Source: Stenotrophomonas maltophilia (GTDB lineage: Bacteria > Pseudomonadota > Gammaproteobacteria > Xanthomonadales > Xanthomonadaceae). Taken from it: DNA of 64,000 bases. The notes under the pieces were generated by a model. The model was not told the DNA's origin and did not search any database. It saw nothing but the letters and a program-made list of their open reading frames with translations. This document shows positions 1-64,000 of this stretch, one piece after another. Position numbers and translations under genes: made by a program. The DNA lies in the NCBI RefSeq assembly GCF_002138415.1, contig NZ_CP015612.1:2830001-2894000 (forward strand), written 5' to 3'. Positions within the stretch are counted from its first letter, which is position 1. Each line of letters starts with the position of its first letter.

Positions 1-2
1 TT

Positions 3-2489
3 GCGCGTACCACGCGAGGGCGCAAGGCCCTGTTTGACACGATCCTGGAGCAGATCCAGGCGTGGCTGAGCGCCGCGGACGCCCTCATCGACCGCGGCAG
101 TGCCGGCCGCCGCTGGATCACCCACGAGCAGCAACAGGCATTGCTGGCCGAACGCTCCTCCCTGCCGCTGCAACCGGCGGAGCTGGAGCAACTGTTCCTT
201 GATGAAAATGTGCATGGCGATCTGCATTCGCACAGCCATCGTGCTGCGCTGGATGCCCTGCACGACTGGCAGCTGGACTGGCCCGCCGCCTGGGCCGAGG
301 CCAACGCCACAATGGCAACGCGTGAGCGGATGCTGGCCAAGGACTTCCTGGACAGGGTCGAGAGCAAACCACTGACCGAAGAACAGGCCCGCGCGGTCAT
401 CTGCTTCGACAACCGCGTGCAGGTCGTGGCCGCGGCCGGCTCTGGCAAAACTTCCACGATGGTCGCCAAGGCCGCTTATGCCATCGATCGCGGCTTTGTC
501 GATGCCGAACGGATCGTGATGCTCGCCTTCAACAAGGACGCCGCCAAGGAGCTGGAGGAGCGCGCGCGGCGATGCTTCGACCGGCTCGGCATGGGCGACA
601 CCGTGGTCGAAGCGCGGACCTTCCACGCCCTCGGCCTGGCCATCATCGCCAAGGCGACAGGGCGCAAACCCGATATCCCGGAATGGGCGGTCGACGCGAC
701 GCTGGGCTTCAACAAGCTGGCCGAACTGGTGGACGACCTGAAGGACCGCTCGACCCATTTCCGAACCCAGTGGGACATGTTCCGTCTGGTGTTCGGGCGC
801 GATCTGCCGCCATTCGGCGCGGAAATGGAGGCCGAGGGCTACGACCGCGATGGCACGCCCTACATTCGCACCCTCCAAGGTGAGCGGGTGAAGAGCCTGG
901 AAGAGTGCGTGATCGCCGACTGGCTCTTCTACAACGGCGTGGCGTACGACTACGAACGGCGCTATGAATTCGATACCGCGACAGACACCCACCGCCAGTA
1001 TCGTCCGGACTTCTACTATCCGGACGCTCAGCTGTATCACGAGCACTTTGCGCTGGATGCCGATGGCCAGCCGCCGAAGCACTTTGCCAACTACAGCGAG
1101 GGCATGCACTGGAAGCGCCAGCAGCATGTGGCGCGCGGCACCGCTCTGGTCGAGACGACGTCGTTTGGCCTGCGCAGCGGGCATGCCCTGCTGGACCTCG
1201 CAGAGAAGCTTGGCGCGTCTGACGTCGAACTGGACCCGAACCCGGACCGCGAACTGCCCGATCAGGGCGCCAAACCGATGCCCGATGCGGACCTGATCGG
1301 CTTGATGCGCACCTTCATTGCCCATGCCAAGAGCAACTGCCTGACGCTGGATGACATGGCCGCGCGCCTGCGGCAGATGCCCGAAGACCAGTTCAAGGAG
1401 CGTCACCGTCGCTTCCTGGAAATCGCCGGGCCGGTCTTCCAGGCCTGGGACAACGCGCTGGCTGACGAGCGTGGCATCGACTTCGAAGACATGCTCAACA
1501 TGGCCGCTGGACTGCTGGAACAGGGCCGCTACGAATCGCCTTACGATCTGGTGATGGCCGATGAATTCCAGGACGCTTCGCGCGCCCGCGCACGCCTCTG
1601 CCGTGCATTGGTCAGCCGCCCCGGCCGCTATCTGTTTGCGGTGGGCGATGACTGGCAGTCGATCAATCGCTTCGCCGGTGCCGACGTTTCGGTGATGACC
1701 GGATTCCGCGAGTGGATGGGCCATGGCCAGGTGCTGAAACTGGAGCAGACGTTCCGCTGCCCGCAGGCACTGTGCGATGTGTCCAGCCGCTTCATCAGCC
1801 GCAACCCCGCGCAGATCGCCAAAGCAGTTCGCTCTGCCGCACCGGCCATGGGCCCGGTGCTGCAGGCCTTCCAGATGAACCAGCGGGAGGAGGTGCAGGA
1901 TGGCGTTCGCCAGTACCTCGCCAAGCTGCATCAGCAGCTGCTGTCCGGAGCCGTTCCACAGGGCCGCAACGGGCGTGTGACGGTCTTTGTTCTGGGGCGG
2001 TATCGCGCGGATCGTGGCGCAGTGCCTTCGGATTGGAAGACGGCCTTCGGCAGCACGATGGACGTCGAGTTCCTAACCGCACATCGGTCGAAGGGACGCG
2101 AGGCGGACTACGTGATCCTGCCTGGCATGATCAACCGCAGCTTCCCGAGCCTGCGCGCGGATGACCCGGTGCTTTCGCTGGCCATGCCGGATGGGGATAC
2201 CTATCCACTGAGCGAAGAACGGCGGTTGTTCTATGTGGCGCTTACTCGGGCGCGACGATCGGTTGCGATGTTCACCCAGCAGGGAAAACGCTCGCCGTTC
2301 CTGGATGAGCTGGTGAGGGACGGCGCAGTGGAAGTGACCGCGATTTCAGGTGCAGCCATCAACGAGGAGCGCTGCCCGGTGTGCAAGGTGGGCGTGTTTG
2401 TGGAGAGGAATGGGCCGCATGGCGCTTTCAGATCATGCTCCAGCTATCCGTTGTGCCATAACAAGCCGAACGGTGGGCGTCGGGGATGA
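3..2489 (+). CDS. SF1 (UvrD/helicase IV-like) DNA helicase with embedded nuclease-like domain, 5'-truncated
   Basis: The frame is open from the window's first bases, so the N-terminus is missing; 828 residues remain. It is a superfamily 1 ATP-dependent DNA helicase. The Walker A motif GSGKT lies near base 440, the Walker B motif DEFQD near 1560 and the motif VI segment VALTRAR near 2240. Between the helicase blocks (about 890-1190) is a PD-(D/E)xK-like stretch: an early Glu, then RPDFYYPD, then YHEHFAL, and a later WKRQQH. The last 40 residues carry two Cys pairs (CPVC, then Cys spaced as in topoisomerase-type zinc ribbons). This layout matches helicase IV-like proteins carrying a nuclease fold. 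The helicase call is firm; nuclease activity is inferred. Confidence 0.9.
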   Translation, partial: ARTTRGRKALFDTILEQIQAWLSAADALIDRGSAGRRWITHEQQQALLAERSSLPLQPAELEQLFLDENVHGDLHSHSHRAALDALHDWQLDWPAAWAEANATMATRERMLAKDFLDRVESKPLTEEQARAVICFDNRVQVVAAAGSGKTSTMVAKAAYAIDRGFVDAERIVMLAFNKDAAKELEERARRCFDRLGMGDTVVEARTFHALGLAIIAKATGRKPDIPEWAVDATLGFNKLAELVDDLKDRSTHFRTQWDMFRLVFGRDLPPFGAEMEAEGYDRDGTPYIRTLQGERVKSLEECVIADWLFYNGVAYDYERRYEFDTATDTHRQYRPDFYYPDAQLYHEHFALDADGQPPKHFANYSEGMHWKRQQHVARGTALVETTSFGLRSGHALLDLAEKLGASDVELDPNPDRELPDQGAKPMPDADLIGLMRTFIAHAKSNCLTLDDMAARLRQMPEDQFKERHRRFLEIAGPVFQAWDNALADERGIDFEDMLNMAAGLLEQGRYESPYDLVMADEFQDASRARARLCRALVSRPGRYLFAVGDDWQSINRFAGADVSVMTGFREWMGHGQVLKLEQTFRCPQALCDVSSRFISRNPAQIAKAVRSAAPAMGPVLQAFQMNQREEVQDGVRQYLAKLHQQLLSGAVPQGRNGRVTVFVLGRYRADRGAVPSDWKTAFGSTMDVEFLTAHRSKGREADYVILPGMINRSFPSLRADDPVLSLAMPDGDTYPLSEERRLFYVALTRARRSVAMFTQQGKRSPFLDELVRDGAVEVTAISGAAINEERCPVCKVGVFVERNGPHGAFRSCSSYPLCHNKPNGGRRG

Positions 2490-2804
2490 CTGCATCTGTC
2501 TACATGCATAGGCGCTCGGCCCCATACCAAGCCGTGCAAGTCGGCCTGATGATTCGATGACTGGACAGCAGTTGCGAAGGCAGCAAGAAGGCCCCTGTTC
2601 TCCGAGGCCACTTCATGATTCTGCCGGAGAGAACGCCAGCCATGTAGCCGACGACGCTGGCGCTAGCGACGTCGTCAGCTGCACAGTGGAAGATCATTGC
2701 AGCATCGCTGTCGCCAACACCGCAGCGAGCGAGCTTCCGTCTACCTTGAATCAAACCTCATCGCACCTGCAGCACGGCTCCGCGGATCGCATAATGGAAT
2801 TCCT
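2490..2804. other. Intergenic stretch without a convincing gene
   Basis: About 315 bases between the helicase stop and the end of the convergent gene. Two overlapping frames of about 84 codons are open, one per strand, but neither has a good ribosome-binding site or protein-like composition. I see no clear terminator. Confidence 0.5.
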
Positions 2805-3416
2805 TTAAGGAACATCCGACGTTTTGAAGCGGAGGTTCACGCCATAGGCGCGATCGAGCTTGGATAGGATTCCCATATATTTCTGGACGTCCTGTTCATC
2901 CCCGCGGATTCTGACCTCAGCCTCGTTGTCTCCGGCATATCCGGTCAATCCAACAAAACCCGGGATAGCTGACTGTGCTGCCAGCCGAATTTCCTTCAGA
3001 CGCCTGGTGAACTCCTCCTCAGTGAAGGGGTGTCCAGGGTAGAACTCGACACGTGCTTTACCGGCCGCCGTCGCCCATTGCCGCTCTGCAACAGCACCAT
3101 CTCCCTTGAGCTTCACTGAAACATGAAAATCAGGCGAGTGCTCAATGCTGATGTCCGTCAAGCGTCCGGCATACTCTCGACGAATGTCCTGGATGCTGGC
3201 CGCCACTGCCGCCTCCAGCTGAATCCGCCTGATTGCCTCATCAACCGATAGAGACTTCACTCTGGAAAGGAGGGAACTGACTGCAACCGCAGTCTCCTCA
3301 TCCAGCTGCTCCAGCTTCTCACTCTCGGAAACATCCTTCTGAGCAAGTGCAGTGGTGGGCACAATACTCCCGAAGAGCAGTCCGAGCATACGGACGTAAG
3401 TAACGCCTGTTCTCAC
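2805..3416 (-). CDS. Hypothetical exported protein (203 aa)
   Basis: Unrecognised protein starting at GTG (3416), four bases after an AGAGG-type ribosome-binding site. The first 26 residues look like a Sec signal peptide: basic start, hydrophobic core LGLLFGSIV, then TTALAQ, with cleavage expected after ALA. The mature part is charged and mixed alpha/beta, with a helical segment near residues 35-75. No catalytic motif is visible. It is convergent with the helicase, and a CRP/Clp-like palindrome lies about 70 bases upstream of the start. It is host chromosome, just outside the prophage. The function is unknown; a periplasmic location is inferred. Confidence 0.7.
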   Translation of the reverse strand: MRTGVTYVRMLGLLFGSIVPTTALAQKDVSESEKLEQLDEETAVAVSSLLSRVKSLSVDEAIRRIQLEAAVAASIQDIRREYAGRLTDISIEHSPDFHVSVKLKGDGAVAERQWATAAGKARVEFYPGHPFTEEEFTRRLKEIRLAAQSAIPGFVGLTGYAGDNEAEVRIRGDEQDVQKYMGILSKLDRAYGVNLRFKTSDVP

Positions 3417-3484
3417 CTAGCCTCTTCCAATGATTGCTGTAGGAATCTTGCGCAGCCTGTTGCGGGCCGAGGATGAGTGTACGA

Positions 3485-3500
3485 TGTGATCATGATCACT
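3485..3500. promoter_or_regulatory. CRP/Clp-like palindrome
   Basis: TGTGA-N6-TCACT, containing a perfect 14-bp palindrome (GTGATCATGATCAC). It fits the CRP-family consensus TGTGA-N6-TCACA, recognised in xanthomonads by Clp. It lies upstream of the exported-protein gene that starts at 3416. Binding is inferred. Confidence 0.4.
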
Positions 3501-3738
3501 GTTGAGTAGAGTGTTCTATTTTCAACCGTCGGTGTGTTGTCAGGGAGCCGGTAGCCCGAGATAGGCTCGACGGAACCTACGCAGGATCGTGGCTCCGAAT
3601 TTCACGCCCTGCGCTCTCTCACTGCCGCCTGTCAGTCAGCACGCCTTGCCGCATGCGGGCTCTGCGCGACTGCAGCCCTTCTGCCCCTGGAACCAAGTAG
3701 CTGAATTGATGAACTGACGGGCAGCAAGGCGAGAAAAA
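3501..3738. other. Intergenic stretch left of the prophage
   Basis: About 240 bases with no open frame, RNA gene or repeat that I can support. It ends at the displaced tRNA-Ser terminator. Confidence 0.5.
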
Positions 3739-3770
3739 CAAAAAGCCCCTGCTTCCAGGGGCTCTTTGAA
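3739..3770 (-). terminator. Displaced host terminator of tRNA-Ser
   Basis: The hairpin AGCCCCTG / CAGGGGCT is flanked by A-runs on its left, so on the minus strand it is followed by T-rich sequence. It resembles the hairpin now next to tRNA-Ser at 45464-45491 but differs at several bases. This is probably the original host terminator, separated from the tRNA by prophage insertion. Confidence 0.6.
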
Positions 3771-3773
3771 ACA

Positions 3774-3789
3774 ACTGGCGGAGAGAGTG
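3774..3789. other. attL core
   Basis: 16-bp copy of the tRNA-Ser 3' end (encoded CCA, discriminator base and acceptor strand), identical to 45498-45513. It lies 147 bases before the integrase start. Confidence 0.85.
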
Positions 3790-3935
3790 TCTGAATTTAG
3801 GGCGTTCCCTAGCTTCCGTGCGCTTTCGTGAAACCAGTCTCAGGCCTTGCGCCAGCTACGTTTCACCATCCGGTCTGGTTCATACGCCTTCGCGGCAAGC
3901 CGCGCTTGCTGGGCGGGTACATGGATGGGTAGGAA

Positions 3936-5120
3936 ATGGGATTGAAGATCAATCGCCTGACGGCGAGACGGGTTGCGACGATCGCCGAGCCAGGCTACCA
4001 CCCGGACGGTGGCGGCCTGTACCTGCAGGTGACCGCGTCCGGCGCCAAGAGCTGGGTGTTCAGGTATCGATTTGAGGGGAAGCGCCCGGAAATGGGCTTG
4101 GGTCCTCTGTACGTGATCGGCTTGGCGGAGGCGCGGGAGGCGGCAGGAGCCGCGAGGAAGATGGTGCAGGCCGGTCAGGATCCTCTTGCGGGTAGGCGAG
4201 CAGCAGCGGTCGCCACGGCCAGCATCCCGACATTCTGGGAAGCCGCCACCGCATACATCGCGGAGCGCGAAGCAGGATGGACCAATCCGAAGCACGCCGG
4301 CCAGTGGACCAGCACGCTAGAGACGTATGCCAAGCCGGTGTTGGGACACCTGCGGGTGGATCGCATCGAGACCGAGCATGTTCTGGCCGTACTGCGGCCA
4401 ATCTGGGCCACCAAGACAGAGACTGCCAGCCGCGTACGACAACGCATGGAGGCCGTGCTTGACGCCGTGACCGTGCAGAAGAAGCGCAGCGGGGAGAACC
4501 CGGCGCGATGGCGCGGGCACCTGGCCGTGATCTTGCCGAAACCCACCGCAGTGACCAAAGTGCAGAACTTCGCCGCACTGCCCTATGCCGAGCTTCCAGC
4601 TTTCATTGCTGCCCTGCGGTCCAGACACGGCGAGGCAGCGCGTGCCCTCGAGTTCACTATCCTCACCGCGGCCCGGACAGGAATGACACTGGGAGCTGTG
4701 CCAGGGGAGGTAGATCTCGCCGCCGGCACCTGGACTTTGCCCAGCGACCGGATGAAAGCCAAGGTGGAGCATACGGTCCCGCTGTCCAAGCCAGCGCTGG
4801 CGCTTCTGGAGCCACGCATGAAGCGAGCCTTGCTTTTCCCCAACGACCTCAGCAATGAGCCGATGAGTGAGAACGCAATGCTGGCCCTATTGAAGCGCAT
4901 GGGCTTTGGACATGTCACGGTCCACGGCTTCAGGTCAACATTCAAGGACTGGGCTAGCGAAACCACGGACTATCCGGACGACTTATCTGAGGCTGCCTTG
5001 GCTCACAGGATCCGCGATAAAGCCAAAGCAGCCTACAAGCGCGGAACTATGCTGGAGAAGCGGAGGGCGCTGATGTCTGCATGGGCAGAGTTCTGCGGAA
5101 ATGCTCCGTTTCCGCCCTGA
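3936..5120 (+). CDS. int: Tyrosine-recombinase prophage integrase
   Basis: 394-residue site-specific recombinase of the P4-integrase type. The N-terminal 90 residues form the arm-binding DUF4102 domain (pattern GGGLYLQV...KSWVFRYRFEG). The catalytic part shows Arg in TAARTG, the HGFR box (HGFRSTFKDWA), and a C-terminal stretch with His (ALAHRI) and the Tyr nucleophile in AAYKRG. It would catalyse integration and excision at tRNA-Ser. ATG 3936 is chosen because the ATG at 3921 runs straight into a stop. It is adjacent to attL, and its partner excisionase is at the far right end, next to it in the circular phage genome. Confidence 0.95.
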   Translation: MGLKINRLTARRVATIAEPGYHPDGGGLYLQVTASGAKSWVFRYRFEGKRPEMGLGPLYVIGLAEAREAAGAARKMVQAGQDPLAGRRAAAVATASIPTFWEAATAYIAEREAGWTNPKHAGQWTSTLETYAKPVLGHLRVDRIETEHVLAVLRPIWATKTETASRVRQRMEAVLDAVTVQKKRSGENPARWRGHLAVILPKPTAVTKVQNFAALPYAELPAFIAALRSRHGEAARALEFTILTAARTGMTLGAVPGEVDLAAGTWTLPSDRMKAKVEHTVPLSKPALALLEPRMKRALLFPNDLSNEPMSENAMLALLKRMGFGHVTVHGFRSTFKDWASETTDYPDDLSEAALAHRIRDKAKAAYKRGTMLEKRRALMSAWAEFCGNAPFPP

Positions 5121-5187
5121 ACGTCCTAGACTGGAAGTTGCCCAGAAGTAGGGCTAAGATCTCGCCATCCACAGCACACGCGCCAGG

Positions 5188-6393
5188 ATGGCCATGCCGT
5201 CGGTGAATCCAGAAATTTTGAGATGGGCACGCGAAACGGCGGGAATGACGCCGGACGTTGCCGCGTCGAAACTGTCCCTGAGCGACACTAAGCGTGCAAC
5301 CAAGCTTGATCGCCTGACCGCTCTTGAGAGCGGCGAGGACGAGCCTTCCGATGCAATGCTGCTTAGGATGGCCAAAGCTTACCGTAGGCCGCTGCTGTCG
5401 TTTTATCTCCCAGCTCCCCCCGAACCCGACAGATCTTCCCTAGATTTCCGAACTCTTCCTGAGAGAAGTTCTGCCGATGAGCCTATTGTTGCGTCTCTGC
5501 TGCGTGATGTAAAAGCGCGACAGGCACTTGTCCGCGCATTGCTTGAAGAAGAAGATCAGTCGCCCTTGGGATTCGTGGGATCCTCGCGGGGCGCAACGTC
5601 TGTTGAGTCTGTTCTAGCGAGCGTGATTGAGTGGAGCGGCATTAGTCGCGATGAATTCCGCCGCGCCAGGAACACCGATGAGGCGTTTTCATACCTGCGT
5701 GAAAAGTTTGAGTCGATTGGCATTTACGTCGTGTTGCTGAGCAATCTTGGCACTCACCACACGGATATCGATGTCAGGGCATTCAGGGGGATCGCACTGT
5801 CTGATCCTTTCGCTCCGTTCGTCGTAATCAACAGCCAAGATGCGAAGAGCGCGTGGAGCTTCACGCTGCTGCACGAGATTTGCCACCTTTGGCTTGGCGA
5901 GTCCGGCATTAGCACTTTAAGTACAGAGCTTGCTTCTGAGCGATTTTGCAATGAGGTAGCTAGTACTTTCCTGCTTTCCGTAGAGGAAATAAGGGCTTTA
6001 CCCCTGCCAGCAAGCAATGCTCCTGGCGATTTAGCGGACGCGATGTCTGCATTCGCGGCGGCGCGTAACATCAGCACTACACTCGTCGCGTTCCGCGCCT
6101 TTCAGGCTGGCAGCATCTCCGAAGAATCTTGGACCAGCATTGCTGAATACATGCGCGCCGAATGGCGCCGCCAAAAGCAGACTGAAAAGGACGCCCGCAA
6201 AGATCGAGCAAAAGATGGCGGACCGAACTTCTATGTTGTCCGACGCCATCGGCTTGGCAAGGCGCTGGTAGAAACCGCCTACCGGGGGGTAATGGAGGGA
6301 AGCCTCAGCCCATCGAAAGCAGCAAAGATATTGGGCGTTGCGCCGCGTAGTGTGTACCCGCTCTTGAACACGGCAAATGGAAGGGCCGCCTGA
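5188..6393 (+). CDS. XRE-family regulator fused to ImmA/IrrE-type metallopeptidase
   Basis: 401 residues. Residues 8-70 form an XRE-like DNA-binding domain. A zinc-peptidase domain follows, with the HExxH motif in LLHEICHLWLGESG near residue 230 and a downstream acidic segment ELASERFCNEVA. The last 40 residues form a second short helix-turn-helix (SKAAKILGVAPRSVYPLL). This architecture is typical of antitoxin/regulator proteins paired with DUF4411 toxins. Its stop overlaps the next start by one base (TGATG), indicating translational coupling. ATG 5194 is an alternative start. It lies directly after int, a usual accessory-gene site. Confidence 0.85.
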   Translation: MAMPSVNPEILRWARETAGMTPDVAASKLSLSDTKRATKLDRLTALESGEDEPSDAMLLRMAKAYRRPLLSFYLPAPPEPDRSSLDFRTLPERSSADEPIVASLLRDVKARQALVRALLEEEDQSPLGFVGSSRGATSVESVLASVIEWSGISRDEFRRARNTDEAFSYLREKFESIGIYVVLLSNLGTHHTDIDVRAFRGIALSDPFAPFVVINSQDAKSAWSFTLLHEICHLWLGESGISTLSTELASERFCNEVASTFLLSVEEIRALPLPASNAPGDLADAMSAFAAARNISTTLVAFRAFQAGSISEESWTSIAEYMRAEWRRQKQTEKDARKDRAKDGGPNFYVVRRHRLGKALVETAYRGVMEGSLSPSKAAKILGVAPRSVYPLLNTANGRAA

Positions 6394-7004
6394 TGATCTA
6401 TCTGGTCGATGCAAACGTCGTGATGCAAGCGGCGAACACCTACTTCCGACATTCTTGGGTGCCCGAATTTTGGTCTTGGCTCCACCACCACGGAAGCCTT
6501 GGAAACATCAAGATGCCACTGGAGATTTTCCAAGAAATCAAGGATGGCTCCAACAATTCCGAGAAGGACGAACTTTTCGCTTGGGCGAGTGAAAAAAAGA
6601 ACAAAGATGCGATCCTCCTTGCGGACTCGGTTACTTCCCCGCTCATTAAAACGGTGATGGAGAAGGGGTACTCACTGACCTTGAACGAGGTCCAGCTCCA
6701 GATGATTGGACAAGACCCCTTTTTAGTGGCTCATGCTCTAAAGGATCCGGCCAACCGCTGCGTCGTAACGCATGAGGTCAGCCGACCCAAAGCAGCGGCT
6801 CACAATAGAAAGCTGCCTGACGCATGCGCCTCAGTTGGAGTGGCTTGCTGCACTCCATTCCAGATGATGCAGAGCTTGGGCTTCAAGACAGCGTGGAATA
6901 CGCCGCCAGTCGCTCCGAAGGCTCTCCCGCTGCCATCAAAACCGTTTACTACTGCCCCCAACCCGCTGCCGCCTCTGCCGCCCCTTCCTGGTAAAAGCCC
7001 CTAA
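6393..7004 (+). CDS. DUF4411 family protein, PIN-like putative toxin
   Basis: 203 residues. It begins MIYLVDANVVMQAANTYF, the PIN-like start with an acidic residue after a hydrophobic strand. Further acidic residues (EIFQEIKDG) and a later VVTHEVSRPK...LPDAC segment fit the DUF4411 pattern. Such proteins are predicted RNases partnered with XRE/ImmA antitoxins. The start overlaps the upstream stop, so the two are co-translated. The C-terminal 30 residues are Pro-rich. Toxin activity is inferred from family and neighbour. Confidence 0.8.
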   Translation: MIYLVDANVVMQAANTYFRHSWVPEFWSWLHHHGSLGNIKMPLEIFQEIKDGSNNSEKDELFAWASEKKNKDAILLADSVTSPLIKTVMEKGYSLTLNEVQLQMIGQDPFLVAHALKDPANRCVVTHEVSRPKAAAHNRKLPDACASVGVACCTPFQMMQSLGFKTAWNTPPVAPKALPLPSKPFTTAPNPLPPLPPLPGKSP

Positions 7005-7051
7005 CTAGCTTTGCAGTCAAGCTTGCCCCAACCGTCCACCTCGGGCGTGAC

Positions 7052-7543
7052 TTAGCCGAAGTGCGTATGCCCTGCCCTGACCCACGCCTTCATGGGATCC
7101 CTCGCCTTGGGCTTGGTCTCCTTCGGCAGTCGGCGCGGTTCCAGCGCCTCCTTGATTCGCGCCAGTTCCACCGCCCCGGCCTCGGCCAAGCGGCGGGCCT
7201 GTTGTTGCTGCTCGCGGGTCGGCGGCAGACCAGGCAGCGGCGGCGGCGGCTGGATCGGGGTGCTGTCGGTCAGCCGGGCAACGGCCTCACGCAGAGGCAG
7301 CTCGGGATACAGCCTGGCGGCGCACCAGCGCTCGGCGTAGCGCTTCGCCTGCCGGACGTTGGCCGCGCGCACTTGCTTCTCCTGCCAGAACTTCTGGCCC
7401 TCCATCCATAGACGGACGCCAGGGCCACCGTCAGGAGTGATGGTGGCCGTCTCGCGGCCGTTGTACCAGAGCGCCCAGCGCTCACCGGTCTGGAACCAGC
7501 CAGAGGGAATCGGGGCGGTGCGGAAGCCGTGGGAGGAATGCAT
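7052..7543 (-). CDS. Hypothetical phage protein with Pro/Gln-rich linker
   Basis: 163 residues from ATG 7543 (MHSSHGFRTAP). The frame is open upstream, but this start has an AGG-type ribosome site. The N-terminal half is Trp/Arg-rich and looks like a small folded domain (WALWYNGRETATI, FWQEKQVRAANVRQAKRYAE). It is followed by a Pro-rich linker and a basic helical tail. The gene is divergent from the next plus-strand gene, in the mixed-strand cargo zone between integrase and tail tip. Not recognised. Confidence 0.6.
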   Translation of the reverse strand: MHSSHGFRTAPIPSGWFQTGERWALWYNGRETATITPDGGPGVRLWMEGQKFWQEKQVRAANVRQAKRYAERWCAARLYPELPLREAVARLTDSTPIQPPPPLPGLPPTREQQQQARRLAEAGAVELARIKEALEPRRLPKETKPKARDPMKAWVRAGHTHFG

Positions 7544-7705
7544 GGCCTGAAGGATACGACCGGCCGTCGCAGATCCTGCGAAGGACACCACCGATCAGCC
7601 CGCTGTGATGAAGCGTTCACGTTAGGGCGAGCACAGTGGGGTCTCGCGGCTCTTCTCCGGTGCAGAATCCTTTGCTCCCGTGTCCAGCCCTCAAGCGGCA
7701 CGGCT

Positions 7706-8005
7706 ATGCACCCTCCCAACGCTTTCAGGATCCATTCGATCCTGCCCCTGCTTGCGCCCAATGGCGCAATCATCCGACTGGAGCAGGTGCGATCAACCTG
7801 TAAAAACTGTGGACTCAGGTCGTCGATGACTGAGGGTACAGGCTTTCAAAAGGATCGAACGGGAACCACGCTTACGTGCCCTGCTTGCGGAACGACAGGA
7901 TTGATGGACGAAATGGAGATCTGGCATCACTGGCTAGAGCAGTGCCGTCGCGAACGACTTCTGGCACTCTTCGACCCCAAGCCCGACGACCCACTCGATA
8001 TCTAG
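7706..8005 (+). CDS. Small zinc-ribbon-like hypothetical protein
   Basis: 99 residues from ATG 7706. Two Cys pairs, CKNC and CPAC, about 33 residues apart suggest a zinc ribbon; the C-terminal third is acidic and helical. The frame is open upstream to 7529, but that part reads as antisense of the 7543 gene. Its shape resembles the 9834 gene. Function unknown. Confidence 0.55.
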   Translation: MHPPNAFRIHSILPLLAPNGAIIRLEQVRSTCKNCGLRSSMTEGTGFQKDRTGTTLTCPACGTTGLMDEMEIWHHWLEQCRRERLLALFDPKPDDPLDI

Positions 8006-8062
8006 GGCCCGAAATGAACGACGGCATCTCCGGTACGCCGTTCGGTGCAGGCACGGCGCTGC

Positions 8063-8491
8063 TCAGGCAGCCTCGGCGAATGGTTCGACCAGTGCTACCA
8101 GCATCTCCATGGCGGTGGCCGGGGCGACTTGATCGCCTCCCCGCTGCAGGAAGGAAGTCCAGTCGGCCCGCACCAGACGCACCAGCTCCGGCGGCGACAG
8201 GGGGATGCAACGCATCGGCCAGTAGGGAAGCCTGCGCTGCCCGACCCGCCCTCGCGCAATCTCGATCAGGCTTGAATGGCTGGTGGCGCCCGCTGCTCTG
8301 GAGAAGGCCACATTCAGGCCGTCTGGCGGCCCCTCCATGTAAGCCAGGAACCTCTGTCCATCAAACAGCGTGACCCCGGTTACTCCAGCAGTGCGATTAA
8401 ATCGCTCTGCGTCCGCCATGATCTTGGACAGGTGGGCCGAGGTCAGGTCGCCGACCGCTTCGCTGACAAATACAACAGCCCTGTTGGGCAT
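8063..8491 (-). CDS. BLUF-fold-like protein, apparently without photoactive residues
   Basis: 142 residues from ATG 8491, preceded by a strong GGAGAG site. The first about 95 residues follow the BLUF (blue-light, FAD) pattern: opening beta strand, helix, conserved Asn and TG (RFNRTAGVTGVTLFDG), the RFLAYMEGPP element and a PYWPM segment. In photoactive BLUF domains the first strand carries Tyr (YxS) and the third Gln (FxQ.LEG). Here the corresponding positions read VVFVS (Phe) and FLAYMEG (Ala). The fold call is reasonable; loss of light sensing is inferred. A short C-terminal helix follows. It is a minus-strand gene in the cargo zone. Confidence 0.65.
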   Translation of the reverse strand: MPNRAVVFVSEAVGDLTSAHLSKIMADAERFNRTAGVTGVTLFDGQRFLAYMEGPPDGLNVAFSRAAGATSHSSLIEIARGRVGQRRLPYWPMRCIPLSPPELVRLVRADWTSFLQRGGDQVAPATAMEMLVALVEPFAEAA

Positions 8492-8629
8492 GGCACTCTC
8501 CGGGCTCCTCGGAGAGACCGAGCGTAGATCCGACACCGTAAGTACCGTGTAGAGGCCGCCTGACCAGCGTCACAGTTCGGCGAGGCCCTACACGCCCCCG
8601 GGCACGGCCGCCCGGGCTGCGCTCCGGCC

Positions 8630-8674
8630 ATGTGCGGCCGATTCGTCCAGCTCCCCAGCCCAGACCATCAGATC
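8630..8674 (+). pseudogene. Possible 5' remnant of an SRAP/YedK-type gene
   Basis: From ATG 8630 the translation begins MCGRFVQLPSPDHQ. MCGRF with catalytic Cys2 is the invariant start of SOS-response-associated peptidases (HMCES/YedK). After about 15 codons family resemblance is lost and the frame runs antisense into the 8668-9282 gene. No matching C-terminal part follows. It may be a decayed or recombined fragment, or chance. Confidence 0.35.
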
Positions 8675-9282
8675 GGCCCCAGATCCTTCACCACCGCCTG
8701 CCCTTGCTGGAGGATCCCGGCCAGCAGACGGCCGCCGGCGACCTGCCGACCCATATGCTCGTTGAGGTAGATCGCCTGAAGCCTTCCCGCAGCCAAGACG
8801 TCCTCCGACGCAAAACTGTCAGGGCGGCCTCTCAGTGGTTCACCTGGCGAGGCCAGGCCCCCATCGAGCTGCTGCACGACCGCGGGAGTCGCGCTGTCGT
8901 TCTTGGCGTAAGCCGTCGCCACCATCCGCTCATTCTTCGGCGACCAGCCGCCAAGCACTAGCTCCGTACCTAAGCTCTGCTTCGGAAGGCCTGCATCAAT
9001 GGCAGCGCGCTCATAGCTCGGCCACAGCTTGTCGATCACAAGCCCCAGCTCCTTTGTCAGCTGCTCAATTGTGAAATCGGCGCGATAGCTGGCCTGCAAG
9101 GCGAGCTCGTAGATCCGCAGAAAGAATTGCGACGAGCCCCGCGTAGCCAGGACCAGGTTGTGCTGAGGAATCAAGAGCAGCTTTGCGCCCGACGACGGAT
9201 TCCCTGTGAACGCGTCTTCCGCCAATGTATCTACAGCAACCAAAAGCTGGTCAGGACGCAGCAGAACGTTGAGGATGCTCAT
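8668..9282 (-). CDS. Hypothetical protein, possibly Ntn-hydrolase-like
   Basis: 204 residues from ATG 9282 (MSILNVLLRPDQLLVAVDTLAED); the frame continues 26 codons upstream but overlaps the divergent gene's start. The opening alternation of hydrophobic strands with VAVDT, then KLLLIPQHNLVLATRGSSQF, resembles the beta-sandwich start of proteasome-like Ntn hydrolases, but the N-terminal nucleophile is not evident. The C-terminal third is helical. It is divergent from the 9344 gene. Function unknown; the fold suggestion is weak. Confidence 0.6.
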   Translation of the reverse strand: MSILNVLLRPDQLLVAVDTLAEDAFTGNPSSGAKLLLIPQHNLVLATRGSSQFFLRIYELALQASYRADFTIEQLTKELGLVIDKLWPSYERAAIDAGLPKQSLGTELVLGGWSPKNERMVATAYAKNDSATPAVVQQLDGGLASPGEPLRGRPDSFASEDVLAAGRLQAIYLNEHMGRQVAGGRLLAGILQQGQAVVKDLGPI

Positions 9283-9343
9283 AGCGGGCTCGTTTGGGCG
9301 TCCGCGAACTATCGCCTCCCCCGCCCTGCCTGTCGAGACCACA

Positions 9344-9616
9344 ATGAGCGCCGAGATCAATGAAATCCTAGACCGCCTACAAGCCTGCGAGGCCGGCCTC
9401 GAGATGCACCGCGGCTATCTCAAGGCAATGGAGTACGCACTTCGAATGTGCGTACTCACTCACCCTGAGCCCCAAAAACTCTCCCATGCGTGGAGTCAGG
9501 TTTTACCCAGTATTGCGGCCAAGCACAGAGATAGTGGCGGCGATCTCTTCGCCGCTGCCTTCCAGCAATCTCTAACAGTTCTGACCGAGCAAATCGGCGA
9601 AGTCCAAGGAAGCTAG
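9344..9616 (+). CDS. Hypothetical helical protein (90 aa)
   Basis: Starts at ATG 9344, 62 bases from the divergent 9282 start. It is mostly helical: the first 45 residues form an amphipathic, coiled-coil-like stretch (EINEILDRLQACEAGLE). No domain recognised. A regulatory or structural phage accessory protein is possible. Confidence 0.55.
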   Translation: MSAEINEILDRLQACEAGLEMHRGYLKAMEYALRMCVLTHPEPQKLSHAWSQVLPSIAAKHRDSGGDLFAAAFQQSLTVLTEQIGEVQGS

Positions 9617-9833
9617 ACCACTGTGTAAAACCGGCGCGGCGCTGCTCACGCGCCCCCGGGTTGAGCTGCCTGCGGCCCCGGATCCGGCAAGGTCAGGATG
9701 CCCGCCCTGCCCGGCTGGCACCATCGGGCAACCTCGCCTTGTCGGGTCGGACTGTCCCTACACGCCCCGGGAAGGGTGCATCACGTCGCAGATAGGGCAT
9801 GATCGAGTTCACCCACGACCTATTCACGTAGTC

Positions 9834-10064
9834 ATGCCCGACACCGGTCTTTTCCAGATTAACGAGGTGATTGGGGTCCGAGAGGCAGACGGGACCCTGA
9901 TCCAGGTAACGCGAATCGATGCGGCATGCATGCGATGCCAGCGATGGTTCGCCGCTACCGCTGATCACAACCTCCAGGACGTAAACGGAGCCGCAGTGAT
10001 CAACTGCCCGAACTGCGATAACCGGCAAGCGATCAGCCGCAACCGGCTGCAGGATTTCAGGTAG
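9834..10064 (+). CDS. Small zinc-ribbon protein
   Basis: 76 residues. The two Cys pairs CMRCQRWF and CPNCDNRQ, about 28 residues apart, give a plausible CxxC-CxxC zinc ribbon; a basic C-terminus follows. It recalls the 7706 gene. Its 3' end is convergent with the two-gene minus-strand unit at 10096-10397. Function unknown. Confidence 0.55.
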   Translation: MPDTGLFQINEVIGVREADGTLIQVTRIDAACMRCQRWFAATADHNLQDVNGAAVINCPNCDNRQAISRNRLQDFR

Positions 10065-10095
10065 TCATCACACCGCACCGGAGCTGCTCGCCCGC

Positions 10096-10269
10096 CTAAT
10101 CGGAGGACTCCACACCTCTGCGGAGCCTGGAACGGCGCCAGCCGCCATGCGACTTGAAGTAGCCGGTATCTCCAGTCAGTGAGTACCTGAGTCCAACCCA
10201 CGCCGAAATCAGTACTGGAGCGTGCCAGCCACGCGCCTTCCGATAGGCGTATCGGTACGCCTTCATCAT
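10096..10269 (-). CDS. Small basic hypothetical protein (57 aa)
   Basis: ATG ATG start at 10269 overlaps the stop of the preceding 43-residue gene (CAATGATG), so the two are coupled. The peptide is rich in Arg, Tyr and Trp (MMKAYRYAYRKARGWHAP..., ending GVESSD), with a central hydrophobic segment PVLISAWVGLRYSL. No family recognised. Support comes from the overlap, amino-acid composition and location. Confidence 0.5.
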   Translation of the reverse strand: MMKAYRYAYRKARGWHAPVLISAWVGLRYSLTGDTGYFKSHGGWRRSRLRRGVESSD

Positions 10270-10397
10270 TGCGATTCCCGTCGTCGCATTGAGCGCCGCC
10301 TAGCGAGCGCACTCCAGCAGAGGGCAATTACATGGATTGCCCCCAGTAGGGCGCTTGCTGCCAGCACCGCGCCGGCCAGATCGATGAGCAGATTCAA
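10266..10397 (-). CDS. Small single-pass membrane protein (43 aa)
   Basis: TTG start at 10397, eight bases after AGGA. One hydrophobic segment of about 28 residues (LLIDLAGAVLAASALLGAIH and onward) is followed by an Arg-rich tail (ARRRSMRRRESQ), an N-out/C-in helix by the positive-inside rule. It is coupled by stop/start overlap to the 57-residue gene. The small size and membrane anchor resemble phage moron peptides or small toxins. Function unknown. Confidence 0.5.
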   Translation of the reverse strand: MNLLIDLAGAVLAASALLGAIHVIALCWSALARRRSMRRRESQ

Positions 10398-10531
10398 GGC
10401 AAAATCCTACATGCTCGTGGGGAACAAGCACAACCGAACGCCCGAGCATTGAGCGCCCAGCAGTCCCCCCTGCCGCCTTGCTTCAACAATCGACACCAAG
10501 CCGTGAGTGTGGCGTGAATACATCGGGAGTG

Positions 10532-10669
10532 ATGGTCGCCAGCCCGGACGATGCCATGGCCATGCTGCTGCTGGCCAGCGAGCCTCCGTCCATGGAGGCG
10601 TACCGGGTCAGCCGGGCGGTGAACACCCCCCGGAACAACCGCGAGGAACTGCTGGAACCAGTGGCCTGA
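10532..10669 (+). CDS. Small hypothetical protein (45 aa)
   Basis: Starts MVASPDDAMAMLLLASEPP at ATG 10532. GGGAG lies only two bases upstream, so the exact start is uncertain (GTG 10529 possible). Codon choice is strongly GC-biased at third positions, as in real genes here. It is convergent with the last late gene. Not recognised. Confidence 0.4.
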   Translation: MVASPDDAMAMLLLASEPPSMEAYRVSRAVNTPRNNREELLEPVA

Positions 10670-10673
10670 CGGC

Positions 10674-10880
10674 TCAGCTGCCGGTGGTTTCTGCCGCCTC
10701 TTCGGTCGCGGTCAGCCGATAGTAGCGCCCGGTTCGCATCGCAACGGCGTCCTCATACGGCACGGTCACCACGATCTGCGGGCCGGACACCGTGTTCGGC
10801 TCGTCGAAGGTGAGCTGCAGCTTGTCCGGCAGGGCGCTGCTCTCCAGCTTGGTGGCCAGGCGCATTTTCAGGTTCAGCAT
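10674..10880 (-). CDS. Small phage protein downstream of the tail tip gene
   Basis: 68 residues from ATG 10880 (MLNLKMRLATKLESS), with a GGAGGG-like site upstream. Predicted beta-rich, with segments KLQLTFDEP, QIVVTVPYEDA and GRYYRLTAT. It is the last gene of the late operon, 77 bases after the tip protein gene. It could be a tail-fibre accessory protein; no family recognised. Confidence 0.6.
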   Translation of the reverse strand: MLNLKMRLATKLESSALPDKLQLTFDEPNTVSGPQIVVTVPYEDAVAMRTGRYYRLTATEEAAETTGS

Positions 10881-10956
10881 GGGTGTTTCCTCAGTTGGTG
10901 GAGGGAGGTCCCTCCAGAATGACGGCCGCGGCAAAGCACCGCGGCCGGTGGATGAG

Positions 10957-13900
10957 CTACTGCTCGATAGACACGATCGACAAACTCTGGGTGATCGTCT
11001 GGCTGGTGAATGACCCGGACTGGTGACTGACACTCTGCTCGGAGTAACTCACGATCTCAGCGCGGTAGCTGCGGCGCGTGGCTCCGTCGCTGCTGTCGTT
11101 GAGCGTGACCGATGCCGACCAGTACGAGACGGCTCGATCGCTGGTGTCAGGCTCGTTGAAGATGTCCACTCGCCCGCTGATTGGGATCTGCTGCCACAAC
11201 GTCTCGTTCTGGCCGTTCAACTGGCGATACAGGTTGATCACGCCGCTGTTGCTACCTGCACCTGCAACGAAACCGTCAGGGCCAATCGCGTTGCTGATGC
11301 GCGTGTGGCGTCGGTTGTAGCCGACCACCACCTGCTTGTTGCGCCCGTTGGTATCGAACGGTCCCACCAACACGCTGTTACCGATGGTTTGCGTGGTCGT
11401 GGACTGCGCCGCGTTGCGCAGGATACCGGCGGCAATAGCACCGCCCCAGTACGCATTGCCATCCCGATCCATCCACATTGTGGCGTTGGTCTTGTTGGCG
11501 TTGGCAGCACCTACGTTGGGGCCGAAATAATCCACCAGGCCGTCGGCACCGAAGTTGTTCCCGATGATTCGCTGGGAATTGCCCGACCACACGCGCAGGT
11601 AGCCCTTGGTCAGCTCAAACCCGTCAGCACCACCGGGCGTGAGAATGTTCACGGCGCTGGCCAGGAAGTTGAGCTCCGAAGTCGAGCCGTTGTTCTTGTT
11701 CTGGATGCCGCTGATGTGACCGTCGACATTGGTGAACATCGAGATACCAGCAAATGACTCTTGGCCACCTGCGGACCAGGGAGAGGGCTCGTTCTGGTCT
11801 GGCGACACTTCTTCAAACATGGGGCGAACGAAGCGTGCAAACTGCTGGCCATCTGCAGCTTTCGGATGCATCGCCAAGCGGAACCCCACAGATCGGACGT
11901 TATCGGGCGCCGTGAACTTTACGAACACACGATCATAGTCACTGAGCTTGTTGCCACCGCCCTTGTTGGCATAGACCGATGCCGCCTCCATGCCGCCACC
12001 GGTGACCCATACAAAAGCCACGCCGCTGGTTCCGCTGGCATAGACGGATGCAATGTAGGTCTTGCCAGGATCAACCGGGATGTCACCTGTGTTGCGCCAG
12101 ATAAGCGCGCCCGTACCGCTTGACGTACCTCCCTTGGTGATGATCAGGGCGCGCATCCCGGTAGGCACGCCAGCATCGGAGTCACCCTGGATATAGCCGC
12201 TCTTTTGCTGTGCGCCAGAAGTGTCGGCTTCGAGGAACCAGCCAGTCGTAGTTCCGCTCACAGCATCGGCAAAGGTGGACGCTGACAGCTTGTTGCCAGC
12301 CCCGCTTTGATTGGCGACCCTGGTTGCGAGTTCAATCATAGCCGATGCGTCTGCCTTACCTTCAATCAAGGATTGAACGCTATCGAGCTTGCTGGCCTGC
12401 GCGGTGATGTCCTGCCCTTGCTGGGTGACAGTGGCCTGCATGGCGCTCACGCCATTGGCCGCAGCATTGGCAGTTTGCGTAGCGTTATATGCCTCCGTCA
12501 CATCCTGCAGCACGATGTCATCAAACTGGATCGACGTACCGTTGTTGGCACTGCTCACCACAGCCACCTGCAACACCGCCTGATTCTTGTCGGCAGGGAT
12601 GGTCAGGTAACCGCTGATCTTGACGTAAGAGTCAGACGGAATGTTGGCGACGCTCGATGTAGAAAAATTGGGATAGCTCAGGTTGGTGTTGTTCAAGCTT
12701 TGAGCCATTCGCAGCTGCACACTACCGGCCGTGTTGGTGCCTACGCGCCTGACCCACGTTTCAGCGTAATAGACACGCCCAGGCGTTACATCGAACGTCT
12801 GCAGAGGTGCCGAGCGAGTTCCACCCCCATCGAGCGTCATGCTCAACGAACGTGAACCCGTTCGACCGTCACCGACAACCTTGGCGTAGCTACCAAAGGT
12901 CTTGCCCACTGCTGCAGCTTCAAAGCTGCCATCAATGAACATGTTGCTGCCAGCGCGATTGGCCTGCTCAAGGTTGGCATTGACCGTGGTAACCGACTGA
13001 CCGAGCGCAGTGACGGTGCCCTGCAGATTGGTGACAGTGCCGGTCAGCGTGTTGGTGGCTGCCGCGTTGGCAGCCATCTGCAGCTGCACCTCCTCCATGG
13101 ACGCCCTATACCCGCTGGCAATGTCACCGACTTCCAGCTGCACGTTGTCCCACTCAACGTACTGGCCCATGGTGTTGTTGCCGTAGATGCGCAGATACGC
13201 ATTGGCACGCACAGCGTTGGAAGGTGCCACTGCCGAACTGGTGAAGCTCTTGCGCTCCCAAGTCTCACTGCTCAGTGTCTGAATACCACCCAGGCCGGTG
13301 TAGGAGATGGTGCCGCCACTGGCGTCAACCCATGAAATCTGCAGGAAGTACCGCGCACCTGGCGTGCCACGCACGTAGGTGGACAACGTGTGCTTCTGAC
13401 CCGGCACAACCTTGGCGGTTTTCAGCGCACCGTTGCTGACGGCTTCCAGATAGGACGTGGTGGGTACATTGTCCAGCTCCCATCGCCACGCGCGGGTGGA
13501 ACCCGGCAGTGTGGATGCTGCCCAAAGGCGACGGCTGACCTGGCCCGTCATACCTCCGCTGTTGTTCGACCAGCCTGGCACAGCAGCAGGGCTTGCCGTT
13601 TCGACCTCAAAGCTGCTGTTGGCCAGCTGGTTGTCAGATCCCACGTTGCCCAACGATGCGGTGACATTGGTCATCGCAGTACCAAGGCTGGTGATGTCGC
13701 TGCCTTGCAGCGTGACCTGAGACTGCAACGCCTGCAGCGTAGCGTTGCTGGCCTTGCCGTCCACATCGGTACGCAGCGCGTTGATGAGCCCAGACTGGGC
13801 CGCAATCTGGCCGCCCTGCGTGCTGACGGTATTGCTCAGCGACTGCAGCCCTTCGGCGTTGGCCAGAACATCGGTGACTTCCTCAACCGTCACGTCATCC

Positions 13901-16900
13901 ACCCGCAGATTTCCTGCGGTGTGGTCGCACACGATGTTCACGCGCAATGCGCTGACAGTGGTTGCCGTGACAACCAGCTCCAACCGCGTCCAGTTCGTCA
14001 TGTTGGCGACAAAGGGCAGGCCCGCAACCAGACCGCCATCTTGATTGCCTATACGCACCTTGCCGTTGCCTGCGCTGCCGTTGTAATCCGCGTCAGTCTG
14101 GTAGTACGCGCTGACACGATATTTCTTGCCGCTGACGACCGGCATGTTGACGCCGCCATTGGCGTTGATCGTGCGGGTGCCAGCAGCGCCGGTCACCTTG
14201 ATGCAACGACCGCTGCGACCTTCGGCAACAATGCTGACACTGGACGTGTTGGGGTAGGTCCAGCCCACGTTGTCGCCCAGCTCAAAGCTGCCGTTAAGCA
14301 CCATGTTGTTGCCCTGCGCGATCATCGCGGGCAGCGTGGCGTTGATCGTGGTAATCGACTGCGCCAGAGCGGTGGTCTTCGTGGTAGTGGCCTGTTCCAA
14401 CGCGGTGACGGACGCAGCAGAAGCCAGCTGGCCGCTTCCGGTCGGCATACGCGCTTCCATAGTGCCAATGCGCTGCACTTGTGCCTGGTCAGCCGTAACG
14501 CGAGCCTGCATCTCCTGATACATCAGGCCGCTGGTCAGCTGCGCCGGATCGGTGCCGGTGTACTGCCCTCGCATCTGCACGCCCAGCGTGGTGACGCTGC
14601 TGGCGATGACCTGATCAGCCTGCTGCAGCGCGGTCTGCACTTCCTGCACCAGCGCCACCGACGCGCCCGGCGACGGCCGGCCAATCGCTACGTAGTCGAA
14701 CAGCAGGCAACTTGCAGCCGTCTGCACAATGACCAAGGCCATGCGAACAGCGCGGATTGGCGAGGCACCATTCCAGGGGATGTCGGAAATATCGACAGTG
14801 GCGATGCCGCTGGCATCGAAGCTGGGCTCGGCGATGAGCAGAGATTTGGTGTCATCCCAGGTCTGATCAGCATCGGTGATCCAGCGCACCAGACCACGCC
14901 ACGGCGGCGTGCCAACTCGCTTGATGCGCGTCTTGATGAATCGATAGGCGTTGCTGTCGATGGCAAGGCCAGCGGGTGACTGTGCGTAGGCAGTAGTGCT
15001 GTTGGCCGGGCGTAGCATTCCGTCGACGACCGTTGGCGTACCGTTGCTGGTCCAGCCTTCCACTGTCGTGTTGAACAGCCAGATTTTTGCGCTGTCGAAC
15101 TGAGTGCCGCTACCGGCTGCCACACTGCCGATCTGCTGCGCCACCGACTCAAACTGAGATTGCGTCGTCGTCGCCAGGTTATCGACCGCAGCAACGCGTT
15201 CGGTCTTTTCGTTCAGGATCGCGTTCGCACGATCCAGCTTCTCCTGCGCGATGGCTTCGTTGGCATCGATCAGCCCGTCGGCAACCTGCTGCACGGCCGC
15301 CACACGGAACGCGGTTTCCTGGGCAATGGCGGCGGCACGCGCCTGCGCCTCGGCCGCGTCCGCGTTGATCCGGTCGAGCTTCTCCTGGTCGATCTGCCGC
15401 TGCTGCTCCACCTGCCGCCGGGTCTGCTCTTCCAGGCTCTCGCCAATTTCGCCGATCACCTCACCGAGGTTGGTGCCGAGCGAGCGCATCACAATCCGAG
15501 CGTCAACGGACAGCTCGCCCGAGGTGTTCACGCTGCGGCAGGCGAAGGTCCAGTCGCCGGACTGCGGGATGACCGCCTCGAAGGGCGCGGTGTGATACCC
15601 CGTCTCCCCCACCGGCGTCATCGCGTTCCAGTCGGGGTCGGCCACCTTCCCGGGCATGTAACGGATCTCGACGCCGGCGAAGTCGGCCGACCGCGTCGTA
15701 TCGCCCAGCCAGCCCCAGGTATAGAGCCGGATACCGCCGCTGCGCTCCTCCACGTCGAACATGTCCACCAGCACCGGCGGCACGTCGGCGCCCTGCGTGG
15801 CATACGTCACGGTCGCCGCCACGCCGGCCTGGCCCTCCGGGCTGTAGGGGCGCACGGTGATCGGGTACACGCCGGCACGGGGAATGCGCCAGCTCGCCGA
15901 GCGTGCAGTGGTGGACGCCACCTGCTCCAGCTCAGCGTTCTGGTCTAGGTCCGACAGCACGCGGATCTCGCCCACCGGCCCGGTGATATCGAACGAGGCC
16001 TGCAGCTCGGAGAACACCGTATCGCCCTGCACCACCTGGCGCTCGGTGATACGCAGATTGCTGGCCACCGGCCGGGTGGCCAGCTGTGAGCCGTTCTCCG
16101 GCGGAATGTACTGGCCGGTCTTGACGTAGTGCCAGAACTCCGGGCCCTCGGCTACCACGTCGACCGCGGCGCCCTTGAGGTCATTCTCCGGCTGCACGGA
16201 CACCACGCGGACGCGGTAGCCCGGCGTCTGCTTGAAGTCGTAGATCCAGATGGTGTCCCACGCGGGATTGCCGTCGCTGTCCCCCGGCAGCGCGGCGTCG
16301 GCCGGCCACGGATCGGCCAGCTGCAGCTGATCGCTTTCGCCGGTGAACGGCACCACCTTCAGCACGCGGTACACCCGTTCACCGGGGATGCGCAGGCCGA
16401 TGTAGGCGCTGGCCTGCGCACGGCCTGGCACTGGCACGTCGAGTTGCAGCGTCACGGCGCGCCCCGGCCCCATGGTGGCCGACAGCACCTGGCCACCAAA
16501 GCCCCACTGCGTCAGATCGTGCTGCAGCGCCAGCACCGACATGCGCCCATAGGCCAGGTGCTCGATATCGGTGCTGTAGCTGATCGACTTGTACTGGTAC
16601 AGGCTCTGCGCCAGGTGCCAGCGGGCAAGCGTGGCCGCATGCGCCTCGCTGGTCACGCCCTCGCCGGTCACCTGCGCCGGGTTGAGCATGGTGGTCACGC
16701 CCGGCGCCGGAACGCGCAGGGTCCTGGCCTCCCACGTGGCGCGGTCCAGGTAGCTGTACTCGATGCCGTCGGCACCGTTGGCCAGCGTGTACTCGACCTG
16801 GAACTGCCCCTTCTTGATGGTGGCCATGTTGACCACGCCCGACAGCGGCTGCTCGTCGGCGGCCCACGTCACGGCCAGCCGGCCCTTCGGCCATGCGATC

Positions 16901-18417
16901 TGGCCGAACCCGGCCAGCGCGATCGCATCCATCACCGCCTGGTGATTGCGCTTGTCGGTAACCAGGTAATCGTAGGTGAAGCCATTGGCCGCACAGTGCA
17001 ACGTGAAGGCTTTCAGAGCCTCCACGTCGATCTGACTGTCGGGCAGCCCCATGCCGGCGATGCGGACGCCCGCCGGCGACTTGATGCCGCGGGCGTAGGC
17101 CAGGATCTGTGCACCGGGGTTGCTGCTCTCTTCGGTGACCCAGCCGATGGCGTTACCCTTCCACACCGGGATCGGCTGCGCATGGGCTACGGTGCGCACC
17201 TCGTCCGGGCTGCCGTTGAGCTGTCCGGACGCCTTCATGCGGATGCCGATGCGCGGGATGCCGTCGTAACTGGCAGTATCCGGCAGCACGCTGACCAGGT
17301 TGGTCCAGGTGAAGCTGGCCTGCGCATTGTTGCCGTCGGTGTTCTGGCCGGTGGTGCGCACCTGCACTTCGTACTGGCCCGGGGCCACGTCCAGCCCGTA
17401 GGTGGCCCGACGCGACTTCTGCGTCCGGCCGGACACGGCATAGGTGCCAAACGGGCGCCAAGCGCTCTGGCCCACGGCACGGTACTGGATCTGGATCTGC
17501 TCGCGATTCTCATACTCGCGGCCCTTCGAGTCGGCGTCGAATATCCGGAAGTCGATGTTCACCTGCAGCCGGATTGCGCCCGGCGAGCTGGTGCGCTGCA
17601 CCCACTTGCTCGGGGTGTGCTTCGGGTCGCTGCTGGTGTCATAGATCACGCCGCCGTCGACACTGCCGGCGTTGCTGTAGAGCGGGATGGCCTGGTTGGG
17701 CATGCCCGGGAAGCCGTTGTGCCAGACCTCCACGCCCTCGTAGCTGCTCAGCAGCGCATCGCCGTTGTAGATCGCTTCGACGCGGCCCACGTTGAGTCCA
17801 GGGGTCAGCAGCAGCGACAGGTACTGCTCATCGCCCTCATAGTTCATGTAGGGCTTGCTGGCCACGTCAGGCGCAATACGCACGCTGCCGAAGAGCAGCG
17901 GCAGGGGTTCGTAGGCACGCGACCGGTTGCGCGGGGCCGACAGGGAAAAGACGGTATCGGCGGGCGTGATCTCTGCAGCCTTGGGCAGTTTCGGCCCCAG
18001 CACCTTGTTGATCAGGATGCTGCCGGCCACGTAGACCGCCACGCGCGCGATGGCCGTGCCGAGCACGGTGGACGTGCCGATGCTGAAACCGGCGATGGCC
18101 GCACCACCCAGCGTGAAGTAGGTCAGCGCGATCATGGCCACAAGGCGGATCGCACTCCTGCCGACCACACCCCGGATCTCGATCACCTGGCCGTGCTTCG
18201 GATAGACGTGGCACCACAGGTGCCGCTCCACGGGTCGGCCGCCGATGGTGACCAGCCACGCCTGCCCGTCCAGCCCATGCACGTGGCGCGCAAGGAAGCC
18301 ATACAGACTCTCACCCGGGCGCAGGTCCGCTTCCAGGTTCTGCTGGCCATCGAGCATCACCGGATGCGGGGTGATGATCAGACGGCCGGGATCGGTAGAC
18401 GGGAGCATCAGGCCCAT
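10957..18417 (-). CDS. J: Tail tip / host-specificity protein J homologue (giant, multimodular)
   Basis: 2486 residues, about twice lambda J. The N-terminus has a lambda gpI-like beta-grasp start and a hydrophobic stretch (about 90-145). The TipJ body (about 150-900) contains the PEG-type baseplate hub, and fibronectin-III-like and beta-sandwich segments follow (about 800-1000). A long Ala/Glu/Gln coiled coil (about 1000-1090) leads to at least five jelly-roll modules beginning near residues 1100, 1366, 1594, 1822 and 2039. Four open with a stretch like NMVLNGSFELGDNVGW, and they are separated by heptad-rich linkers. The C-terminal 300 residues are Gly/Asn/Ser-rich. It binds the host receptor and caps the tail. 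Start ATG 18417; ATG 18408 overlaps the upstream stop (TGATG) and is equally plausible. Confidence 0.93.
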   Translation of the reverse strand: MGLMLPSTDPGRLIITPHPVMLDGQQNLEADLRPGESLYGFLARHVHGLDGQAWLVTIGGRPVERHLWCHVYPKHGQVIEIRGVVGRSAIRLVAMIALTYFTLGGAAIAGFSIGTSTVLGTAIARVAVYVAGSILINKVLGPKLPKAAEITPADTVFSLSAPRNRSRAYEPLPLLFGSVRIAPDVASKPYMNYEGDEQYLSLLLTPGLNVGRVEAIYNGDALLSSYEGVEVWHNGFPGMPNQAIPLYSNAGSVDGGVIYDTSSDPKHTPSKWVQRTSSPGAIRLQVNIDFRIFDADSKGREYENREQIQIQYRAVGQSAWRPFGTYAVSGRTQKSRRATYGLDVAPGQYEVQVRTTGQNTDGNNAQASFTWTNLVSVLPDTASYDGIPRIGIRMKASGQLNGSPDEVRTVAHAQPIPVWKGNAIGWVTEESSNPGAQILAYARGIKSPAGVRIAGMGLPDSQIDVEALKAFTLHCAANGFTYDYLVTDKRNHQAVMDAIALAGFGQIAWPKGRLAVTWAADEQPLSGVVNMATIKKGQFQVEYTLANGADGIEYSYLDRATWEARTLRVPAPGVTTMLNPAQVTGEGVTSEAHAATLARWHLAQSLYQYKSISYSTDIEHLAYGRMSVLALQHDLTQWGFGGQVLSATMGPGRAVTLQLDVPVPGRAQASAYIGLRIPGERVYRVLKVVPFTGESDQLQLADPWPADAALPGDSDGNPAWDTIWIYDFKQTPGYRVRVVSVQPENDLKGAAVDVVAEGPEFWHYVKTGQYIPPENGSQLATRPVASNLRITERQVVQGDTVFSELQASFDITGPVGEIRVLSDLDQNAELEQVASTTARSASWRIPRAGVYPITVRPYSPEGQAGVAATVTYATQGADVPPVLVDMFDVEERSGGIRLYTWGWLGDTTRSADFAGVEIRYMPGKVADPDWNAMTPVGETGYHTAPFEAVIPQSGDWTFACRSVNTSGELSVDARIVMRSLGTNLGEVIGEIGESLEEQTRRQVEQQRQIDQEKLDRINADAAEAQARAAAIAQETAFRVAAVQQVADGLIDANEAIAQEKLDRANAILNEKTERVAAVDNLATTTQSQFESVAQQIGSVAAGSGTQFDSAKIWLFNTTVEGWTSNGTPTVVDGMLRPANSTTAYAQSPAGLAIDSNAYRFIKTRIKRVGTPPWRGLVRWITDADQTWDDTKSLLIAEPSFDASGIATVDISDIPWNGASPIRAVRMALVIVQTAASCLLFDYVAIGRPSPGASVALVQEVQTALQQADQVIASSVTTLGVQMRGQYTGTDPAQLTSGLMYQEMQARVTADQAQVQRIGTMEARMPTGSGQLASAASVTALEQATTTKTTALAQSITTINATLPAMIAQGNNMVLNGSFELGDNVGWTYPNTSSVSIVAEGRSGRCIKVTGAAGTRTINANGGVNMPVVSGKKYRVSAYYQTDADYNGSAGNGKVRIGNQDGGLVAGLPFVANMTNWTRLELVVTATTVSALRVNIVCDHTAGNLRVDDVTVEEVTDVLANAEGLQSLSNTVSTQGGQIAAQSGLINALRTDVDGKASNATLQALQSQVTLQGSDITSLGTAMTNVTASLGNVGSDNQLANSSFEVETASPAAVPGWSNNSGGMTGQVSRRLWAASTLPGSTRAWRWELDNVPTTSYLEAVSNGALKTAKVVPGQKHTLSTYVRGTPGARYFLQISWVDASGGTISYTGLGGIQTLSSETWERKSFTSSAVAPSNAVRANAYLRIYGNNTMGQYVEWDNVQLEVGDIASGYRASMEEVQLQMAANAAATNTLTGTVTNLQGTVTALGQSVTTVNANLEQANRAGSNMFIDGSFEAAAVGKTFGSYAKVVGDGRTGSRSLSMTLDGGGTRSAPLQTFDVTPGRVYYAETWVRRVGTNTAGSVQLRMAQSLNNTNLSYPNFSTSSVANIPSDSYVKISGYLTIPADKNQAVLQVAVVSSANNGTSIQFDDIVLQDVTEAYNATQTANAAANGVSAMQATVTQQGQDITAQASKLDSVQSLIEGKADASAMIELATRVANQSGAGNKLSASTFADAVSGTTTGWFLEADTSGAQQKSGYIQGDSDAGVPTGMRALIITKGGTSSGTGALIWRNTGDIPVDPGKTYIASVYASGTSGVAFVWVTGGGMEAASVYANKGGGNKLSDYDRVFVKFTAPDNVRSVGFRLAMHPKAADGQQFARFVRPMFEEVSPDQNEPSPWSAGGQESFAGISMFTNVDGHISGIQNKNNGSTSELNFLASAVNILTPGGADGFELTKGYLRVWSGNSQRIIGNNFGADGLVDYFGPNVGAANANKTNATMWMDRDGNAYWGGAIAAGILRNAAQSTTTQTIGNSVLVGPFDTNGRNKQVVVGYNRRHTRISNAIGPDGFVAGAGSNSGVINLYRQLNGQNETLWQQIPISGRVDIFNEPDTSDRAVSYWSASVTLNDSSDGATRRSYRAEIVSYSEQSVSHQSGSFTSQTITQSLSIVSIEQ

Positions 18418-18803
18418 GCGTAGTAACCCTCAATTCGCAGCCCGAAGTCGGGCAGATCGCGCACGCGGTGCAGCACGCTGCAGCCGTTGCGCTCGTTGCT
18501 GTGAAGTACCCAGCCCTCATGGGCCAGGAAAAAGAAAACCCCGGCATGGCCGGGGTTTCGGTGTCCCTGATCAATCATCAGGACGAGGTCGCCGTCTTCG
18601 GGTGGCCCGTCTCGGCGGTGTGCGTAGGGCCGCGATAGCGCTCCCAGCTCGGCAGCGCCCTGTAGCCCGCGAGGGCGGCGCCCCGGAAGCGTGATTGCCC
18701 GCCCGAACAGCTGCAGCTGCACCAGCACCACCAGGTCGGCACAATCGAAGCAGTCCGCGTCGTACGGGACGCCCACGAACTTCTCCACGTCGGCCAAGCG
18801 CAT
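18408..18803 (-). CDS. NlpC/P60-type tail tip peptidase (lambda K position)
   Basis: 131 residues. Cys nucleophile in DCFDCADLVV near residue 21, His in PGHAGVFFFLAHEG near 86 and a later LHSNE fit the NlpC/P60 peptidoglycan-peptidase core. It lies between the gpL-like and J genes, the lambda K position, acting in tail tip assembly and local wall cleavage at DNA entry. The start overlaps the upstream gene end by one base. The coding sequence contains a strong intrinsic-terminator-like hairpin (18529-18558) under the HAGVFFFLA codons. Confidence 0.88.
   Translation of the reverse strand: MRLADVEKFVGVPYDADCFDCADLVVLVQLQLFGRAITLPGRRPRGLQGAAELGALSRPYAHRRDGPPEDGDLVLMIDQGHRNPGHAGVFFFLAHEGWVLHSNERNGCSVLHRVRDLPDFGLRIEGYYAWA
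18529..18558 (-). terminator. Intrinsic-terminator-like hairpin inside the NlpC gene
   Basis: On the minus strand a 10-bp perfect stem (AAACCCCGGC / GCCGGGGTTT) with a 3-nt loop is followed by TTCTTTTTCC. It lies entirely within coding sequence. It would stop unmodified RNA polymerase before J unless antitermination or translation prevents it. Confidence 0.6.
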
Positions 18804-19264
18804 CAGAAGATCCCCGGCAGGGTGAAGGGATTGGCGCGCAGCGTGACCGCCTGCTGGCGCATCAGGAAGTCCACACCCAGCTGAGCCGAGGCCGTGCGGG
18901 TGTTCACGACCACCTGCGTCATTGGCAGGTCGTAGCTGGCCTCGATCACGTTCGGGTCAGCCCGATCGGTGATCATCAGCCGCGCGGTAACCAGCTCGCC
19001 GGGCTGCAGCCGCTCCAGATCCTCGGTAATCGAGCGGCCGACGTTGTCCAGCACCAGCTGGGCGCGCGGCGCTTGCCCGCCCACGTCGTCGGGCAGTTTG
19101 AAGCCGAACGGGAAGCCCGTGTAGACCTTGCCCTGGCTTACCCAATCGGTCGTGTCGTTGACGATGCGCAGGACCTCCACGAACGACGGGGCACTCAGCT
19201 CCAGCAGCAACAGGATGCCGGCGGTGTCGTCGGTACGCTGCCGTCGCTCCGTGAATGTGCTCAT
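18803..19264 (-). CDS. DUF1833 tail protein (lambda L position)
   Basis: 153 residues, beta-rich. The pattern FVEVLRIVNDTTDW...YTGFPFGFKLPD...ARLMITDR matches the DUF1833 family found between tape measure and NlpC genes of siphophages. The stop overlaps the NlpC start, and its own start overlaps the upstream gene end (ATGA type). A structural tail tip component is inferred from position. Confidence 0.85.
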   Translation of the reverse strand: MSTFTERRQRTDDTAGILLLLELSAPSFVEVLRIVNDTTDWVSQGKVYTGFPFGFKLPDDVGGQAPRAQLVLDNVGRSITEDLERLQPGELVTARLMITDRADPNVIEASYDLPMTQVVVNTRTASAQLGVDFLMRQQAVTLRANPFTLPGIF

Positions 19265-19617
19265 CGCATGTACTCCAGCACCAGGTCGCGCTTGGCGAAT
19301 CGAAACAGCGTGTTGAGGGGCTGCAGCTTGCCGATCTTGCCTCCTTGGAAACGGGCACGAATGACTTGGCCCGTGCGGGGATGCTCAATGTTGAACCAGC
19401 CGATCCGCTTGAGGTTGTCGAAGTACCAGGCTTCGAAGTCTGCCACCGCCTGTGCCGACCGGAACTGGACCGATGCCTCGATGGTCTGCAGGACATGGGT
19501 GTTCAGTAACCGCTGTCGAGGCACGCCGCGTTCCATCTCGGTGCGCTCGACCGCCGGGTCGAACTCTTCGCCATAGTCCGCAAAGCGGATCTCGGCATAG
19601 CTGGGGAAGGTCTCCAT
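19261..19617 (-). CDS. Minor tail protein (lambda M position)
   Basis: 118 residues from ATG 19617, five bases after GAGGAG; the upstream open extension lacks a site. The protein (METFPSYAEIRFADYGEEFD..., then FEAWYFDNLKRIGWF) resembles minor tail proteins next to the tape measure gene. It overlaps the DUF1833 gene by four bases. Role in tail tip assembly inferred from order. Confidence 0.8.
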   Translation of the reverse strand: METFPSYAEIRFADYGEEFDPAVERTEMERGVPRQRLLNTHVLQTIEASVQFRSAQAVADFEAWYFDNLKRIGWFNIEHPRTGQVIRARFQGGKIGKLQPLNTLFRFAKRDLVLEYMR

Positions 19618-19680
19618 GTGCTCCTCGCGTCGAACAATCAATCTCATAAAGGCCGACGCGGAACTCCCACGCCGGCCCAC

Positions 19681-22600
19681 TCAGCCCAATACGTCCTGCC
19701 ACCCATAACGGGCTTGGCCGACCCTGCCCCACGAGCCACCGTCAAGTTCCTCGTTGCCAATCTGGACGATCAGCTTCCTGATCTCCGATCCATCCGGCAG
19801 CGTCTGCGATTCCTCGCGCTGTTGGACCTTGCTGCCGCTGTAGTTGTGGATCTCAACGAACGGCCCACCTTGGCCAGCCTGCCGGCCGCTGAGCGCGACG
19901 CGTGCGGGAACCTGCCCACCGATACCGCCGGCGTCGTAACCTCGCCTCAGCGCCGCGCGTAGGGCGTGGAATGCCGATGGGCCACCCAGTGCCCGCTTGT
20001 CGTCCTGGTTGAGCACGCCCTCGCCCTTGTGGACGAGTCCGGCCGGCTCCAGCCGCCCGCCGTAACCGGTGAAGCCACCACCGTCGAACCCGGGAATCTG
20101 GATCCGCTCACGCTCCACCGCCCCCACCGGCCCGGCAAACGCGTTGAATCCGGCGCTGAACAGCGCTGACATGGCCTGTTTGGCCGCAATACGAGCCAGG
20201 TCCGCAATGATCGAGTTGGCCAGCTGGCTGAAACTCAGCTTGCCGGTCATGGCGAAGTTGACCAGCGCATCCTCCATTCCCTGGAATGCGTTGGTGAACG
20301 CCTGATTACTCAGCTCTGCCGCATTGGCCGCCTGGGAACGATAGTCCTCAAACGCACGGTAGGCACCCAACGACCAGTTGGTGATCGAAGTCTGGCGATC
20401 CGCCTGGTACTGCGCCTCCCGCTGCAATGCCTCCTTGTGGTACTTGTCCAGCTCGTCCAGCTGCTGCGCGTACTGCTTGCTGGTATAGCCGTTGCCATTG
20501 TTGGCGCTGGCATTGCGGTCGTTCAGCGCTGACAGCCGGCGGTCGTACTCTTCCTTGAGCTGCAGTTGGCGGCGCATGCGCTCCATCTGCTCACTGCCCG
20601 TGCCGATGCCGGCCAGGTCGATCGCATTGGCCTGCTGCTGGGTAACGGCAGCCTCATTCAGCTCCTTCTGGAGCCGCAGCATGTCCTGTGCGGCCTTCTT
20701 CGCCGATTCCTGCGCCGCCAGAGCCTTACCCTGAGCAACCGCCTCTTCAAGCAGCGCCTTTACGCGCGTCTGCTCCGCCTCGCTCAGCTTGCTCTTGGCC
20801 GAGGCCATCTCGTTCGTAACGACCACCTGCAGCTTCTGCGCCGCCGTCATATCGTCGGTCAGGCCCATCTGCTCCTTATCCAGAGCGATCTGCCGCTTGA
20901 TCCGATCCATGATCGAGGTGTACTGGTTCTCCTCGACCTTGTCGGCGGCAATGCCAGCGCGGGTGGCCGCAGCGCTAGCCTTCTTCTCTTCCTTCGCCTC
21001 CTTGTCCGCCGCAGCTTTATCCCTGGTGAGGCGAATGTACTCCCCACCCGTGCGGATCATCTCCTGTACCTTTGGATCAGCCTGATTGCTGAAATCTACA
21101 CCGCTCTTGGCCTCGGCTCGGAACCAATCACGCACGTCCAAAGTGGCCACCTGGCGCGCGCTCTTGCCAATGCGCTCGATCTGCCCGGGCAAGGTGGAGA
21201 TCGCTTCGCGGATCTTTTGGCTTGCGGTGCTCGCGGCATTGCCCATGCCAGTAAGGGCATTGGCGTGGTCGCGGGCAGCGGCCGCACCGGTCACCTGCTT
21301 GCCGGTGAACTGGTCCAGCAACCCGCCCTGGCGCTGGTACTCCGTCGCGGCAGTCGCGGCAGCAGACGTTTGCTCCACGAAACTGGACGCGATGCGCTTG
21401 CCGGCCGGCGCCCCCTCCAGCAGCTTGGCATTGGCTGCAGCAACGGAACTGGCGAAATCGTCAGCGGTGATCTTGCCCGCCTGCAGCTGCTCCCGGAGGC
21501 CACGAACCTCGGTTGCATAGTTTCGGAACGGAATGCCGCCCACCTCCGAGCTGGCGGTGCCCACCATGCGATCAATCGCTGCGGCCAGATCGCCGTAGGT
21601 CTCCTTCATGTCACCCTGCAGGCGCAGGATTTGACCCGCCTGCATCTGTGGGTTCAGCTCGCGGAACTTCTTGATCGTCTCATCGGCAGTGCCATTGAAG
21701 TCGATCAGCGCGCGCTCGGCGTGGTTCGTGTTGTCCCTGAAAGCCAGCCAGCTGGCCGCCGTGGTGCCAACCATGAAGGCCAGGCCGAGCGGTCCCCCGA
21801 AGAAGCTGAGCGCGCTCTTGGCAGCCAGCCCCATGCTACTGGCCGTCGCTGCGACGCCTTGTTGAGCCACCGTGAGCCCATCCAGCGCTACCTTGAGCTG
21901 CCTGGCTGCGATGGCGCGGTTTGCATCGGCGGCGATGCTCCCGCCGTAGGCCGCTGCCCTTCGAACCTCCATCTCGGCAGAAACAAGGTCGGCACGAGCC
22001 TTTCTCACCTGGGCAGCGGCTGCGGTTTCGGCCGCCATCGCTTGCTCCAGCATCGCCTGCCGGGTTGCTTTGAGGCCTCGGACCCATTCGGCAGCTTGGC
22101 CGCCCAGCTTCACCGCCGCAAACGATCCCAGTAGGCCAGTGGCCACCGGGAGAATGGTGTTCATGTTCTCGAGCACCGCCGTGGTTCCGCGCAGGCCCGC
22201 CGCTACTGTCTCTGAGAATGCCCCCTCGCCCAGCTCGTTCTTCATGTCCCGCCAGGCGTTCCCGACACGGTTCGCCTCGGCCTGGATCGACTTCGAAGCG
22301 TCCTGCCAGCCGGTGGACATTTCGTTGAGTGCCTGGATCATGGCCGGGGTGAACTTTTTGGCGTCCAGCAGGCCCCCCTGCAGCAGCTGGTCAAACGATT
22401 TGCCGGCCAGGTCGGTGCCCTCGGTCATCTTGAGCACTGCCTGCTGGAAGCGAGGCACCACACCAGGGAGCGCTTCGCCCAACTGCTGCCGCAGTTCCTC
22501 TGCTTGAAACTTGCCCTTGCCGAACGACTGCGAAAGCGCAGTGATCGCGCGTGACACCTGGTCGGTAGACAGGTGCATGGCCGTGGCGGAGCGCGACAGG

Positions 22601-23028
22601 CCGATGAAAAGCTCCCGCTGTGTCGACATGGCGACGCCGTTGGGCGTGGCCGATGCGGTCAGCTGGGTAAACCCATCGGCCGCGGTCTTGAGGTCGAGGC
22701 CGAGATCCTTGGCCGTCGCCGCGACGAAAGCGTAGGCATCCTGAGCCACCGCCGTGGAACCGGTCGCACCACGCAAAGCGTTTTGCATCGCCTCGAATTC
22801 TTTCCGCGCGTCCACCAGCGCCGAAACGCCGCTGCGGATCGACTGGAAGCCAACGAACGCCACCGCTGCCCGGTTGAGGTTGGCGATGGAGGTGGCCGTC
22901 TGGGCCGCTTCTTTGCGGATCTGCCCGAGGTTCTGATTTGTCACCCTGGCGGCGTCGACCATGCCTGCACGATAGGCGGCGGTGCTGGCGCGCAGCTGCA
23001 CATCAATTGTTGCGGCTGTAGAGGTCAA
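19681..23028 (-). CDS. Tail tape measure protein
   Basis: About 1115 residues, long and helical, with hydrophobic stretches in the middle (about 390-440) and a Gly-rich C-terminus containing GFDGGGFTGYGGRLEPAG and VHKGEGVLNQ, typical of tape measure proteins that set tail length. I choose TTG 23028 (protein start TSTAATIDVQLRASTA after fMet) because GGAGAG lies four bases upstream. The ATG at 23073 would place a terminator hairpin (23041-23067) inside the coding sequence. It follows the frameshifted chaperone genes, which normally coat this protein. Confidence 0.92.
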   Translation of the reverse strand: MTSTAATIDVQLRASTAAYRAGMVDAARVTNQNLGQIRKEAAQTATSIANLNRAAVAFVGFQSIRSGVSALVDARKEFEAMQNALRGATGSTAVAQDAYAFVAATAKDLGLDLKTAADGFTQLTASATPNGVAMSTQRELFIGLSRSATAMHLSTDQVSRAITALSQSFGKGKFQAEELRQQLGEALPGVVPRFQQAVLKMTEGTDLAGKSFDQLLQGGLLDAKKFTPAMIQALNEMSTGWQDASKSIQAEANRVGNAWRDMKNELGEGAFSETVAAGLRGTTAVLENMNTILPVATGLLGSFAAVKLGGQAAEWVRGLKATRQAMLEQAMAAETAAAAQVRKARADLVSAEMEVRRAAAYGGSIAADANRAIAARQLKVALDGLTVAQQGVAATASSMGLAAKSALSFFGGPLGLAFMVGTTAASWLAFRDNTNHAERALIDFNGTADETIKKFRELNPQMQAGQILRLQGDMKETYGDLAAAIDRMVGTASSEVGGIPFRNYATEVRGLREQLQAGKITADDFASSVAAANAKLLEGAPAGKRIASSFVEQTSAAATAATEYQRQGGLLDQFTGKQVTGAAAARDHANALTGMGNAASTASQKIREAISTLPGQIERIGKSARQVATLDVRDWFRAEAKSGVDFSNQADPKVQEMIRTGGEYIRLTRDKAAADKEAKEEKKASAAATRAGIAADKVEENQYTSIMDRIKRQIALDKEQMGLTDDMTAAQKLQVVVTNEMASAKSKLSEAEQTRVKALLEEAVAQGKALAAQESAKKAAQDMLRLQKELNEAAVTQQQANAIDLAGIGTGSEQMERMRRQLQLKEEYDRRLSALNDRNASANNGNGYTSKQYAQQLDELDKYHKEALQREAQYQADRQTSITNWSLGAYRAFEDYRSQAANAAELSNQAFTNAFQGMEDALVNFAMTGKLSFSQLANSIIADLARIAAKQAMSALFSAGFNAFAGPVGAVERERIQIPGFDGGGFTGYGGRLEPAGLVHKGEGVLNQDDKRALGGPSAFHALRAALRRGYDAGGIGGQVPARVALSGRQAGQGGPFVEIHNYSGSKVQQREESQTLPDGSEIRKLIVQIGNEELDGGSWGRVGQARYGWQDVLG

Positions 23029-23040
23029 GGCACTCTCCAA

Positions 23041-23067
23041 AAGAAAAGGCCGCCCAATGGCGGCCTT
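23041..23067 (-). terminator. Intrinsic terminator between the lipoprotein and tape measure genes
   Basis: Minus strand: 9-bp stem AAGGCCGCC / GGCGGCCTT, loop ATTG, then TTCTTTTGG. It lies after the lipoprotein gene and just before the tape measure start, as for a moron unit with its own terminator. Confidence 0.65.
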
Positions 23068-23091
23068 AGACATTTCGACTACGTAGGCGGG

Positions 23092-23502
23092 CTAGTTCTC
23101 TGCCTTAATGCACTCGAGGTATACATCGTTAGAAAAATCACGCGACATGTTCGCCCTATTCTCCTCTACGCTCATACGGGGCTGCTCAAACGCTGATATT
23201 ACAAGCCGCTTCGCGAGATCCGTCGTAGCTGTCTCCATCATCTTGGACATCTCAACGCCAGACTGTCTGGCATCCATGATCGATGCAGCAAGACGGGACG
23301 ACGCTTTGCACAACGCCATCCATTCTTCGTGCGTTCTCTTCCTCTCCCCGCTCTCATCCTGAACTGTGGCCCTCACGTCATCCTGCGTCTGGCCATGCTG
23401 AGTCGGATTCGCTGCATTTCGCGGGTTTGAACTCTCACGTGAATCGCTTCCGTTGCACCCGGCCAAGATGAGAACCGCGCAAAGCCCTATCCACTTCCCC
23501 AT
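23092..23502 (-). CDS. Phage-encoded lipoprotein (moron)
   Basis: 136 residues. The N-terminus MGKWIGLCAVLILAGCNGSD is a signal peptide with lipobox LAGC, so the mature protein is a lipid-anchored periplasmic protein. The residue after Cys is Asn, not Asp, fitting outer-membrane sorting. The rest is polar and helical. The DNA is visibly AT-richer than its neighbours, and the gene sits between chaperone and tape measure genes with its own terminator. This resembles lysogenic-conversion or superinfection-exclusion lipoproteins; that role is inferred. Confidence 0.75.
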   Translation of the reverse strand: MGKWIGLCAVLILAGCNGSDSRESSNPRNAANPTQHGQTQDDVRATVQDESGERKRTHEEWMALCKASSRLAASIMDARQSGVEMSKMMETATTDLAKRLVISAFEQPRMSVEENRANMSRDFSNDVYLECIKAEN

Positions 23503-23536
23503 GATCTATCTCCCTGGATTCAGCGGAGATAGTAGC

Positions 23537-23866
23537 TCAGTGCACCGAGTTCCTTGCCGACGCTGCCTGGAACAGCTCGGCGATCTGCTGGGCGCGGGCA
23601 ACACCCTCGTCCACCGGCTGTGGAGGCTCCCGAACCAAGAGGAAGTCCTTCGGGCTGGTCTCGTTGCCATGGACCCTGGCCAGCACGTCGGTCAGCTGGG
23701 CAAGCATGTCCTGCAAGGGCTGGTCCAGCGGCTCCATGCGGGCGAACGCGTACATCTCCGTCAGCTGGCGGGAATCCATTCCCGCCAGCATCTGGTCAGG
23801 ATGCGGGTAGCCGAGGCGCCACGCGATCCGAAATTGAAGCCGGCGCTCAGGCCGGCTCGTCAGTTT
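23537..23866 (-). CDS. Tail assembly chaperone T-part, made by -1 frameshift from the upstream gene
   Basis: Downstream half of a gpG/gpGT-type chaperone. The -1 frame is open from the slip site at 23870-23863 and has no credible start of its own; the first ATG, at 23791, lacks a clear site. The 109 added residues include IAWRLGYPHPDQML and MDSRQLTEMYAFARMEP, the pattern of GT-type chaperones (RLG...ML..MSSRQLxE...RLEP). Fusion with 114 upstream codons gives about 223 residues. It would bind tape measure and tail tube protein during tail assembly. Confidence 0.85.
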   Translation of the reverse strand, partial: KLTSRPERRLQFRIAWRLGYPHPDQMLAGMDSRQLTEMYAFARMEPLDQPLQDMLAQLTDVLARVHGNETSPKDFLLVREPPQPVDEGVARAQQIAELFQAASARNSVH

Positions 23867-24207
23867 TTTTCGGCGGCCTCGATTGCGGCATCGCCCAGAG
23901 CGTTGAGCTTCTGTGCGGCGCGGAACACCCGGTCCAGTGCCGCGGCCGATTTGGCACCGAGCTGTGCCACGTCCTTGTCGGTGAACAGGCGGTCGCCCTT
24001 CTCATCCACCAGGCACAGGGCCACGAAGCGGGCGCGGAAGTCCTCGGTCTTGGTCTTCTCACCGCCGTAGGTGTCCTGCTCCCACTTGTCGCGGTCACTG
24101 GCCGACATGGTGGAAATGCGGACGGTTCCGCCCCATTCCTTGACCTCCAGGTCTTCGGTCTTGCGGTCGGAGGCGGCGAGGATCTGGCTCTTGTTCAGCA
24201 GGGTCAT
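23860..24207 (-). CDS. Tail assembly chaperone G-part
   Basis: 115 residues (MTLLNKSQILAASDRKTEDL...), acidic and helical, with MSASDRDKWEQDTYGG near residue 33 as in siphophage tail assembly chaperones. It ends AAEKN-stop; the last codons GAA AAA AAC contain the in-frame heptamer A AAA AAC, a classic -1 slippery site. Most ribosomes would make this short form and a minority the longer G-T fusion. It lies between the tail tube and tape measure genes, where such pairs are always found. Confidence 0.88.
   Translation of the reverse strand: MTLLNKSQILAASDRKTEDLEVKEWGGTVRISTMSASDRDKWEQDTYGGEKTKTEDFRARFVALCLVDEKGDRLFTDKDVAQLGAKSAAALDRVFRAAQKLNALGDAAIEAAEKN
23863..23870 (-). promoter_or_regulatory. 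Slippery heptamer for programmed -1 frameshift
   Basis: Minus strand GAAAAAAAC (seven A) in phase ...GAA AAA AAC TGA. Slippage by -1 continues CTG ACG AGC CGG and avoids the TGA stop. The arrangement is the same as in lambda G/GT and HK97 chaperones, though there the heptamer differs. Confidence 0.85.
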
Positions 24208-24210
24208 GGC

Positions 24211-24663
24211 TTACGGTCCGGTCGGAAGGGTGACGATGGTGAAGTCGCGCGGCAGCAGGTCCGCAGTGAAGGTCATCACGGCGTTGGTGCCCGGGGGGAT
24301 GTTGAATCCGGCAACCTTGGCGACGAAGGTGGCGGCATCGCCGGTCGGCAGCACCATCAGGAAGTACAGATCCTCATCCGGATCTGCATCACGCAGGATC
24401 TCCTGACCGGCCGACTTCCCCACCGGCCAGCGGTGGCCTGCAACCTGCACGGTCTGGCCACCAGCCAGGCCGGCAATGTTCTCGACCTGCTTGGACTTCA
24501 GATTGGTGGCGTCCAGGGTGTTGGCCTGGCCACGGCCAAACGGGAAGCCCGTCAGGCCATCGACCTCGGTATAGCCGGCCGGATCGTTCGGGGTCGTGGG
24601 CGCAGTGCCCTTCTTCACGTAGAGCGCAGAGTCCTGCGCGGAAATCGCTTCGTTCTTCGCCAT
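24211..24663 (-). CDS. Major tail (tube) protein
   Basis: 150 residues: GYTEVDGLTGFPFGRGQANTL, then beta-rich segments ending DFTIVTLPTGP. Size and position, between the DUF3168 tail terminator and the chaperone, match lambda V / gp-TTP-like tube proteins that polymerise around the tape measure. GGAG lies seven bases before ATG 24663, and a terminator hairpin lies just upstream. Confidence 0.85.
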   Translation of the reverse strand: MAKNEAISAQDSALYVKKGTAPTTPNDPAGYTEVDGLTGFPFGRGQANTLDATNLKSKQVENIAGLAGGQTVQVAGHRWPVGKSAGQEILRDADPDEDLYFLMVLPTGDAATFVAKVAGFNIPPGTNAVMTFTADLLPRDFTIVTLPTGP

Positions 24664-24680
24664 GGTTGGCTCCTTGGGGA

Positions 24681-24706
24681 AAAGAAAAACCGCCCGGAGG
24701 CGGCTT
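24681..24706 (-). terminator. Intrinsic-terminator-like hairpin before the tail tube gene
   Basis: Minus strand AAGCCGCC TCCG GGCGGTTTTTCTTTTCC: a 6-bp stem followed by a T-rich tail, 18 bases before the tail tube start. One of several in the late operon. Confidence 0.55.
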
Positions 24707-24730
24707 GGTGGTTGCAGGGGTGGCAGGCCG

Positions 24731-25069
24731 TCAGGCCCAAACGGTTACATCGAAGCTGGCGCGGTGCAGCGAGGTGTCCGACTCGTAGTCGTCGGGGTTG
24801 TCGGTGATCTCTCCGACCTTGAGCAGGTCCGGCAAACCGTCCTTGAGCTGATCCGCAAGCTCCCGGACAGCTCCCTTCTTCGGCCCCCACACATCGATCT
24901 GGAACGTGCCCCGCTCCGCACCTGCGCCGGAGTTGAGAGTGGCGTGCCGCCTGCCGCCAGCGCGCTGGTACGTCACGTACAGAGGTGGGCGATCCTTCGG
25001 AGCGGGGAACGGGTAGAACGCCGCAGTGATCGTGCCAGCGGCCGCAGTGAGGCGAAGATCGAGGTTCAT
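24731..25069 (-). CDS. DUF3168 tail terminator / completion protein
   Basis: 112 residues. The pattern AAGTITAAFYPFPAPKDRPPLYVTYQ, a central QIDVWG strand and a terminal ASFDVTVWA match DUF3168 (gpU-like) proteins that end tail tube growth and join the tail to the head. The start overlaps the HK97-gp10 gene end (ATGA). Confidence 0.82.
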   Translation of the reverse strand: MNLDLRLTAAAGTITAAFYPFPAPKDRPPLYVTYQRAGGRRHATLNSGAGAERGTFQIDVWGPKKGAVRELADQLKDGLPDLLKVGEITDNPDDYESDTSLHRASFDVTVWA

Positions 25070-25467
25070 CGGCGGGTCCTCCGCATTTCCTCGTGGATTG
25101 CATCGCCGAGGGCGTCACGCATGGTTCCAACGGCTTCCTCGGTCTTGGACTCCGCCGCCGGGCGCATGAACGGCCATGCGGCCATCTTCGATGTGCCGTA
25201 CTCGCCAAACTTCCCGTAGAAGGCCGATCGAGGCACCTCCACAGCGAATCGCATCCAACCCTCAGCGTCGCTGCGCTCCCGCACCCGGATGGACCGCCGC
25301 AGCTTGCCGCGCGCGATCCTGACACGGTTGCGGGCATCGTTTCGGACCACGATGGCCCCCCGACGCATGCCCTTTCGAAGCGCCCGGCGGGCGGCCTTGT
25401 CCGAGAGCTCCAGAAGCGCCGTCTCAAGCTCGCTTAGGCCGGTGATGTGGATATCGAAGTCAGACAC
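25066..25467 (-). CDS. HK97 gp10-type head-tail (neck) protein
   Basis: 133 residues. Starts MSDFDIHITGLSELETALLE and is followed by a basic helical region (ALRKGMRRGAIVVRNDARNR) and FGEYGTSKMAAWPFMRPA, the hallmark end of HK97-gp10 family proteins. It overlaps both neighbours, in a head-tail connector cassette. Confidence 0.87.
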   Translation of the reverse strand: MSDFDIHITGLSELETALLELSDKAARRALRKGMRRGAIVVRNDARNRVRIARGKLRRSIRVRERSDAEGWMRFAVEVPRSAFYGKFGEYGTSKMAAWPFMRPAAESKTEEAVGTMRDALGDAIHEEMRRTRR

Positions 25468-25807
25468 GTCTGTACCTCGCGATAAGGTTCATCTCGTCAG
25501 GCCGCTCACCATCTCGAACCGCGATGACCGTCATCGGTATCCCGGCCCGATCGCCCGTCTGGCGCACAACTTGCCATTCCTCGGCGATATCGCCCCTGTG
25601 CCTAATCGTTAACCATCGCAGCACCGGGGCGTTGATCGATCCGGATTCAACCCCGAGGACGGCTGCCGTACCCCGAAGGGAAAGCGCCTCATCGCCGCAC
25701 AGAACCTCCGCGACGTTGACGAATGTCAAGGATTCCTCGCCGTAGTCGTCCCGCGTCTTCTCGGGGCGCTGCAGCAGAAGCCTCCAGCGCAGTTTGCCAG
25801 CACGCAT
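25460..25807 (-). CDS. Head closure / head-tail joining protein
   Basis: 115 residues from ATG 25807, which overlaps the upstream stop (TGATG). MRAGKLRWRLLLQRPEKTRDDYGE plus terminal ERPDEMNLIARYRRV match the phage head-tail adaptor family (SPP1 gp16 / HK97 gp7 type). It plugs the connector after DNA packaging. Confidence 0.85.
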   Translation of the reverse strand: MRAGKLRWRLLLQRPEKTRDDYGEESLTFVNVAEVLCGDEALSLRGTAAVLGVESGSINAPVLRWLTIRHRGDIAEEWQVVRQTGDRAGIPMTVIAVRDGERPDEMNLIARYRRV

Positions 25808-26115
25808 CAGAATGCCTTCCTGTACCAAAGGAGGCGCTCGACGCCGAACTGAATCTCGGTTGAGACCTCTCCGACGATGACCGCCTCACGATTGGAAGCC
25901 CAGTGCCCGATCAGCAGAAGTGCAGCTTGCACCACGTCCGGCGACAGCTTCATCTCATCCGGGCCGGCAGGCTCACCCTCGACCAGCTTCCGGTCGCAGT
26001 GCTGCTCGATGTGCGCCAACGCGGCTGCCACGTACTGCTGCAGCAAGGCGTCGTCCACGTCGGCAACGATGTTGCACTGCTTGCGCACCAGCTCCAGGTC
26101 GAGGGTGACGGCCAT
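25807..26115 (-). CDS. Head-tail connector (HK97 gp6-like adaptor)
   Basis: 102 residues, helical: LDLELVRKQCNIVADVDDALLQQYVAAALAHIEQ, then VVQAALLLIGHWASNREAV and VERLLWYRKAF, the classic gp6-like adaptor pattern. It forms the ring below the portal. Its start overlaps the preceding stop. Confidence 0.87.
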   Translation of the reverse strand: MAVTLDLELVRKQCNIVADVDDALLQQYVAAALAHIEQHCDRKLVEGEPAGPDEMKLSPDVVQAALLLIGHWASNREAVIVGEVSTEIQFGVERLLWYRKAF

Positions 26116-26606
26116 TACGCGAGATCCTTCTTCTGGGCTTCAGCCAGCGCCGCCGCCAGGCGAGCAGCACCCCAACGACGGTCGAACTCGACACCGGCAG
26201 CTTCAAGCTGCTGAATCAGCAGAGCCCGCTCATCGGCGCCGCCCTGGTCGGAAGTGGCCGGACTGCCTGCCGCGGCATCGGTGACGGCGTCGGCGGCGAC
26301 CGGAGCACCACCACCGGACGCCTGACCATTGGTCGTCTGGGCGCCTGCCGCGTCTGTCGCTCCATCACTACTGGTGGTTTCGACCACGCCGCCACCCTCG
26401 CCGGCCTTCAGTTCGCTGGGCTTGGCCGGCTTCGTCTCCTGGGGCGCGGCGCCTTCGTGGATCTGCACCACCAGACCCTTGCCGACAAGCGCGTGCCCGT
26501 ATTCGGGGTCCACGTCCGGGAACACATCGCCCGCCTTTACATCGGCGGACGAGGATTTGAGCTTCGGGGCATCGCCACGGAAGCCCCACAGTGCTTTGAT
26601 TTGCAT
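26115..26606 (-). CDS. Phage head-region protein with C-terminal HeH/LEM-like helices
   Basis: 163 residues from ATG 26606 (MQIKALWGFRGDAPKLKSSS). The N-terminal 55 residues are a small folded domain (PEYGHALVGKGLVVQIHEG). The middle is an Ala/Gly/Thr/Asp-rich flexible linker. The final 35 residues (LLIQQLEAAGVEFDRRWG and onward) form a helix-extended-helix motif often seen in phage head-completion or decoration proteins. It sits between the capsid and connector genes. Confidence 0.72.
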   Translation of the reverse strand: MQIKALWGFRGDAPKLKSSSADVKAGDVFPDVDPEYGHALVGKGLVVQIHEGAAPQETKPAKPSELKAGEGGGVVETTSSDGATDAAGAQTTNGQASGGGAPVAADAVTDAAAGSPATSDQGGADERALLIQQLEAAGVEFDRRWGAARLAAALAEAQKKDLA

Positions 26607-26670
26607 CTTCGTCACTCGGTATGGGGAGAGAGACCGGCGCATGGCCGGCCCCTCTCGGGGTTGGCGGCGA

Positions 26671-27882
26671 TTAGGCCTGCGGCTTGAAGCGGCCCTTCAC
26701 GAACGCTTCGACGCGGCGCTTGGCCAAGCCCAGGCGCTCTTCGACCAGCAGTACGCGCTGGTTCTTCACGAAGTCGTCGTTGATCAGCCCGACCTTGAAC
26801 AGGAAGCTCATGCGGTCGTAGATCGTGGCGCCGCGCTGGAAGTTGGCGACCAGGAACTCGCCACCGGTGGTGGTGCCGTCGCCCTCGTCCATGCTGTCCG
26901 AGGCAACCACCGGGCGGCCCCACAGGATCGGGGTCACGAACCCCTGCAGGTTGGCGAACAGGTAGCGGTTCTGGCTGTCCTTCTCCAACTCGATGTTCAT
27001 CCAGTCCAGCTCGGTCATCACCGTGGCATCGGCCGACAGCTTCGACTGCTTGCGCACCTGGTAGATCGCGCGGCGGACCGTGTCGATCGAGGTATCGCTG
27101 GCCTTAGACAGGTCGTCATCGAACAGCGTGGCGTCAGTCATCAGGCCCGGCAGATTGTTGCCCAGGCCGTCGCCCTTCAGGATCTGGACTTCTTCTTCCA
27201 GCTTCAGGTCGTAGCGCAGCAACTGCTGCAGATAGCCGTACATCTGCGGCACGTCGTCCAGGGCTTCGTCAGTGACCGGGATCCATACCGCCAGCTTCTT
27301 CACCAGGTCGGTCTTCTGCTCGAAGGTGACGTTGCTCTGCGGCTTGGTCCCGCCTTCGCCGACCGGGCCAGCGCCGCGGGTGTGCAGCTTCTCACGGAAG
27401 TAGGTGTAGCTCTGGCCGGTGACGGAGATCGACGGGATCAGGTCGCGGATGCGCAATTCCTGGCGGATACCGGGCTGGATGGTCGGGTCGTAGTTCGGCA
27501 CGACGACGCCGGCGCTGGTGACCGCCTTGGTTTCCTGCATGGACGCCAGTTCGTCCTTCTTGATCTCGATCTCGGCCGCCGACTTCTCACGGCCCTGCAG
27601 CGCCTTGTACTCGTCGTTGCCCTTGATGAAGTCGATGAAGCCCTTCTTCGTGCCGGGCTGGTTGCCCAGGCCGATGCCCTTCTCTTCCAGCTTCAGGACC
27701 TTGTCGACCACCTTCTGAATGTCGTCGGTGGCGGTCTGGATCTGCTTCTTCAGGTCGGTGGTGACCTGGTTGCCCTTCTGGATCTCTTCGGAGGCGGCGT
27801 CGTACTTCTTCTGCAAGCCGGCGAAGCCGTCCTTCAGCTGCTTTTCCAAGCCCTCACGGATATCGCTGATGTTCTCGCTCAT
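26671..27882 (-). CDS. HK97-fold major capsid protein
   Basis: 403 residues. The first about 100 residues form a charged coiled coil, the delta/scaffold domain that the neighbouring protease removes. The HK97-fold core follows, including IRDLIPSISVTGQSYTYFRE, GGTKPQSNVTFEQKT, DDVPQMYGYLQQLLRYDL and LWGRPVVASDSM. Gene order protease-capsid-connector confirms the role. Its start overlaps the protease stop (ATGA). Confidence 0.93.
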   Translation of the reverse strand: MSENISDIREGLEKQLKDGFAGLQKKYDAASEEIQKGNQVTTDLKKQIQTATDDIQKVVDKVLKLEEKGIGLGNQPGTKKGFIDFIKGNDEYKALQGREKSAAEIEIKKDELASMQETKAVTSAGVVVPNYDPTIQPGIRQELRIRDLIPSISVTGQSYTYFREKLHTRGAGPVGEGGTKPQSNVTFEQKTDLVKKLAVWIPVTDEALDDVPQMYGYLQQLLRYDLKLEEEVQILKGDGLGNNLPGLMTDATLFDDDLSKASDTSIDTVRRAIYQVRKQSKLSADATVMTELDWMNIELEKDSQNRYLFANLQGFVTPILWGRPVVASDSMDEGDGTTTGGEFLVANFQRGATIYDRMSFLFKVGLINDDFVKNQRVLLVEERLGLAKRRVEAFVKGRFKPQA

Positions 27883-28526
27883 TGGTGCATTCCTTTAAAA
27901 ATGGATTCGATGGATGTGCCGAGTTGCTGCAGCTGCTTCACGGTCTCCGTGTCCCCAATGCCACCGTCTCGGTGGATCGCAGGAAAGCCGAGCGAGGCGA
28001 CGGCCGCCGCCTCTTTCTGGGACAGCCCCATGCGCTCGCGCAGGGCCGATTCGAAGGCGCGAACGTCGGACTTGACGCTCATCACCTGTGCTTCCGGGTT
28101 CATGCCGAAGGGGACGACCGAGGCCTCCCACAATTCAGCCTTCTTGATGACGCGCACCCGCCGTCCCTCGCGGGTTTCAATCGCATCCTCCAACGTGTTG
28201 AAGCCGACTGACATTTCGTCCAAGGTGCCGGCCTTCATCAGCTCGTAGGCGTCCTTGGCGTAGCTGACGTTGAGGTTGACCTTCCCCTTCAGGTGCAGGC
28301 CGTTGTCGTCCTGCTTGAACTCGGCATCGCCGATCAACCGCGTCAGGTTGTGGTACAGCGCCAGGCGCAGTCGGCCAGTGCGGGTCGTCTTCACCTTGAC
28401 GAAGGCGCCGGCAAGGATCAGGTCCTCGCCGAGATCCACGTTGTTGAACACCGAGGCATAGCCTTCGAAGTTGCCGGAATCGTCTGCCGCCTTGACCTCG
28501 AACGGGCAGGAGTACTTGCTAAGCAT
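27879..28526 (-). CDS. HK97 family prohead protease
   Basis: 215 residues from ATG 28526, which overlaps the portal stop and follows a GGGAGATC-type site. Early pattern FEGYASVFNNVDLGEDLILAG, catalytic His in LYHN near residue 68 and Ser in DEMSVGFN near 117 fit the U35 family. It cleaves the capsid delta domain during maturation. Confidence 0.9.
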   Translation of the reverse strand: MLSKYSCPFEVKAADDSGNFEGYASVFNNVDLGEDLILAGAFVKVKTTRTGRLRLALYHNLTRLIGDAEFKQDDNGLHLKGKVNLNVSYAKDAYELMKAGTLDEMSVGFNTLEDAIETREGRRVRVIKKAELWEASVVPFGMNPEAQVMSVKSDVRAFESALRERMGLSQKEAAAVASLGFPAIHRDGGIGDTETVKQLQQLGTSIESIFKGMHQ

Positions 28527-29778
28527 TGGCGGGATCTCCCGTTGGATCGTCGTTGCTGGAATCGGGCTTGTTGCTGGTCCACCGGGTGACCTGGTTGTAT
28601 TGCTCGCCATCGAGCACAGGCAGGTTCTCTTTCACCCGAACCTCGTTGATCGTCATCCAGCCCGAGCCGCCAGAGCCGCCCAGGGCGGTCTTGTAGTAGG
28701 TCGACCGGGCACCGCTGTCTGCGCGCAACAGGCCCTCTACGACGGCCTCAACGAACATGTCGCCATCGGCGAACAGCTTGTCGTTGATCTCGCTCTCGAT
28801 GGCATCGAGGTAGGGCTTCAGGCCGAAGGTGACGAAGCCGCTGGTCTGCTGCTCCAGATTCGAGCCCAGCACCGACGTGGAGCGTGCGCGGTTGGTCAGG
28901 TACAGCGGAACACCCCAGATGCCGGCAAGCGCCTCCTCCTGAAACTGCTGCGATTCGATGAACTGGCTGTCTTTCTGGGTCAGGCCGGCCGGCGTGATCG
29001 TCGGCCCGCCCTGCAGGATTGCCATCTTGCCGAGGTCGTCCACGTCGCCCTGACGGATATCCGGCAGCTTCGCCTTGATTTGCGCCTGCTGCTCCTTGGT
29101 CAGGAAGCCCGGATAGATGATGTATCCGCCGGTGAAGCCACCCTTTCGCATGAACCGAGCTGACCAATCTTGGGCAGCGCGCGCCAGGCCGATGGTTTCA
29201 GCCTGGTACTCCACCGGTGACAAGCCAACGATTCCGTCCGGACTGAACAGCTTGAAATGCAGCATGTTCTGCGGCGATACCGGAGTCTCGCTGCCGTTGA
29301 TCGTTGCCCAGTAGATCAGTCCGTCGTCGGTGTCGATGCGGACGCTGTCCACCGACAGCGGAATAAGCCCGATCCAGTCTCCTTCGTCGTCGCGTTGGAT
29401 GATGGCGAAGGCATTGCCGCGCAGCGCCATGTTCACCACAACCGCTTTGATCAGGTCCAGCCACTTGATGAAGGGGTTGGGCTTGCTCAGCAGACGCAAG
29501 AGCCGTCGGCGCTGCGGGCTGCTTCCCTTGACCAGCGCTCTCAGGCCGTTCTTGTCCTCGTAGAGCTTCCAGGGCAGCCCCGCGGCCGACTCGGACAGGA
29601 CTTTGACGCAGGACCACACGATGCTGACGGTCAACGCCTTCTTGGGCGTCACCCGGACGCCGGCCTTCGTGCCTCGGCCACCGGTGGATAGGTCCACCTC
29701 CACGTAGTTGCCCGTGGCAGGGTCGTCGTAACCGAAGAACCGCCAGCTCAGCGGGTTGTACCAGCGAAAGGTAGTCAT
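28519..29778 (-). CDS. Portal protein (HK97 family)
   Basis: 419 residues from ATG 29778, overlapping the terminase stop. Diagnostic segments are VWSCVKVLSESAAGLPWKLY, NPFIKWLDLIKAVVVNMAL, GNAFAIIQRD and GLSPVEYQAETIGLA. It forms the dodecameric DNA gate at the capsid vertex. The 90 codons open upstream are antisense-like and are not part of the gene. Confidence 0.93.
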   Translation of the reverse strand: MTTFRWYNPLSWRFFGYDDPATGNYVEVDLSTGGRGTKAGVRVTPKKALTVSIVWSCVKVLSESAAGLPWKLYEDKNGLRALVKGSSPQRRRLLRLLSKPNPFIKWLDLIKAVVVNMALRGNAFAIIQRDDEGDWIGLIPLSVDSVRIDTDDGLIYWATINGSETPVSPQNMLHFKLFSPDGIVGLSPVEYQAETIGLARAAQDWSARFMRKGGFTGGYIIYPGFLTKEQQAQIKAKLPDIRQGDVDDLGKMAILQGGPTITPAGLTQKDSQFIESQQFQEEALAGIWGVPLYLTNRARSTSVLGSNLEQQTSGFVTFGLKPYLDAIESEINDKLFADGDMFVEAVVEGLLRADSGARSTYYKTALGGSGGSGWMTINEVRVKENLPVLDGEQYNQVTRWTSNKPDSSNDDPTGDPANA

Positions 29779-31682
29779 CCGATCAGTCCAAAGAAGCCGT
29801 TTTCCAGGTAGTCGTCGATGCCGCCGGCGTCCGGCGGCATGGCGTGTGCCGCACCGATGGCCATGCAAAGGGCCACGGCGGCGTCGATCTTGTTTGCCGA
29901 CCTGGCCTTCGACAGCCAGCTGTTGCCCCAGCGGTCCGATTCGATGACGGCGGACATGATTGCGGACACCAGAACGGGGTTCCGGCGCAGGCGCAGGCGG
30001 CCTTCCAGCAGCGCCTCCTCCAGCAGGCGTAGCGATCCGGGCATCCACATGCCTTCGGGCGCCGGCTGTCCCGACTGTTCTGCGGCCTCGACCGCGGCCT
30101 CCAGAGGCTTGCCCTTCTTGCAGCCGCCCTGCGGGTGCTCTGCGAAGGTCACCGACAAGCCAATGTCGTTGACCTCTTCCTCGAACCTGCGGAACGCGTA
30201 GCGGTCGTACGCGACCAGCTGCACGTCATACCGGTTGTCGTACTCGGCCATGACCTGGGCCACATGCCGGAAGTTGATGGCCTGCCCTTGAGGAGCATGC
30301 AGGTATCCACCGTTGACCCACGTGCGATAGGGCAGCTTGTCCTGCAGCTGCCGAGCGTCCAGCGTGTCGCCGGGCGTCCAAGCCTCAATCCATGCGTCGA
30401 ATGTCGGCTTCTCGATGACGAGCGTCTCGCCCTCGACTTCAACCTCCACCGGCACCGTGCCGGTCTCCACTACCGCAGCCATCGCGGTGATATCGCGAAC
30501 TTGCGACAAATCGAGGCCGAGGTAGACCTTGCGGCCCTCATGCATGCGCGGGTCGAAGTCGGCCAGCGCCGGTTCCAGCGTTGGGCGCGTCATCCAGGCG
30601 GTCTCCGCATCGGTCCACACGCAGAAGTGCAGACGAAGAATGCCGTTCAGTGATCCCGGGATGGCCTTGGCTTGCGCCACCACGTCCGCCAGGTACTGCT
30701 CGGTGATAGTTACCCCCAACAGGGGATTGGCCTTTGCCCAGCAGCTAGGGTCCTCAAGCGGGTCGTCCCCGTCGTCCAAGCTGCACACGTAGCTGAAGGT
30801 GCGGTCATCGATCACGTCGCCGACGAAGGTCGGATCGTTCACCGCCTCGGTATGACCTGCGGCGACCTTGACCGCATGCTCGTGCTCCTCCCAGCACACC
30901 GAGGTCCGGTCGCTGCCGGAGTTGGTGATCATGAAGAGCAGCGGCTCGCGGCGGAACTTGAAGCCGCGCTCCAGCATTTCGATGATTCGCCGGTCAGGAA
31001 GCTCGTGCACCTCGTCGACCAGTACGAAGAACGGTCGAGGACCGGAGCCGGTGCGCCCCGTATCGCGCGACACCGGTCGGAAGAAGCTCGCGCTGGCGTG
31101 GTGCGCCATGCTGAACTCGCGCCCCTCACCGCCGGCGAACTCGATCCGCTTGGCCAACAGCGGCGACTTCTTCACCATCTTCACCGCGTCGGCGAACAGG
31201 ATGCCCGCCTGGTCCTTCTTGGCCGCCGCCGAGTAGATCTGCGCCCCGGCCTCGCGTGCCGCGGTCATGCCCAGCAGGCCCAGCCCACCGGCCAGAGGGC
31301 TCTTCCCATTGCCCTTGCCCTGCTCGACGTAAGCGCGGCGGAATCGGCGAAGACCGTCCGCCCCCTTCCACCCGAACAGCGAGCCGATGATGAACGCTTG
31401 CGAGGGGTGCAGCTCGAACTTCCGCCCCTCGAACTGACCCTCGGAGAGCATCAGCACGTTCTCGAAGTACCGGAAGGCGTAATCCGCAGCCTCAAGGTCA
31501 AAGCAAAGGCCCCTTTCGGGGCCTTGGATCAGATCCTGCAGGTGGCGCCGGCAGGCGTTGCGTACATGTGGCCCGGCAACGATCCGGCCGGCCACCACGT
31601 CCAGGGCATACGCCTTAGTGCGGTCGACCGGAGCTGGGGCCACCGAAGAATTCTTCGCCCTGGTCGTCTTCATCACCGCCAT
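29775..31682 (-). CDS. Terminase large subunit (ATPase and nuclease)
   Basis: 635 residues from ATG 31682, six bases after GAAGG; it overlaps the small-subunit gene. Walker A-type EQGKGNGKSPLAGG near residue 110, Walker B FFVLVDEVHEL near 210, and an RNase H-like nuclease start VYLGLDLSQVRDITAM near 385. It cuts and pumps DNA into proheads. Codons for about residues 52-61 form a terminator-like hairpin (31498-31525). Confidence 0.93.
   Translation of the reverse strand: MAVMKTTRAKNSSVAPAPVDRTKAYALDVVAGRIVAGPHVRNACRRHLQDLIQGPERGLCFDLEAADYAFRYFENVLMLSEGQFEGRKFELHPSQAFIIGSLFGWKGADGLRRFRRAYVEQGKGNGKSPLAGGLGLLGMTAAREAGAQIYSAAAKKDQAGILFADAVKMVKKSPLLAKRIEFAGGEGREFSMAHHASASFFRPVSRDTGRTGSGPRPFFVLVDEVHELPDRRIIEMLERGFKFRREPLLFMITNSGSDRTSVCWEEHEHAVKVAAGHTEAVNDPTFVGDVIDDRTFSYVCSLDDGDDPLEDPSCWAKANPLLGVTITEQYLADVVAQAKAIPGSLNGILRLHFCVWTDAETAWMTRPTLEPALADFDPRMHEGRKVYLGLDLSQVRDITAMAAVVETGTVPVEVEVEGETLVIEKPTFDAWIEAWTPGDTLDARQLQDKLPYRTWVNGGYLHAPQGQAINFRHVAQVMAEYDNRYDVQLVAYDRYAFRRFEEEVNDIGLSVTFAEHPQGGCKKGKPLEAAVEAAEQSGQPAPEGMWMPGSLRLLEEALLEGRLRLRRNPVLVSAIMSAVIESDRWGNSWLSKARSANKIDAAVALCMAIGAAHAMPPDAGGIDDYLENGFFGLIG
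31498..31525 (-). terminator. Terminator-like hairpin inside the terminase gene
   Basis: Minus strand stem AAGGCCCC / GGGGCCTT with loop GAAA, followed by TGCTTTGAC. The U-tract is weaker than in the other hairpins. It lies in coding sequence (GPERGLCFD codons). Confidence 0.4.
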
Positions 31683-32019
31683 GCGAGACCTTCGATTCAT
31701 CCACAGGTGTGGCGCCCAACTTCGAAAGAATCGAGCTGAGCGCCTGGGTTGCTGACACGCCGAATTCGGCTTTGGGGTCTTCCATCCGGGCCGTCCAGAG
31801 GCACGCCAGGCGAAGAAGCACCCGGTGGCTGGAGTTGAGCCATGACATTTCTGCTGCGAATTCCTTCCACGCCCGTTTCTCGGCCGCGGTCATGGTTTTG
31901 AACGGCTCACCCAAGGGGCGCGTACCGGTTGGCTTCTTCCTTCCGGCATGCCGGCCCGGATTCTTGATGGCGGCGCCGCTTGTCGCAGCCTTTGCGACGG
32001 GAAGTCGAGGCCTTGCCAT
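31615..32019 (-). CDS. Terminase small subunit
   Basis: 134 residues from ATG 32019, with AGAGGA seven bases upstream. The N-terminus is basic (MARPRLPVAKAATSGAAI), then AEKRAWKEFAAEMSWLNSSH and an Ala/Leu-rich helical oligomerisation region ending in an acidic tail, as in P27-type small terminases. It binds the packaging site and recruits the large subunit, whose gene it overlaps. Confidence 0.85.
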   Translation of the reverse strand: MARPRLPVAKAATSGAAIKNPGRHAGRKKPTGTRPLGEPFKTMTAAEKRAWKEFAAEMSWLNSSHRVLLRLACLWTARMEDPKAEFGVSATQALSSILSKLGATPVDESKVSHGGDEDDQGEEFFGGPSSGRPH

Positions 32020-32189
32020 GTTTTCCTCTGAAAAATGCGGGTTTTCTGCGCTGGAACTACCGCCGAGGGGGTCGTCCCGTGAATTGTGGATACGCGAATT
32101 TAGGGGGACGGTCGGTCTAGGTCCGATTCGACCCAAACAATTCGCCCCCCCTACCCTGCGCGTCGTGGAACGCGATGCCGTGGAACCGT

Positions 32190-32516
32190 TCAGCCGACCG
32201 GCCATCCGTCCTCATCGCACCCACGAATCTGCACCGCACCACGCTCCAGTCGCGCCTGGTCGACGTTGTGGCAGTCGGCGCACTGACTGTCGAAGGGTCC
32301 AGACCAGAACATCTCTTCCGTCTCGCCGGTCGGATGACCATTGGTGTGATTGCACACCGTGGCAACCGTGACGTGCCCGCGCGCCTTGCACTTGCTGCAC
32401 AGCGGCTCGCGGTCCAGCTGCGCCCGCCGAGTGCGCTGCCATCGCGCGGTGCTGTACAGGTGGGCGAATGCGCTGCCGCCGGTCTGCCGGGTCCTACGGC
32501 CACGAGCCACGCTCAC
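32190..32516 (-). CDS. HNH endonuclease next to terminase
   Basis: 108 residues. Cys pair LCSKCKARG, then ATVCNHTNGHPTG (His/Asn of HNH) and SQCADCHNVDQARLERG complete a zinc-stabilised HNH fold. Small HNH proteins beside terS are needed for cos/pac cleavage in HK97-like phages. It overlaps the small gene upstream by four bases. Confidence 0.87.
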   Translation of the reverse strand: MSVARGRRTRQTGGSAFAHLYSTARWQRTRRAQLDREPLCSKCKARGHVTVATVCNHTNGHPTGETEEMFWSGPFDSQCADCHNVDQARLERGAVQIRGCDEDGWPVG

Positions 32517-32680
32517 TGGTCATTCTCTGCAGCCCGGATCACCAGGCCACGGCGTATCCACCACTCCACTCGATTCCAGTTCGGGTCCATGCACGTTGCC
32601 CGGGCGAACCACACCACGGCAGCCAGATACCACCGCAACCACCAGCGCAAGCGCACAGATGCAGTAACTGTCGCGTGCAT
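32513..32680 (-). CDS. Small Trp-rich membrane-associated protein (55 aa)
   Basis: Starts MHATVTASVRLRWWLRWYLA at ATG 32680, overlapping the DUF1064 stop (TGATG), and overlaps the HNH start at its end. One hydrophobic helix (WYLAAVVWFA) sits in a basic Trp/Arg-rich protein. The tight overlaps on both sides support it as real. Function unknown. Confidence 0.55.
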   Translation of the reverse strand: MHATVTASVRLRWWLRWYLAAVVWFARATCMDPNWNRVEWWIRRGLVIRAAENDQ

Positions 32681-33039
32681 CAGAACTCCTCCACTGCCCA
32701 CCCGCCGCCGTCGCGCTTGCGCTTGACCCTGACCGCAATGAAGCGGAACGGGTACATGGCGGCGGCGATCTTGATCTTGGCCCTGGCATCGTCCTGCCAG
32801 TGCCCCTTTACCTCGTGGCACTCCATAACACCGTCGGCAGCCATGACTGCAAAGTCCGGCGTGTAAAACGTGTTGTCGGCCAGACGCAGCTTCATGCCCT
32901 CGAACCGGTGCCACTGGACCTCGCCCGCCGACTGCAGCGCGCGCAGCCGATCGGCATACGCTGCCTCGGTCTTGTTCATCTCGCCTGTCTTGAGCCGGCC
33001 GAGCACAAACGCTCGATTGACGCCATCTCGTTTGGCCAT
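32680..33039 (-). CDS. DUF1064 nuclease-like phage protein
   Basis: 119 residues. KTEAAYADRL, KLRLADNTFYTPDFAVMAADG and ECHEVKGHWQDDARAKIKIA match DUF1064, with a PD...ExK arrangement (TPDF, then EVK) typical of PD-(D/E)xK nucleases or resolvases. It lies at the start of the packaging cassette. Nuclease activity is inferred from residues and family. Confidence 0.82.
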   Translation of the reverse strand: MAKRDGVNRAFVLGRLKTGEMNKTEAAYADRLRALQSAGEVQWHRFEGMKLRLADNTFYTPDFAVMAADGVMECHEVKGHWQDDARAKIKIAAAMYPFRFIAVRVKRKRDGGGWAVEEF

Positions 33040-33087
33040 CAGGGTCCACCTAGTCCGTAGATAGCTAATCTCGTTTCACAACAACCA

Positions 33088-33108
33088 GGCGCAGCAATTA
33101 GCTGCGCC
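33088..33108. other. Short hairpin after the beta-repeat gene
   Basis: 8-bp perfect stem GGCGCAGC / GCTGCGCC with a 5-nt loop, between the beta-repeat gene and DUF1064. No T-run follows, so it is at best a weak terminator or mRNA-end hairpin. Confidence 0.35.
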
Positions 33109-33144
33109 CAGTCGTTCGGCTACCGTCCTTGGCAGCCGCGCTTC

Positions 33145-33741
33145 TTAGTTGGCGTTGAACACCAAGTTGAAGCGGGCGTCCACACTCCAGCTGCCGCCGG
33201 AGTTGGTGGCTCCCAGCGAGAACGAGAAGCCGCTGCCACCACCCCAGTTGCTGCCACCGAAGCTGACGGTGAGGCCACCGTTCATCGAACCGCTGATGCC
33301 GGCAGTGATGCCGCCTCCGAAGTTGTAGGTGGCACCGATGCTGTTCTGGTTGAAATCAACCGTGGTGCTGCCGAACTTCAGCTTGCCGCCAATGGCCAGA
33401 CCGCTGTTGGTGTCATAGACGGTGGTGACGTTGGCGTTCTCATTGCCGACGGTATAACCGACCGAGGCCGAGACATGCTCGTTGTTGTAGCTCAGACCAA
33501 CGTTGGTCATGCCCTCCTTGACCTGCAGGGTCGCAGACCCGGTGCTGACCTTGCCGCCGACCTGCAGGCCGTCGACGTTGCCCTTGTAGTTCACGCCGAT
33601 GATGTCGGCGCCGCGGAACAACGGATTGGTCTCGATGTACCAGCTGTCATCGGGCACCGGTTCGGTATCAGTCGGGTCCTTTGGGCCCATCGGGCGGATA
33701 TCCGGCAGGTCACGGATCTTCAGTTCTTCTTCTTTGCTCAT
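33145..33741 (-). CDS. Gly/Asn-rich beta-strand-repeat protein of unknown function
   Basis: 198 residues. The first 40 are acidic, Pro-rich and leader-like (ELKIRDLPDIRPMGPKDPTD). From residue 45 on, short alternating beta strands are separated by Gly/Asn/Ser turns (VGGKVSTGSATLQV, VGLSYNNEHVSASVGYTVGN, TAGISGSMNGGLTVSFGGSN) and it ends SVDARFNLVFNAN. The pattern resembles an amphipathic beta-barrel or beta-solenoid, but there is no signal peptide. It lies between the spanins and the packaging genes, a common moron position, and follows a terminator hairpin. Not recognised. Confidence 0.75.
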   Translation of the reverse strand: MSKEEELKIRDLPDIRPMGPKDPTDTEPVPDDSWYIETNPLFRGADIIGVNYKGNVDGLQVGGKVSTGSATLQVKEGMTNVGLSYNNEHVSASVGYTVGNENANVTTVYDTNSGLAIGGKLKFGSTTVDFNQNSIGATYNFGGGITAGISGSMNGGLTVSFGGSNWGGGSGFSFSLGATNSGGSWSVDARFNLVFNAN

Positions 33742-33840
33742 GGTCTTCTCCTTGGTTGGCCCTTTCGGGCGGTCGATTCAAGCCCCGGGCTCCATGCCCG
33801 CTCCCGCGCGCGAACAAGCGCGGGGCCCCTGACCTGAAAT

Positions 33841-33863
33841 GCAAAAGGCCGCTTTCGCGGCCC
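33841..33863 (-). terminator. Intrinsic-terminator-like hairpin after the spanin genes
   Basis: Minus strand GGCCGC GAAA GCGGCC followed by TTTTGCATTT. It lies 39 bases beyond the i-spanin stop and before the beta-repeat gene. Confidence 0.55.
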
Positions 33864-33901
33864 GTAATCTCTGAACTAGCTACGTCTCTCAACAGTTGCC
33901 A

Positions 33902-34360
33902 CTAACGCACGTTGATCACCGCTTGGCAGGCGCGGACGTGGTCGTCGGCGTCGCGGCCGATTTGAACAAGAGCGCCCGCGACCTCTGCTCGTAGTTCGGC
34001 GTGCGCATCACGTTCGACGGCGCCGGCGACGGCTTGGGACAGGAGGCTGGTACTGCAGGTGGCGAGGTCGTCGCGCAGCTGGAGGCTGCCATCACGTACG
34101 CCAGCTGCAACAGCAGCAGGGACGGCCTCGGCCGCAGTGCGGTCTTCTTCATGCTTGGCTCCGATGGTGGCCAGGCTGTCTGCCTGGCGGTGTTCGACGG
34201 CGCGTGTCTGGTTAACCTGGTCCGCCACTGCCTCGGCGCCGGCGGCACGCTGGGTGGCTTCCGTGCCCTCTGCACGATCACCACGCCAGGTCCAGCCCAC
34301 GCCGACCATGGCCCCGGACCACAGGGCGAAGGCTGCAACTGCGACTACACCGCGGTTCAC
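33902..34360 (-). CDS. i-spanin (Rz-like)
   Basis: 152 residues from GTG 34360, overlapping the upstream stop (GTGA). N-terminal transmembrane helix (GVVAVAAFALWSGAMVGVGW), then a long Ala/Glu/Gln/Asp-rich periplasmic helical domain. Position after endolysin and the TM/coiled-coil gene, plus an o-spanin gene nested in another frame, identify it as the inner-membrane spanin that fuses the membranes at lysis. Confidence 0.82.
   Translation of the reverse strand: MNRGVVAVAAFALWSGAMVGVGWTWRGDRAEGTEATQRAAGAEAVADQVNQTRAVEHRQADSLATIGAKHEEDRTAAEAVPAAVAAGVRDGSLQLRDDLATCSTSLLSQAVAGAVERDAHAELRAEVAGALVQIGRDADDHVRACQAVINVR
33916..34152 (-). CDS. o-spanin (Rz1-like), nested within the Rz gene
   Basis: 78 residues from ATG 34152, in a different frame inside the i-spanin gene. 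The N-terminus MKKTALRPRPSLLLLQLAYV is a basic-plus-hydrophobic signal ending MAASSC, a weak lipobox. The Pro-rich stretch TTSPPAVPASCPKPSPAP is the Rz1 hallmark. Full nesting in the Rz gene is the lambda arrangement. Lipidation is inferred. Confidence 0.75.
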   Translation of the reverse strand: MKKTALRPRPSLLLLQLAYVMAASSCATTSPPAVPASCPKPSPAPSNVMRTPNYEQRSRALLFKSAATPTTTSAPAKR

Positions 34361-34671
34361 TCCGAACCCCCTGTCCTGATCGTGTCGTTGTCCGGGTCGA
34401 ACGGCGGTGGCTCCAACCCGGCCGCACGCATTAGCCCTTCGAGCCGATAGATGTGGCGGATGAGCCGCAACTCCCTGGCTTCCATGCGGCCAACCCGTTC
34501 GCCCAGCCGGGTCACCTCCTCGCGCATCAGCTGTATCACGTTGACCTCGGCTCCTTCCCTGGCGGTCTCTACGAACTGCTTGCGCCACCACAGCGCTACG
34601 CCACCAGCGCCTACCATGAGGCCACCGACGGCCGTGCCGATGGCCTGCCAGTCCACGTCGACCCCGATCAT
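34357..34671 (-). CDS. Membrane protein with coiled coil, candidate holin
   Basis: 104 residues. One N-terminal transmembrane helix (AIGTAVGGLMVGAGGVALWW), then a charged coiled coil (REEVTRLGERVGRMEARELRLI) and a Pro-rich end. It sits between endolysin and spanins and overlaps both by ATGA/GTGA. A class III-like holin or holin partner is the most likely role from context; sequence alone does not prove it. Confidence 0.65.
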   Translation of the reverse strand: MIGVDVDWQAIGTAVGGLMVGAGGVALWWRKQFVETAREGAEVNVIQLMREEVTRLGERVGRMEARELRLIRHIYRLEGLMRAAGLEPPPFDPDNDTIRTGGSE

Positions 34672-35156
34672 GGCGCTACTGTCCCGCCGGCCTTGCGGTA
34701 CACGGCCAACAGGTCGGCAAGCTTCTGCTCGTGCTGGCCGTAGCCGGCTCCGGGCAGGCTCGCCCAGATGTTTCTGACCGCCTTGATGGCCTCGGGGATC
34801 TTCCCCTCCTGGACCAGCGGCAGCGCGCGGCGCTCCCGGATCTGCTGCAGCGCGATCAGGTCCTGGCTCAGCGGGGTGAAGTCCTTCAGGCCCAGCGTCT
34901 TCTTGTAGGCGTCGTAGTAGCGGCGCAGCAGCTGGTAGCGACCGGCTGCCGTGGACTGGATCTTGAGCTTCGGCAGATCCACCAGCACGCGCGGGTGATC
35001 CGCGTAGCTCTTGAACAACTGTCCGCCGACGATAACGTCGTAACCGCGGTCCGTGGTGGCCTGCTTACCGTTGTCCGTACCTTCGGACCAAGCCAGCATG
35101 TCGAGAAAAGCCACGACGTTCACGCCGCCAGCCTGTTGGGGAGTGATTTGCGCCAT
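34668..35156 (-). CDS. Endolysin, lambda R-like lytic transglycosylase
   Basis: 162 residues from ATG 35156, with CGGAG six bases upstream. VVAFLDMLAWSEGT (catalytic Glu), DVIVGGQLFKSYADHPR, STAAGRYQLLRRYYDAYK and a terminal GAGYGQHEQKLADLLAVY match the lambda R / GH104 family. It has no signal peptide, so release needs a holin. First gene of the lysis cassette, directly behind the tR'-like terminator. Confidence 0.92.
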   Translation of the reverse strand: MAQITPQQAGGVNVVAFLDMLAWSEGTDNGKQATTDRGYDVIVGGQLFKSYADHPRVLVDLPKLKIQSTAAGRYQLLRRYYDAYKKTLGLKDFTPLSQDLIALQQIRERRALPLVQEGKIPEAIKAVRNIWASLPGAGYGQHEQKLADLLAVYRKAGGTVAP

Positions 35157-35170
35157 AGCGTCTCCGGGCA

Positions 35171-35199
35171 AAGAAAAAGCCCCGGCTGGGCCGGGGCTT
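35171..35199 (-). terminator. tR'-like terminator before the lysis/late operon
   Basis: Minus strand: AAGCCCCGGC / GCCGGGGCTT-type stem of about 9 bp, short loop, then TTTTTCTTTG. It lies between the Q gene and endolysin, the position of lambda tR', the terminator that Q-modified polymerase overrides. Confidence 0.75.
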
Positions 35200-35234
35200 G
35201 CGATTGGATGGTGACAAGATTGCCGCCTTTTTCG

Positions 35235-35253
35235 ATGACCTAGGAAGTCATCG
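35235..35253. promoter_or_regulatory. Inverted repeat at the expected late-promoter / Q-site position
   Basis: GATGAC-N7-GTCATC, a perfect 6-bp inverted repeat directly after the Q stop codon and 36 bases before the tR'-like terminator. It could be a Q-binding or late-promoter element. No confident -10/-35 pair was found. Confidence 0.35.
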
Positions 35254-35958
35254 CTATGCGGTCTGCATCAGTGCCTTTCTGAACTGCCTTGCAGCGCGCG
35301 TCTCAGCTGCGCGGAAGTTGAAAAGCATCCACTCGTAGACCGGTCGCCAGAACCGGCTGTAGGCGGACCAATCGGCACCGATAGCGGCCGCGCGCTTTCG
35401 GCCACTGAGCGGATCGAAGCCACTGCCTCCGCAGTTCTCGCAGCTCACAACACCTGCGATCGACGGGTCCAGAAGAACCTTCTTTCCCCAACAGCGAGAG
35501 CACTCGCATGCCCCGGCCATCTCAGCGATCACCGCCCCAGCCAACACGCCCAACTGCTCCATCGTGTTATTCGGCCAGGCGGCAGCGCGCGCATCGTCCA
35601 ATGCCCTCTCTGTACGGATCAGCTCCCGTCGCTGCACCTCCGTAACCGCTCTGCCACACCAGCCAATGCTGGCTTTGGCGATGCCGTAATCAGTCCGGGC
35701 ATCGGCAAGGGCGTGCATCTGGCGGGTGAACTCGGGTGCAACCAAGGAGACCACAGCTTGGCGCAGCTGCTCGCGCCTCCTCTGACCGCTGTCCGGCCAC
35801 CAAAGCGCTTCCAGCAGCTCTCGACCTAGGCCAGCCGGGACGTACGCCAAAGCCCCCACAATCTCCTCCGTGCTCGGTCCACCCATGCATCCGTCGAAGC
35901 TCAGTGCCCTTGGGCCCGTCCGGCTCGACAGTAACTCGCGTGCCTCGTTCATTCCCAT
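35254..35958 (-). CDS. Q: Phage antitermination protein Q-like
   Basis: 234 residues from ATG 35958, with GGGGAAG upstream (ATG 35952 possible). The C-terminal half has a DnaJ-like zinc-binding element (CECSRCWGKK, then VSCENCGGSGF) and ends in a basic helical region (FWRPVYEWMLFNFRAAETRAARQFRKAL), as in lambda-type Q proteins. It lies last in the early operon, just upstream of the late terminator and lysis genes, and would allow RNA polymerase to read the late operon. Confidence 0.82.
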   Translation of the reverse strand: MGMNEARELLSSRTGPRALSFDGCMGGPSTEEIVGALAYVPAGLGRELLEALWWPDSGQRRREQLRQAVVSLVAPEFTRQMHALADARTDYGIAKASIGWCGRAVTEVQRRELIRTERALDDARAAAWPNNTMEQLGVLAGAVIAEMAGACECSRCWGKKVLLDPSIAGVVSCENCGGSGFDPLSGRKRAAAIGADWSAYSRFWRPVYEWMLFNFRAAETRAARQFRKALMQTA

Positions 35959-36028
35959 GCGTCTTCCCCTCGGTGGTGTGCTCGTGCAGCGCGCGACCTC
36001 GCGATTTGGCTCTGGAGTCCAGCAATAC

Positions 36029-36232
36029 TCATGTCGCGTATTCCCAGCTGGCCGGAAACCGTTGAATCTTGCCGCCGCGCGCTTCGAACTGTTCGACGGT
36101 CTCGGCTGCTCCAAGGGTGATGGTGCCCTGCTTCAGTCGCTTAGGCCGCGACACCGTGTTGTGGTCCATCCGCCGCTCGCGTGGCGCACGCTGGGGGTTG
36201 ATCCTCGGCGCAATGGCCTTCGTCTTCTTCAT
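36029..36232 (-). CDS. Small basic hypothetical phage protein
   Basis: 67 residues from ATG 36232, overlapping the preceding stop. Basic N-terminus (MKKTKAIAPRINPQRAPRER), then TLGAAETVEQFEARGGKIQRFP, a pattern of small DNA-binding-like proteins encoded before Q. No domain recognised. Confidence 0.6.
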   Translation of the reverse strand: MKKTKAIAPRINPQRAPRERRMDHNTVSRPKRLKQGTITLGAAETVEQFEARGGKIQRFPASWEYAT

Positions 36233-36597
36233 GCTGCCGCCCTCAGTTCGTTGATGTAGGTCTGGTTTGCAATCAGCTCGTCGTCAGAGCCGTACGTCTC
36301 GTGGAAGGTCCGCGAGCCATCCATCAGGCTCGGGCCGTAGATCTGGCGCATCGTCGCGAAGGTGTTCCCTTCCATCGGATGCCGCATGTGGTGCCACTTG
36401 CAGAGGGCGTAGCCGAACAAGTGGCCGCGCCGAAGGTTCCCGCTCTTGGCGTGGTTGTAGTCGCAGCCGTAGACCACCAGCTCCGGCTCCAGCAGCTGCT
36501 GCTCCAGCAACGCCAGGCAGGCCATGCACGGACCCGTCTTGGCCAACTCGATGCGCGCGCCCTCTTCCCTGGTCGGTGGCGGTGCCTTCGACCACAT
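36229..36597 (-). CDS. Ref-like recombination-associated nuclease
   Basis: 122 residues from ATG 36597, overlapping the preceding stop; the longer upstream frame is unsupported. CMACLALLEQ, then VVYGCDYNHAKSGNLRRGH and YALCKWHHMRHP form a Cys/His metal site like that of phage P1 Ref (RecA-dependent nuclease, HNH-related). It is in the slot where lambdoid phages keep ninB/ninG/rusA recombination genes. Family call is fairly likely; RecA dependence is family knowledge. Confidence 0.72.
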   Translation of the reverse strand: MWSKAPPPTREEGARIELAKTGPCMACLALLEQQLLEPELVVYGCDYNHAKSGNLRRGHLFGYALCKWHHMRHPMEGNTFATMRQIYGPSLMDGSRTFHETYGSDDELIANQTYINELRAAA

Positions 36598-36791
36598 CAG
36601 CGCAACTCCGGGATTGGGCCGGCATAGCGGGTGATCGGGATCTGGCGCATGCCATCGCGCCAAACCCGGGTGCCACGCGTGGCGTACAGCACCAACGGCT
36701 TGATTCCGTAGCCATAGGCCAGATACCAGCCGGCCACCGCCACCGGCTCGGACACCGGGCGCACCTCCAGTTCGACGTGGTCCTGCCTCAT
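36597..36791 (-). CDS. Small hypothetical phage protein (64 aa)
   Basis: Starts MRQDHVELEVRPVSEPVAVA; beta-rich with Tyr/Gly (YLAYGYGIKPLVLYA). It overlaps both neighbours by stop/start overlaps in the early operon. Unknown function. Confidence 0.6.
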   Translation of the reverse strand: MRQDHVELEVRPVSEPVAVAGWYLAYGYGIKPLVLYATRGTRVWRDGMRQIPITRYAGPIPELR

Positions 36792-37459
36792 GCCGCCGCG
36801 TCCTGAGCGGAACCGAGCAGCTCGGCGATCTCGGCCAGCCGCTTCCGGGCGCGCTCGTTCGCTTGCGGACTGGCCTCCACTCGGCCTGCCAGCAGCGCCA
36901 GCGGATTGAACACGGGCGTGGCCGGCGGCAGTGACAAGTAATCAGCAACCTGCTCGTGCGCCAGGCGGCCGGCGGCTACCGCCTGCTGCAGCGCTGCGTC
37001 CCGTGCGGCGGAGTCATGGCCCAGCGACGGCTGGTATACGGCACAGCCGCCTGCAGCTCGCGCCTCCTTCACCAATCGGGCGTACACCTCCAAGAACGCT
37101 GCCCGGCCAGCAATCTTGTCTCCGGCCTCCACCAGCGGCAGCGCCGCGGTCCATGCGTCCCGGGTCTGCTCAGTCCATACCAGCGTCACCGCCTCGTCGG
37201 CAGCGCGGATCGCCACGGCCCATGCTTCGTTTGGTGCCGGGTGCCCGTCGTCGATCCGTTCCATGATCGCGGCGAGGCTGAGCTTGCCCTTCACCTCGCG
37301 TCGGCAGGCGGTCAGCGCGTTGGCCAACACCTGCAGCGTATAAGCCGCCAGGTCAGTGACCATGTAGGCCGCAGCGGCCGGGCGGATCTGCTCGCCCATC
37401 ACCTCAGCCGTGGCCACCAGCATTTCGACCAGCCTGTCCTGATCGGCATCACTGAGCAT
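36788..37459 (-). CDS. Replication-associated phage protein (lambda P position)
   Basis: 223 residues, helical. VTDLAAYTLQVLANALTACR, KLSLAAIMERIDDGHPAPNEAW and DKIAGRAAFLEVYARLV are the pattern of proteins that follow the HTH initiator in xanthomonad and Burkholderia phages. No ATPase motif is present, so it is not DnaC-like. By analogy with lambda O-P order it may help load the host helicase; this is inference. Start overlaps the initiator stop. Confidence 0.65.
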   Translation of the reverse strand: MLSDADQDRLVEMLVATAEVMGEQIRPAAAAYMVTDLAAYTLQVLANALTACRREVKGKLSLAAIMERIDDGHPAPNEAWAVAIRAADEAVTLVWTEQTRDAWTAALPLVEAGDKIAGRAAFLEVYARLVKEARAAGGCAVYQPSLGHDSAARDAALQQAVAAGRLAHEQVADYLSLPPATPVFNPLALLAGRVEASPQANERARKRLAEIAELLGSAQDAAA

Positions 37460-38342
37460 TGGCGTTCCCCTTCATGCGGCGCAGCAGCGCCTTGGCATCG
37501 TCGGCCGCATTGGCATTGGCCTGCGTCTGGTCCTGCTGGTTGGCGCTGGTCGCGGTCACCTGCCGTCCGGTCGCCCACTGCGTGCGGTATGCCTCGCACT
37601 TCGCCAGCAGCGATCCCAGGTCGTGCATGTTCTGCACCACGTAGCGCTCGTTGACGGTCAGGAACCACGCTGCCACCAGCGGTGCCTCGCTGTGGCCCAG
37701 CCGCTGAACGATCTGCCGCACGTTGGCGTTGACCTTCGCGTTGCGGACCGGCGCCACGCCGTGCCGCTCGCGGTAAGCGCCGGCGTAGGCCGTCCAAGTT
37801 GCGCGGCACGCTGACTGCAACTCGGTTTCCGAATCGACCACCGGCGGCGCGGCCGGCAGGCCCGCCGGGAATGATGGTTCTTCTGACGGTTCATTGAGGG
37901 TTATATGACGGTTAGGCGGCACGGGGCGCACCTCCAGACCTGCGCCCGGTGCATCCCCTCCTGCAGCGGGCACATCCCCTCCTGCGCCGGGCGCACCCCC
38001 TGCATGGGGCGCAGCACCTGCGCCCGGTGCAGTACCGTTCTTTCCAGTCTTGCGAGTGCCCTTGGACGGCGCAGCGGCAGCGTTGAACTTGGCCGGCGTA
38101 ACCGAGTAGACAGTGCTGCTGTTGAATCGGCGATCACGCGCCAGCAGGCCAACGGCCTCCAGGTGATCCATGGCGCTACGCACAGCGCGCGCCGACATGC
38201 AGCAGCGCGCGGCGATGGTGCCCACTGCCGGCCAGCACACGCCATCGTCGTTGGCCTGATCCGCCAGCGAGATCAGCACGGCCTTCTGCGTGACGCTCAG
38301 GCCCTGCAGCGGCCAGCACTGCGACATGATGATGGTCGACAT
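37449..38342 (-). CDS. Helix-turn-helix replication initiator (lambda O-like) with internal iterons
   Basis: 297 residues from ATG 38342. Residues 1-95 are a winged-helix DNA-binding domain (LSVTQKAVLISLADQANDDG, CMSARAVRSAMDHLEAVGLL). Residues about 105-140 are an Ala/Gly/Pro repeat encoded by five DNA iterons. The C-terminal half is helical (NAKVNANVRQIVQRLGHSEA). Layout and position match lambda O, where the origin lies inside the gene. It would bind the origin and recruit the partner encoded downstream. Confidence 0.8.
   Translation of the reverse strand: MSTIIMSQCWPLQGLSVTQKAVLISLADQANDDGVCWPAVGTIAARCCMSARAVRSAMDHLEAVGLLARDRRFNSSTVYSVTPAKFNAAAAPSKGTRKTGKNGTAPGAGAAPHAGGAPGAGGDVPAAGGDAPGAGLEVRPVPPNRHITLNEPSEEPSFPAGLPAAPPVVDSETELQSACRATWTAYAGAYRERHGVAPVRNAKVNANVRQIVQRLGHSEAPLVAAWFLTVNERYVVQNMHDLGSLLAKCEAYRTQWATGRQVTATSANQQDQTQANANAADDAKALLRRMKGNANAQ
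37868..37915. other. AT-richer tract beside the iterons (candidate unwinding element)
   Basis: A locally AT-richer stretch within the initiator gene (for example GGTTATATGACGGTTA near 37900), directly adjacent to the iterons as in lambda ori. Candidate duplex-opening site. Confidence 0.4.
37939..38031. repeat. Five-iteron array, candidate phage replication origin
   Basis: Five 15-bp iterons on the plus strand begin at 37939, 37960, 37981, 37999 and 38017 (spacing 21, 21, 18, 18): CCTGCGCCCGGTGCA, CCTGCAGCGGGCACA, CCTGCGCCGGGCGCA, CCTGCATGGGGCGCA, CCTGCGCCCGGTGCA. Each has dyad symmetry TGC-N7-GCA or near it. They lie in the middle of the initiator gene. Confidence 0.65.
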
Positions 38343-38343
38343 G

Positions 38344-38655
38344 TCAGAGCCCCAACGGCATGTTTTGGCCCGGGGCCACCGGCCACCAGGTGCACGCAGG
38401 TTTCCCGGTGGTGGCGCACGGGGCGGTCGGGCCGCGCCAGATGCGTCCCTCTCGGGCCAACTCAGGCAGACGACGCCCCAGCATGTGGCGGTCAAGGCCG
38501 GTCAACATCGAGAGGTGCAGGCTGCTGTGGCCGGGATGGCGGATCACCGCAGCCTCGGTCTTGGCGTGCTGGACACGAAGTGCGCCGCTGGCGGCCAGGT
38601 CGGCTGCGGCGATGTGGCTGGACTGCGGATCAGAGGAGCGGGCCAGACGGTTCAT
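38344..38655 (-). CDS. Small hypothetical early protein, possible winged helix
   Basis: 103 residues; the start overlaps the CII-like stop (ATGA). The middle (SLHLSMLTGLDRHMLGRRLPELAREGRI) looks like a winged-helix recognition region, and the end is Trp/Pro-rich. A transcription or replication accessory is possible. Unrecognised. Confidence 0.55.
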   Translation of the reverse strand: MNRLARSSDPQSSHIAAADLAASGALRVQHAKTEAAVIRHPGHSSLHLSMLTGLDRHMLGRRLPELAREGRIWRGPTAPCATTGKPACTWWPVAPGQNMPLGL

Positions 38656-39182
38656 CGACGCGCCCTCCCCTTCGCTGCAGCGCGCGACACGTTGCGGATC
38701 AGCCGGTGCGCCATCGTGATCAGCGAGTTGGCCTCTTCCACCATCAGCCTAGCTTCGTCGCTGTCGATGTGGCGATCAGCCATGGCCTCCACCGCAGTGC
38801 CCGACAGGCGCCCCACCCGCGTGGTGATCTCCAGCAGCTTCGTTTGGATGGCGCCGATCTCGTCCGACCAGCCACCCTCCGGCGGCGGCGGAACGGTGGC
38901 CACGGCCATTCCAAACTGCCCGGCCAGTGCCTGCATCCAGTCCAGGGCGTAGTCGCTACCCCCGGCCTTCTCCTGCATCCACTCGGTCAGCAGTTCGGCG
39001 ATTTCCATCGTCACCGATTCACCCTCCAACCCGCGCAGCTTCGCGCGCAGCGTCTCCGGGTGCATTGACTTCCCGCGGCGGTCGGCCAGGAAAGCGGCTG
39101 CGTCCACTACACCGCCGGGCGTCTTGCGCACTGAGTTGTAGAGAACGTCGAGCCAGTTGAGTGCAGATGTGCGGCAGGTCAT
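38652..39182 (-). CDS. CII-family phage regulator (Phage_CP76 type)
   Basis: 176 residues. NSVRKTPGGVVDAAAFLADR and MHPETLRAKLRGLEGESVTMEI match the CII-like Phage_CP76 family of helix-turn-helix regulators; the C-terminal half is helical. It lies just after cro in the early minus-strand operon, as expected for a regulator promoting lysogeny. The fit is good over the first 70 residues. Confidence 0.75.
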   Translation of the reverse strand: MTCRTSALNWLDVLYNSVRKTPGGVVDAAAFLADRRGKSMHPETLRAKLRGLEGESVTMEIAELLTEWMQEKAGGSDYALDWMQALAGQFGMAVATVPPPPEGGWSDEIGAIQTKLLEITTRVGRLSGTAVEAMADRHIDSDEARLMVEEANSLITMAHRLIRNVSRAAAKGRARR

Positions 39183-39291
39183 GGGTCACCTTGGGAAAGG
39201 CTGTGTTTCAAGGTTTCGGGCTGGGCCCGGGTGGCGCACGATGGGCGCCATGGAGATCAACGAGTCAGGGACGACGGCCAGGGATGGCCTT

Positions 39292-39723
39292 TCAGGCGGT
39301 GTCGACAGGGCCGATGCGATTGGCGTCGGGGTCTGCTTCGACGCGGGACGAAGGAGCGACGACTGCGGTGCCGAGGACGGCGAGAACGCTTGGGAAGGCA
39401 GGCACGGCGGCATCCAGCTCCCAGGCGGCGACGCGATCCACGGGCAGCGCCAAAACAACAGCCAGATGCGCGTCGCTGGACAGACCGAGCTTGGCGAGAA
39501 GATCCCGTTTCGTAACTGGGGCGAGCCCGGCGAAGGGCCCGAAAATTTCCGGGCAGAGGTCGTGGCGCGAAACGCCCGTGACCGACTCGATGGGGATCGC
39601 CATGGCTGCGGGCACGCGTCCCCGCGAGCGCCAATTGCTGACAGCGCTCTGGCGAACACCAAGATGGGAGGCAAGGGATGTGACCCCGCCGGCGGCTTTC
39701 ACGGCTCTATCGAGTGCGTCCAT
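39292..39723 (-). CDS. Cro/YdaS-like DNA-binding protein
   Basis: 143 residues from ATG 39723 (MDALDRAVKAAGG). ATG 39753 is possible, but operator 1 (39735-39745) would then be inside the gene. The helix-turn-helix VTSLASHLGVRQSAVSNWRSRGRVP is the YdaS/Cro pattern. The C-terminal part contains a second short helical repeat (KRDLLAKLGLSSDAHLAVVL). It is divergent from the repressor gene across the operators and first in the lytic early operon. Confidence 0.82.
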   Translation of the reverse strand: MDALDRAVKAAGGVTSLASHLGVRQSAVSNWRSRGRVPAAMAIPIESVTGVSRHDLCPEIFGPFAGLAPVTKRDLLAKLGLSSDAHLAVVLALPVDRVAAWELDAAVPAFPSVLAVLGTAVVAPSSRVEADPDANRIGPVDTA

Positions 39724-39734
39724 TTGGACAGAAT

Positions 39735-39792
39735 CACATATCGTGATCTTCATCGCAACACAAATCGTGTTAGCGCCTTATCACGTACCGTG
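39735..39792. promoter_or_regulatory. Three-site repressor operator between cro and the CI-like gene
   Basis: CACATATCGTG (39735-39745), CACAAATCGTG (39759-39769) and CACGTACCGTG (39782-39792), all CAC-N5-GTG, centred 24 and 23 bp apart, roughly two helix turns. They fill the divergent cro/repressor control region, as for lambda OR. Confidence 0.8.
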
Positions 39793-39804
39793 AAGAATTC
39801 CGGT

Positions 39805-40302
39805 ATGGCATTCTCTGACAACCTCCGCGCCGCCCGGCTTAAGGCTGGCATGACCCAAGAAGCCTTGGCACTCGCGTGCGGCTGGTCGGGCCAGAGTCGT
39901 ATTGCCAACTACGAGTCGTCGGCGTCCAGCGCGCGCGAGCCCAAGGTTTCGGAAGTACCCCTCCTAGCTGCGGCTCTAGGTGTCAGCATCGCGTCCCTTT
40001 TTGGAGAGGCCCCGGCGTCTCAGTCCCCGCGACCCGATCCTGCAATCCTTGCCGAAACCCACCGGTTCTTGGACAAGGCGTTCGGTACGCTTGGCAAGGC
40101 CTTTGACATTGAGTCCGAGGCAGATCTGTTCGCTGACGTGTACGAGTGGATTCTGTCGGATGAACGACCCGCAGATCAGCGCAACCTGGTGGATTTTGCT
40201 GCATGGCGCGAAAAGCGCGATTCACAAAGGGGAGCTGCAAGAAATGAGCAAAACGGACGCGCTGCTGCACAAGCTGGTCGAACGGATAAGCGCCGCGCCT
40301 GA
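39805..40302 (+). CDS. CI-like phage repressor (XRE family, no peptidase domain)
   Basis: 165 residues from ATG 39805. The helix-turn-helix domain (LRAARLKAGMTQEALALACG, then RIANYESSASSAREPKV and LAAALGVSIASLFGE) occupies residues 1-75. The rest is a short helical oligomerisation region and a basic tail; no Ser/Lys autopeptidase domain is present, so induction is unlikely to go through classical RecA-stimulated self-cleavage. It binds, by inference, the CAC-N5-GTG operators upstream and at 40644-40678. Confidence 0.82.
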   Translation: MAFSDNLRAARLKAGMTQEALALACGWSGQSRIANYESSASSAREPKVSEVPLLAAALGVSIASLFGEAPASQSPRPDPAILAETHRFLDKAFGTLGKAFDIESEADLFADVYEWILSDERPADQRNLVDFAAWREKRDSQRGAARNEQNGRAAAQAGRTDKRRA

Positions 40303-40585
40303 TAGAAAGCCCGCGCTTCACGCGGTTGTCGGTAAGCGATCAACGCACTTCGATGCAGTCGCGCGCGAGAGTCACCTGCGGATGATTCGCAGCCTCGCCA
40401 AGACATACCGACCTTTTGGGGTGCAACTGATCATCGACCAGGCCACCCTAGGGCACGCTTCCATTGATGACCTCGGCGACGAGGACCTGATCGAGCTGCA
40501 CCGCGCCCTCGACCGCGCCCGCGAATGCATCAGGGACGACGTTTCCTTTGAAGATGCTGGATTGATCCGGCATACGTTTGACTAG
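40244..40585 (+). CDS. Hypothetical protein co-transcribed with the repressor
   Basis: 113 residues from ATG 40244, with GGGGAG upstream; the first 59 bases overlap the repressor gene in another frame. Basic N-half (KRSTHFDAVARESHLRMIRSL) and acidic C-half (DDLGDEDLIELHRALDRARE), helical. Overlap with the repressor implies joint control in the lysogen. Possible repressor partner or anti-repressor; unrecognised. Confidence 0.65.
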   Translation: MSKTDALLHKLVERISAAPDRKPALHAVVGKRSTHFDAVARESHLRMIRSLAKTYRPFGVQLIIDQATLGHASIDDLGDEDLIELHRALDRARECIRDDVSFEDAGLIRHTFD

Positions 40586-40643
40586 GCTGCCCTTCAGATT
40601 CTGAACGGAATCCGAGGCGTTCAGAATTTCCGCCTTCACACAT

Positions 40644-40678
40644 CACGTTTCGTGTTTACTCATCGATCACATTATGTG
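40644..40678. promoter_or_regulatory. Second repressor operator (two sites) before the rightward early operon
   Basis: CACGTTTCGTG (40644-40654) and CACATTATGTG (40668-40678), centred 24 bp apart. The second extends to a near-perfect palindrome GATCACATTATGTGATC. The same motif as at 39735-39792 implies that one repressor controls both early operons. Confidence 0.78.
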
Positions 40679-40736
40679 ATCTTACTTGCGCCGCTCTACA
40701 GCGCCCCATCCCGGGGCCGGGCGAAGGAGATCACGC

Positions 40737-40928
40737 ATGGCCACCCTTTCCTTGGGCTGCCGATCGGCAGAGATGAAAGTCACCGCTGACCCCGTCAGCG
40801 AGCGCGTCATCGCAGACATGGGCGCAGCCCGCCTACACCTCACCGCCGACGAGGCAGAACTGCACGCACAACAGCTGCAGGCTGCAGCAAAGCTGCTGCG
40901 CGCCGCGCAGCAGGGTGTGGCCGCATGA
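40737..40928 (+). CDS. Small early phage protein (63 aa)
   Basis: ATG 40737 follows a strong AAGGAG site. MATLSLGCRSAEMKVTADPV, then a helix rich in Ala/Gln/Leu. First gene of the rightward early operon under the second operator; overlaps the next start (ATGA). Unrecognised. Confidence 0.6.
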   Translation: MATLSLGCRSAEMKVTADPVSERVIADMGAARLHLTADEAELHAQQLQAAAKLLRAAQQGVAA

Positions 40929-41140
40929 GCGCCGTCATCGCCCACCACTCCAACGCTCAGCGCGCGGCAGCCGCCGCCGGCATCGTCGCCCGCGCCGGAC
41001 GCCGCTGGGGTCTCCTCCCCTTCCAGGTCGTCGTCGCGGCCAGCATCGCCGCCAATGCCGTCCTGCGGCAGGGCCAGAGCGCTGCAGGCGCCGTCGCCGC
41101 GGTGCGGAGCGCAGCGCGCGCACAGGCAGGTGCTGCATGA
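40925..41140 (+). CDS. Small Ala-rich early phage protein (71 aa)
   Basis: MSAVIAHHSNAQRAAAAAGIV..., with a central hydrophobic helix (LLPFQVVVAASIAANAVL) that could be membrane-associated. It overlaps neighbours by ATGA at both ends. Unknown function. Confidence 0.58.
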   Translation: MSAVIAHHSNAQRAAAAAGIVARAGRRWGLLPFQVVVAASIAANAVLRQGQSAAGAVAAVRSAARAQAGAA

Positions 41141-41427
41141 GCGCCCCAAGCTTCTCCATCATCGAAGTGCCTGGCTGCGGCATGCGCCTGCGCGCCATGA
41201 AGGATGAAGGCGGTTGGAGTGTCTCCGGCTGGCGCCGCACACACGGCACCAAGGCCATGGTCATGTTCGCAGCTGCGGATGCCGCGCCGACCTTCAGCGA
41301 GACGGCAGGCCAGCACCACGTTATTGCCGGCCGCACCTACATCGCAGTCCCGCCTGCAAGCCGGAAGAAGCTGCAGGCGTTCATTGCCTCCACCGAGGGC
41401 GCAAGCGCCCAAGGCGGTACTGCATGA
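41137..41427 (+). CDS. Hypothetical early phage protein (96 aa)
   Basis: MSAPSFSIIEVPGCGMRLRA..., mixed alpha/beta with GRTYIAVPPASRKKLQAFI near the end. ATGA overlaps with both neighbours support the start. Unknown function. Confidence 0.6.
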   Translation: MSAPSFSIIEVPGCGMRLRAMKDEGGWSVSGWRRTHGTKAMVMFAAADAAPTFSETAGQHHVIAGRTYIAVPPASRKKLQAFIASTEGASAQGGTA

Positions 41428-41720
41428 CCGGTCGGACGCAAGGGCCCTGGGCATACCAGGAACAGAGCGATGCCTACACGCACATCGTACGCGGACCCAA
41501 CAACCGCTTCATCTGCCAGCTTTCCCAGGACAGTTCGGGCGAGAGCGAGAGAACCGCGCGCCTGATCGCCGCCGCGCCGGAGTTGCTGGATGCGCTCGTA
41601 AAGGCCGAACGGATGTTCCGCGAAATCGGGTTCATAGCCGCGGCAGATAAGGAACGCCCTGAGAGCCTCTGGAACGAGATCAGCGCCGTGATCGCGAAGG
41701 CAAACGGCGGTCGCCCATGA
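41424..41720 (+). CDS. Hypothetical early phage protein (98 aa)
   Basis: MTGRTQGPWAYQEQSDAYTH..., containing ARLIAAAPELLDALVKAERM, a helical pattern common in small phage proteins placed before recombination genes. Overlaps both neighbours by ATGA. Function unknown. Confidence 0.62.
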   Translation: MTGRTQGPWAYQEQSDAYTHIVRGPNNRFICQLSQDSSGESERTARLIAAAPELLDALVKAERMFREIGFIAAADKERPESLWNEISAVIAKANGGRP

Positions 41721-41833
41721 CCAACCACGACTTCTTCGCCACCATGGCCGGCGGCATCCCGCCCATCACCCAGCCCGTCGACCCGGCCCCCGCGCCGACC
41801 GAGCCCACCAGCGAACTCGGATCAATGTTCTGC
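41717..41833 (+). pseudogene. Early gene cut short by the cargo insertion
   Basis: The start is genuine by its ATGA overlap with the previous gene and natural N-terminus (MTNHDFFATMAGGIPPITQP, then a Pro/Ala-rich stretch). After about 36 codons the frame runs antisense through the minus-strand gene 41834-42538, and the remaining open frame (to 42607) has the composition of a shadow. I read this as a phage gene truncated by insertion of the 41.83-43.50 kb block. Confidence 0.5.
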
Positions 41834-42538
41834 CTAGCCCCGCTCGCCAATTCCTTCGAGTGCCGCGTTGGATTCAAGCCACAGGCTGTTCGCCAATTCG
41901 CGCGCGGCAAGCAAGAGCCGCAAACGATTCGAGATGGAGGTTCGAAGGTACTCCTCCCATTCTTCTTGGCCATCTTCCCTTTCATGCGGACTTACCTCAT
42001 CTGCGTGAATAGCGAAAGACGTTGTCAAGGATTTGCATGCGCCCAAAAGCCTAGCGAGTCGCATCCCAGTGGCCGGCGGAATTGCGTGGAGACGAGGAAG
42101 CACCTTCTCCAGTACCTCCCAAGACAGCTCCCGCGCTCTGTCGTTGACTTGCCTTCTGAAGTCACGGCTCCTCACAAAGAGGTCTTCGACATCGTCCCCT
42201 CTAAGCATCCCAGCCAGCCCAGCCAGCGCGGGACCCATGACTTTCAGTTCGGCGCTGCAATACGCAAGAACAACCTTCCCTTCGCGGTCACGGTCATCGG
42301 CTGCCTCTTTCCGGCCTTCGCGGATATAGCGTTCTTGCGCTTCCTTAGCAGTGCCTGCCAACAGGTTTGCCTGACGTCCAAGCCAGAAGACCGCTCCAGC
42401 CGACACAGCCGTAACCAGTACGGACAACCACGACAGGACAGCGGCAAATACTGCGATAACAACTGTCCAGGCATCCCAGTCAATTGCACATGTCGCCCCC
42501 AGCGACCAGCACTGATTGAAGCCAAGCCACCAATCCAT
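41834..42538 (-). CDS. Membrane protein of the opposite-strand cargo block
   Basis: 234 residues from ATG 42538, with GGGGGCAGGA upstream. Residues about 22-56 are a long hydrophobic segment (TVVIAVFAAVLSWLSVLVTA and onward), one or two membrane helices. A cytoplasmic helical domain follows (KEAQERYIREGRKEAADDRD; KVMGPALAGLAGML; LSWEVLEKVLPRLHAIPPAT) with an acidic stretch EDGQEEWEEYLR. N-terminal anchor plus helical soluble domain is an effector-like layout. No family recognised. Last gene of a three-gene minus-strand unit. Confidence 0.72.
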   Translation of the reverse strand: MDWWLGFNQCWSLGATCAIDWDAWTVVIAVFAAVLSWLSVLVTAVSAGAVFWLGRQANLLAGTAKEAQERYIREGRKEAADDRDREGKVVLAYCSAELKVMGPALAGLAGMLRGDDVEDLFVRSRDFRRQVNDRARELSWEVLEKVLPRLHAIPPATGMRLARLLGACKSLTTSFAIHADEVSPHEREDGQEEWEEYLRTSISNRLRLLLAARELANSLWLESNAALEGIGERG

Positions 42539-42710
42539 TTCCTGCCCCCCCTGTGGACTCGCCGGAATTCTGCCATGGCCCTCGCCCCGACGGTATGTCG
42601 TGCATAACCAGCTCGACATACGCGCACAGCGCACGCTCATCTATCGGCGATGGGGGGCACTTGTGAATATCGATATCGAGAGCTTTCAAATGCACAGTTG
42701 GGCTACGCGC

Positions 42711-43253
42711 CTACTTGATGAATCTCCCCTCATCAGTCAAACCGTCCACGAAGCCGAGTGCGTCCTCTGCAGTGGCGAGAGCCTCATCCGCGCTACGCAA
42801 TTCCGCTCCGTAGATTGGCACAAACATGCGATCCGTGACGTCGCCCATTCCACTGACAACTTCCACAACCGAGTCAAAGGCACCTTGACGTCCGGCCTGC
42901 TGAATCGCCCTAGCCCGAAGTACAAATCGAACGTCCTCGGTGCTTTGACCACGCAAGTGACCAATTGCTTGGATCGCTGCCACAGTCCCCACCTTATGAG
43001 CTTCGTCAGTAGTCTCGCGGGAGCCAACGATTCGACCCATGTGGATTTCATCACCGGCCACGGGATCATGAAGCGCTCTCAGCAGGATCCCCCAACCTGC
43101 TATGCCGTGATCCAAGCGCACAGCGGCGCTGACGCCATCGTGCAGCACGACGAACTCAACCGTCACTCGCGGGTCTTCAACGACCATAGCCAGCCCCCTG
43201 TAATCCGTTGCCTGAAATCTATCATCAGAACGCCAGAGGGGGATGTCCGCCAT
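42711..43253 (-). CDS. Hypothetical soluble protein of the cargo block (180 aa)
   Basis: Starts MADIPLWRSDDRFQATDYRG. Alpha/beta, acidic, no membrane segment; motifs such as VTVEFVVLHDGVSAAVRLDH are not diagnostic. It lies 20 bases after the 75-residue gene and 172 bases before the membrane-protein gene. Function unknown. Confidence 0.65.
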   Translation of the reverse strand: MADIPLWRSDDRFQATDYRGLAMVVEDPRVTVEFVVLHDGVSAAVRLDHGIAGWGILLRALHDPVAGDEIHMGRIVGSRETTDEAHKVGTVAAIQAIGHLRGQSTEDVRFVLRARAIQQAGRQGAFDSVVEVVSGMGDVTDRMFVPIYGAELRSADEALATAEDALGFVDGLTDEGRFIK

Positions 43254-43272
43254 GGCTAGCCAGCTGCTCAGC

Positions 43273-43500
43273 TCAACACCAGTCTTTTCCCATCAGATCG
43301 CAAAGCAGAATCTCCGTCTTCTCCTTCGCATCCTGCTGCGATACCACCGGAATCGCCAGACCAGTGAGACTCGGTCCGTACACCACGTGAACCGCCACGA
43401 TCTCACCACGGCCTGGACTCTCCACCGATACCCTGGCCGTCACCGTCCTGCTCCTGATTGCGAAGACCCAGTCCTCGTGCCAACTCCCACTCGCTGGCAT
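43273..43500 (-). CDS. Hypothetical small protein of the cargo block (75 aa)
   Basis: MPASGSWHEDWVFAIRSRTV..., beta-rich (TVTARVSVESPGRGEIVAVH), ending with a short helix (DAKEKTEILLCDLMGKDWC). First gene of the unit; the 70 bases between it and the divergent 43571 gene must hold the promoters. Unknown function. Confidence 0.6.
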   Translation of the reverse strand: MPASGSWHEDWVFAIRSRTVTARVSVESPGRGEIVAVHVVYGPSLTGLAIPVVSQQDAKEKTEILLCDLMGKDWC

Positions 43501-43570
43501 CCAGTGCTCCCCTTTTCATCTCTCCTTGATTCCAGCATACAAAAGCAGACAGCCGTGAGGTACTCCACCA

Positions 43571-44074
43571 ATGGCTGACCAGCTGCTCACCGCTGCAATG
43601 GAGGACGGCGAGATCGGCCGCCAGCTGGCCAGCATGTCCGGGGTCGAGCTCGACTCGATCGCTCCCCAGGATGCCCGCCTTTGGGAGGCCCGCGGCCAGG
43701 CGCTTCAGGCGCTCGCTACGGGCGATATGCAGGCCGCGCTGCGCACCATGGGCATGGTGTCCTCGCGGATCATGGACCGAGACGAGGCATGGGAAATCGC
43801 ATCGGACGCAGCAGCCGTCCGCATTGCCGCCGGCTGGACGCGCGACATGCTGGACAGCAGCACCGAGGGCGGCCGCGCGCCGTGTGGTCGCGGCTACTAC
43901 CTGTTCTGCTCCGGGGCCATCGCGGTCTGCTACTTCCCGATGGTCTGCATCACCGACATGAACGGCCGCGGCTACCACTTCCATATCGCCCAGGACCTGC
44001 TCAACGAGCGAGATCCAAGTCCCTACGCAATCCGTCGTCCGATGGTCCCCCAACAGCTGGAGATGTTCCGATGA
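43571..44074 (+). CDS. Phage early protein with C-terminal clamp-binding-like motif
   Basis: 167 residues; MADQLLTAAMEDGEIGRQLA..., helical N-half, then CGRGYYLFCSGAIAVCYFPM. The C-terminus VPQQLEMFR resembles a beta-sliding-clamp-binding pentapeptide (QL.MF/LF). The stop overlaps the next start. Conserved-looking but unrecognised; replication or recombination link inferred from the motif. Confidence 0.62.
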   Translation: MADQLLTAAMEDGEIGRQLASMSGVELDSIAPQDARLWEARGQALQALATGDMQAALRTMGMVSSRIMDRDEAWEIASDAAAVRIAAGWTRDMLDSSTEGGRAPCGRGYYLFCSGAIAVCYFPMVCITDMNGRGYHFHIAQDLLNERDPSPYAIRRPMVPQQLEMFR

Positions 44075-44379
44075 TCGCCATGGACGCGGCACACGTGCCT
44101 GACGCCGATGAGGATGAGTACGACCGCCGGCGCCTGCCCGGTGCCTACAACCAAACCATCCATCACATCCGGGAACTGCGCAAAGAGAGGGACGCCTTGC
44201 TACTGCGCGGACACGCCGGGGACAGATTCAGGGCCGCCCAGCTGTCATGGTTCATCAGGAACAACGAGAACTATGCCGGCCGCCTCCTGCAGCGAATGGA
44301 ACAACTCGGATCCACCGCTGCACACGCATTGCTCGCCCCGCCGCCGGCACTGCCGACCCAACTGGACCTGTTCGCATGA
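44071..44379 (+). CDS. Phage early protein ending in QLDLF
   Basis: 102 residues from ATG 44071 (ATGA overlap). Charged helices (YDRRRLPGAYNQTIHHIREL), then PPALPTQLDLFA at the C-terminus, a near-consensus QL(S/D)LF beta-clamp-binding motif on a flexible Pro-rich tail. Second consecutive gene with such an end. Function unknown. Confidence 0.65.
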   Translation: MIAMDAAHVPDADEDEYDRRRLPGAYNQTIHHIRELRKERDALLLRGHAGDRFRAAQLSWFIRNNENYAGRLLQRMEQLGSTAAHALLAPPPALPTQLDLFA

Positions 44380-44384
44380 CCGCC

Positions 44385-44867
44385 CTATCTCTTCCGACGG
44401 GCTTCCAGCTCCTGCAGCACAGCGGCCAAACCGCCGTTGCTGGCCAGCGACCGCTCGTGTGGCGTTTGCCCCGCCTCTCCACCATGGAGCCAAGCCGACG
44501 AGCCTTTACGCAGGACCACGTTGGCCGCCTCCAGCACCACCAGGTGCCGCGCATTGCGCTGATGCTCGGCCAGCTTCGGGCCAAACACCGACAGAAGGCT
44601 GGTGGCCGGATCCTGCAGAAGCTGCTCGGCATCGCCGGGGATGTGTCGGCCATGGTGTATCTGGCTGGCCAGTGCATCCAGAAGGTCGGCCAACGACCGG
44701 TCAGCGCCAGGAGCCATGGCGGCCCGGATCTGCTGCCGCTGCCGATGAGTCGTCGGCCGCTTGGCCAAAACCAAGTCCTGCACGTCAGCGCTCTGTCGCA
44801 GAGCGCCCGCCTCAGCCTTGGCGCGGAGCCACAACTCCGCATGCGTCGAATTCGCATATTGACTCAT
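44385..44867 (-). CDS. Hypothetical helical protein, opposite strand
   Basis: 160 residues from ATG 44867, with GGGGTG upstream. Helical, Ala/Leu/Arg-rich (STHAELWLRAKAEAGALRQS; SLADLLDALASQIHHG), ending LQELEARRKR. It is convergent with the 44379 gene end and divergent from 44918. A plus-strand frame also covers the region, but the minus-strand product looks more protein-like. Unknown function. Confidence 0.5.
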   Translation of the reverse strand: MSQYANSTHAELWLRAKAEAGALRQSADVQDLVLAKRPTTHRQRQQIRAAMAPGADRSLADLLDALASQIHHGRHIPGDAEQLLQDPATSLLSVFGPKLAEHQRNARHLVVLEAANVVLRKGSSAWLHGGEAGQTPHERSLASNGGLAAVLQELEARRKR

Positions 44868-44917
44868 GCACCCCAGTGTATGCCCGCCATCACCCACGTT
44901 TCCAATGGAGCTGACAC

Positions 44918-45232
44918 ATGACCCAGGAACATATCAGCCACCCGGAAGGGTTGCCGAACTGCGCCGTCGGACACCGCGCGCGCCACATCCACGACAAGCG
45001 CTGCGCCTCCGCCGGCGGTGGCCACCTGGTCGAGTGCGCCTGCAGGTCGACCAGCAAGCATGCCGATCCCGACAAGGCCATCGAGGCGTGGCGCCGACTG
45101 AATCGCCCGACCCGCAGCGCGCGTCCCGCACCGGTCGATATGCCGATTGACAACGTTTTGCAGTTCCAGCTGGGGCTGACCGACCGTCCTACTAACGCTT
45201 GCCGCATCGGAGGCCATCATGGGCGCGGCTGA
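44918..45232 (+). CDS. Small Cys/His-rich phage protein
   Basis: 104 residues. The first half is Cys/His-rich (PNCAVGHRARHIHDKRCA, HLVECACRSTSKHA), suggesting a zinc-binding knuckle; the rest is a flexible linker. Such proteins are common just before excisionase genes in xanthomonad prophages. Its 3' end overlaps the excisionase start. Confidence 0.62.
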   Translation: MTQEHISHPEGLPNCAVGHRARHIHDKRCASAGGGHLVECACRSTSKHADPDKAIEAWRRLNRPTRSARPAPVDMPIDNVLQFQLGLTDRPTNACRIGGHHGRG

Positions 45233-45434
45233 AAGACTGGAAGAGCTGCTATCGCTCGATCGCGTGCGCCAGATGACCGGCATGGGCACCACCTTCATCT
45301 ACGGAGAGATCAAGGCCGGCCGCTTCCCGCGCTCTATCCGCATCGGCCGCCGCGCACTCTGGATACAATCCGAGGTGCAAGGCTGGGTTCGGCAGCAGAT
45401 CGCGCAGAATCGACCTTTGCAGGTGGATGGGTAA
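45219..45434 (+). CDS. AlpA-family regulator / excisionase
   Basis: 71 residues from ATG 45219, with GGAGG five bases upstream. LLSLDRVRQMTGMGTTFIYG, then GRFPRSIRIGRRALWIQSEV and WVRQQI are the winged-helix pattern of AlpA/MerR-like excisionases. It ends 63 bases before attR and reads toward it; in the excised circle the integrase follows across attP. Directionality factor for excision is the likely role. Confidence 0.85.
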   Translation: MGAAERLEELLSLDRVRQMTGMGTTFIYGEIKAGRFPRSIRIGRRALWIQSEVQGWVRQQIAQNRPLQVDG

Positions 45435-45463
45435 GCGGGCGGGTAGCGAAGGCTGTGGAAACG

Positions 45464-45491
45464 AAAAAGCCCCTATTTCTAGGAGCTTTTT
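45464..45491. terminator. Phage-supplied terminator for tRNA-Ser
   Basis: Hairpin AGCCCCTA / TAGGAGCT with A-run on the left and T-run on the right, so usable from both sides. It lies immediately inside the prophage, downstream of tRNA-Ser, and replaces the displaced host hairpin at 3739-3770. Confidence 0.65.
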
Positions 45492-45497
45492 GCAAAG

Positions 45498-45513
45498 ACT
45501 GGCGGAGAGAGTG
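45498..45513. other. attR core within the tRNA-Ser 3' end
   Basis: ACTGGCGGAGAGAGTG, identical to 3774-3789. It covers encoded CCA, discriminator base, 3' acceptor strand and three T-arm bases, so integration leaves the tRNA gene intact. Confidence 0.85.
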
Positions 45514-45589
45514 GGATTCGAACCCACGGAAGGTTTAACCCTTCGCCGGTTTTCAAGACCGGTGCCTTAAACCGCTCGGCCATCTCTCC
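45500..45589 (-). tRNA. tRNA-Ser (anticodon UGA)
   Basis: 90 bases including encoded CCA. Acceptor GGAGAGA / TCTCTCC, discriminator G, anticodon loop CTTGAAA (anticodon TGA), a long variable arm typical of class II tRNA (CGAAGGGTTAAACCTTCCG) and T loop GTTCGAATC. It is the prophage attachment site. Confidence 0.97.
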
Positions 45590-45713
45590 AATCGGGTCCC
45601 GGTCGCCCGGGCAGCGTCGTATTCTCGCACGTGAAGGGCATTTGCCCAAGACCACCTTGCCCCTGCCCTCCGCATCCGGCACGGTGGGGGCCTTCACCGC
45701 ACTCGGAGCCGCC

Positions 45714-46787
45714 ATGGCCCATCTCGATCTGGCCAACCTGCGCACCACCCTGCTGGATGACACCCAGTTGGCCGCAGTGGCCCTGCACCGCACCTTCGCC
45801 GGGCACCTGCCGGTCAGCAGCGGGCAGCTGGTGGTCTGCGATCCGCTGGTCCAGGCCGAGGCGCCTGCGCTGGCCGACTACACCGCCCCGCTGGGCCGGC
45901 ACCCGGTCGAGATCATCGTGCACAGCGGCCGCCCGGCGCTGGCCGTGGTCTGGTTCAAGCCGCGCAAGTCGCTCACCGCGTCCGCCCTGCATTGGCAGAT
46001 GGCGCGCTGGACCACGCAGGACCTGACCGGACTGGATGAGGACAGCTTCATCGGTTACCCGGTCGACGCCGGCATCGGCTGCTTCATGGATATCGACACC
46101 CAACAGGCACTGCTGGCCCTGATCGAACGGGCCGATGGCGACGAAGAGAGTGAATGGTCGGATGCACTGATCGACCACGATGGCCTGGACGAAGGTGCCG
46201 AGTACCGCCCCTGGGGTGAGGACTCGCCCCACGGTCTGGTGGTATTCACCAGCGGCTGGGGCGACGGTGTCTATCCCAGCTACTGGGCGCTGGACACGTC
46301 CGGCATTCCGGTCGCCCTGGTCACCGATTTCCTGTGCATCCAGGGCGGTGATGGGCGCGACGAGCGCGAGATCGCCGAGCAGGCCTATCGCGACAATCTT
46401 CCACCCGAAGAAGCGGATGCCCTGGCGCGGCTGGTGGCTGCCGTGGAGCGAGACGACGTAGACGCACTGAGAGCCCTGCTGAAGGATGCGCCGCAGCGCG
46501 CCAACCAGATCGAACCGGGCTGTGGCGGCACCGCGCTGTTCGAGGCGATCCGCCTGGATCGTCCGCAGGCACTGCGGGTGCTGCTGCAGGGCGGCGCGTT
46601 GCCGGCAATGCCGGAGCGCCTGCACATGAGCAAGGTCACCAGCTATCTGGACTACGCGCGCTTCCTGAAGAAGCCGCGAAGCGCGGAACTGATGGCGGTG
46701 CTGGAAGCGCCCGTCGTTGCAGCCGAACCACCACCGGCCGCGACGCGACGCCGGAGCTTCTGGGACCGGCTGTTCGGCCGGAGCTGA
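45714..46787 (+). CDS. DUF4241-like protein with ankyrin-type C-terminus
   Basis: 357 residues from ATG 45714, six bases after GGAG; an in-frame ATG at 45642 would add 24 residues. The N-terminal 230 residues show the DUF4241 pattern (VSSGQLVVCDPLV; YPVDAGIGCFMDIDTQQAL; GDGVYPSYWALDTSGIPVALVTDF). Residues about 265-320 form one to two ankyrin-like repeats (GGTALFEAIRLDRPQALRVL). Host gene directly after tRNA-Ser. DUF4241 proteins occur in polymorphic-toxin and immunity contexts; that role is not shown here. Confidence 0.72.
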   Translation: MAHLDLANLRTTLLDDTQLAAVALHRTFAGHLPVSSGQLVVCDPLVQAEAPALADYTAPLGRHPVEIIVHSGRPALAVVWFKPRKSLTASALHWQMARWTTQDLTGLDEDSFIGYPVDAGIGCFMDIDTQQALLALIERADGDEESEWSDALIDHDGLDEGAEYRPWGEDSPHGLVVFTSGWGDGVYPSYWALDTSGIPVALVTDFLCIQGGDGRDEREIAEQAYRDNLPPEEADALARLVAAVERDDVDALRALLKDAPQRANQIEPGCGGTALFEAIRLDRPQALRVLLQGGALPAMPERLHMSKVTSYLDYARFLKKPRSAELMAVLEAPVVAAEPPPAATRRRSFWDRLFGRS

Positions 46788-46807
46788 CCGGGTCCGGAAA
46801 GCAGCAA

Positions 46808-46830
46808 CGCCGGGCATGGCCCGGCGCTAC
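46808..46830. repeat. SMAG-type palindrome
   Basis: CGCCGGGCATGGCCCGGCGCTAC, a stem-loop ending CTAC (GTAG on the other strand), in the gap between the DUF4241 and LysR genes. Confidence 0.7.
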
Positions 46831-46868
46831 CGTTTCACAGAGCGGCGGTGCAGTCGCGGGTAAGTACC

Positions 46869-47861
46869 TCAGCCCGCGTCCACCGCCAACGCGCCCAGCG
46901 CGCTGGCCTTGATCCGCTCCTTGGCCTTTTCACAGGCGCCACCGCAATCCAGGCGCGAGGCCTCCAGCTGCGGCGGCAGGTGCTCGGCCAGGAAGTCGAT
47001 GAACACGCGCACCGCCGGCAGCAGGCCGCGGCGCGAGGCGAACACGGCATGGCACACGCCCTGCGGCAGCGACCAGTCCGGCAGCACCACTTCCAGCTCG
47101 CCGTTGCGCACGGCGTCGGCGCACACGGTTTCCGGCAGCATGGTGATGCCGAAACCGTCCTTCACCATGCTCTGCAGCAGCGGGAAGTCGAAACCGGCCA
47201 CGCGCGGCTGCAGGTCAACCCGGCGAACCTCACCTTCGGGGCCGTGCAGCTCCCAGCGCTGGCGGGCTTCGTCTTCGCTGATGCTTAGCGTCACGTGCTG
47301 GGTCAGCTCTTCCGGATCCTTGGGACGCCCGGCGCGGTCCAGGTACTTCGGGCTGGCCACCAGCAGTTCCTGCACCTGGCCGAAGCTGCGCATCACCAGA
47401 CTGCCGTCGTCGTCCAGGCGCGAACGCACGCGCAGGGCCACGTCGTAGCCTTCGTTGATGATGTCCACGCGGCGGTTGCTGATGTTCAGCTGCAGGCGCA
47501 CCTTCGGGTACTGCTCAAGGAACTTGGGCAGCAGCTTGGGCAGCTGCATCTGCGCCAGCGACACCGGCACGCTGGCGCGCACCACGCCGCGCGGTTCGGC
47601 GCTGAGGCGGTCCACCACTTCGCGGGCGGCCTGTGCTTCGGCCAGCATCGTCTGCGCATGGCGGTGCACGCTGGTGCCGACGTCGGTGACCGCGAAACGG
47701 CGCGTGGAGCGCTGCAGCAGGCGCACGCCCAGGTCGGTTTCCAGCTGGCTGATGCGGCGGCTCAGGCGCGACTTGGGGATGCCCAAGGCGCGCTCTGCGG
47801 CGGCGAATCCGCCGTGGTCGACCACCATCGCGAAGTAGTACAGATCATTCAGGTCATGCAT
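46869..47861 (-). CDS. LysR-family transcriptional regulator divergent from azoR
   Basis: 330 residues. N-terminal winged helix (FAAAERALGIPKSRLSRRIS) and a substrate-binding domain from about residue 90 (GVVRASVPVSLAQMQLP; VKDGFGITMLPETVCADAV). It is transcribed away from the NAD(P)H-quinone/azoreductase gene with a 122-bp shared control region, so it probably regulates that gene in response to a quinone or electrophile. That link is inference from layout. The C-terminus has an extra 25-residue tail with two Cys. Confidence 0.9.
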   Translation of the reverse strand: MHDLNDLYYFAMVVDHGGFAAAERALGIPKSRLSRRISQLETDLGVRLLQRSTRRFAVTDVGTSVHRHAQTMLAEAQAAREVVDRLSAEPRGVVRASVPVSLAQMQLPKLLPKFLEQYPKVRLQLNISNRRVDIINEGYDVALRVRSRLDDDGSLVMRSFGQVQELLVASPKYLDRAGRPKDPEELTQHVTLSISEDEARQRWELHGPEGEVRRVDLQPRVAGFDFPLLQSMVKDGFGITMLPETVCADAVRNGELEVVLPDWSLPQGVCHAVFASRRGLLPAVRVFIDFLAEHLPPQLEASRLDCGGACEKAKERIKASALGALAVDAG

Positions 47862-47983
47862 GCCCGAGTTCCATATCTAGAACAATACGTGGCATTCAAC
47901 CACCTTTATCCCGCCTTTGCAACAACCTATCGTTCTCTCCGTCGGGCTCCCCGCCCCTTCCTCCCAGAACATAGGTGACTGCC

Positions 47984-48571
47984 ATGAAGCTTCTGCATCT
48001 CGACGCCAGCGTGCTTGGCGACAACTCCGTGTCCCGCCAGCTGTCGGCCGCCGTGGTCGCCCGCTTCACCGGCCAGATCGACGGCCTGCAGGTCGATTAT
48101 CGCGATCTTGACGCCAATCCGGTACCGCATCTGCGCAGCAGCTCGCTGGCCAAGACCGACGCCGCCGAGGCGACCGACGCTGAACAGGTGATGCAGCAGT
48201 TCCTGGAGGCCGACATCGTGGTGATCGGCGCACCGATGTACAACTTCAGCATCCCGTCCACGCTGAAGGCCTGGATCGACCGCGTAGCCGTGGCCGGCCG
48301 CACCTTCAAGTACACCGAGAACGGCCCGGTGGGCCTGGCCGGTGGCAAGCGGGTGATCATCGCCAGCAGCCGCGGCGGCATCTACACCGACTCGCCGGCC
48401 GACTTCCAGGAGCCGTTCCTGCGCCAGGTGTTCGCCTTCATGGGCATCAACGAGGTCGAGTTCGTGCGCGCCGAGGGCATCGCCTACTCGCCGCAGCACC
48501 GTGAAGACGCCATTGCCGGTGCACTGGCAGCTCTGCCGTCGCACGCAGCGGATGAAGCCGTCGCGGCATAA
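47984..48571 (+). CDS. azoR: FMN-dependent NADH:quinone/azo reductase
   Basis: 195 residues from ATG 47984, with AGGTGA upstream (ATG 47975 has no site). Flavodoxin-like fold: MKLLHLDASVLGDNSVSRQL (FMN phosphate region), IVVIGAPMYNFSIPSTLKAW (isoalloxazine contact) and IIASSRGGIYTD. It reduces quinones and azo compounds with NADH, protecting against thiol-reactive stress. Divergent from a LysR gene and followed by a strong terminator. Confidence 0.94.
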   Translation: MKLLHLDASVLGDNSVSRQLSAAVVARFTGQIDGLQVDYRDLDANPVPHLRSSSLAKTDAAEATDAEQVMQQFLEADIVVIGAPMYNFSIPSTLKAWIDRVAVAGRTFKYTENGPVGLAGGKRVIIASSRGGIYTDSPADFQEPFLRQVFAFMGINEVEFVRAEGIAYSPQHREDAIAGALAALPSHAADEAVAA

Positions 48572-48657
48572 CGCGTTCCAACGTTCGGCGCCCCTCTCTC
48601 CTCGTCTGGGCGCTGAACGCGGGCCGGGATCCCCTCCCCCATCCCGGTCCACCCTGG

Positions 48658-48685
48658 CGGCCCCGCTTTGCGGGGCCGTTTTTTT
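48658..48685 (+). terminator. azoR terminator
   Basis: 9-bp stem CGGCCCCGC / GCGGGGCCG with loop TTT, followed by seven T, 86 bases beyond the azoR stop. Confidence 0.9.
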
Positions 48686-48702
48686 GTGGGCCGCTTGCCG
48701 CC

Positions 48703-48760
48703 CGCCGGGCATGGCCCGGCGCTACCGGATCGGGATGGTAGCGCCGGGCCATGCCCGGCG
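48703..48760. repeat. Paired inverted SMAG-type palindromes
   Basis: Two 23-bp copies of the 46808 element in opposite orientation, CTAC end (48703-48725) facing GTAG start (48738-48760), 12 bases apart. Dimer arrangement typical of REP-like families. Confidence 0.8.
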
Positions 48761-48778
48761 GAAACGGTACAGTGGGCC

Positions 48779-49129
48779 ATGAACTACATCGTGACGACTG
48801 CGCACCGCAGCGAATTTCCGCACCCGATCACCCTGCGCCGAGGCCAGGCGCTGGTGGTGGGCGAACGCTATGAAGGCCCGGAGGGCTGGGACGACTGGTT
48901 CCTGTGCGAAGCCGAAGGGCAGCAGCCCGGATTCGTGCCGGCACCAGTGATCGGTCGCGACGCGCAGGGTGGCGCGTTTGCCACGGAGGACTACTGCGCG
49001 CGGGAACTGGATGTGGATCCCGGGCAGCTGCTGCGTGGGCAGCGCACGCTCAATGGCTGGGCGTGGTGCGTGCCGGAGGCCGGCGACCCGGGATGGGTGC
49101 CGTTGGAGAAGTTGCGCGCTGTGGAGTGA
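48779..49129 (+). CDS. SH3-like domain protein (116 aa)
   Basis: Starts MNYIVTTAHRSEFPHPITLR at ATG 48779. Beta-rich with GQALVVGERYEGPEGWDDWF and GWAWCVPEAGDPGWVPLEKL, the variant SH3 pattern of small soluble bacterial proteins. Isolated gene between palindromic repeats. Ligand unknown. Confidence 0.7.
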   Translation: MNYIVTTAHRSEFPHPITLRRGQALVVGERYEGPEGWDDWFLCEAEGQQPGFVPAPVIGRDAQGGAFATEDYCARELDVDPGQLLRGQRTLNGWAWCVPEAGDPGWVPLEKLRAVE

Positions 49130-49142
49130 TCACGGCGGTTCA

Positions 49143-49254
49143 TCCACGCACAGCGTGGATCTGCTGGGGCATCGGTGAAATCATGCCGAGCGCCTGCAAC
49201 ATCCTCCAGTAGATCCACGCCATGCGTGGATTCGGTGCCATGCAAGCATGGCAC
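49143..49254. repeat. Cluster of short palindromes between the SH3-like gene and serS
   Basis: TCCACGCACAGCGTGGA (49143-49159), GTAGATCCACGCCATGCGTGGAT (49209-49231) and GTGCCATGCAAGCATGGCAC (49235-49254). The second is the GTAG-type seen again at 59244 and 59982. Confidence 0.7.
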
Positions 49255-49287
49255 CCACCGGAGCCGCAGCACCGCCCGATCAGGGAA

Positions 49288-50610
<1,323 letters not shown>

Positions 50611-50681
50611 TTATACGGATTTCTGCCGCCCGGTTCATTCCCGGCGTGGCAGAATCGGGCTATTCCGTACTGGTCCGGTCC

Positions 50682-51320
50682 ATGTCTGCACCCCGCTCGT
50701 CGTCCGCCAAGTCGTTCACTGTGCATATCCCGCGTAACGCCCTGAAGATCGCCGGCATCGCCTTCGGCGTGGGCGTGCTGCTGTTCGTGCTGGTCTGGCT
50801 GACCGGCCGTGACAAGGAGTTCTTCCGCGCCGACCCGGCCGCGCAGACCCCGCAGGAAACCGCCCAGGTCGAGCCCCTGCCGGAACCGTTGGCCGCTGCG
50901 GCCGGTTCCAGCGACATGCCTGATGCCAAGCCGGCACCGGTGGAGGAGGAAGAGCCGAAGCTGGTCGAAACCGCCCCGCCACCGCCCGCCCCGATCGCCG
51001 AGCCGGCCCCGGCCACCCCGGGCGCAGCGCCGGCCACGACCGGCAACAGCCAGCCGATGCCGATTGCTGGCCAGTCGCCGCCGCCGTCATACCCCGCCGC
51101 CGCCCTGCGCGCCGGCGAGACCGGTACCGTGGTGGTACGCGTGGATGTGGATGCCACCGGCTACCCGAACAACACCACGCTGATCCAGCGCAGCGGCTCA
51201 CGCGAGCTCGACCGTGCCGCCACCGACGCCGTACGCCGCTGGCGTTTCACCCCGGCGCAGAGCAACGGCCAGGCCGTGCCCGGCAGCATTGAAGTGCCGT
51301 TCGACTTCAAGACGCAGTAA
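50682..51320 (+). CDS. TonB-family energy transducer (first of a tandem pair)
   Basis: 212 residues from ATG 50682. Cytoplasmic start, one membrane helix (IAGIAFGVGVLLFVLVWLTG), a Pro/Ala/Glu-rich periplasmic spacer, and a C-terminal TonB domain (PPSYPAAALRAGETGTVVVR; ELDRAATDAVRRWRFTPAQS). It would transmit proton-motive force to outer-membrane receptors. No exbBD nearby. Followed by a related gene. Confidence 0.88.
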   Translation: MSAPRSSSAKSFTVHIPRNALKIAGIAFGVGVLLFVLVWLTGRDKEFFRADPAAQTPQETAQVEPLPEPLAAAAGSSDMPDAKPAPVEEEEPKLVETAPPPPAPIAEPAPATPGAAPATTGNSQPMPIAGQSPPPSYPAAALRAGETGTVVVRVDVDATGYPNNTTLIQRSGSRELDRAATDAVRRWRFTPAQSNGQAVPGSIEVPFDFKTQ

Positions 51321-51439
51321 CTGAACACTTCCCGGCAGGCAAACTGAACCCTGCCGGTAGCGTTGACGCAACGCTGACACTTCCCGTCCGTGGCTCGGGC
51401 AACACTGCCCACGTCGTCCATTGACGGAAGGAGTTTGCG

Positions 51440-52012
51440 ATGACTGCCACCATCCACGAAGACCTTCATTCGCCGCAGCTGCAGCAGGATTCAAGCGTGC
51501 AGCACAAGCCCACGTCGCCCTGGATGTGGATCGCGCTGATCGTGGCGATGTTTGCGGCCGCCCTGCTGTGGCTGCGTCATTCCAACCAGGAAGATGTGGC
51601 GCCGGCACCGGTCGGTGAGCGCATGTTGCCAGCCCCTGAGCAGGCCGCGGTAACCGATGCAGGGGCGCCCGCAGCGCGCCAGGCTGCGCCGGCCTCCAGC
51701 CAGCACAAGGCTGCGCCGGTGGTGCGTAATCGCGAAGCGCGCCCGCTGGCCAACAACCGCATGCCCACCTACCCCGCCGCCGCACTGCGCAGTGGCGTAC
51801 AGGGCAGCGTGATTGCCAGCCTGAATGTCGATACCCGCGGCAATGTCGCCAACGCTGCGATCGTTTCGCGCAGCGGCGAGCGCAGCCGCGACCTGGATCG
51901 TGCGGTGCTCAGCACCGTGCAGAACTGGAAGTTCCAGCCGGCGATGCACGAGGGCCGTGCCGTCGCCAGCGTGGTGCGGGTCCCGGTGGATTTCCGCACC
52001 GAGCAGCGTTGA
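51440..52012 (+). CDS. TonB-family energy transducer (second of a tandem pair)
   Basis: 190 residues. Membrane helix WMWIALIVAMFAAALLWL near residue 30, variable spacer, C-terminal TonB domain (PTYPAAALRSGVQGSVIASL; RDLDRAVLSTVQNWKFQPAM). It shares the TonB-domain layout with the upstream protein but the spacer differs, so an old duplication is likely. GGAAGGAG precedes ATG 51440. Followed by a strong terminator. Confidence 0.88.
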   Translation: MTATIHEDLHSPQLQQDSSVQHKPTSPWMWIALIVAMFAAALLWLRHSNQEDVAPAPVGERMLPAPEQAAVTDAGAPAARQAAPASSQHKAAPVVRNREARPLANNRMPTYPAAALRSGVQGSVIASLNVDTRGNVANAAIVSRSGERSRDLDRAVLSTVQNWKFQPAMHEGRAVASVVRVPVDFRTEQR

Positions 52013-52039
52013 TCGCGGACGAGGGGTTCGTGATGTTTA

Positions 52040-52066
52040 GACGGAGGCTTCGGCCTCCGTCCTTTT
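52040..52066 (+). terminator. Terminator after the TonB pair
   Basis: GACGGAGGC TTCG GCCTCCGTC followed by CTTTT, 28 bases after the stop. Confidence 0.88.
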
Positions 52067-52078
52067 ATGCGGGAAAGC

Positions 52079-52140
52079 GTGCCAACCAAGGTTGGCACCT
52101 ACCGGGAGATGTGTGCGTGCCAACCAAGGTCGGCACCTAC
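52079..52140. repeat. Two direct SMAG-type palindromes
   Basis: GTGCCAACCAAGGTTGGCAC (52079) and GTGCCAACCAAGGTCGGCAC (52117), each followed by CTAC. A different stem sequence from the GCCGGGC class, with the same end tetranucleotide. Confidence 0.75.
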
Positions 52141-52186
52141 CGGGCATTGCGATCCGCCTGGCAGGGCCCGGCGGACGCGGTGACGA

Positions 52187-53494
52187 TCAGGCCAGGTTGA
52201 ATCCGGCGCTGCGGGCCAGGCCGTCGAAGTCCGGGAAGGACGTGGCGACATTGGCGATATCGTTGATGCGCACTTCGCCGTCACTGATCTGGCCGGCAAT
52301 GGCGAACGCCATGGCGATGCGGTGGTCGCCGTGGCTTTCGATGGTGCCGCTACCCAGGCGTACACCACCGTGCAGGGTGGCGCCATCTTCGGTCTCTTCC
52401 ACCTGCATGCCCAGCGCGCGCAGGCCGGTGGCCATCGCCGCAAGGCGATCGGATTCCTTCACCCGCAGCTCGGCGGCACCGCTCACCACAGTCTGGCCTT
52501 CGGCGGCGGCGGCGGCCACGAACAGCGCGGGGAACTCGTCGATCATGTCCGGCACCAGTGCTTCCGGAATGCGTGCACCCTTCAGCGGGGCGTAGCGCAC
52601 CACCAGGTCCGCCACCGGTTCACCGCCCTGCTCGGCCGGATTCTCTTCGGTGATGTCCGCACCCATCAGGCGCAGCGCGTGCAGCAGGCCGGTGCGGCGC
52701 GGATTCAGGCCAACCTGCTTCAGGCGCAGCTCGGAGCCCGGGATGATGCTGGCAGCCACCAGATAGAACGCCGCAGACGAGAAGTCGGCCGGCACCACGA
52801 TATCCGTGGCACGAAGGCGTTGGCCGCCGCGCAGGCGCGCCTTGCCCGGCGAGAATTCGATGTCCACGCCAAACGCGGACAGCATGCGCTCGGTGTAGTC
52901 GCGGGTCGGGTGCGGTTCGGTCACCTGGGTTTCGCCCTGCGCATACAGGCCGGCCAGCAGTATGGCCGACTTGATCTGTGCGCTGGCCACCGGCGAGGCG
53001 AAGTCGATGCCGTGCAGCGTCTGGCCGCCATGCACGTGCAGCGGCGGCGTGCCATCGCTCTCGGTATCGATCTTCGCGCCCATCTGCGACAACGGGCCGG
53101 TGACACGGCGCATCGGGCGGCCGGACAGTGACTCATCGCCGATCAGCGTGCAGTCGAACGCCTGGCCTGCCAGCAGGCCGGCCAGCAGGCGCATGCCGGT
53201 GCCGGCGTTGCCGCAGTCCAGCGGCGCATCCGGAGCCTGCAGGCCGTCGATACCGACGCCATGCACGATGCGCTGCGACGGGCTGGGGGTCTCGATGCGC
53301 ACGCCCAGCTGGCTGAAGATGCGCGCGGTGGCGCGGGTGTCTTCGCCTTCCAGGAAGCCTTCGATATGCGAGGTGCCATCGGCCAGCGCAGCGAACATCA
53401 CCGAGCGGTGCGAGACCGACTTGTCGCCGGGAATGGTCAGGCTGCCCTGCAGCGGCTGGCCCTTGCGGGCGATCCAGTGTTGCGCGTTGCTCAT
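52187..53494 (-). CDS. aroA: 3-phosphoshikimate 1-carboxyvinyltransferase (EPSP synthase)
   Basis: 435 residues from ATG 53494. IPGDKSVSHRSVMFAALADG holds the substrate Lys, LDCGNAGTGMRLLAG the NAGT loop, and ESDRLAAMATGLRALGM and SHGDHRIAMAFAIAG are the second-domain signatures. It condenses shikimate-3-phosphate and PEP in the shikimate pathway. The Ala in the NAG(T/A)G loop region is as in class I/II enzymes. Downstream of pheA and serC on the same strand. Confidence 0.97.
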   Translation of the reverse strand: MSNAQHWIARKGQPLQGSLTIPGDKSVSHRSVMFAALADGTSHIEGFLEGEDTRATARIFSQLGVRIETPSPSQRIVHGVGIDGLQAPDAPLDCGNAGTGMRLLAGLLAGQAFDCTLIGDESLSGRPMRRVTGPLSQMGAKIDTESDGTPPLHVHGGQTLHGIDFASPVASAQIKSAILLAGLYAQGETQVTEPHPTRDYTERMLSAFGVDIEFSPGKARLRGGQRLRATDIVVPADFSSAAFYLVAASIIPGSELRLKQVGLNPRRTGLLHALRLMGADITEENPAEQGGEPVADLVVRYAPLKGARIPEALVPDMIDEFPALFVAAAAAEGQTVVSGAAELRVKESDRLAAMATGLRALGMQVEETEDGATLHGGVRLGSGTIESHGDHRIAMAFAIAGQISDGEVRINDIANVATSFPDFDGLARSAGFNLA

Positions 53495-53570
53495 CGTTCG
53501 ATCATTCCGTAAACGCCGGCAGCGCCGGCGATGCATCAGGGGTCGGCGACCGAGGCCGCCGCAGCAGCTC

Positions 53571-54770
53571 TCAGGGCACGGCCACCGGATAGGAACCCAG
53601 CACCTTGATCTGCGCCGAGTGCGCTTCCAGTTCGGCCAGCGCAGCCTGCATCGGCGCATCGTCGATGTGGCCGGCCAGGTCGATGAAGAAGCCGTATTCC
53701 CATTTGCCATGGTGCGACGGCCGCGACTCGATGCGGTTCATGCTGATGCCGTGGCGGGCGAACGGGCTGAGCACGTCGAACAGCGCACCAGGCTTGTCAT
53801 GGATGAACACCAGCACCGAGGTGCGGTCGTGGCCGGAGGTCGGGAAGATGTTGCGGCCCACCACCAGGAAGCGGGTGGTGTTGTCGGCATCGTTCTGGAT
53901 CGGCTTGGTGACCACCTTCTTCAGGCCGTACACGTGGCCGGCGCTCTCGCCGCCGATGGCCGCTGCGTCGTCGGCGTTGCGCGCACGGCGCGCACCTTCG
54001 GCGTTGCTGGATACCGGAATCTTCTCGGCCTTCGGCAGGTTGGCGCGCAGCCACGCCGAGGTCTGCATGAACGACTGCGGGTGTGCGTAGATGCGCTCGA
54101 TGTCCTCGATGCGGCCGCTGCGCGACATCAGGTACTGCTGCACGCGCAGTTCCACTTCGCCGCAGATCTTCAGGTTGGAGGTCAGGAACATGTCCAGGGT
54201 GATCTGGATGGTGCCCTGCCCGGAATTCTCCACCGGCACCACGCCGAAATCGGCGTTGCCTGCTTCCACTTCCTGGAACACTTCCTCGATGCTGGCCATC
54301 GGCAGGCCCAGCGCGGAGCGGCCGAAGTGCTTGAGCACGGCCTGCTGGCTGAAGGTGCCTTCCGGGCCGAGATAGCCGATCTTCAGCGGCTCCTGCTGGG
54401 CCAGGCAGGCCGACATGATCTCGCGGTAGACGTGCACCAGCAGCTCATCGCTGAGCGGGCCTTCGTTGCGGTCCACCACCATGCGCAGCACCTGCGCTTC
54501 GCGCTCGGGACGGTAGTAGTCGACGGCGGCGGCGAGCTTGCCCTTGGCCTTGCCGACCTGGTGCGCGAAGCGTGCGCGCTCGGCGATCAGGTTCTGGATG
54601 TCGCGGTCGATCTGGTCGATCTTCGAGCGCACATCGGCCAGCGCCAGGGGCGCCAGGGTGGGCGCCGGATTCGAGGCGGCCTTGGTCTTGCCCTTCGCCT
54701 TGGTGGGCGCGCTGTCCTTGGCCGGTTCGGCCTTCTTTGGCGCCTTCTTGCTGGATTTGCTGCTTGCCAT
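53571..54770 (-). CDS. pheA: Bifunctional chorismate mutase / prephenate dehydratase
   Basis: 399 residues. Residues 1-40 are a Lys/Ala/Pro-rich low-complexity extension. A chorismate mutase domain follows (about 43-125; DVRSKIDQIDRDIQNLIAER), then prephenate dehydratase (IGYLGPEGTFSQQAVLKHFG; NTTRFLVVG with the TRF catalytic element) and a C-terminal ACT domain with the Phe-binding ESRP motif. It makes phenylpyruvate from chorismate and is feedback-regulated by Phe. Between serC and aroA. Confidence 0.96.
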   Translation of the reverse strand: MASSKSSKKAPKKAEPAKDSAPTKAKGKTKAASNPAPTLAPLALADVRSKIDQIDRDIQNLIAERARFAHQVGKAKGKLAAAVDYYRPEREAQVLRMVVDRNEGPLSDELLVHVYREIMSACLAQQEPLKIGYLGPEGTFSQQAVLKHFGRSALGLPMASIEEVFQEVEAGNADFGVVPVENSGQGTIQITLDMFLTSNLKICGEVELRVQQYLMSRSGRIEDIERIYAHPQSFMQTSAWLRANLPKAEKIPVSSNAEGARRARNADDAAAIGGESAGHVYGLKKVVTKPIQNDADNTTRFLVVGRNIFPTSGHDRTSVLVFIHDKPGALFDVLSPFARHGISMNRIESRPSHHGKWEYGFFIDLAGHIDDAPMQAALAELEAHSAQIKVLGSYPVAVP

Positions 54771-54821
54771 CGGAGTTCCTTGTTACGGGGCCCGCACCCG
54801 ACGGTGCGCGCCGTTCATTGC

Positions 54822-55907
54822 TCAGCCGTGACGCTGCTGGAAATCGGCCATGAAGGCGACCAGCGCCTCGGCCCCGGCCAGCGGCATGGCGTTGTACAGC
54901 GAGGCGCGGATGCCCCCGACCACCTTGTGCCCCTTCAGCGCCAGCAGGCCAGCGGCCTTGGCTTCGGCGACGAAGCGGGCATCAAGCTCGGCATCGGGCA
55001 GGAAGAACGGGATGTTCATCCGCGAACGGGCGGCGTGTGCGACCTCGTTGCGGTAGAAGCCGCCGGAGCCGTCGATGGCGCCGTACACCAGCGCTGCCTT
55101 GGCGGCATTGCGCTTGGCGAACTCGGCCACGCCGCCCTCGGCCAGCATCCACTTGAACACCAGGCCGGCCAGATACCAGTTCCAGGTCGGCGGGGTGTTG
55201 AGCATCGAATCGCGGGCGACGTGCGAGCGGTAATCGAAAATGTCCGCACGCGGTTGGCCGCTGCGTTCAAGCAGGTCGCGGCGGATGATCATCACCGCGA
55301 TGCCGACCGGGCCGAGGTTCTTCTGCGCGCCGGCGTAGATCACGCCATAACGGCGCACGTCCAGCGGCTCGCTGGCGATGGACGAGCTGAAATCAGCGAT
55401 CAGCGGGACGTTGCCGGTATCGGGCACATCACGGAATTCGACACCGTGGATGGTCTCGTTGGCGGTGACGTGCACGTAGGCGGCATCGGGCGAGAGCTGC
55501 CAGTCGGCACGCGCCGGCAACTCGCGGTAGCCGTTGGCCTCGCTGCTGGCGGCAATGTTGACGTCGACGTAGACACCGGCCTGCTTGACCGCCGTCTTGC
55601 CCCAGTGGCCACTGACCACGTAGTCGGCGCGCTGGCTCGGGGCGGCGAAGTTGAGCGGGATCAGCGCCTGCTGGGTGGTGGCACCACCGGACAGGAACAG
55701 CACCGCATAGTCTTCGGGGATATCGAGCAGGCGACGCAGGTCGGCCTCGGCCTCGGCGGCAACGGACATGAACTCCGCACCGCGATGGCTCATTTCCACG
55801 ATCGAGGCACCGGTACCGTGCCAGTCCAGCATTTCCGCCTGCGCCTGGCGCAGGACCGATTCCGGCAAGGTCGCAGGGCCGGCACTGAAGTTGAACGCGC
55901 GCGTCAT
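54822..55907 (-). CDS. serC: Phosphoserine aminotransferase
   Basis: 361 residues from ATG 55907 ([19 protein letters not shown]), the family-typical start. PLP Lys in [20 protein letters not shown]; other segments are [16 protein letters not shown] and [16 protein letters not shown]. Makes phosphoserine for serine synthesis (and acts in pyridoxal synthesis). First of the serC-pheA-aroA series. Confidence 0.97.
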
Positions 55908-56020
55908 GTCACACCTGTGGGGCAAGACCCCTAGTATGCCGCAGTGCACCAGCCTTGCGGCCTTGTGGCGCAAGGGAAATTTGGTTTCATTGGAATCCAT
56001 TCGCCGCCGGCGTGGCGCCG

Positions 56021-56154
56021 GTAGTCGCCGACCTTGGTCGGCGTACGCCGTCAGGCGTCAAGCCCGCCGAAGAAGCGTGCCGACCAAGGTCGGCACCCAC
56101 CAAGAGCGGGGAAATGAACGCCGTCCCGGTAGCGCGCGGGCCATGCCCGGCCGG
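56021..56154. repeat. Three SMAG-type palindromes between serC and the FHA gene
   Basis: GTAGTCGCCGACCTTGGTCG (56021 on), GTGCCGACCAAGGTCGGCAC (56077 on) and GTAGCGCGCGGGCCATGCCC (56129 on). They fill most of the 250-base gap. Confidence 0.75.
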
Positions 56155-56160
56155 TTCAGA

Positions 56161-56967
56161 TCAGCGCGCGCCGAACCAGAGCAGCAGGCTGAGCAGTGCG
56201 GCCAGCAGCAGTGCACTGACCAGCAGCCACGGCCAGCGCCGGACCTTGCGCGGCACGGCCGGCAGCACCGGCGCCTGCTCGGCGTCCTGGCTGGACTCGT
56301 CTTCCGCCGGCAACGGGCGTCGGCGCGGGTCATGCGGCACTTCCAGCACGAACCGGTGCTGGCCATCGAACACCACCTGGTCGCCCGCCTGCAGCCAGCA
56401 GTGGCGCACGGCCACGCCGTTGACCCGGGTGCCATCGGCACTGCCCAGGTCGCGCAGCAGCACGCGCTCGCCGTGCACTTCCACACGGGCGTGCTGTTCG
56501 GCGAAGGCCGGTTCATTGATCTCGATGTCCGCGTCGCCGCCGCGACCGACCAAGCGGGTTCGCGACAGGGTGAAGCTGCGGCCATGGTGCAGTCCGCCGA
56601 CGCCGCGCAGCAGGCGCTGCTGCTCATCGGAGCCATCGTCGTTCTTCGGCGCGGGCGCCTGCAGCAGGCTCTCGACCTCACCCTGCAGGACCATCTCCAC
56701 GCCATCCACGTACACCGCATCGCCTGCACGCAGCAGCGCCATGCGCCGTACCGGGCGACCATTCACGTGGATGCCGCGGATGCCGTTGCCGACCTGCAGC
56801 CAGAGACCGCGATCATCCATGCAGAACTGCGCCAGCAGCAGGGCGCCGTTGCCGGCATCGCCGAGCCGCACACTGCCGTTGGCCTGGCGCACGATGCGTT
56901 GCACCCCGGGCCTCAGCGGCTGGTCGGGCTGTTGTTGTTGACTGAAGTGAACAAGCAGGTTCTGCAC
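56161..56967 (-). CDS. FHA-domain membrane protein
   Basis: 268 residues from GTG 56967. The FHA domain is at about 130-205: RLVGRGGDADIEINEPAFAE (Arg/Gly of the phosphothreonine pocket), QHARVEV and LGSADGTRVNGV. A first, more divergent FHA-like half precedes it (LRPGVQRIVR, GIRGIHVNGRPV). One membrane helix near the C-terminus (WLLVSALLLAALLSLLLWF). Reads phosphothreonine signals at the membrane; partners unknown. Confidence 0.87.
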   Translation of the reverse strand: MQNLLVHFSQQQQPDQPLRPGVQRIVRQANGSVRLGDAGNGALLLAQFCMDDRGLWLQVGNGIRGIHVNGRPVRRMALLRAGDAVYVDGVEMVLQGEVESLLQAPAPKNDDGSDEQQRLLRGVGGLHHGRSFTLSRTRLVGRGGDADIEINEPAFAEQHARVEVHGERVLLRDLGSADGTRVNGVAVRHCWLQAGDQVVFDGQHRFVLEVPHDPRRRPLPAEDESSQDAEQAPVLPAVPRKVRRWPWLLVSALLLAALLSLLLWFGAR

Positions 56968-57092
56968 GCGGCGCAGCCTAGCAGGTTGGCCGCCAACGAA
57001 GAAGAACCTGCGATGAGTGCTTGGCGTGACGGCCCTCGATGCGCACAATGCTCGCCCTCATTGATCATCCCCGCCCTGCGCCAGGAGCCTGC

Positions 57093-57368
57093 ATGTCCAC
57101 CATCGATGTCCGCCACGCCCACGCCCTGCCCGACGCACAGGCACGCGCCGCGATCGAACAGGTCGCCGCCAAGCTGTCCGAGCGCTTCGGCCTGAAGTCG
57201 TCCTGGACTGCCGACGTACTGAATTTCTCCGGCAGCGGCGTGGACGGTGCGATCGAACTGCAGCCGGGCGCCGTGCGCGTGACGGCCAAGCTGGGCTTCC
57301 TGCTGTCGGCGATGAAGGGCATGGTCGAAGGCGAGATCCAGCGCGTTCTGAAGGAAAAGCTGGGCTGA
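57093..57368 (+). CDS. Polyhydroxyalkanoate-system family protein
   Basis: 91 residues from ATG 57093. IDVRHAHALPDAQARAAIEQ, then LNFSGSGVDGAIELQPGAVR and GFLLSAMKGMVEGEIQRVL match the PHA granule-associated PHA_gran_rgn family. Followed by a phasin gene, supporting a polyester-granule or storage role. Confidence 0.85.
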   Translation: MSTIDVRHAHALPDAQARAAIEQVAAKLSERFGLKSSWTADVLNFSGSGVDGAIELQPGAVRVTAKLGFLLSAMKGMVEGEIQRVLKEKLG

Positions 57369-57448
57369 ACCCCGGCGGCGGCCGTCACGGCCGTGCAACG
57401 CCAACGCGCGCTACTCTCGGGGCAGGCCCAACTCCCACGGGAAGTGCG

Positions 57449-57940
57449 ATGAACCACTACGAAAACGACGACCGCCGCAACGACGACGCCTCTTTCGGTG
57501 ACCAGGCCGAGCGCTTCTCGCGCAAGCTCAGCGATTCGGCCCAGCAGGTCTGGCTGGCCGGCCTGGGTGCGCTGGGCCGCGCACAGGCTGAAGGCAGCCG
57601 CTTCTTTGACGGCCTGGTGAAGGAAGGCGAAGCCTGGGAGGCCCGCCGCCGTGAGCGAAATGGCGAACAGGGCCCGGGCTGGCGCGACAATGTCGAAACC
57701 TCGCTGGACGAGGCCCGCGAGAAGGCCTCCGGCACCTGGACCAAGGTTGAAAAGGCCTTTGATGACCAGGTGCAGGGCGTGCTCAAGCGCCTGCACGTAC
57801 CTACCGCCGACGAGGTGACTGCGCTGGAGGCCCGCATCGATGCCCTGCAGGCGCGCCTGGCCAAGTTGGAGAATCGCGACACCTCGGGCACGGATGCACC
57901 TGCACCGGGCAGTCATCAGTCGCCCGGCAGCGTGCCCTGA
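57449..57940 (+). CDS. Phasin-family granule protein
   Basis: 163 residues. Helical: FSRKLSDSAQQVWLAGLGAL, AQAEGSRFFDGLVKEGEAWE, then a coiled coil (VPTADEVTALEARIDALQAR) and a Pro/Ser tail. Pattern of poly(hydroxyalkanoate) granule-associated phasins of the PhaF/PhaI type. Downstream of the PHA-system gene; terminator follows. Confidence 0.87.
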   Translation: MNHYENDDRRNDDASFGDQAERFSRKLSDSAQQVWLAGLGALGRAQAEGSRFFDGLVKEGEAWEARRRERNGEQGPGWRDNVETSLDEAREKASGTWTKVEKAFDDQVQGVLKRLHVPTADEVTALEARIDALQARLAKLENRDTSGTDAPAPGSHQSPGSVP

Positions 57941-57987
57941 TCGGCCATTGTTGCAATGCAATAAATTTTGATTGACAATCGCGAGCA

Positions 57988-58052
57988 ACCCGCCAATCGC
58001 TTCGGCTGCCGTTTGTTCCCTCCCCTCACGGCTTCAGGATTGGCGGGTTTTT
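57988..58052 (+). terminator. Terminator after the phasin gene
   Basis: 11-bp stem ACCCGCCAATC / GATTGGCGGGT with a 39-base loop, followed by five T. Confidence 0.72.
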
Positions 58053-58176
58053 CGTGCCCGCGGTATTCCGAACTGCGTGCTCCATCACGCTTCCTGTCAG
58101 GAACCTCCTGACTCAGCGGCACGGCGCGACCTTTACACTGTCGCCTTCGCATTCGCCCCTTCCGCGCACCTCCTGC

Positions 58177-59187
58177 ATGCTCCCTTGGATCCTGGCCCTG
58201 CTGTCGGCCCTGCTTACCTGTTCCCTGGCCGTTGTCTATCTGTGGTGGATCAAACGGCGGCAGAAGGAGATGCAACTCGGCCTGCAGGCCTTGGCTGGCA
58301 TGCACTGGCGCGAATTCTCGGTACTGGTCAAGCGCATGCTGCGCGAGCAGCGCGGCCTGCGCGAACTGGATGACCCGGGCGAGGAATCCCGTGAGCCAAG
58401 CAGCGATTTCCTGCTCAGTGACGGCCCCAACAGCTGGCTGGTGTCGTGCAAGCACGGCCTGGCCTATCGCATCGGCACCGCCGCAGTGAACGAACTGGGT
58501 GCGGCCGCGCGCCTGGCCGGCGCCAAGGGCGGCGTACTGCTGACCGAAGGCCGGATGGAACGCGACGGCCGCAGCGCTGCCGAGAAGCAGGCGGTCGAGG
58601 TGCTGGACGGCCCGCGCCTGTGGCCGCTGCTGCAACCCTATCTACCGGCGGAAATCGAAACCCGTGTGCGCGCCAGCGCCCGCCATGAAGCCCTGCGCCG
58701 GATCGCCATCGCCGCGCTCGGCGCGGTCACCCTGGGCCTGCTGGTGGGATTGAGCCTGCAAGGGCTGCATGTGCAGGACGCCCCGCCCGTTGCCGAGTTG
58801 GCGGCCGCACCCGCGCCGTTTGCGCCTGCGGTTGAAGCCGCGCCCGAACCGGCGCTGGCCCCCGCCACCGTGCCGCCGGCCGCTGCGCCTGCACCGGCCA
58901 CGTCCTCAACCGATGCGCGCAGCAACCCCAACCCGGATGCCGCCACGCTGGAGCGCTTCCAGGCCGATCTGTCCCGCGCCTTGGCCGGCAAACCCGGTAT
59001 CGCCAGTGGGGTCTGGCTGACCCGGCAGACGCTGGCGATCAACCGCACGGGCGAGCTGGACGCGGTCTGGCCGCAGGTCTGCGAGGAAGTGCTGCACTAC
59101 CCCGCCCTGCGCAACGTGCGCATCCAGCTCAACGCCCGCCCCGGCGTGGATGAGCCGGTGCGCTGGCGGCAGTGCGCCACGTACTGA
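58177..59187 (+). CDS. Membrane-anchored Mrr-like (restriction-endonuclease-fold) protein
   Basis: 336 residues from ATG 58177. N-terminal membrane helix (ILALLSALLTCSLAVVYLWW). Residues about 40-150 have the Mrr/endonuclease-fold pattern: HWREFSVLVKRMLREQRG, SDFLLSDG, then SWLVSCKHGLAYRIG, with Ser where (Q/E)xK nucleases have Gln or Glu. A second membrane helix (IAALGAVTLGLLVGLSLQGL) is followed by a Pro/Ala-rich linker and a periplasmic domain. Nuclease activity is uncertain. Confidence 0.72.
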   Translation: MLPWILALLSALLTCSLAVVYLWWIKRRQKEMQLGLQALAGMHWREFSVLVKRMLREQRGLRELDDPGEESREPSSDFLLSDGPNSWLVSCKHGLAYRIGTAAVNELGAAARLAGAKGGVLLTEGRMERDGRSAAEKQAVEVLDGPRLWPLLQPYLPAEIETRVRASARHEALRRIAIAALGAVTLGLLVGLSLQGLHVQDAPPVAELAAAPAPFAPAVEAAPEPALAPATVPPAAAPAPATSSTDARSNPNPDAATLERFQADLSRALAGKPGIASGVWLTRQTLAINRTGELDAVWPQVCEEVLHYPALRNVRIQLNARPGVDEPVRWRQCATY

Positions 59188-59196
59188 TGGGGCCGC

Positions 59197-59266
59197 ATCC
59201 ACGCGTGGCGTGGATTTACTGAACCCCGATGCGCGACCCCTTGGTAGATCCACGCCACGCGTGGAT
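59197..59266. repeat. Two SMAG-type palindromes
   Basis: ATCCACGCGTGGCGTGGAT (59197-59215) and GTAGATCCACGCCACGCGTG (59244 on, to 59266), between the Mrr-like gene and hicB. Confidence 0.75.
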
Positions 59267-59333
59267 GCCTTTGCAGAGTTGAGCCACACGCGAACAGCAG
59301 CCGAGCATCGGCTCGGCTGCACATGGCGCTTGC

Positions 59334-59726
59334 TCAGCCCAATGCCGCGAGATGGGCGATGTAACTGGAGCGCGATTCACCCGCCGCCCTGGCCTGCGCA
59401 TCCAGCCTCGCCAGGATGCGACGCGGCAGGCTGATGTTGACCCGCTCGATGGTGTCGTCCAGCAGGGCCGGATCAATGCAGATGTAGGCAAGAATCCATT
59501 TCGTATCGCCAGAGGCCTCGGCGGCGATTTTCTGGGGTGCGGAAGGCGTCGGAATCGAGCGTCCGTCATCCAGAGCCGCGTCGATCCAGGCGAGCGCCGC
59601 CTCTTCCGCAGCACTGAGCGCATCATCAAGCGTGTCGGCCGCCGAGAAGCACCCCGGCAGATCCGGAACGACGACGCCCCACGCGGTGCGTTCATCGCCT
59701 GCCTCGATCAAGACTGGATATCGCAT
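59334..59726 (-). CDS. hicB: HicB-type antitoxin
   Basis: 130 residues from ATG 59726 (MRYPVLIEAGDERTAWGVVV). The partially degraded RNase H-like N-domain (PDLPGCFSAADTLDDALSAA) is followed by a C-terminal ribbon-helix-helix (VNISLPRRILARLDAQARAA). It neutralises HicA and represses the operon. Encoded eight bases after hicA. Confidence 0.92.
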   Translation of the reverse strand: MRYPVLIEAGDERTAWGVVVPDLPGCFSAADTLDDALSAAEEAALAWIDAALDDGRSIPTPSAPQKIAAEASGDTKWILAYICIDPALLDDTIERVNISLPRRILARLDAQARAAGESRSSYIAHLAALG

Positions 59727-59734
59727 GGGCCCTC

Positions 59735-59917
59735 CTACGTCAGTCCCGCAAGCTTCCGCGACGCCTGCACCAGCCCCTTCCCCAGATCCTTCCTTGGGTG
59801 AGGAACGGTGATGATGTGAGGGTGCTGCGGGTGCACGAATACATGATGGGATCCGCGGATCCGGCGACAGATCCAACCTGCCGCTTCCAGTTCCCGGATG
59901 AGGTCCCTGCTCTTCAT
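59735..59917 (-). CDS. hicA: HicA-type mRNA interferase toxin
   Basis: 60 residues from ATG 59917. KSRDLIRELEAAGWICRRIR, then GSHHVFVHP with the catalytic His and VPHPRKDLGKGLVQASRKLA are the dsRBD-like HicA pattern. First gene of a normal hicAB pair, on host chromosome. Confidence 0.93.
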   Translation of the reverse strand: MKSRDLIRELEAAGWICRRIRGSHHVFVHPQHPHIITVPHPRKDLGKGLVQASRKLAGLT

Positions 59918-59981
59918 GCAGGGACGATACACATCGTACACACGCCTCGACAGAGTTCAAGGCGACAGCCGTTCCGGCCCA

Positions 59982-60004
59982 GTAGATCCACGCCATGCGT
60001 GGAT
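59982..60004. repeat. SMAG-type palindrome
   Basis: GTAGATCCACGCCATGCGTGGAT, identical to the 49209 copy, just after hutC. Confidence 0.75.
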
Positions 60005-60011
60005 GGAATCC

Positions 60012-60740
60012 CTATCGCGCGCCCGGCGCGAAGCGCGCAACCAGGTCCCAGGCATCGCCGAGGAACACCTGCCGCACGCGGGTGATCGGCTGTTCACCGC
60101 GCCAGGTCAGGCGCTCAATCACCAGACAGGCGGTGCCGGGCTTCACATCGAGCAGCTTGGCGGTGGCGGTATCCGCGCCCCAGGCACTGATGCGGTGCTG
60201 GGCACGGGTCCACGAGACGTTCTGCAGCAGCCAGCTGCCCGGCGCGGTGGTGCTGAAATCGACCTCCAGCACCTCGGGCACGCCCACCGGGCTGATCAGG
60301 CGGTGCTCCAGCGCCAACGGACGGCCATCGGCCAGGTGCAGGCAACGCATCGCCAGCAGCGTCTCCTGGCCCGCCAGCTCCACTTCACCGGCATTGCCGG
60401 CGTCGGCCAGGCGCAGGTCGCGCTGCAGCAGGCGATACGCGTACTGATGACCGCGTGAGCCGACTTCCATCGCGATGTCGGGAATCTCCAGCGCCACCTG
60501 CTCCAGGTGCGGGGGCTGCCGCGCCACGAACGAGCCGGCGCGGCGGCGGCGCTCGATCATGCCGCTCTCGGCCAGTGCGGTCAGCACCTTGTTCACGGTC
60601 ATCCGCGAGCAGCCGTACTGCTCCATCAGCTCGTGCTCGTACGGAATACGGAAGCCCGGCGCCCACTCTCCGCTGAGGATGCGGCTTTCCAGATCACTGC
60701 GGATACGCTGGTTGAGCGTGGCGGACTTGCTGGCCTTCAC
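60012..60740 (-). CDS. hutC: Histidine-utilisation repressor
   Basis: 242 residues from GTG 60740. GntR winged helix (SDLESRILSGEWAPGFRIPY; SRMTVNKVLTALAESG) and a UTRA ligand domain (FSTTAPGSWLLQN; ERLTWRGEQPITRVRQVFL). It represses hut genes until urocanate is present. Downstream of hutF on the minus strand. Confidence 0.94.
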   Translation of the reverse strand: MKASKSATLNQRIRSDLESRILSGEWAPGFRIPYEHELMEQYGCSRMTVNKVLTALAESGMIERRRRAGSFVARQPPHLEQVALEIPDIAMEVGSRGHQYAYRLLQRDLRLADAGNAGEVELAGQETLLAMRCLHLADGRPLALEHRLISPVGVPEVLEVDFSTTAPGSWLLQNVSWTRAQHRISAWGADTATAKLLDVKPGTACLVIERLTWRGEQPITRVRQVFLGDAWDLVARFAPGAR

Positions 60741-60768
60741 GTAATGGGGTCTCGGTGGCGGGAGGCGA

Positions 60769-62139
60769 TCAGCCCAGCACGCCGCGCAGGGCGGCAGCGA
60801 AGGCGGCAGTGATCGCCTCGCGCTGCAGGTGGCGGCCCTCGGCCACGCATTGGCGGCCATGGCGCCAGACCGATCGCAGCGCGCCATTACGTGCGGCGAA
60901 CACCCAGCTGTCAAGCCATGCGTCATCCTGTCGCGCCTGCAGCACGGGGTGCTCTGCATCCAGTTCGACCAGATCGGCACTGGCGCCCACCTGCAGGCCG
61001 GCAGCCACGCCCAGGGCCTGGGCGCCACCGTGCAGTGCGCCTTCAAACAGGAAGCGGCCGCTGCTGCGGGTGGCATCCGGGGCCAGCACATTGCGCCCGC
61101 GCAGAGTCAGCCGCTGACCGTACTCAAGCAAGCGCAGTTCTTCGGCCGCATCGATCAGCACATTGGAATCGGAACCGACACCGAAGCGACCGCCCTCGCG
61201 CGCGAACGCCTGCATCGGGAACAGGCCGTCGCCCAGGTTGGCCTCGGTGATCGGGCACAGGCCGGCCACGGCCCGGCTGGCCACAAGGGCCGCGCGCTCG
61301 TCATCGGTGATGTGGGTGGCATGCACCAGGCACCAGCGCGCATCCACCGGCGCATGGTCGTACAGCCACTGCACCGGGCGCTGGCCGCTCCAGGCCAGGC
61401 AGGCCTCGACTTCACGCACCTGCTCGGCGATATGGATGTGCACCGGGCCGTCGGTCAGCGGCAGCAAGGCACTCAGTTCCTCGCCCGTAACCGCACGCAG
61501 GCTGTGCGGCGCGATGCCGAGCACCGCATCGGGCAGCGTGGCCAATGACGGCTTTGCGGCGTCCAGCAGCTGCGCGAAGCCGTCCACGTCATGGATCAGC
61601 CGCCGCTGCGCAGGGTTCGGTGCCGCCCCGCCGAAATCGGCGTGCGCATAGAACACCGGCAGCAGGGTCAGGCCAATGCCGGTCTGGTCGGCCGCCGCCG
61701 CAACCCGCGCACTCATCTCGGCGCGGTTGGCATAGGCGCGGCCGTCGGCGTCGTGGTGCAGGTAATGGAACTCGCCGACGCGGGTGAAGCCGCTTTCCAG
61801 CATTTCCATGTAGGCCTGGGCGGCAATGGCCTGCACCGCGTCCGGGCGCAGGTGGGCCAGGAAGCGGTACATCAGCTCGCGCCAGCTCCAGAAGCTGTCA
61901 CCGTCGCCGCCGCCGATCTCGGTCAGCCCGGCCATGCCGCGCTGGAAGGCATGGCTGTGCAGGTTGGGCAGGCCCGGCACCAGGATGCCAACGCGAGTGT
62001 CGCCCGCCTGCGCGCCCTGCCCCGTGCTGATCGCCGCGATGCGACCGTCCTGCACCTGCAGGCGGACGTCGCGGGCCCAACCTTGGGCCAGCAGGGCGTG
62101 GGCGGCATGGAAACTGTGCGGGGAACGCGAATCGGACAT
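60769..62139 (-). CDS. hutF: Formimidoylglutamate deiminase
   Basis: 456 residues. Amidohydrolase fold: LVPGLPNLHSHAFQRGMAGL (metal HxH), GPVHIHIAEQVREVEACLAW, LVHATHITDDE and GVGSDSNVLIDAAEELRLL (metal Asp). It converts N-formimino-glutamate to N-formyl-glutamate, the five-step variant of histidine breakdown. Divergent from hutI. Confidence 0.95.
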   Translation of the reverse strand: MSDSRSPHSFHAAHALLAQGWARDVRLQVQDGRIAAISTGQGAQAGDTRVGILVPGLPNLHSHAFQRGMAGLTEIGGGDGDSFWSWRELMYRFLAHLRPDAVQAIAAQAYMEMLESGFTRVGEFHYLHHDADGRAYANRAEMSARVAAAADQTGIGLTLLPVFYAHADFGGAAPNPAQRRLIHDVDGFAQLLDAAKPSLATLPDAVLGIAPHSLRAVTGEELSALLPLTDGPVHIHIAEQVREVEACLAWSGQRPVQWLYDHAPVDARWCLVHATHITDDERAALVASRAVAGLCPITEANLGDGLFPMQAFAREGGRFGVGSDSNVLIDAAEELRLLEYGQRLTLRGRNVLAPDATRSSGRFLFEGALHGGAQALGVAAGLQVGASADLVELDAEHPVLQARQDDAWLDSWVFAARNGALRSVWRHGRQCVAEGRHLQREAITAAFAAALRGVLG

Positions 62140-62164
62140 GGCTGGACAACCCGAAATGGACGCC

Positions 62165-62186
62165 TATATTGTATAGACATATAAGC
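62165..62186. promoter_or_regulatory. Candidate HutC operator between hutF and hutI
   Basis: Imperfect palindrome CTATATTGTATAGACATATA, with core TGTATAGACA. It lies in the 67-base divergent gap. Similar TGTATA-type sites bind HutC in other proteobacteria. Binding inferred. Confidence 0.55.
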
Positions 62187-62206
62187 ACAGCCGCGTTGTG
62201 GATGCC

Positions 62207-63430
62207 ATGCACGTCGATACCCTCTGGTCCAACGTCCACCTGATCACCCTCGATGGCGAGGGGCTGGGTGTCATCCGCGATGGCGTACTCGCCTGCGCCG
62301 ACGGCCGCATCGTCCATGTCGGCGCGGCCGGCAGCGATGCCCAGCTGCAGCCGACCACCCGCATCGACGGCGAAGGCCGCTGGATTTCGCCCGGCCTGAT
62401 CGACTGCCATACCCACCTGGTCTACGCCGGCAACCGCGCCAACGAGTTCGAGCAGCGCCTGCAGGGCGTCAGCTATGCCGAGATCGCCCGTGCCGGCGGC
62501 GGCATCGTCTCCACTGTGCGCGCCACTCGCGCCGCCACGCCGGAACAGCTGGCCAGCGAAAGCCGGCCGCGCCTGCTGGCAATGCGCGCCGAGGGCGTGA
62601 CCACCCTCGAGATCAAGTCCGGCTACGGCCTGACCCTGCCCGACGAGCGCAAGCAGCTGCAGGTCGCACGCGCGCTGGGCGAGGAATGCCGGGTCAATGT
62701 GGTGACCACCTTCCTCGGCGCACACGCGATTCCGCCGGGCCGCGAAGCACAGGAATACACCGACGAGGTGTGCAACGTGATGATTCCGGCCATCGCCGCC
62801 GAAGGCCTGGCCGAAGCGGTGGATGTGTTCTGCGAGAACATCGCGTTCTCGCCGGCACAGGCGCGGCAGGTCTTCGAAGCGGCACGCGCCAACGGGCTGG
62901 CGGTGAAGATCCACGCCGAGCAACTGAGCAACCAGCATGGCGCCGAACTGGCCGCCAGCTTCGGTGCACTGTCGGCCGACCATATCGAACATCTGGACGA
63001 TGCCGGCATTGCCGCGATGGCGGCGGCCGGCACCGTCGCCGTGCTGCTGCCCGGTGCCTTCTATTTCACCCGCGATACCACTCTGCCGCCGATTGCGGCG
63101 CTGCGCGCGGCCGGCGTGCCGCTGGCGCTGGCCACCGACAGCAACCCGGGCACCTCGCCGCTGACCAGCCCGCTGCTGGCGATGAACATGGGCGCCACCC
63201 TGTTCCGCCTGACCGTGGACGAGTGCATCGCCGGCTTCACCCGTGAAGCGGCGCGCGCGCTGGGCCATGGCGAACGCATCGGCCGCCTGGCCGTGGGCCT
63301 GGACTGCGACCTGGCGATCTGGGACATCGACGCCCCCGCCGACCTGGTCTATCGCATTGGATTCAACCCGCTGCACGCGCGCGTGGTGCGCGGACAGCCC
63401 GACCTGCCTGCCTCCTGGAGCAACACATGA
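62207..63430 (+). CDS. hutI: Imidazolonepropionase
   Basis: 407 residues from ATG 62207 (a GTG three codons earlier is in frame). [20 protein letters not shown] (metal HxH), [40 protein letters not shown] and [20 protein letters not shown]. Opens imidazolone-propionate to formimino-glutamate. Stop overlaps the hutH start (ATGA). Confidence 0.97.
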
Positions 63431-64000
63431 GCAACACCCTGGTTCTTCGCCCCGGCCATGTCACTCTCGCCCAGTGGCGGCAGGTCTATCGCGGTGCACC
63501 GCTTGCACTGGACCCGGCCGCACTGCCGGTGGTGCGCGCCAGTGCGGCAGCCGTCGCCGCCATCGTCGCCAAGGGCGCGCCCGTATATGGCATCAACACC
63601 GGCTTCGGCAAGTTGGCCAGCGTGCGCATCGAGCGCGAAGACCTGGCCACCCTGCAGCGGAACATCGTGCTCTCGCATGCCGCCGGTGTGGGCGAGCCGA
63701 TGCCGGCCAGCGTAGTGCGCCTGATGATGGCGCTGAAGCTGGTCAGCCTGGCGCAGGGTGCTTCGGGCATCCGCGAGGAAACCCTGCTGCTGCTGGAAGC
63801 GATGCTGGTCAGGGGCGTGCTGCCGGTGGTGCCCGCACAGGGCTCGGTGGGTGCCTCGGGTGACCTGGCGCCGCTCTCGCACCTGGCCAGCGTGATGCTC
63901 GGCGTCGGCGAAGCCTTCATCGGTGACGAACGCCTGCCGGCGGTCGATGCACTGGCACGTGCCGGCCTGCAGCCGATCGAGCTGGGCGCGAAGGAAGGCC
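63427..64000 (+). CDS. hutH: Histidine ammonia-lyase, 3'-truncated by the window
   Basis: 191 residues visible of about 510. Active-site Tyr in [12 protein letters not shown] and the MIO-forming Ala-Ser-Gly triad in [20 protein letters not shown] at residues 143-145. Deaminates histidine to urocanate, the first step, whose product releases HutC. Overlaps hutI. Confidence 0.96.

Follow-up and report, generated by a model that had tools for sequence, protein, structure and literature searches.

A candidate replication origin with a helically phased repeat element inside the initiator gene of a Stenotrophomonas prophage

Introduction

Can the middle of a prophage initiator gene also be the place where replication of the phage begins? 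The question is raised by an O-like gene in the window, the 64-kb stretch of Stenotrophomonas maltophilia DNA analyzed here, for which the original prediction had proposed a lambda-type origin made of five near-identical iterons beside an AT-richer tract. It touches on a wider one, since discussion continues on whether origin unwinding elements are mere AT-richness or a strand code read by the initiator (PMC10797057, PMC10316083). We conclude, with a probability of roughly 0.8, that positions 37872 to 38031 are where lytic replication of a Stenotrophomonas prophage begins, an origin lying within the initiator gene itself, in the part that encodes a linker predicted to be disordered. No paper testing the use of this segment as an origin in vivo was found in the open-access literature.

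Results

The gene that carries the candidate origin lies at 37449 to 38342 on the minus strand and encodes 297 amino acids plus a stop. Its product matches HTH_36 (PF13730, 7.7e-11, above the family cut-off) and, in PHROGs, phrog_391 "replication initiation O-like" (9.8e-53), which places it among the HTH_36/phrog_391 phage O-like initiators and bears out the identity first proposed for it. The HTH_36 winged helix, the proposed reader of the iterons, spans residues 14 to 67 (38142 to 38303, minus strand), and a structure model predicts the fold H-H-H-E-E at residues 17 to 81. Between this domain and a C-terminal domain (37473 to 37811, minus strand; phrog_11527, 3.7e-32) that is helical in the model lies a linker predicted to be disordered (residues 91 to 169, pLDDT <50; 37836 to 38072, minus strand), and this linker holds both the iterons and the AACC repeats described below. 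The model has a mean pLDDT of 63 and a pTM of 0.37 and counts for its outline alone.

The initiator gene sits in a prophage early region with the order weak-HTH gene (plus strand), Cro/YdaS-like gene, CII-like gene, small phrog_1123 gene, initiator, and phrog_6028 gene. The last of these (36788 to 37459, minus strand) overlaps the initiator gene by 11 bp, and in phages LESphi3 and PotUPM1, too, a phrog_6028 gene comes next after the initiator. In relatives, the position after the initiator is taken by P-like, DnaB-like, or DnaC-like genes, and from its position the phrog_6028 gene is a candidate helicase loader. The close relatives of the initiator come mostly from Stenotrophomonas, with viral contigs in addition. 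Downstream of the replication genes there is a RecA-dependent nuclease-like gene (36232 to 36948; PF16786, 4.2e-12), and the sole tRNA found in the window, a tRNA-Ser with anticodon TGA at 45500 to 45589, is a possible prophage integration site.

The five repeats of the original prediction start, on the plus strand, at 37939, 37960, 37981, 37999, and 38017, which confirms their spacings of 21, 21, 18, and 18 bp. Read along one strand they are not near-identical because their orientation is mixed: the one-strand family of 21-nt repeats has four members, three of them 76 to 86% identical to the reference copy, and does not include the copy at 37999. Once each copy is oriented, the description holds, with zero or one mismatch to TGCGCCCNNTGCA. 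Iterons 1 (38019 to 38031) and 5 (37941 to 37953) point one way, on the plus strand, and both read TGCGCCCGGTGCA with no mismatch. The opposite, minus-strand orientation is found in iteron 2 (38001 to 38013; TGCGCCCCATGCA, no mismatch), iteron 3 (37983 to 37995; TGCGCCCGGCGCA, one mismatch), and iteron 4 (37962 to 37974; TGTGCCCGCTGCA, one mismatch). A sixth iteron had been missed (37918 to 37930, minus strand; TGCGCCCCGTGCC, one mismatch); it lies 23 bp on and therefore stands in a codon phase different from that of the other five. These six sites at up to one mismatch compare with a mean of 0.46 and a maximum of 2 in synonymous shuffles, and none of 300 shuffles of the window gene reached six. 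Across the 64 kb, the one-mismatch iteron word matches 12 times, of which the array accounts for six, versus 5.5 expected, and 1 of 100 shuffles reached 12; the significance of the iterons lies in their cluster, and the word alone is mildly enriched window-wide. The iterons thus lie inside the initiator gene, as in the lambda-type in-gene layout.

Among relatives, the iteron array was present in 87 of 88 genes (that of the window and 87 others), the exception being the distant L009; one locus search contributed the best 80 of 108, and L008 and L071, in which the signature found no gene, were left out. In eight relatives that were put through the shuffle test, 0 of 300 synonymous shuffles reached six iterons (maximum, 4). 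Codon choice across the iteron zone, taken from 74 non-redundant linkers, is distorted relative to the rest of the genes: Asp is encoded by GAT in 96% versus 31%, Ala by GCA in 60% versus 11% and by GCC in 0% versus 44%, and Pro by CCC in 59% versus 4%. The presence of the array in nearly all of the genes and this distortion uphold the expectation that the iterons are conserved as DNA more strictly than the linker requires, and no homologue with the linker but without the DNA repeats was seen in the close family. The sixth iteron is retained in relatives and is reversed in five of them (L069, L073, L078, L088, and L089). At the reversed site in four of these five, the peptide DLHGAPP replaces EVRPVPP and a one-mismatch site remains. 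Since codon-weighted random encoding produces a site within one mismatch in 4% of cases for LDLHGAPP and in 15% for LEVRPVPP, we rejected the inverted site as stand-alone proof and count it as support only. The iteron copy number varies in frame, with 39 bp added in L001, L002, and L032 and 36 bp in L056; these two-unit additions are natural copy-number variants.

Next to the iterons, the AT content reaches 60% over 45 bp from 37870, the 99.8th percentile of the window. The AT-richer tract was real, but the prediction had missed its content, a specific array of AACC repeats. Four AACC[GAC]TCA units, spaced by 11, 11, and 12 bp, make up the proposed DNA unwinding element at 37872 to 37913 on the minus strand: AACCGTCA at 37906 to 37913, AACCCTCA at 37895 to 37902, a second copy of AACCGTCA at 37884 to 37891, and AACCATCA at 37872 to 37879, all on that strand. 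Read along the gene, the layout is AACCGTCA-N3-AACCCTCA-N3-AACCGTCA-N4-AACCATCA, and the array is 4 bp away from the sixth iteron. The triple-unit pattern has 2 overlapping matches in the window and none in 100 dinucleotide shuffles. The locus thus combines an AT-rich tract beside iterons, as in a lambda-type layout, with short direct repeats in a putative unwinding element beside iterons, as in origins of the RctB/TrfA type.

We then looked at O-like genes gathered by protein similarity only, 196 in number: that of the window, its 87 relatives, 26 of 27 phage records, and 82 of 86 further loci. A second locus search contributed the best 80 of 87 relatives; L288, L304, L324, and L349 were left out, as was F116, whose slice runs across two CDS and has 5 stops. 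The 196 genes reduce to 52 representatives at <70% identity, which contain 62 copies of AACC[AG]TCA; 500 synonymous shuffles gave 5.56 ± 2.08 copies and never more than 14. This motif ranks first of 1,120 letter permutations, and its reverse complement does not occur in the 52 representatives. The 29 pairs of adjacent copies are only 10, 11, 12, or 22 bp apart, and copies fall in frames 0, 1, and 2 at 9, 43, and 10, respectively. At least one copy is present in 33 of the 52 genes, at least two in 20, and at least three in 9. At least three AACC chained at 10 to 12 bp are seen in 29 of 52 (shuffle mean, 3.7; maximum, 8; 200 shuffles), which is no prevalence figure because the search seeded with LESphi3 favors class I, the N-terminal type defined below; chains of at least four occur in 23 of 52 (shuffle mean, 1.5; maximum, 5). 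When all 256 tetranucleotides were compared, only AACC (29 genes) and the overlapping GAAC (23 genes) chained widely; the next ones, ACCG and CCGT (5 each), overlap the AACC unit, and no independent tetranucleotide came near. The consensus of the unit is G-AACC-R-T-M-A. The iterons just upstream vary from phage to phage (ACCCCCGCA..TGCACCC, GGCAC..GTGCC, GACTGTGTGTCAC, and others), and the AACC units, which always come after the iterons in the printed arrays, are in these genes the more constant of the two elements. Together, the data show that iterons and phased AACC[GAC]TCA units are kept at the DNA level beyond the needs of the protein.

The same unit was approached from the motif side in viral contigs, where a scan for the three-unit pattern gave at least 120 stretches and the complement pattern 41 in all. 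Of the at least 120 loci, 80 were listed; 10 were set aside as simple repeats or as lying on the opposite strand, and the 70 kept included 61 non-redundant ones. Spacings among the loci listed were 10 bp (27 cases), 11 bp (72), 12 bp (33), 13 bp (7), and 22 bp (1) in a search that allowed 10 to 13, and reading frames 0, 1, and 2 were used 51, 103, and 48 times. All three frames were used in 30 of the 61 non-redundant genes, among the matches listed. Family scans covered 49 of 71 candidate proteins, with 22 left out; 46 of the 49 match phrog_270 "replication initiation protein" and 43 match HTH_36. A weak match to DnaD_N was seen in 12 of the 49 as well. A crude domain-core motif, slightly looser for targets than for controls, was positive at 58 of the 75 target loci that had an ORF on the same strand and at 0 of 41 control loci. 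When whole genomes were scanned with a strict pattern, 1 of 299 matched; the array of the window itself fails that pattern because one of its units has a C.

The type of unit follows the N-terminal domain of the initiator. Among representatives with the N terminus K[AS]VL[IMV]SLAD (class I), 26 of 28 carry an AACC chain, versus 3 of 24 others (Fisher 2.5e-9, a value without correction for shared descent). The two class I exceptions, L335 and L342, have just two units each, and the three chain-bearing genes outside class I are L240, with units of the class II kind, L346, with a real array, and L348, probably a chance case. Phages LASTA and Pavtok have a motif of the window protein in their C terminus but a different N-terminal type, and they lack the chain. 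The gene after the initiator varies in class I phages (phrog_6028, P-like phrog_109, DnaB-like phrog_19, or, after L243, DnaC-like phrog_50), and the repeat is retained. Phages with a class II N terminus (from Klebsiella, Salmonella, Vibrio, Aggregatibacter, and one from Pseudomonas) have AACCAGTCA instead of the AACC unit: 14 copies in 7 class II genes versus 0.92 expected (maximum, 5 in 1,000 shuffles), of which two, found in L254 and L256, are not part of the array. AACCAGTCA is absent from the class I representatives. This correlation between unit type and N-terminal type points to the initiator as the likely reader of the AACC unit.

Several features of these arrays may be recorded beside the correlation. 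The stretch with the AACCAGTCA units (in L240, L248, L249, L254, L256, L257, and L258) encodes (S)HSxEPVxEP and is alike across hosts. Some other representatives, such as L250, L251, L253, and L261, have neither the AACC unit nor AACCAGTCA. The enterobacterial initiators L251, L253, and L261 carry tandem TCAAAATCTGACGCG-like repeats with DASKSDASK peptides, another in-gene iteron type. In L255 (Aeromonas 4_D05) and L260 (Vibrio 14E30.1), short repeats of the CCTAACAA type come after the iterons and are perhaps a third type of element.

Discussion

As far as sequence tells, the prediction of a lambda-style origin is supported. Stronger than the iterons, on this evidence, is what lies beside them, an element that is conserved, independent of frame, and helically phased. 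The best explanation would be an in-gene origin of lambda design whose phased, sequence-specific unwinding element resembles those of the RctB and TrfA origins. The N-terminal winged helix would bind the near-palindromic iterons and form an O-some-like complex, and the adjacent AT-richer tract would open under this assembly. The phased AACC units on one strand could then be held by the initiator assembly, as by TrfA on RK2 and RctB on ori2, because the unit type follows the N-terminal domain and not the C-terminal domain or the loader gene. A phage loader, perhaps encoded by the next gene, would presumably then help to load DnaB. The linker is predicted to be disordered and should therefore be able to accept amino acids dictated by the DNA.

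Other readings of the repeats deserve weight. It is somewhat unlikely that the origin is real but that a reader other than the initiator, be it DnaB, a host protein, or the helicase loader, recognizes its AACC units; a contact shared with host or loader would predict a unit that stays constant while iterons vary, as is seen, but the kind of unit tracks the N-terminal type of the initiator and, in a comparison of the adjacent genes, the neighbor varies among class I phages. It is less probable still that the iterons serve the initiator as an autoregulatory operator or as a copy-control array acting by titration or handcuffing, with a generic AT tract and replication starting elsewhere. Iteron arrays often regulate too, and HTH_36 resembles the winged helices of transcription factors. 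However, the middle of a gene is an unusual place for an operator, and the adjoining AACC units, with their fixed place after the iterons, are specific and phased beyond AT-richness.

The strand bias of the AACC repeat, with no reverse complement in the representatives, would also suit an element acting in the coding-strand mRNA, such as a regulator-binding or translational one. Yet contact with single-stranded DNA would give the same bias, the spacing is about one DNA helical turn (10 to 12 bp) beside near-palindromic duplex sites, and the gene is richest in AT where the array lies, so that we consider action in mRNA very unlikely. We find it barely credible that the repeats are a feature of the protein (Ala/Gly/Pro or EPS-type linker repeats) or of slippage, with no function in DNA. 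The in-frame changes of 39 and 36 bp, the low complexity of the linker, and EPS (frame 1) as the commonest reading of the AACC unit all fit such a feature, but the synonymous shuffles contradict it and led us to reject plain low-complexity or slippage repeats. Codon choice is moreover reversed in the iteron zone, half of the non-redundant motif-found genes use three frames, and spacings go beyond multiples of three.

Returning to the in-gene origin with an initiator-read element, we lean, with reserve, toward a broader proposal. Temperate phages with HTH_36 O-like initiators, a large group, may share a sequence-specific, helically phased opening code, either AACC[AG]TCA (class I, ~11 bp) or AACCAGTCA (class II), which would be tiled along the gene, dictate its amino acids, and be coselected with the N-terminal domain, independent of the fast-changing iterons. 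If this is true, phages would have in this code their own counterpart to DnaA-trio and RctB-type elements, and the recurrent NRxxT..EPSxEPS peptide would be one 8-mer read in three frames. Variants from many phages and in different frames indicate a phased unit that follows the DNA-binding domain, so strand recognition could be tested in simple phage replicons. AACC units every 10 to 12 bp in the middle of an O-like gene may help to find origins in such phages, and the locus would clearly illustrate how a DNA element can dictate the sequence of the protein segment encoded on it. No paper naming the AACC unit was found in the open-access literature; because most subscription journals lie outside it, this negative result argues only weakly for novelty.

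Among known systems, the lambda origin (NC_001416, L350) likewise lies in the middle of its initiator gene, with annotated iterons followed by an AT-rich tract and with the P gene next (PMC7466680), and O proteins are described as interacting with AT-rich single-stranded DNA (PMC7466680). The lambda design proposed for the window therefore holds for the layout, iterons and AT tract in an initiator gene, but not for the protein: lambda O belongs to Phage_rep_O (PF04492, 5.7e-36) and not to HTH_36, and membership of the window initiator in the lambda O family was rejected, since it gave no PF04492 match at E values up to 1. Lambda also differs in having four iterons of another sequence and an O gene without the AACC chain, in which only AAAA chains. 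The P1 oriL in repL (L351) also lies within a gene, and its activity drops when an AT-rich stretch of repL is changed synonymously (PMC9948254); repL has no AACC chain, and the HTH_36 score of RepL is below the Pfam cut-off. Since neither lambda O nor P1 repL has the repeat, in-gene phage origins do not need it generically.

The repeats of unwinding elements differ in length, spacing, and sequence among replicons (PMC10797057). Vibrio cholerae chromosome 2 has, at ori2, RctB iterons beside six ATCA repeats in the unwinding element, and RK2 oriV has TrfA iterons beside four GGTT (PMC10316083); the RK2 13-mer consensus is TAAACnTTnTTTT, and TrfA binds single-stranded DNA strand-specifically (PMC4081077). 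These are a chromosome and a plasmid with other initiator proteins, in which single-strand binding has been shown, and the AACC/GGTT and ATCA letters that the window has in common with them may be chance. Closest to the window are the Pseudomonas and Stenotrophomonas phages LESphi3, PotUPM1, MD8, D14E, D14O, and CUB19. Their iteron core is unlike that of the window (ACCCCCGCA..TGCACCC, or GGCAC..GTGCC in D14O), and in some of them the C-terminal domain and the next gene differ as well, but all six have the same N-terminal class and in-gene iterons followed directly by AACC units.
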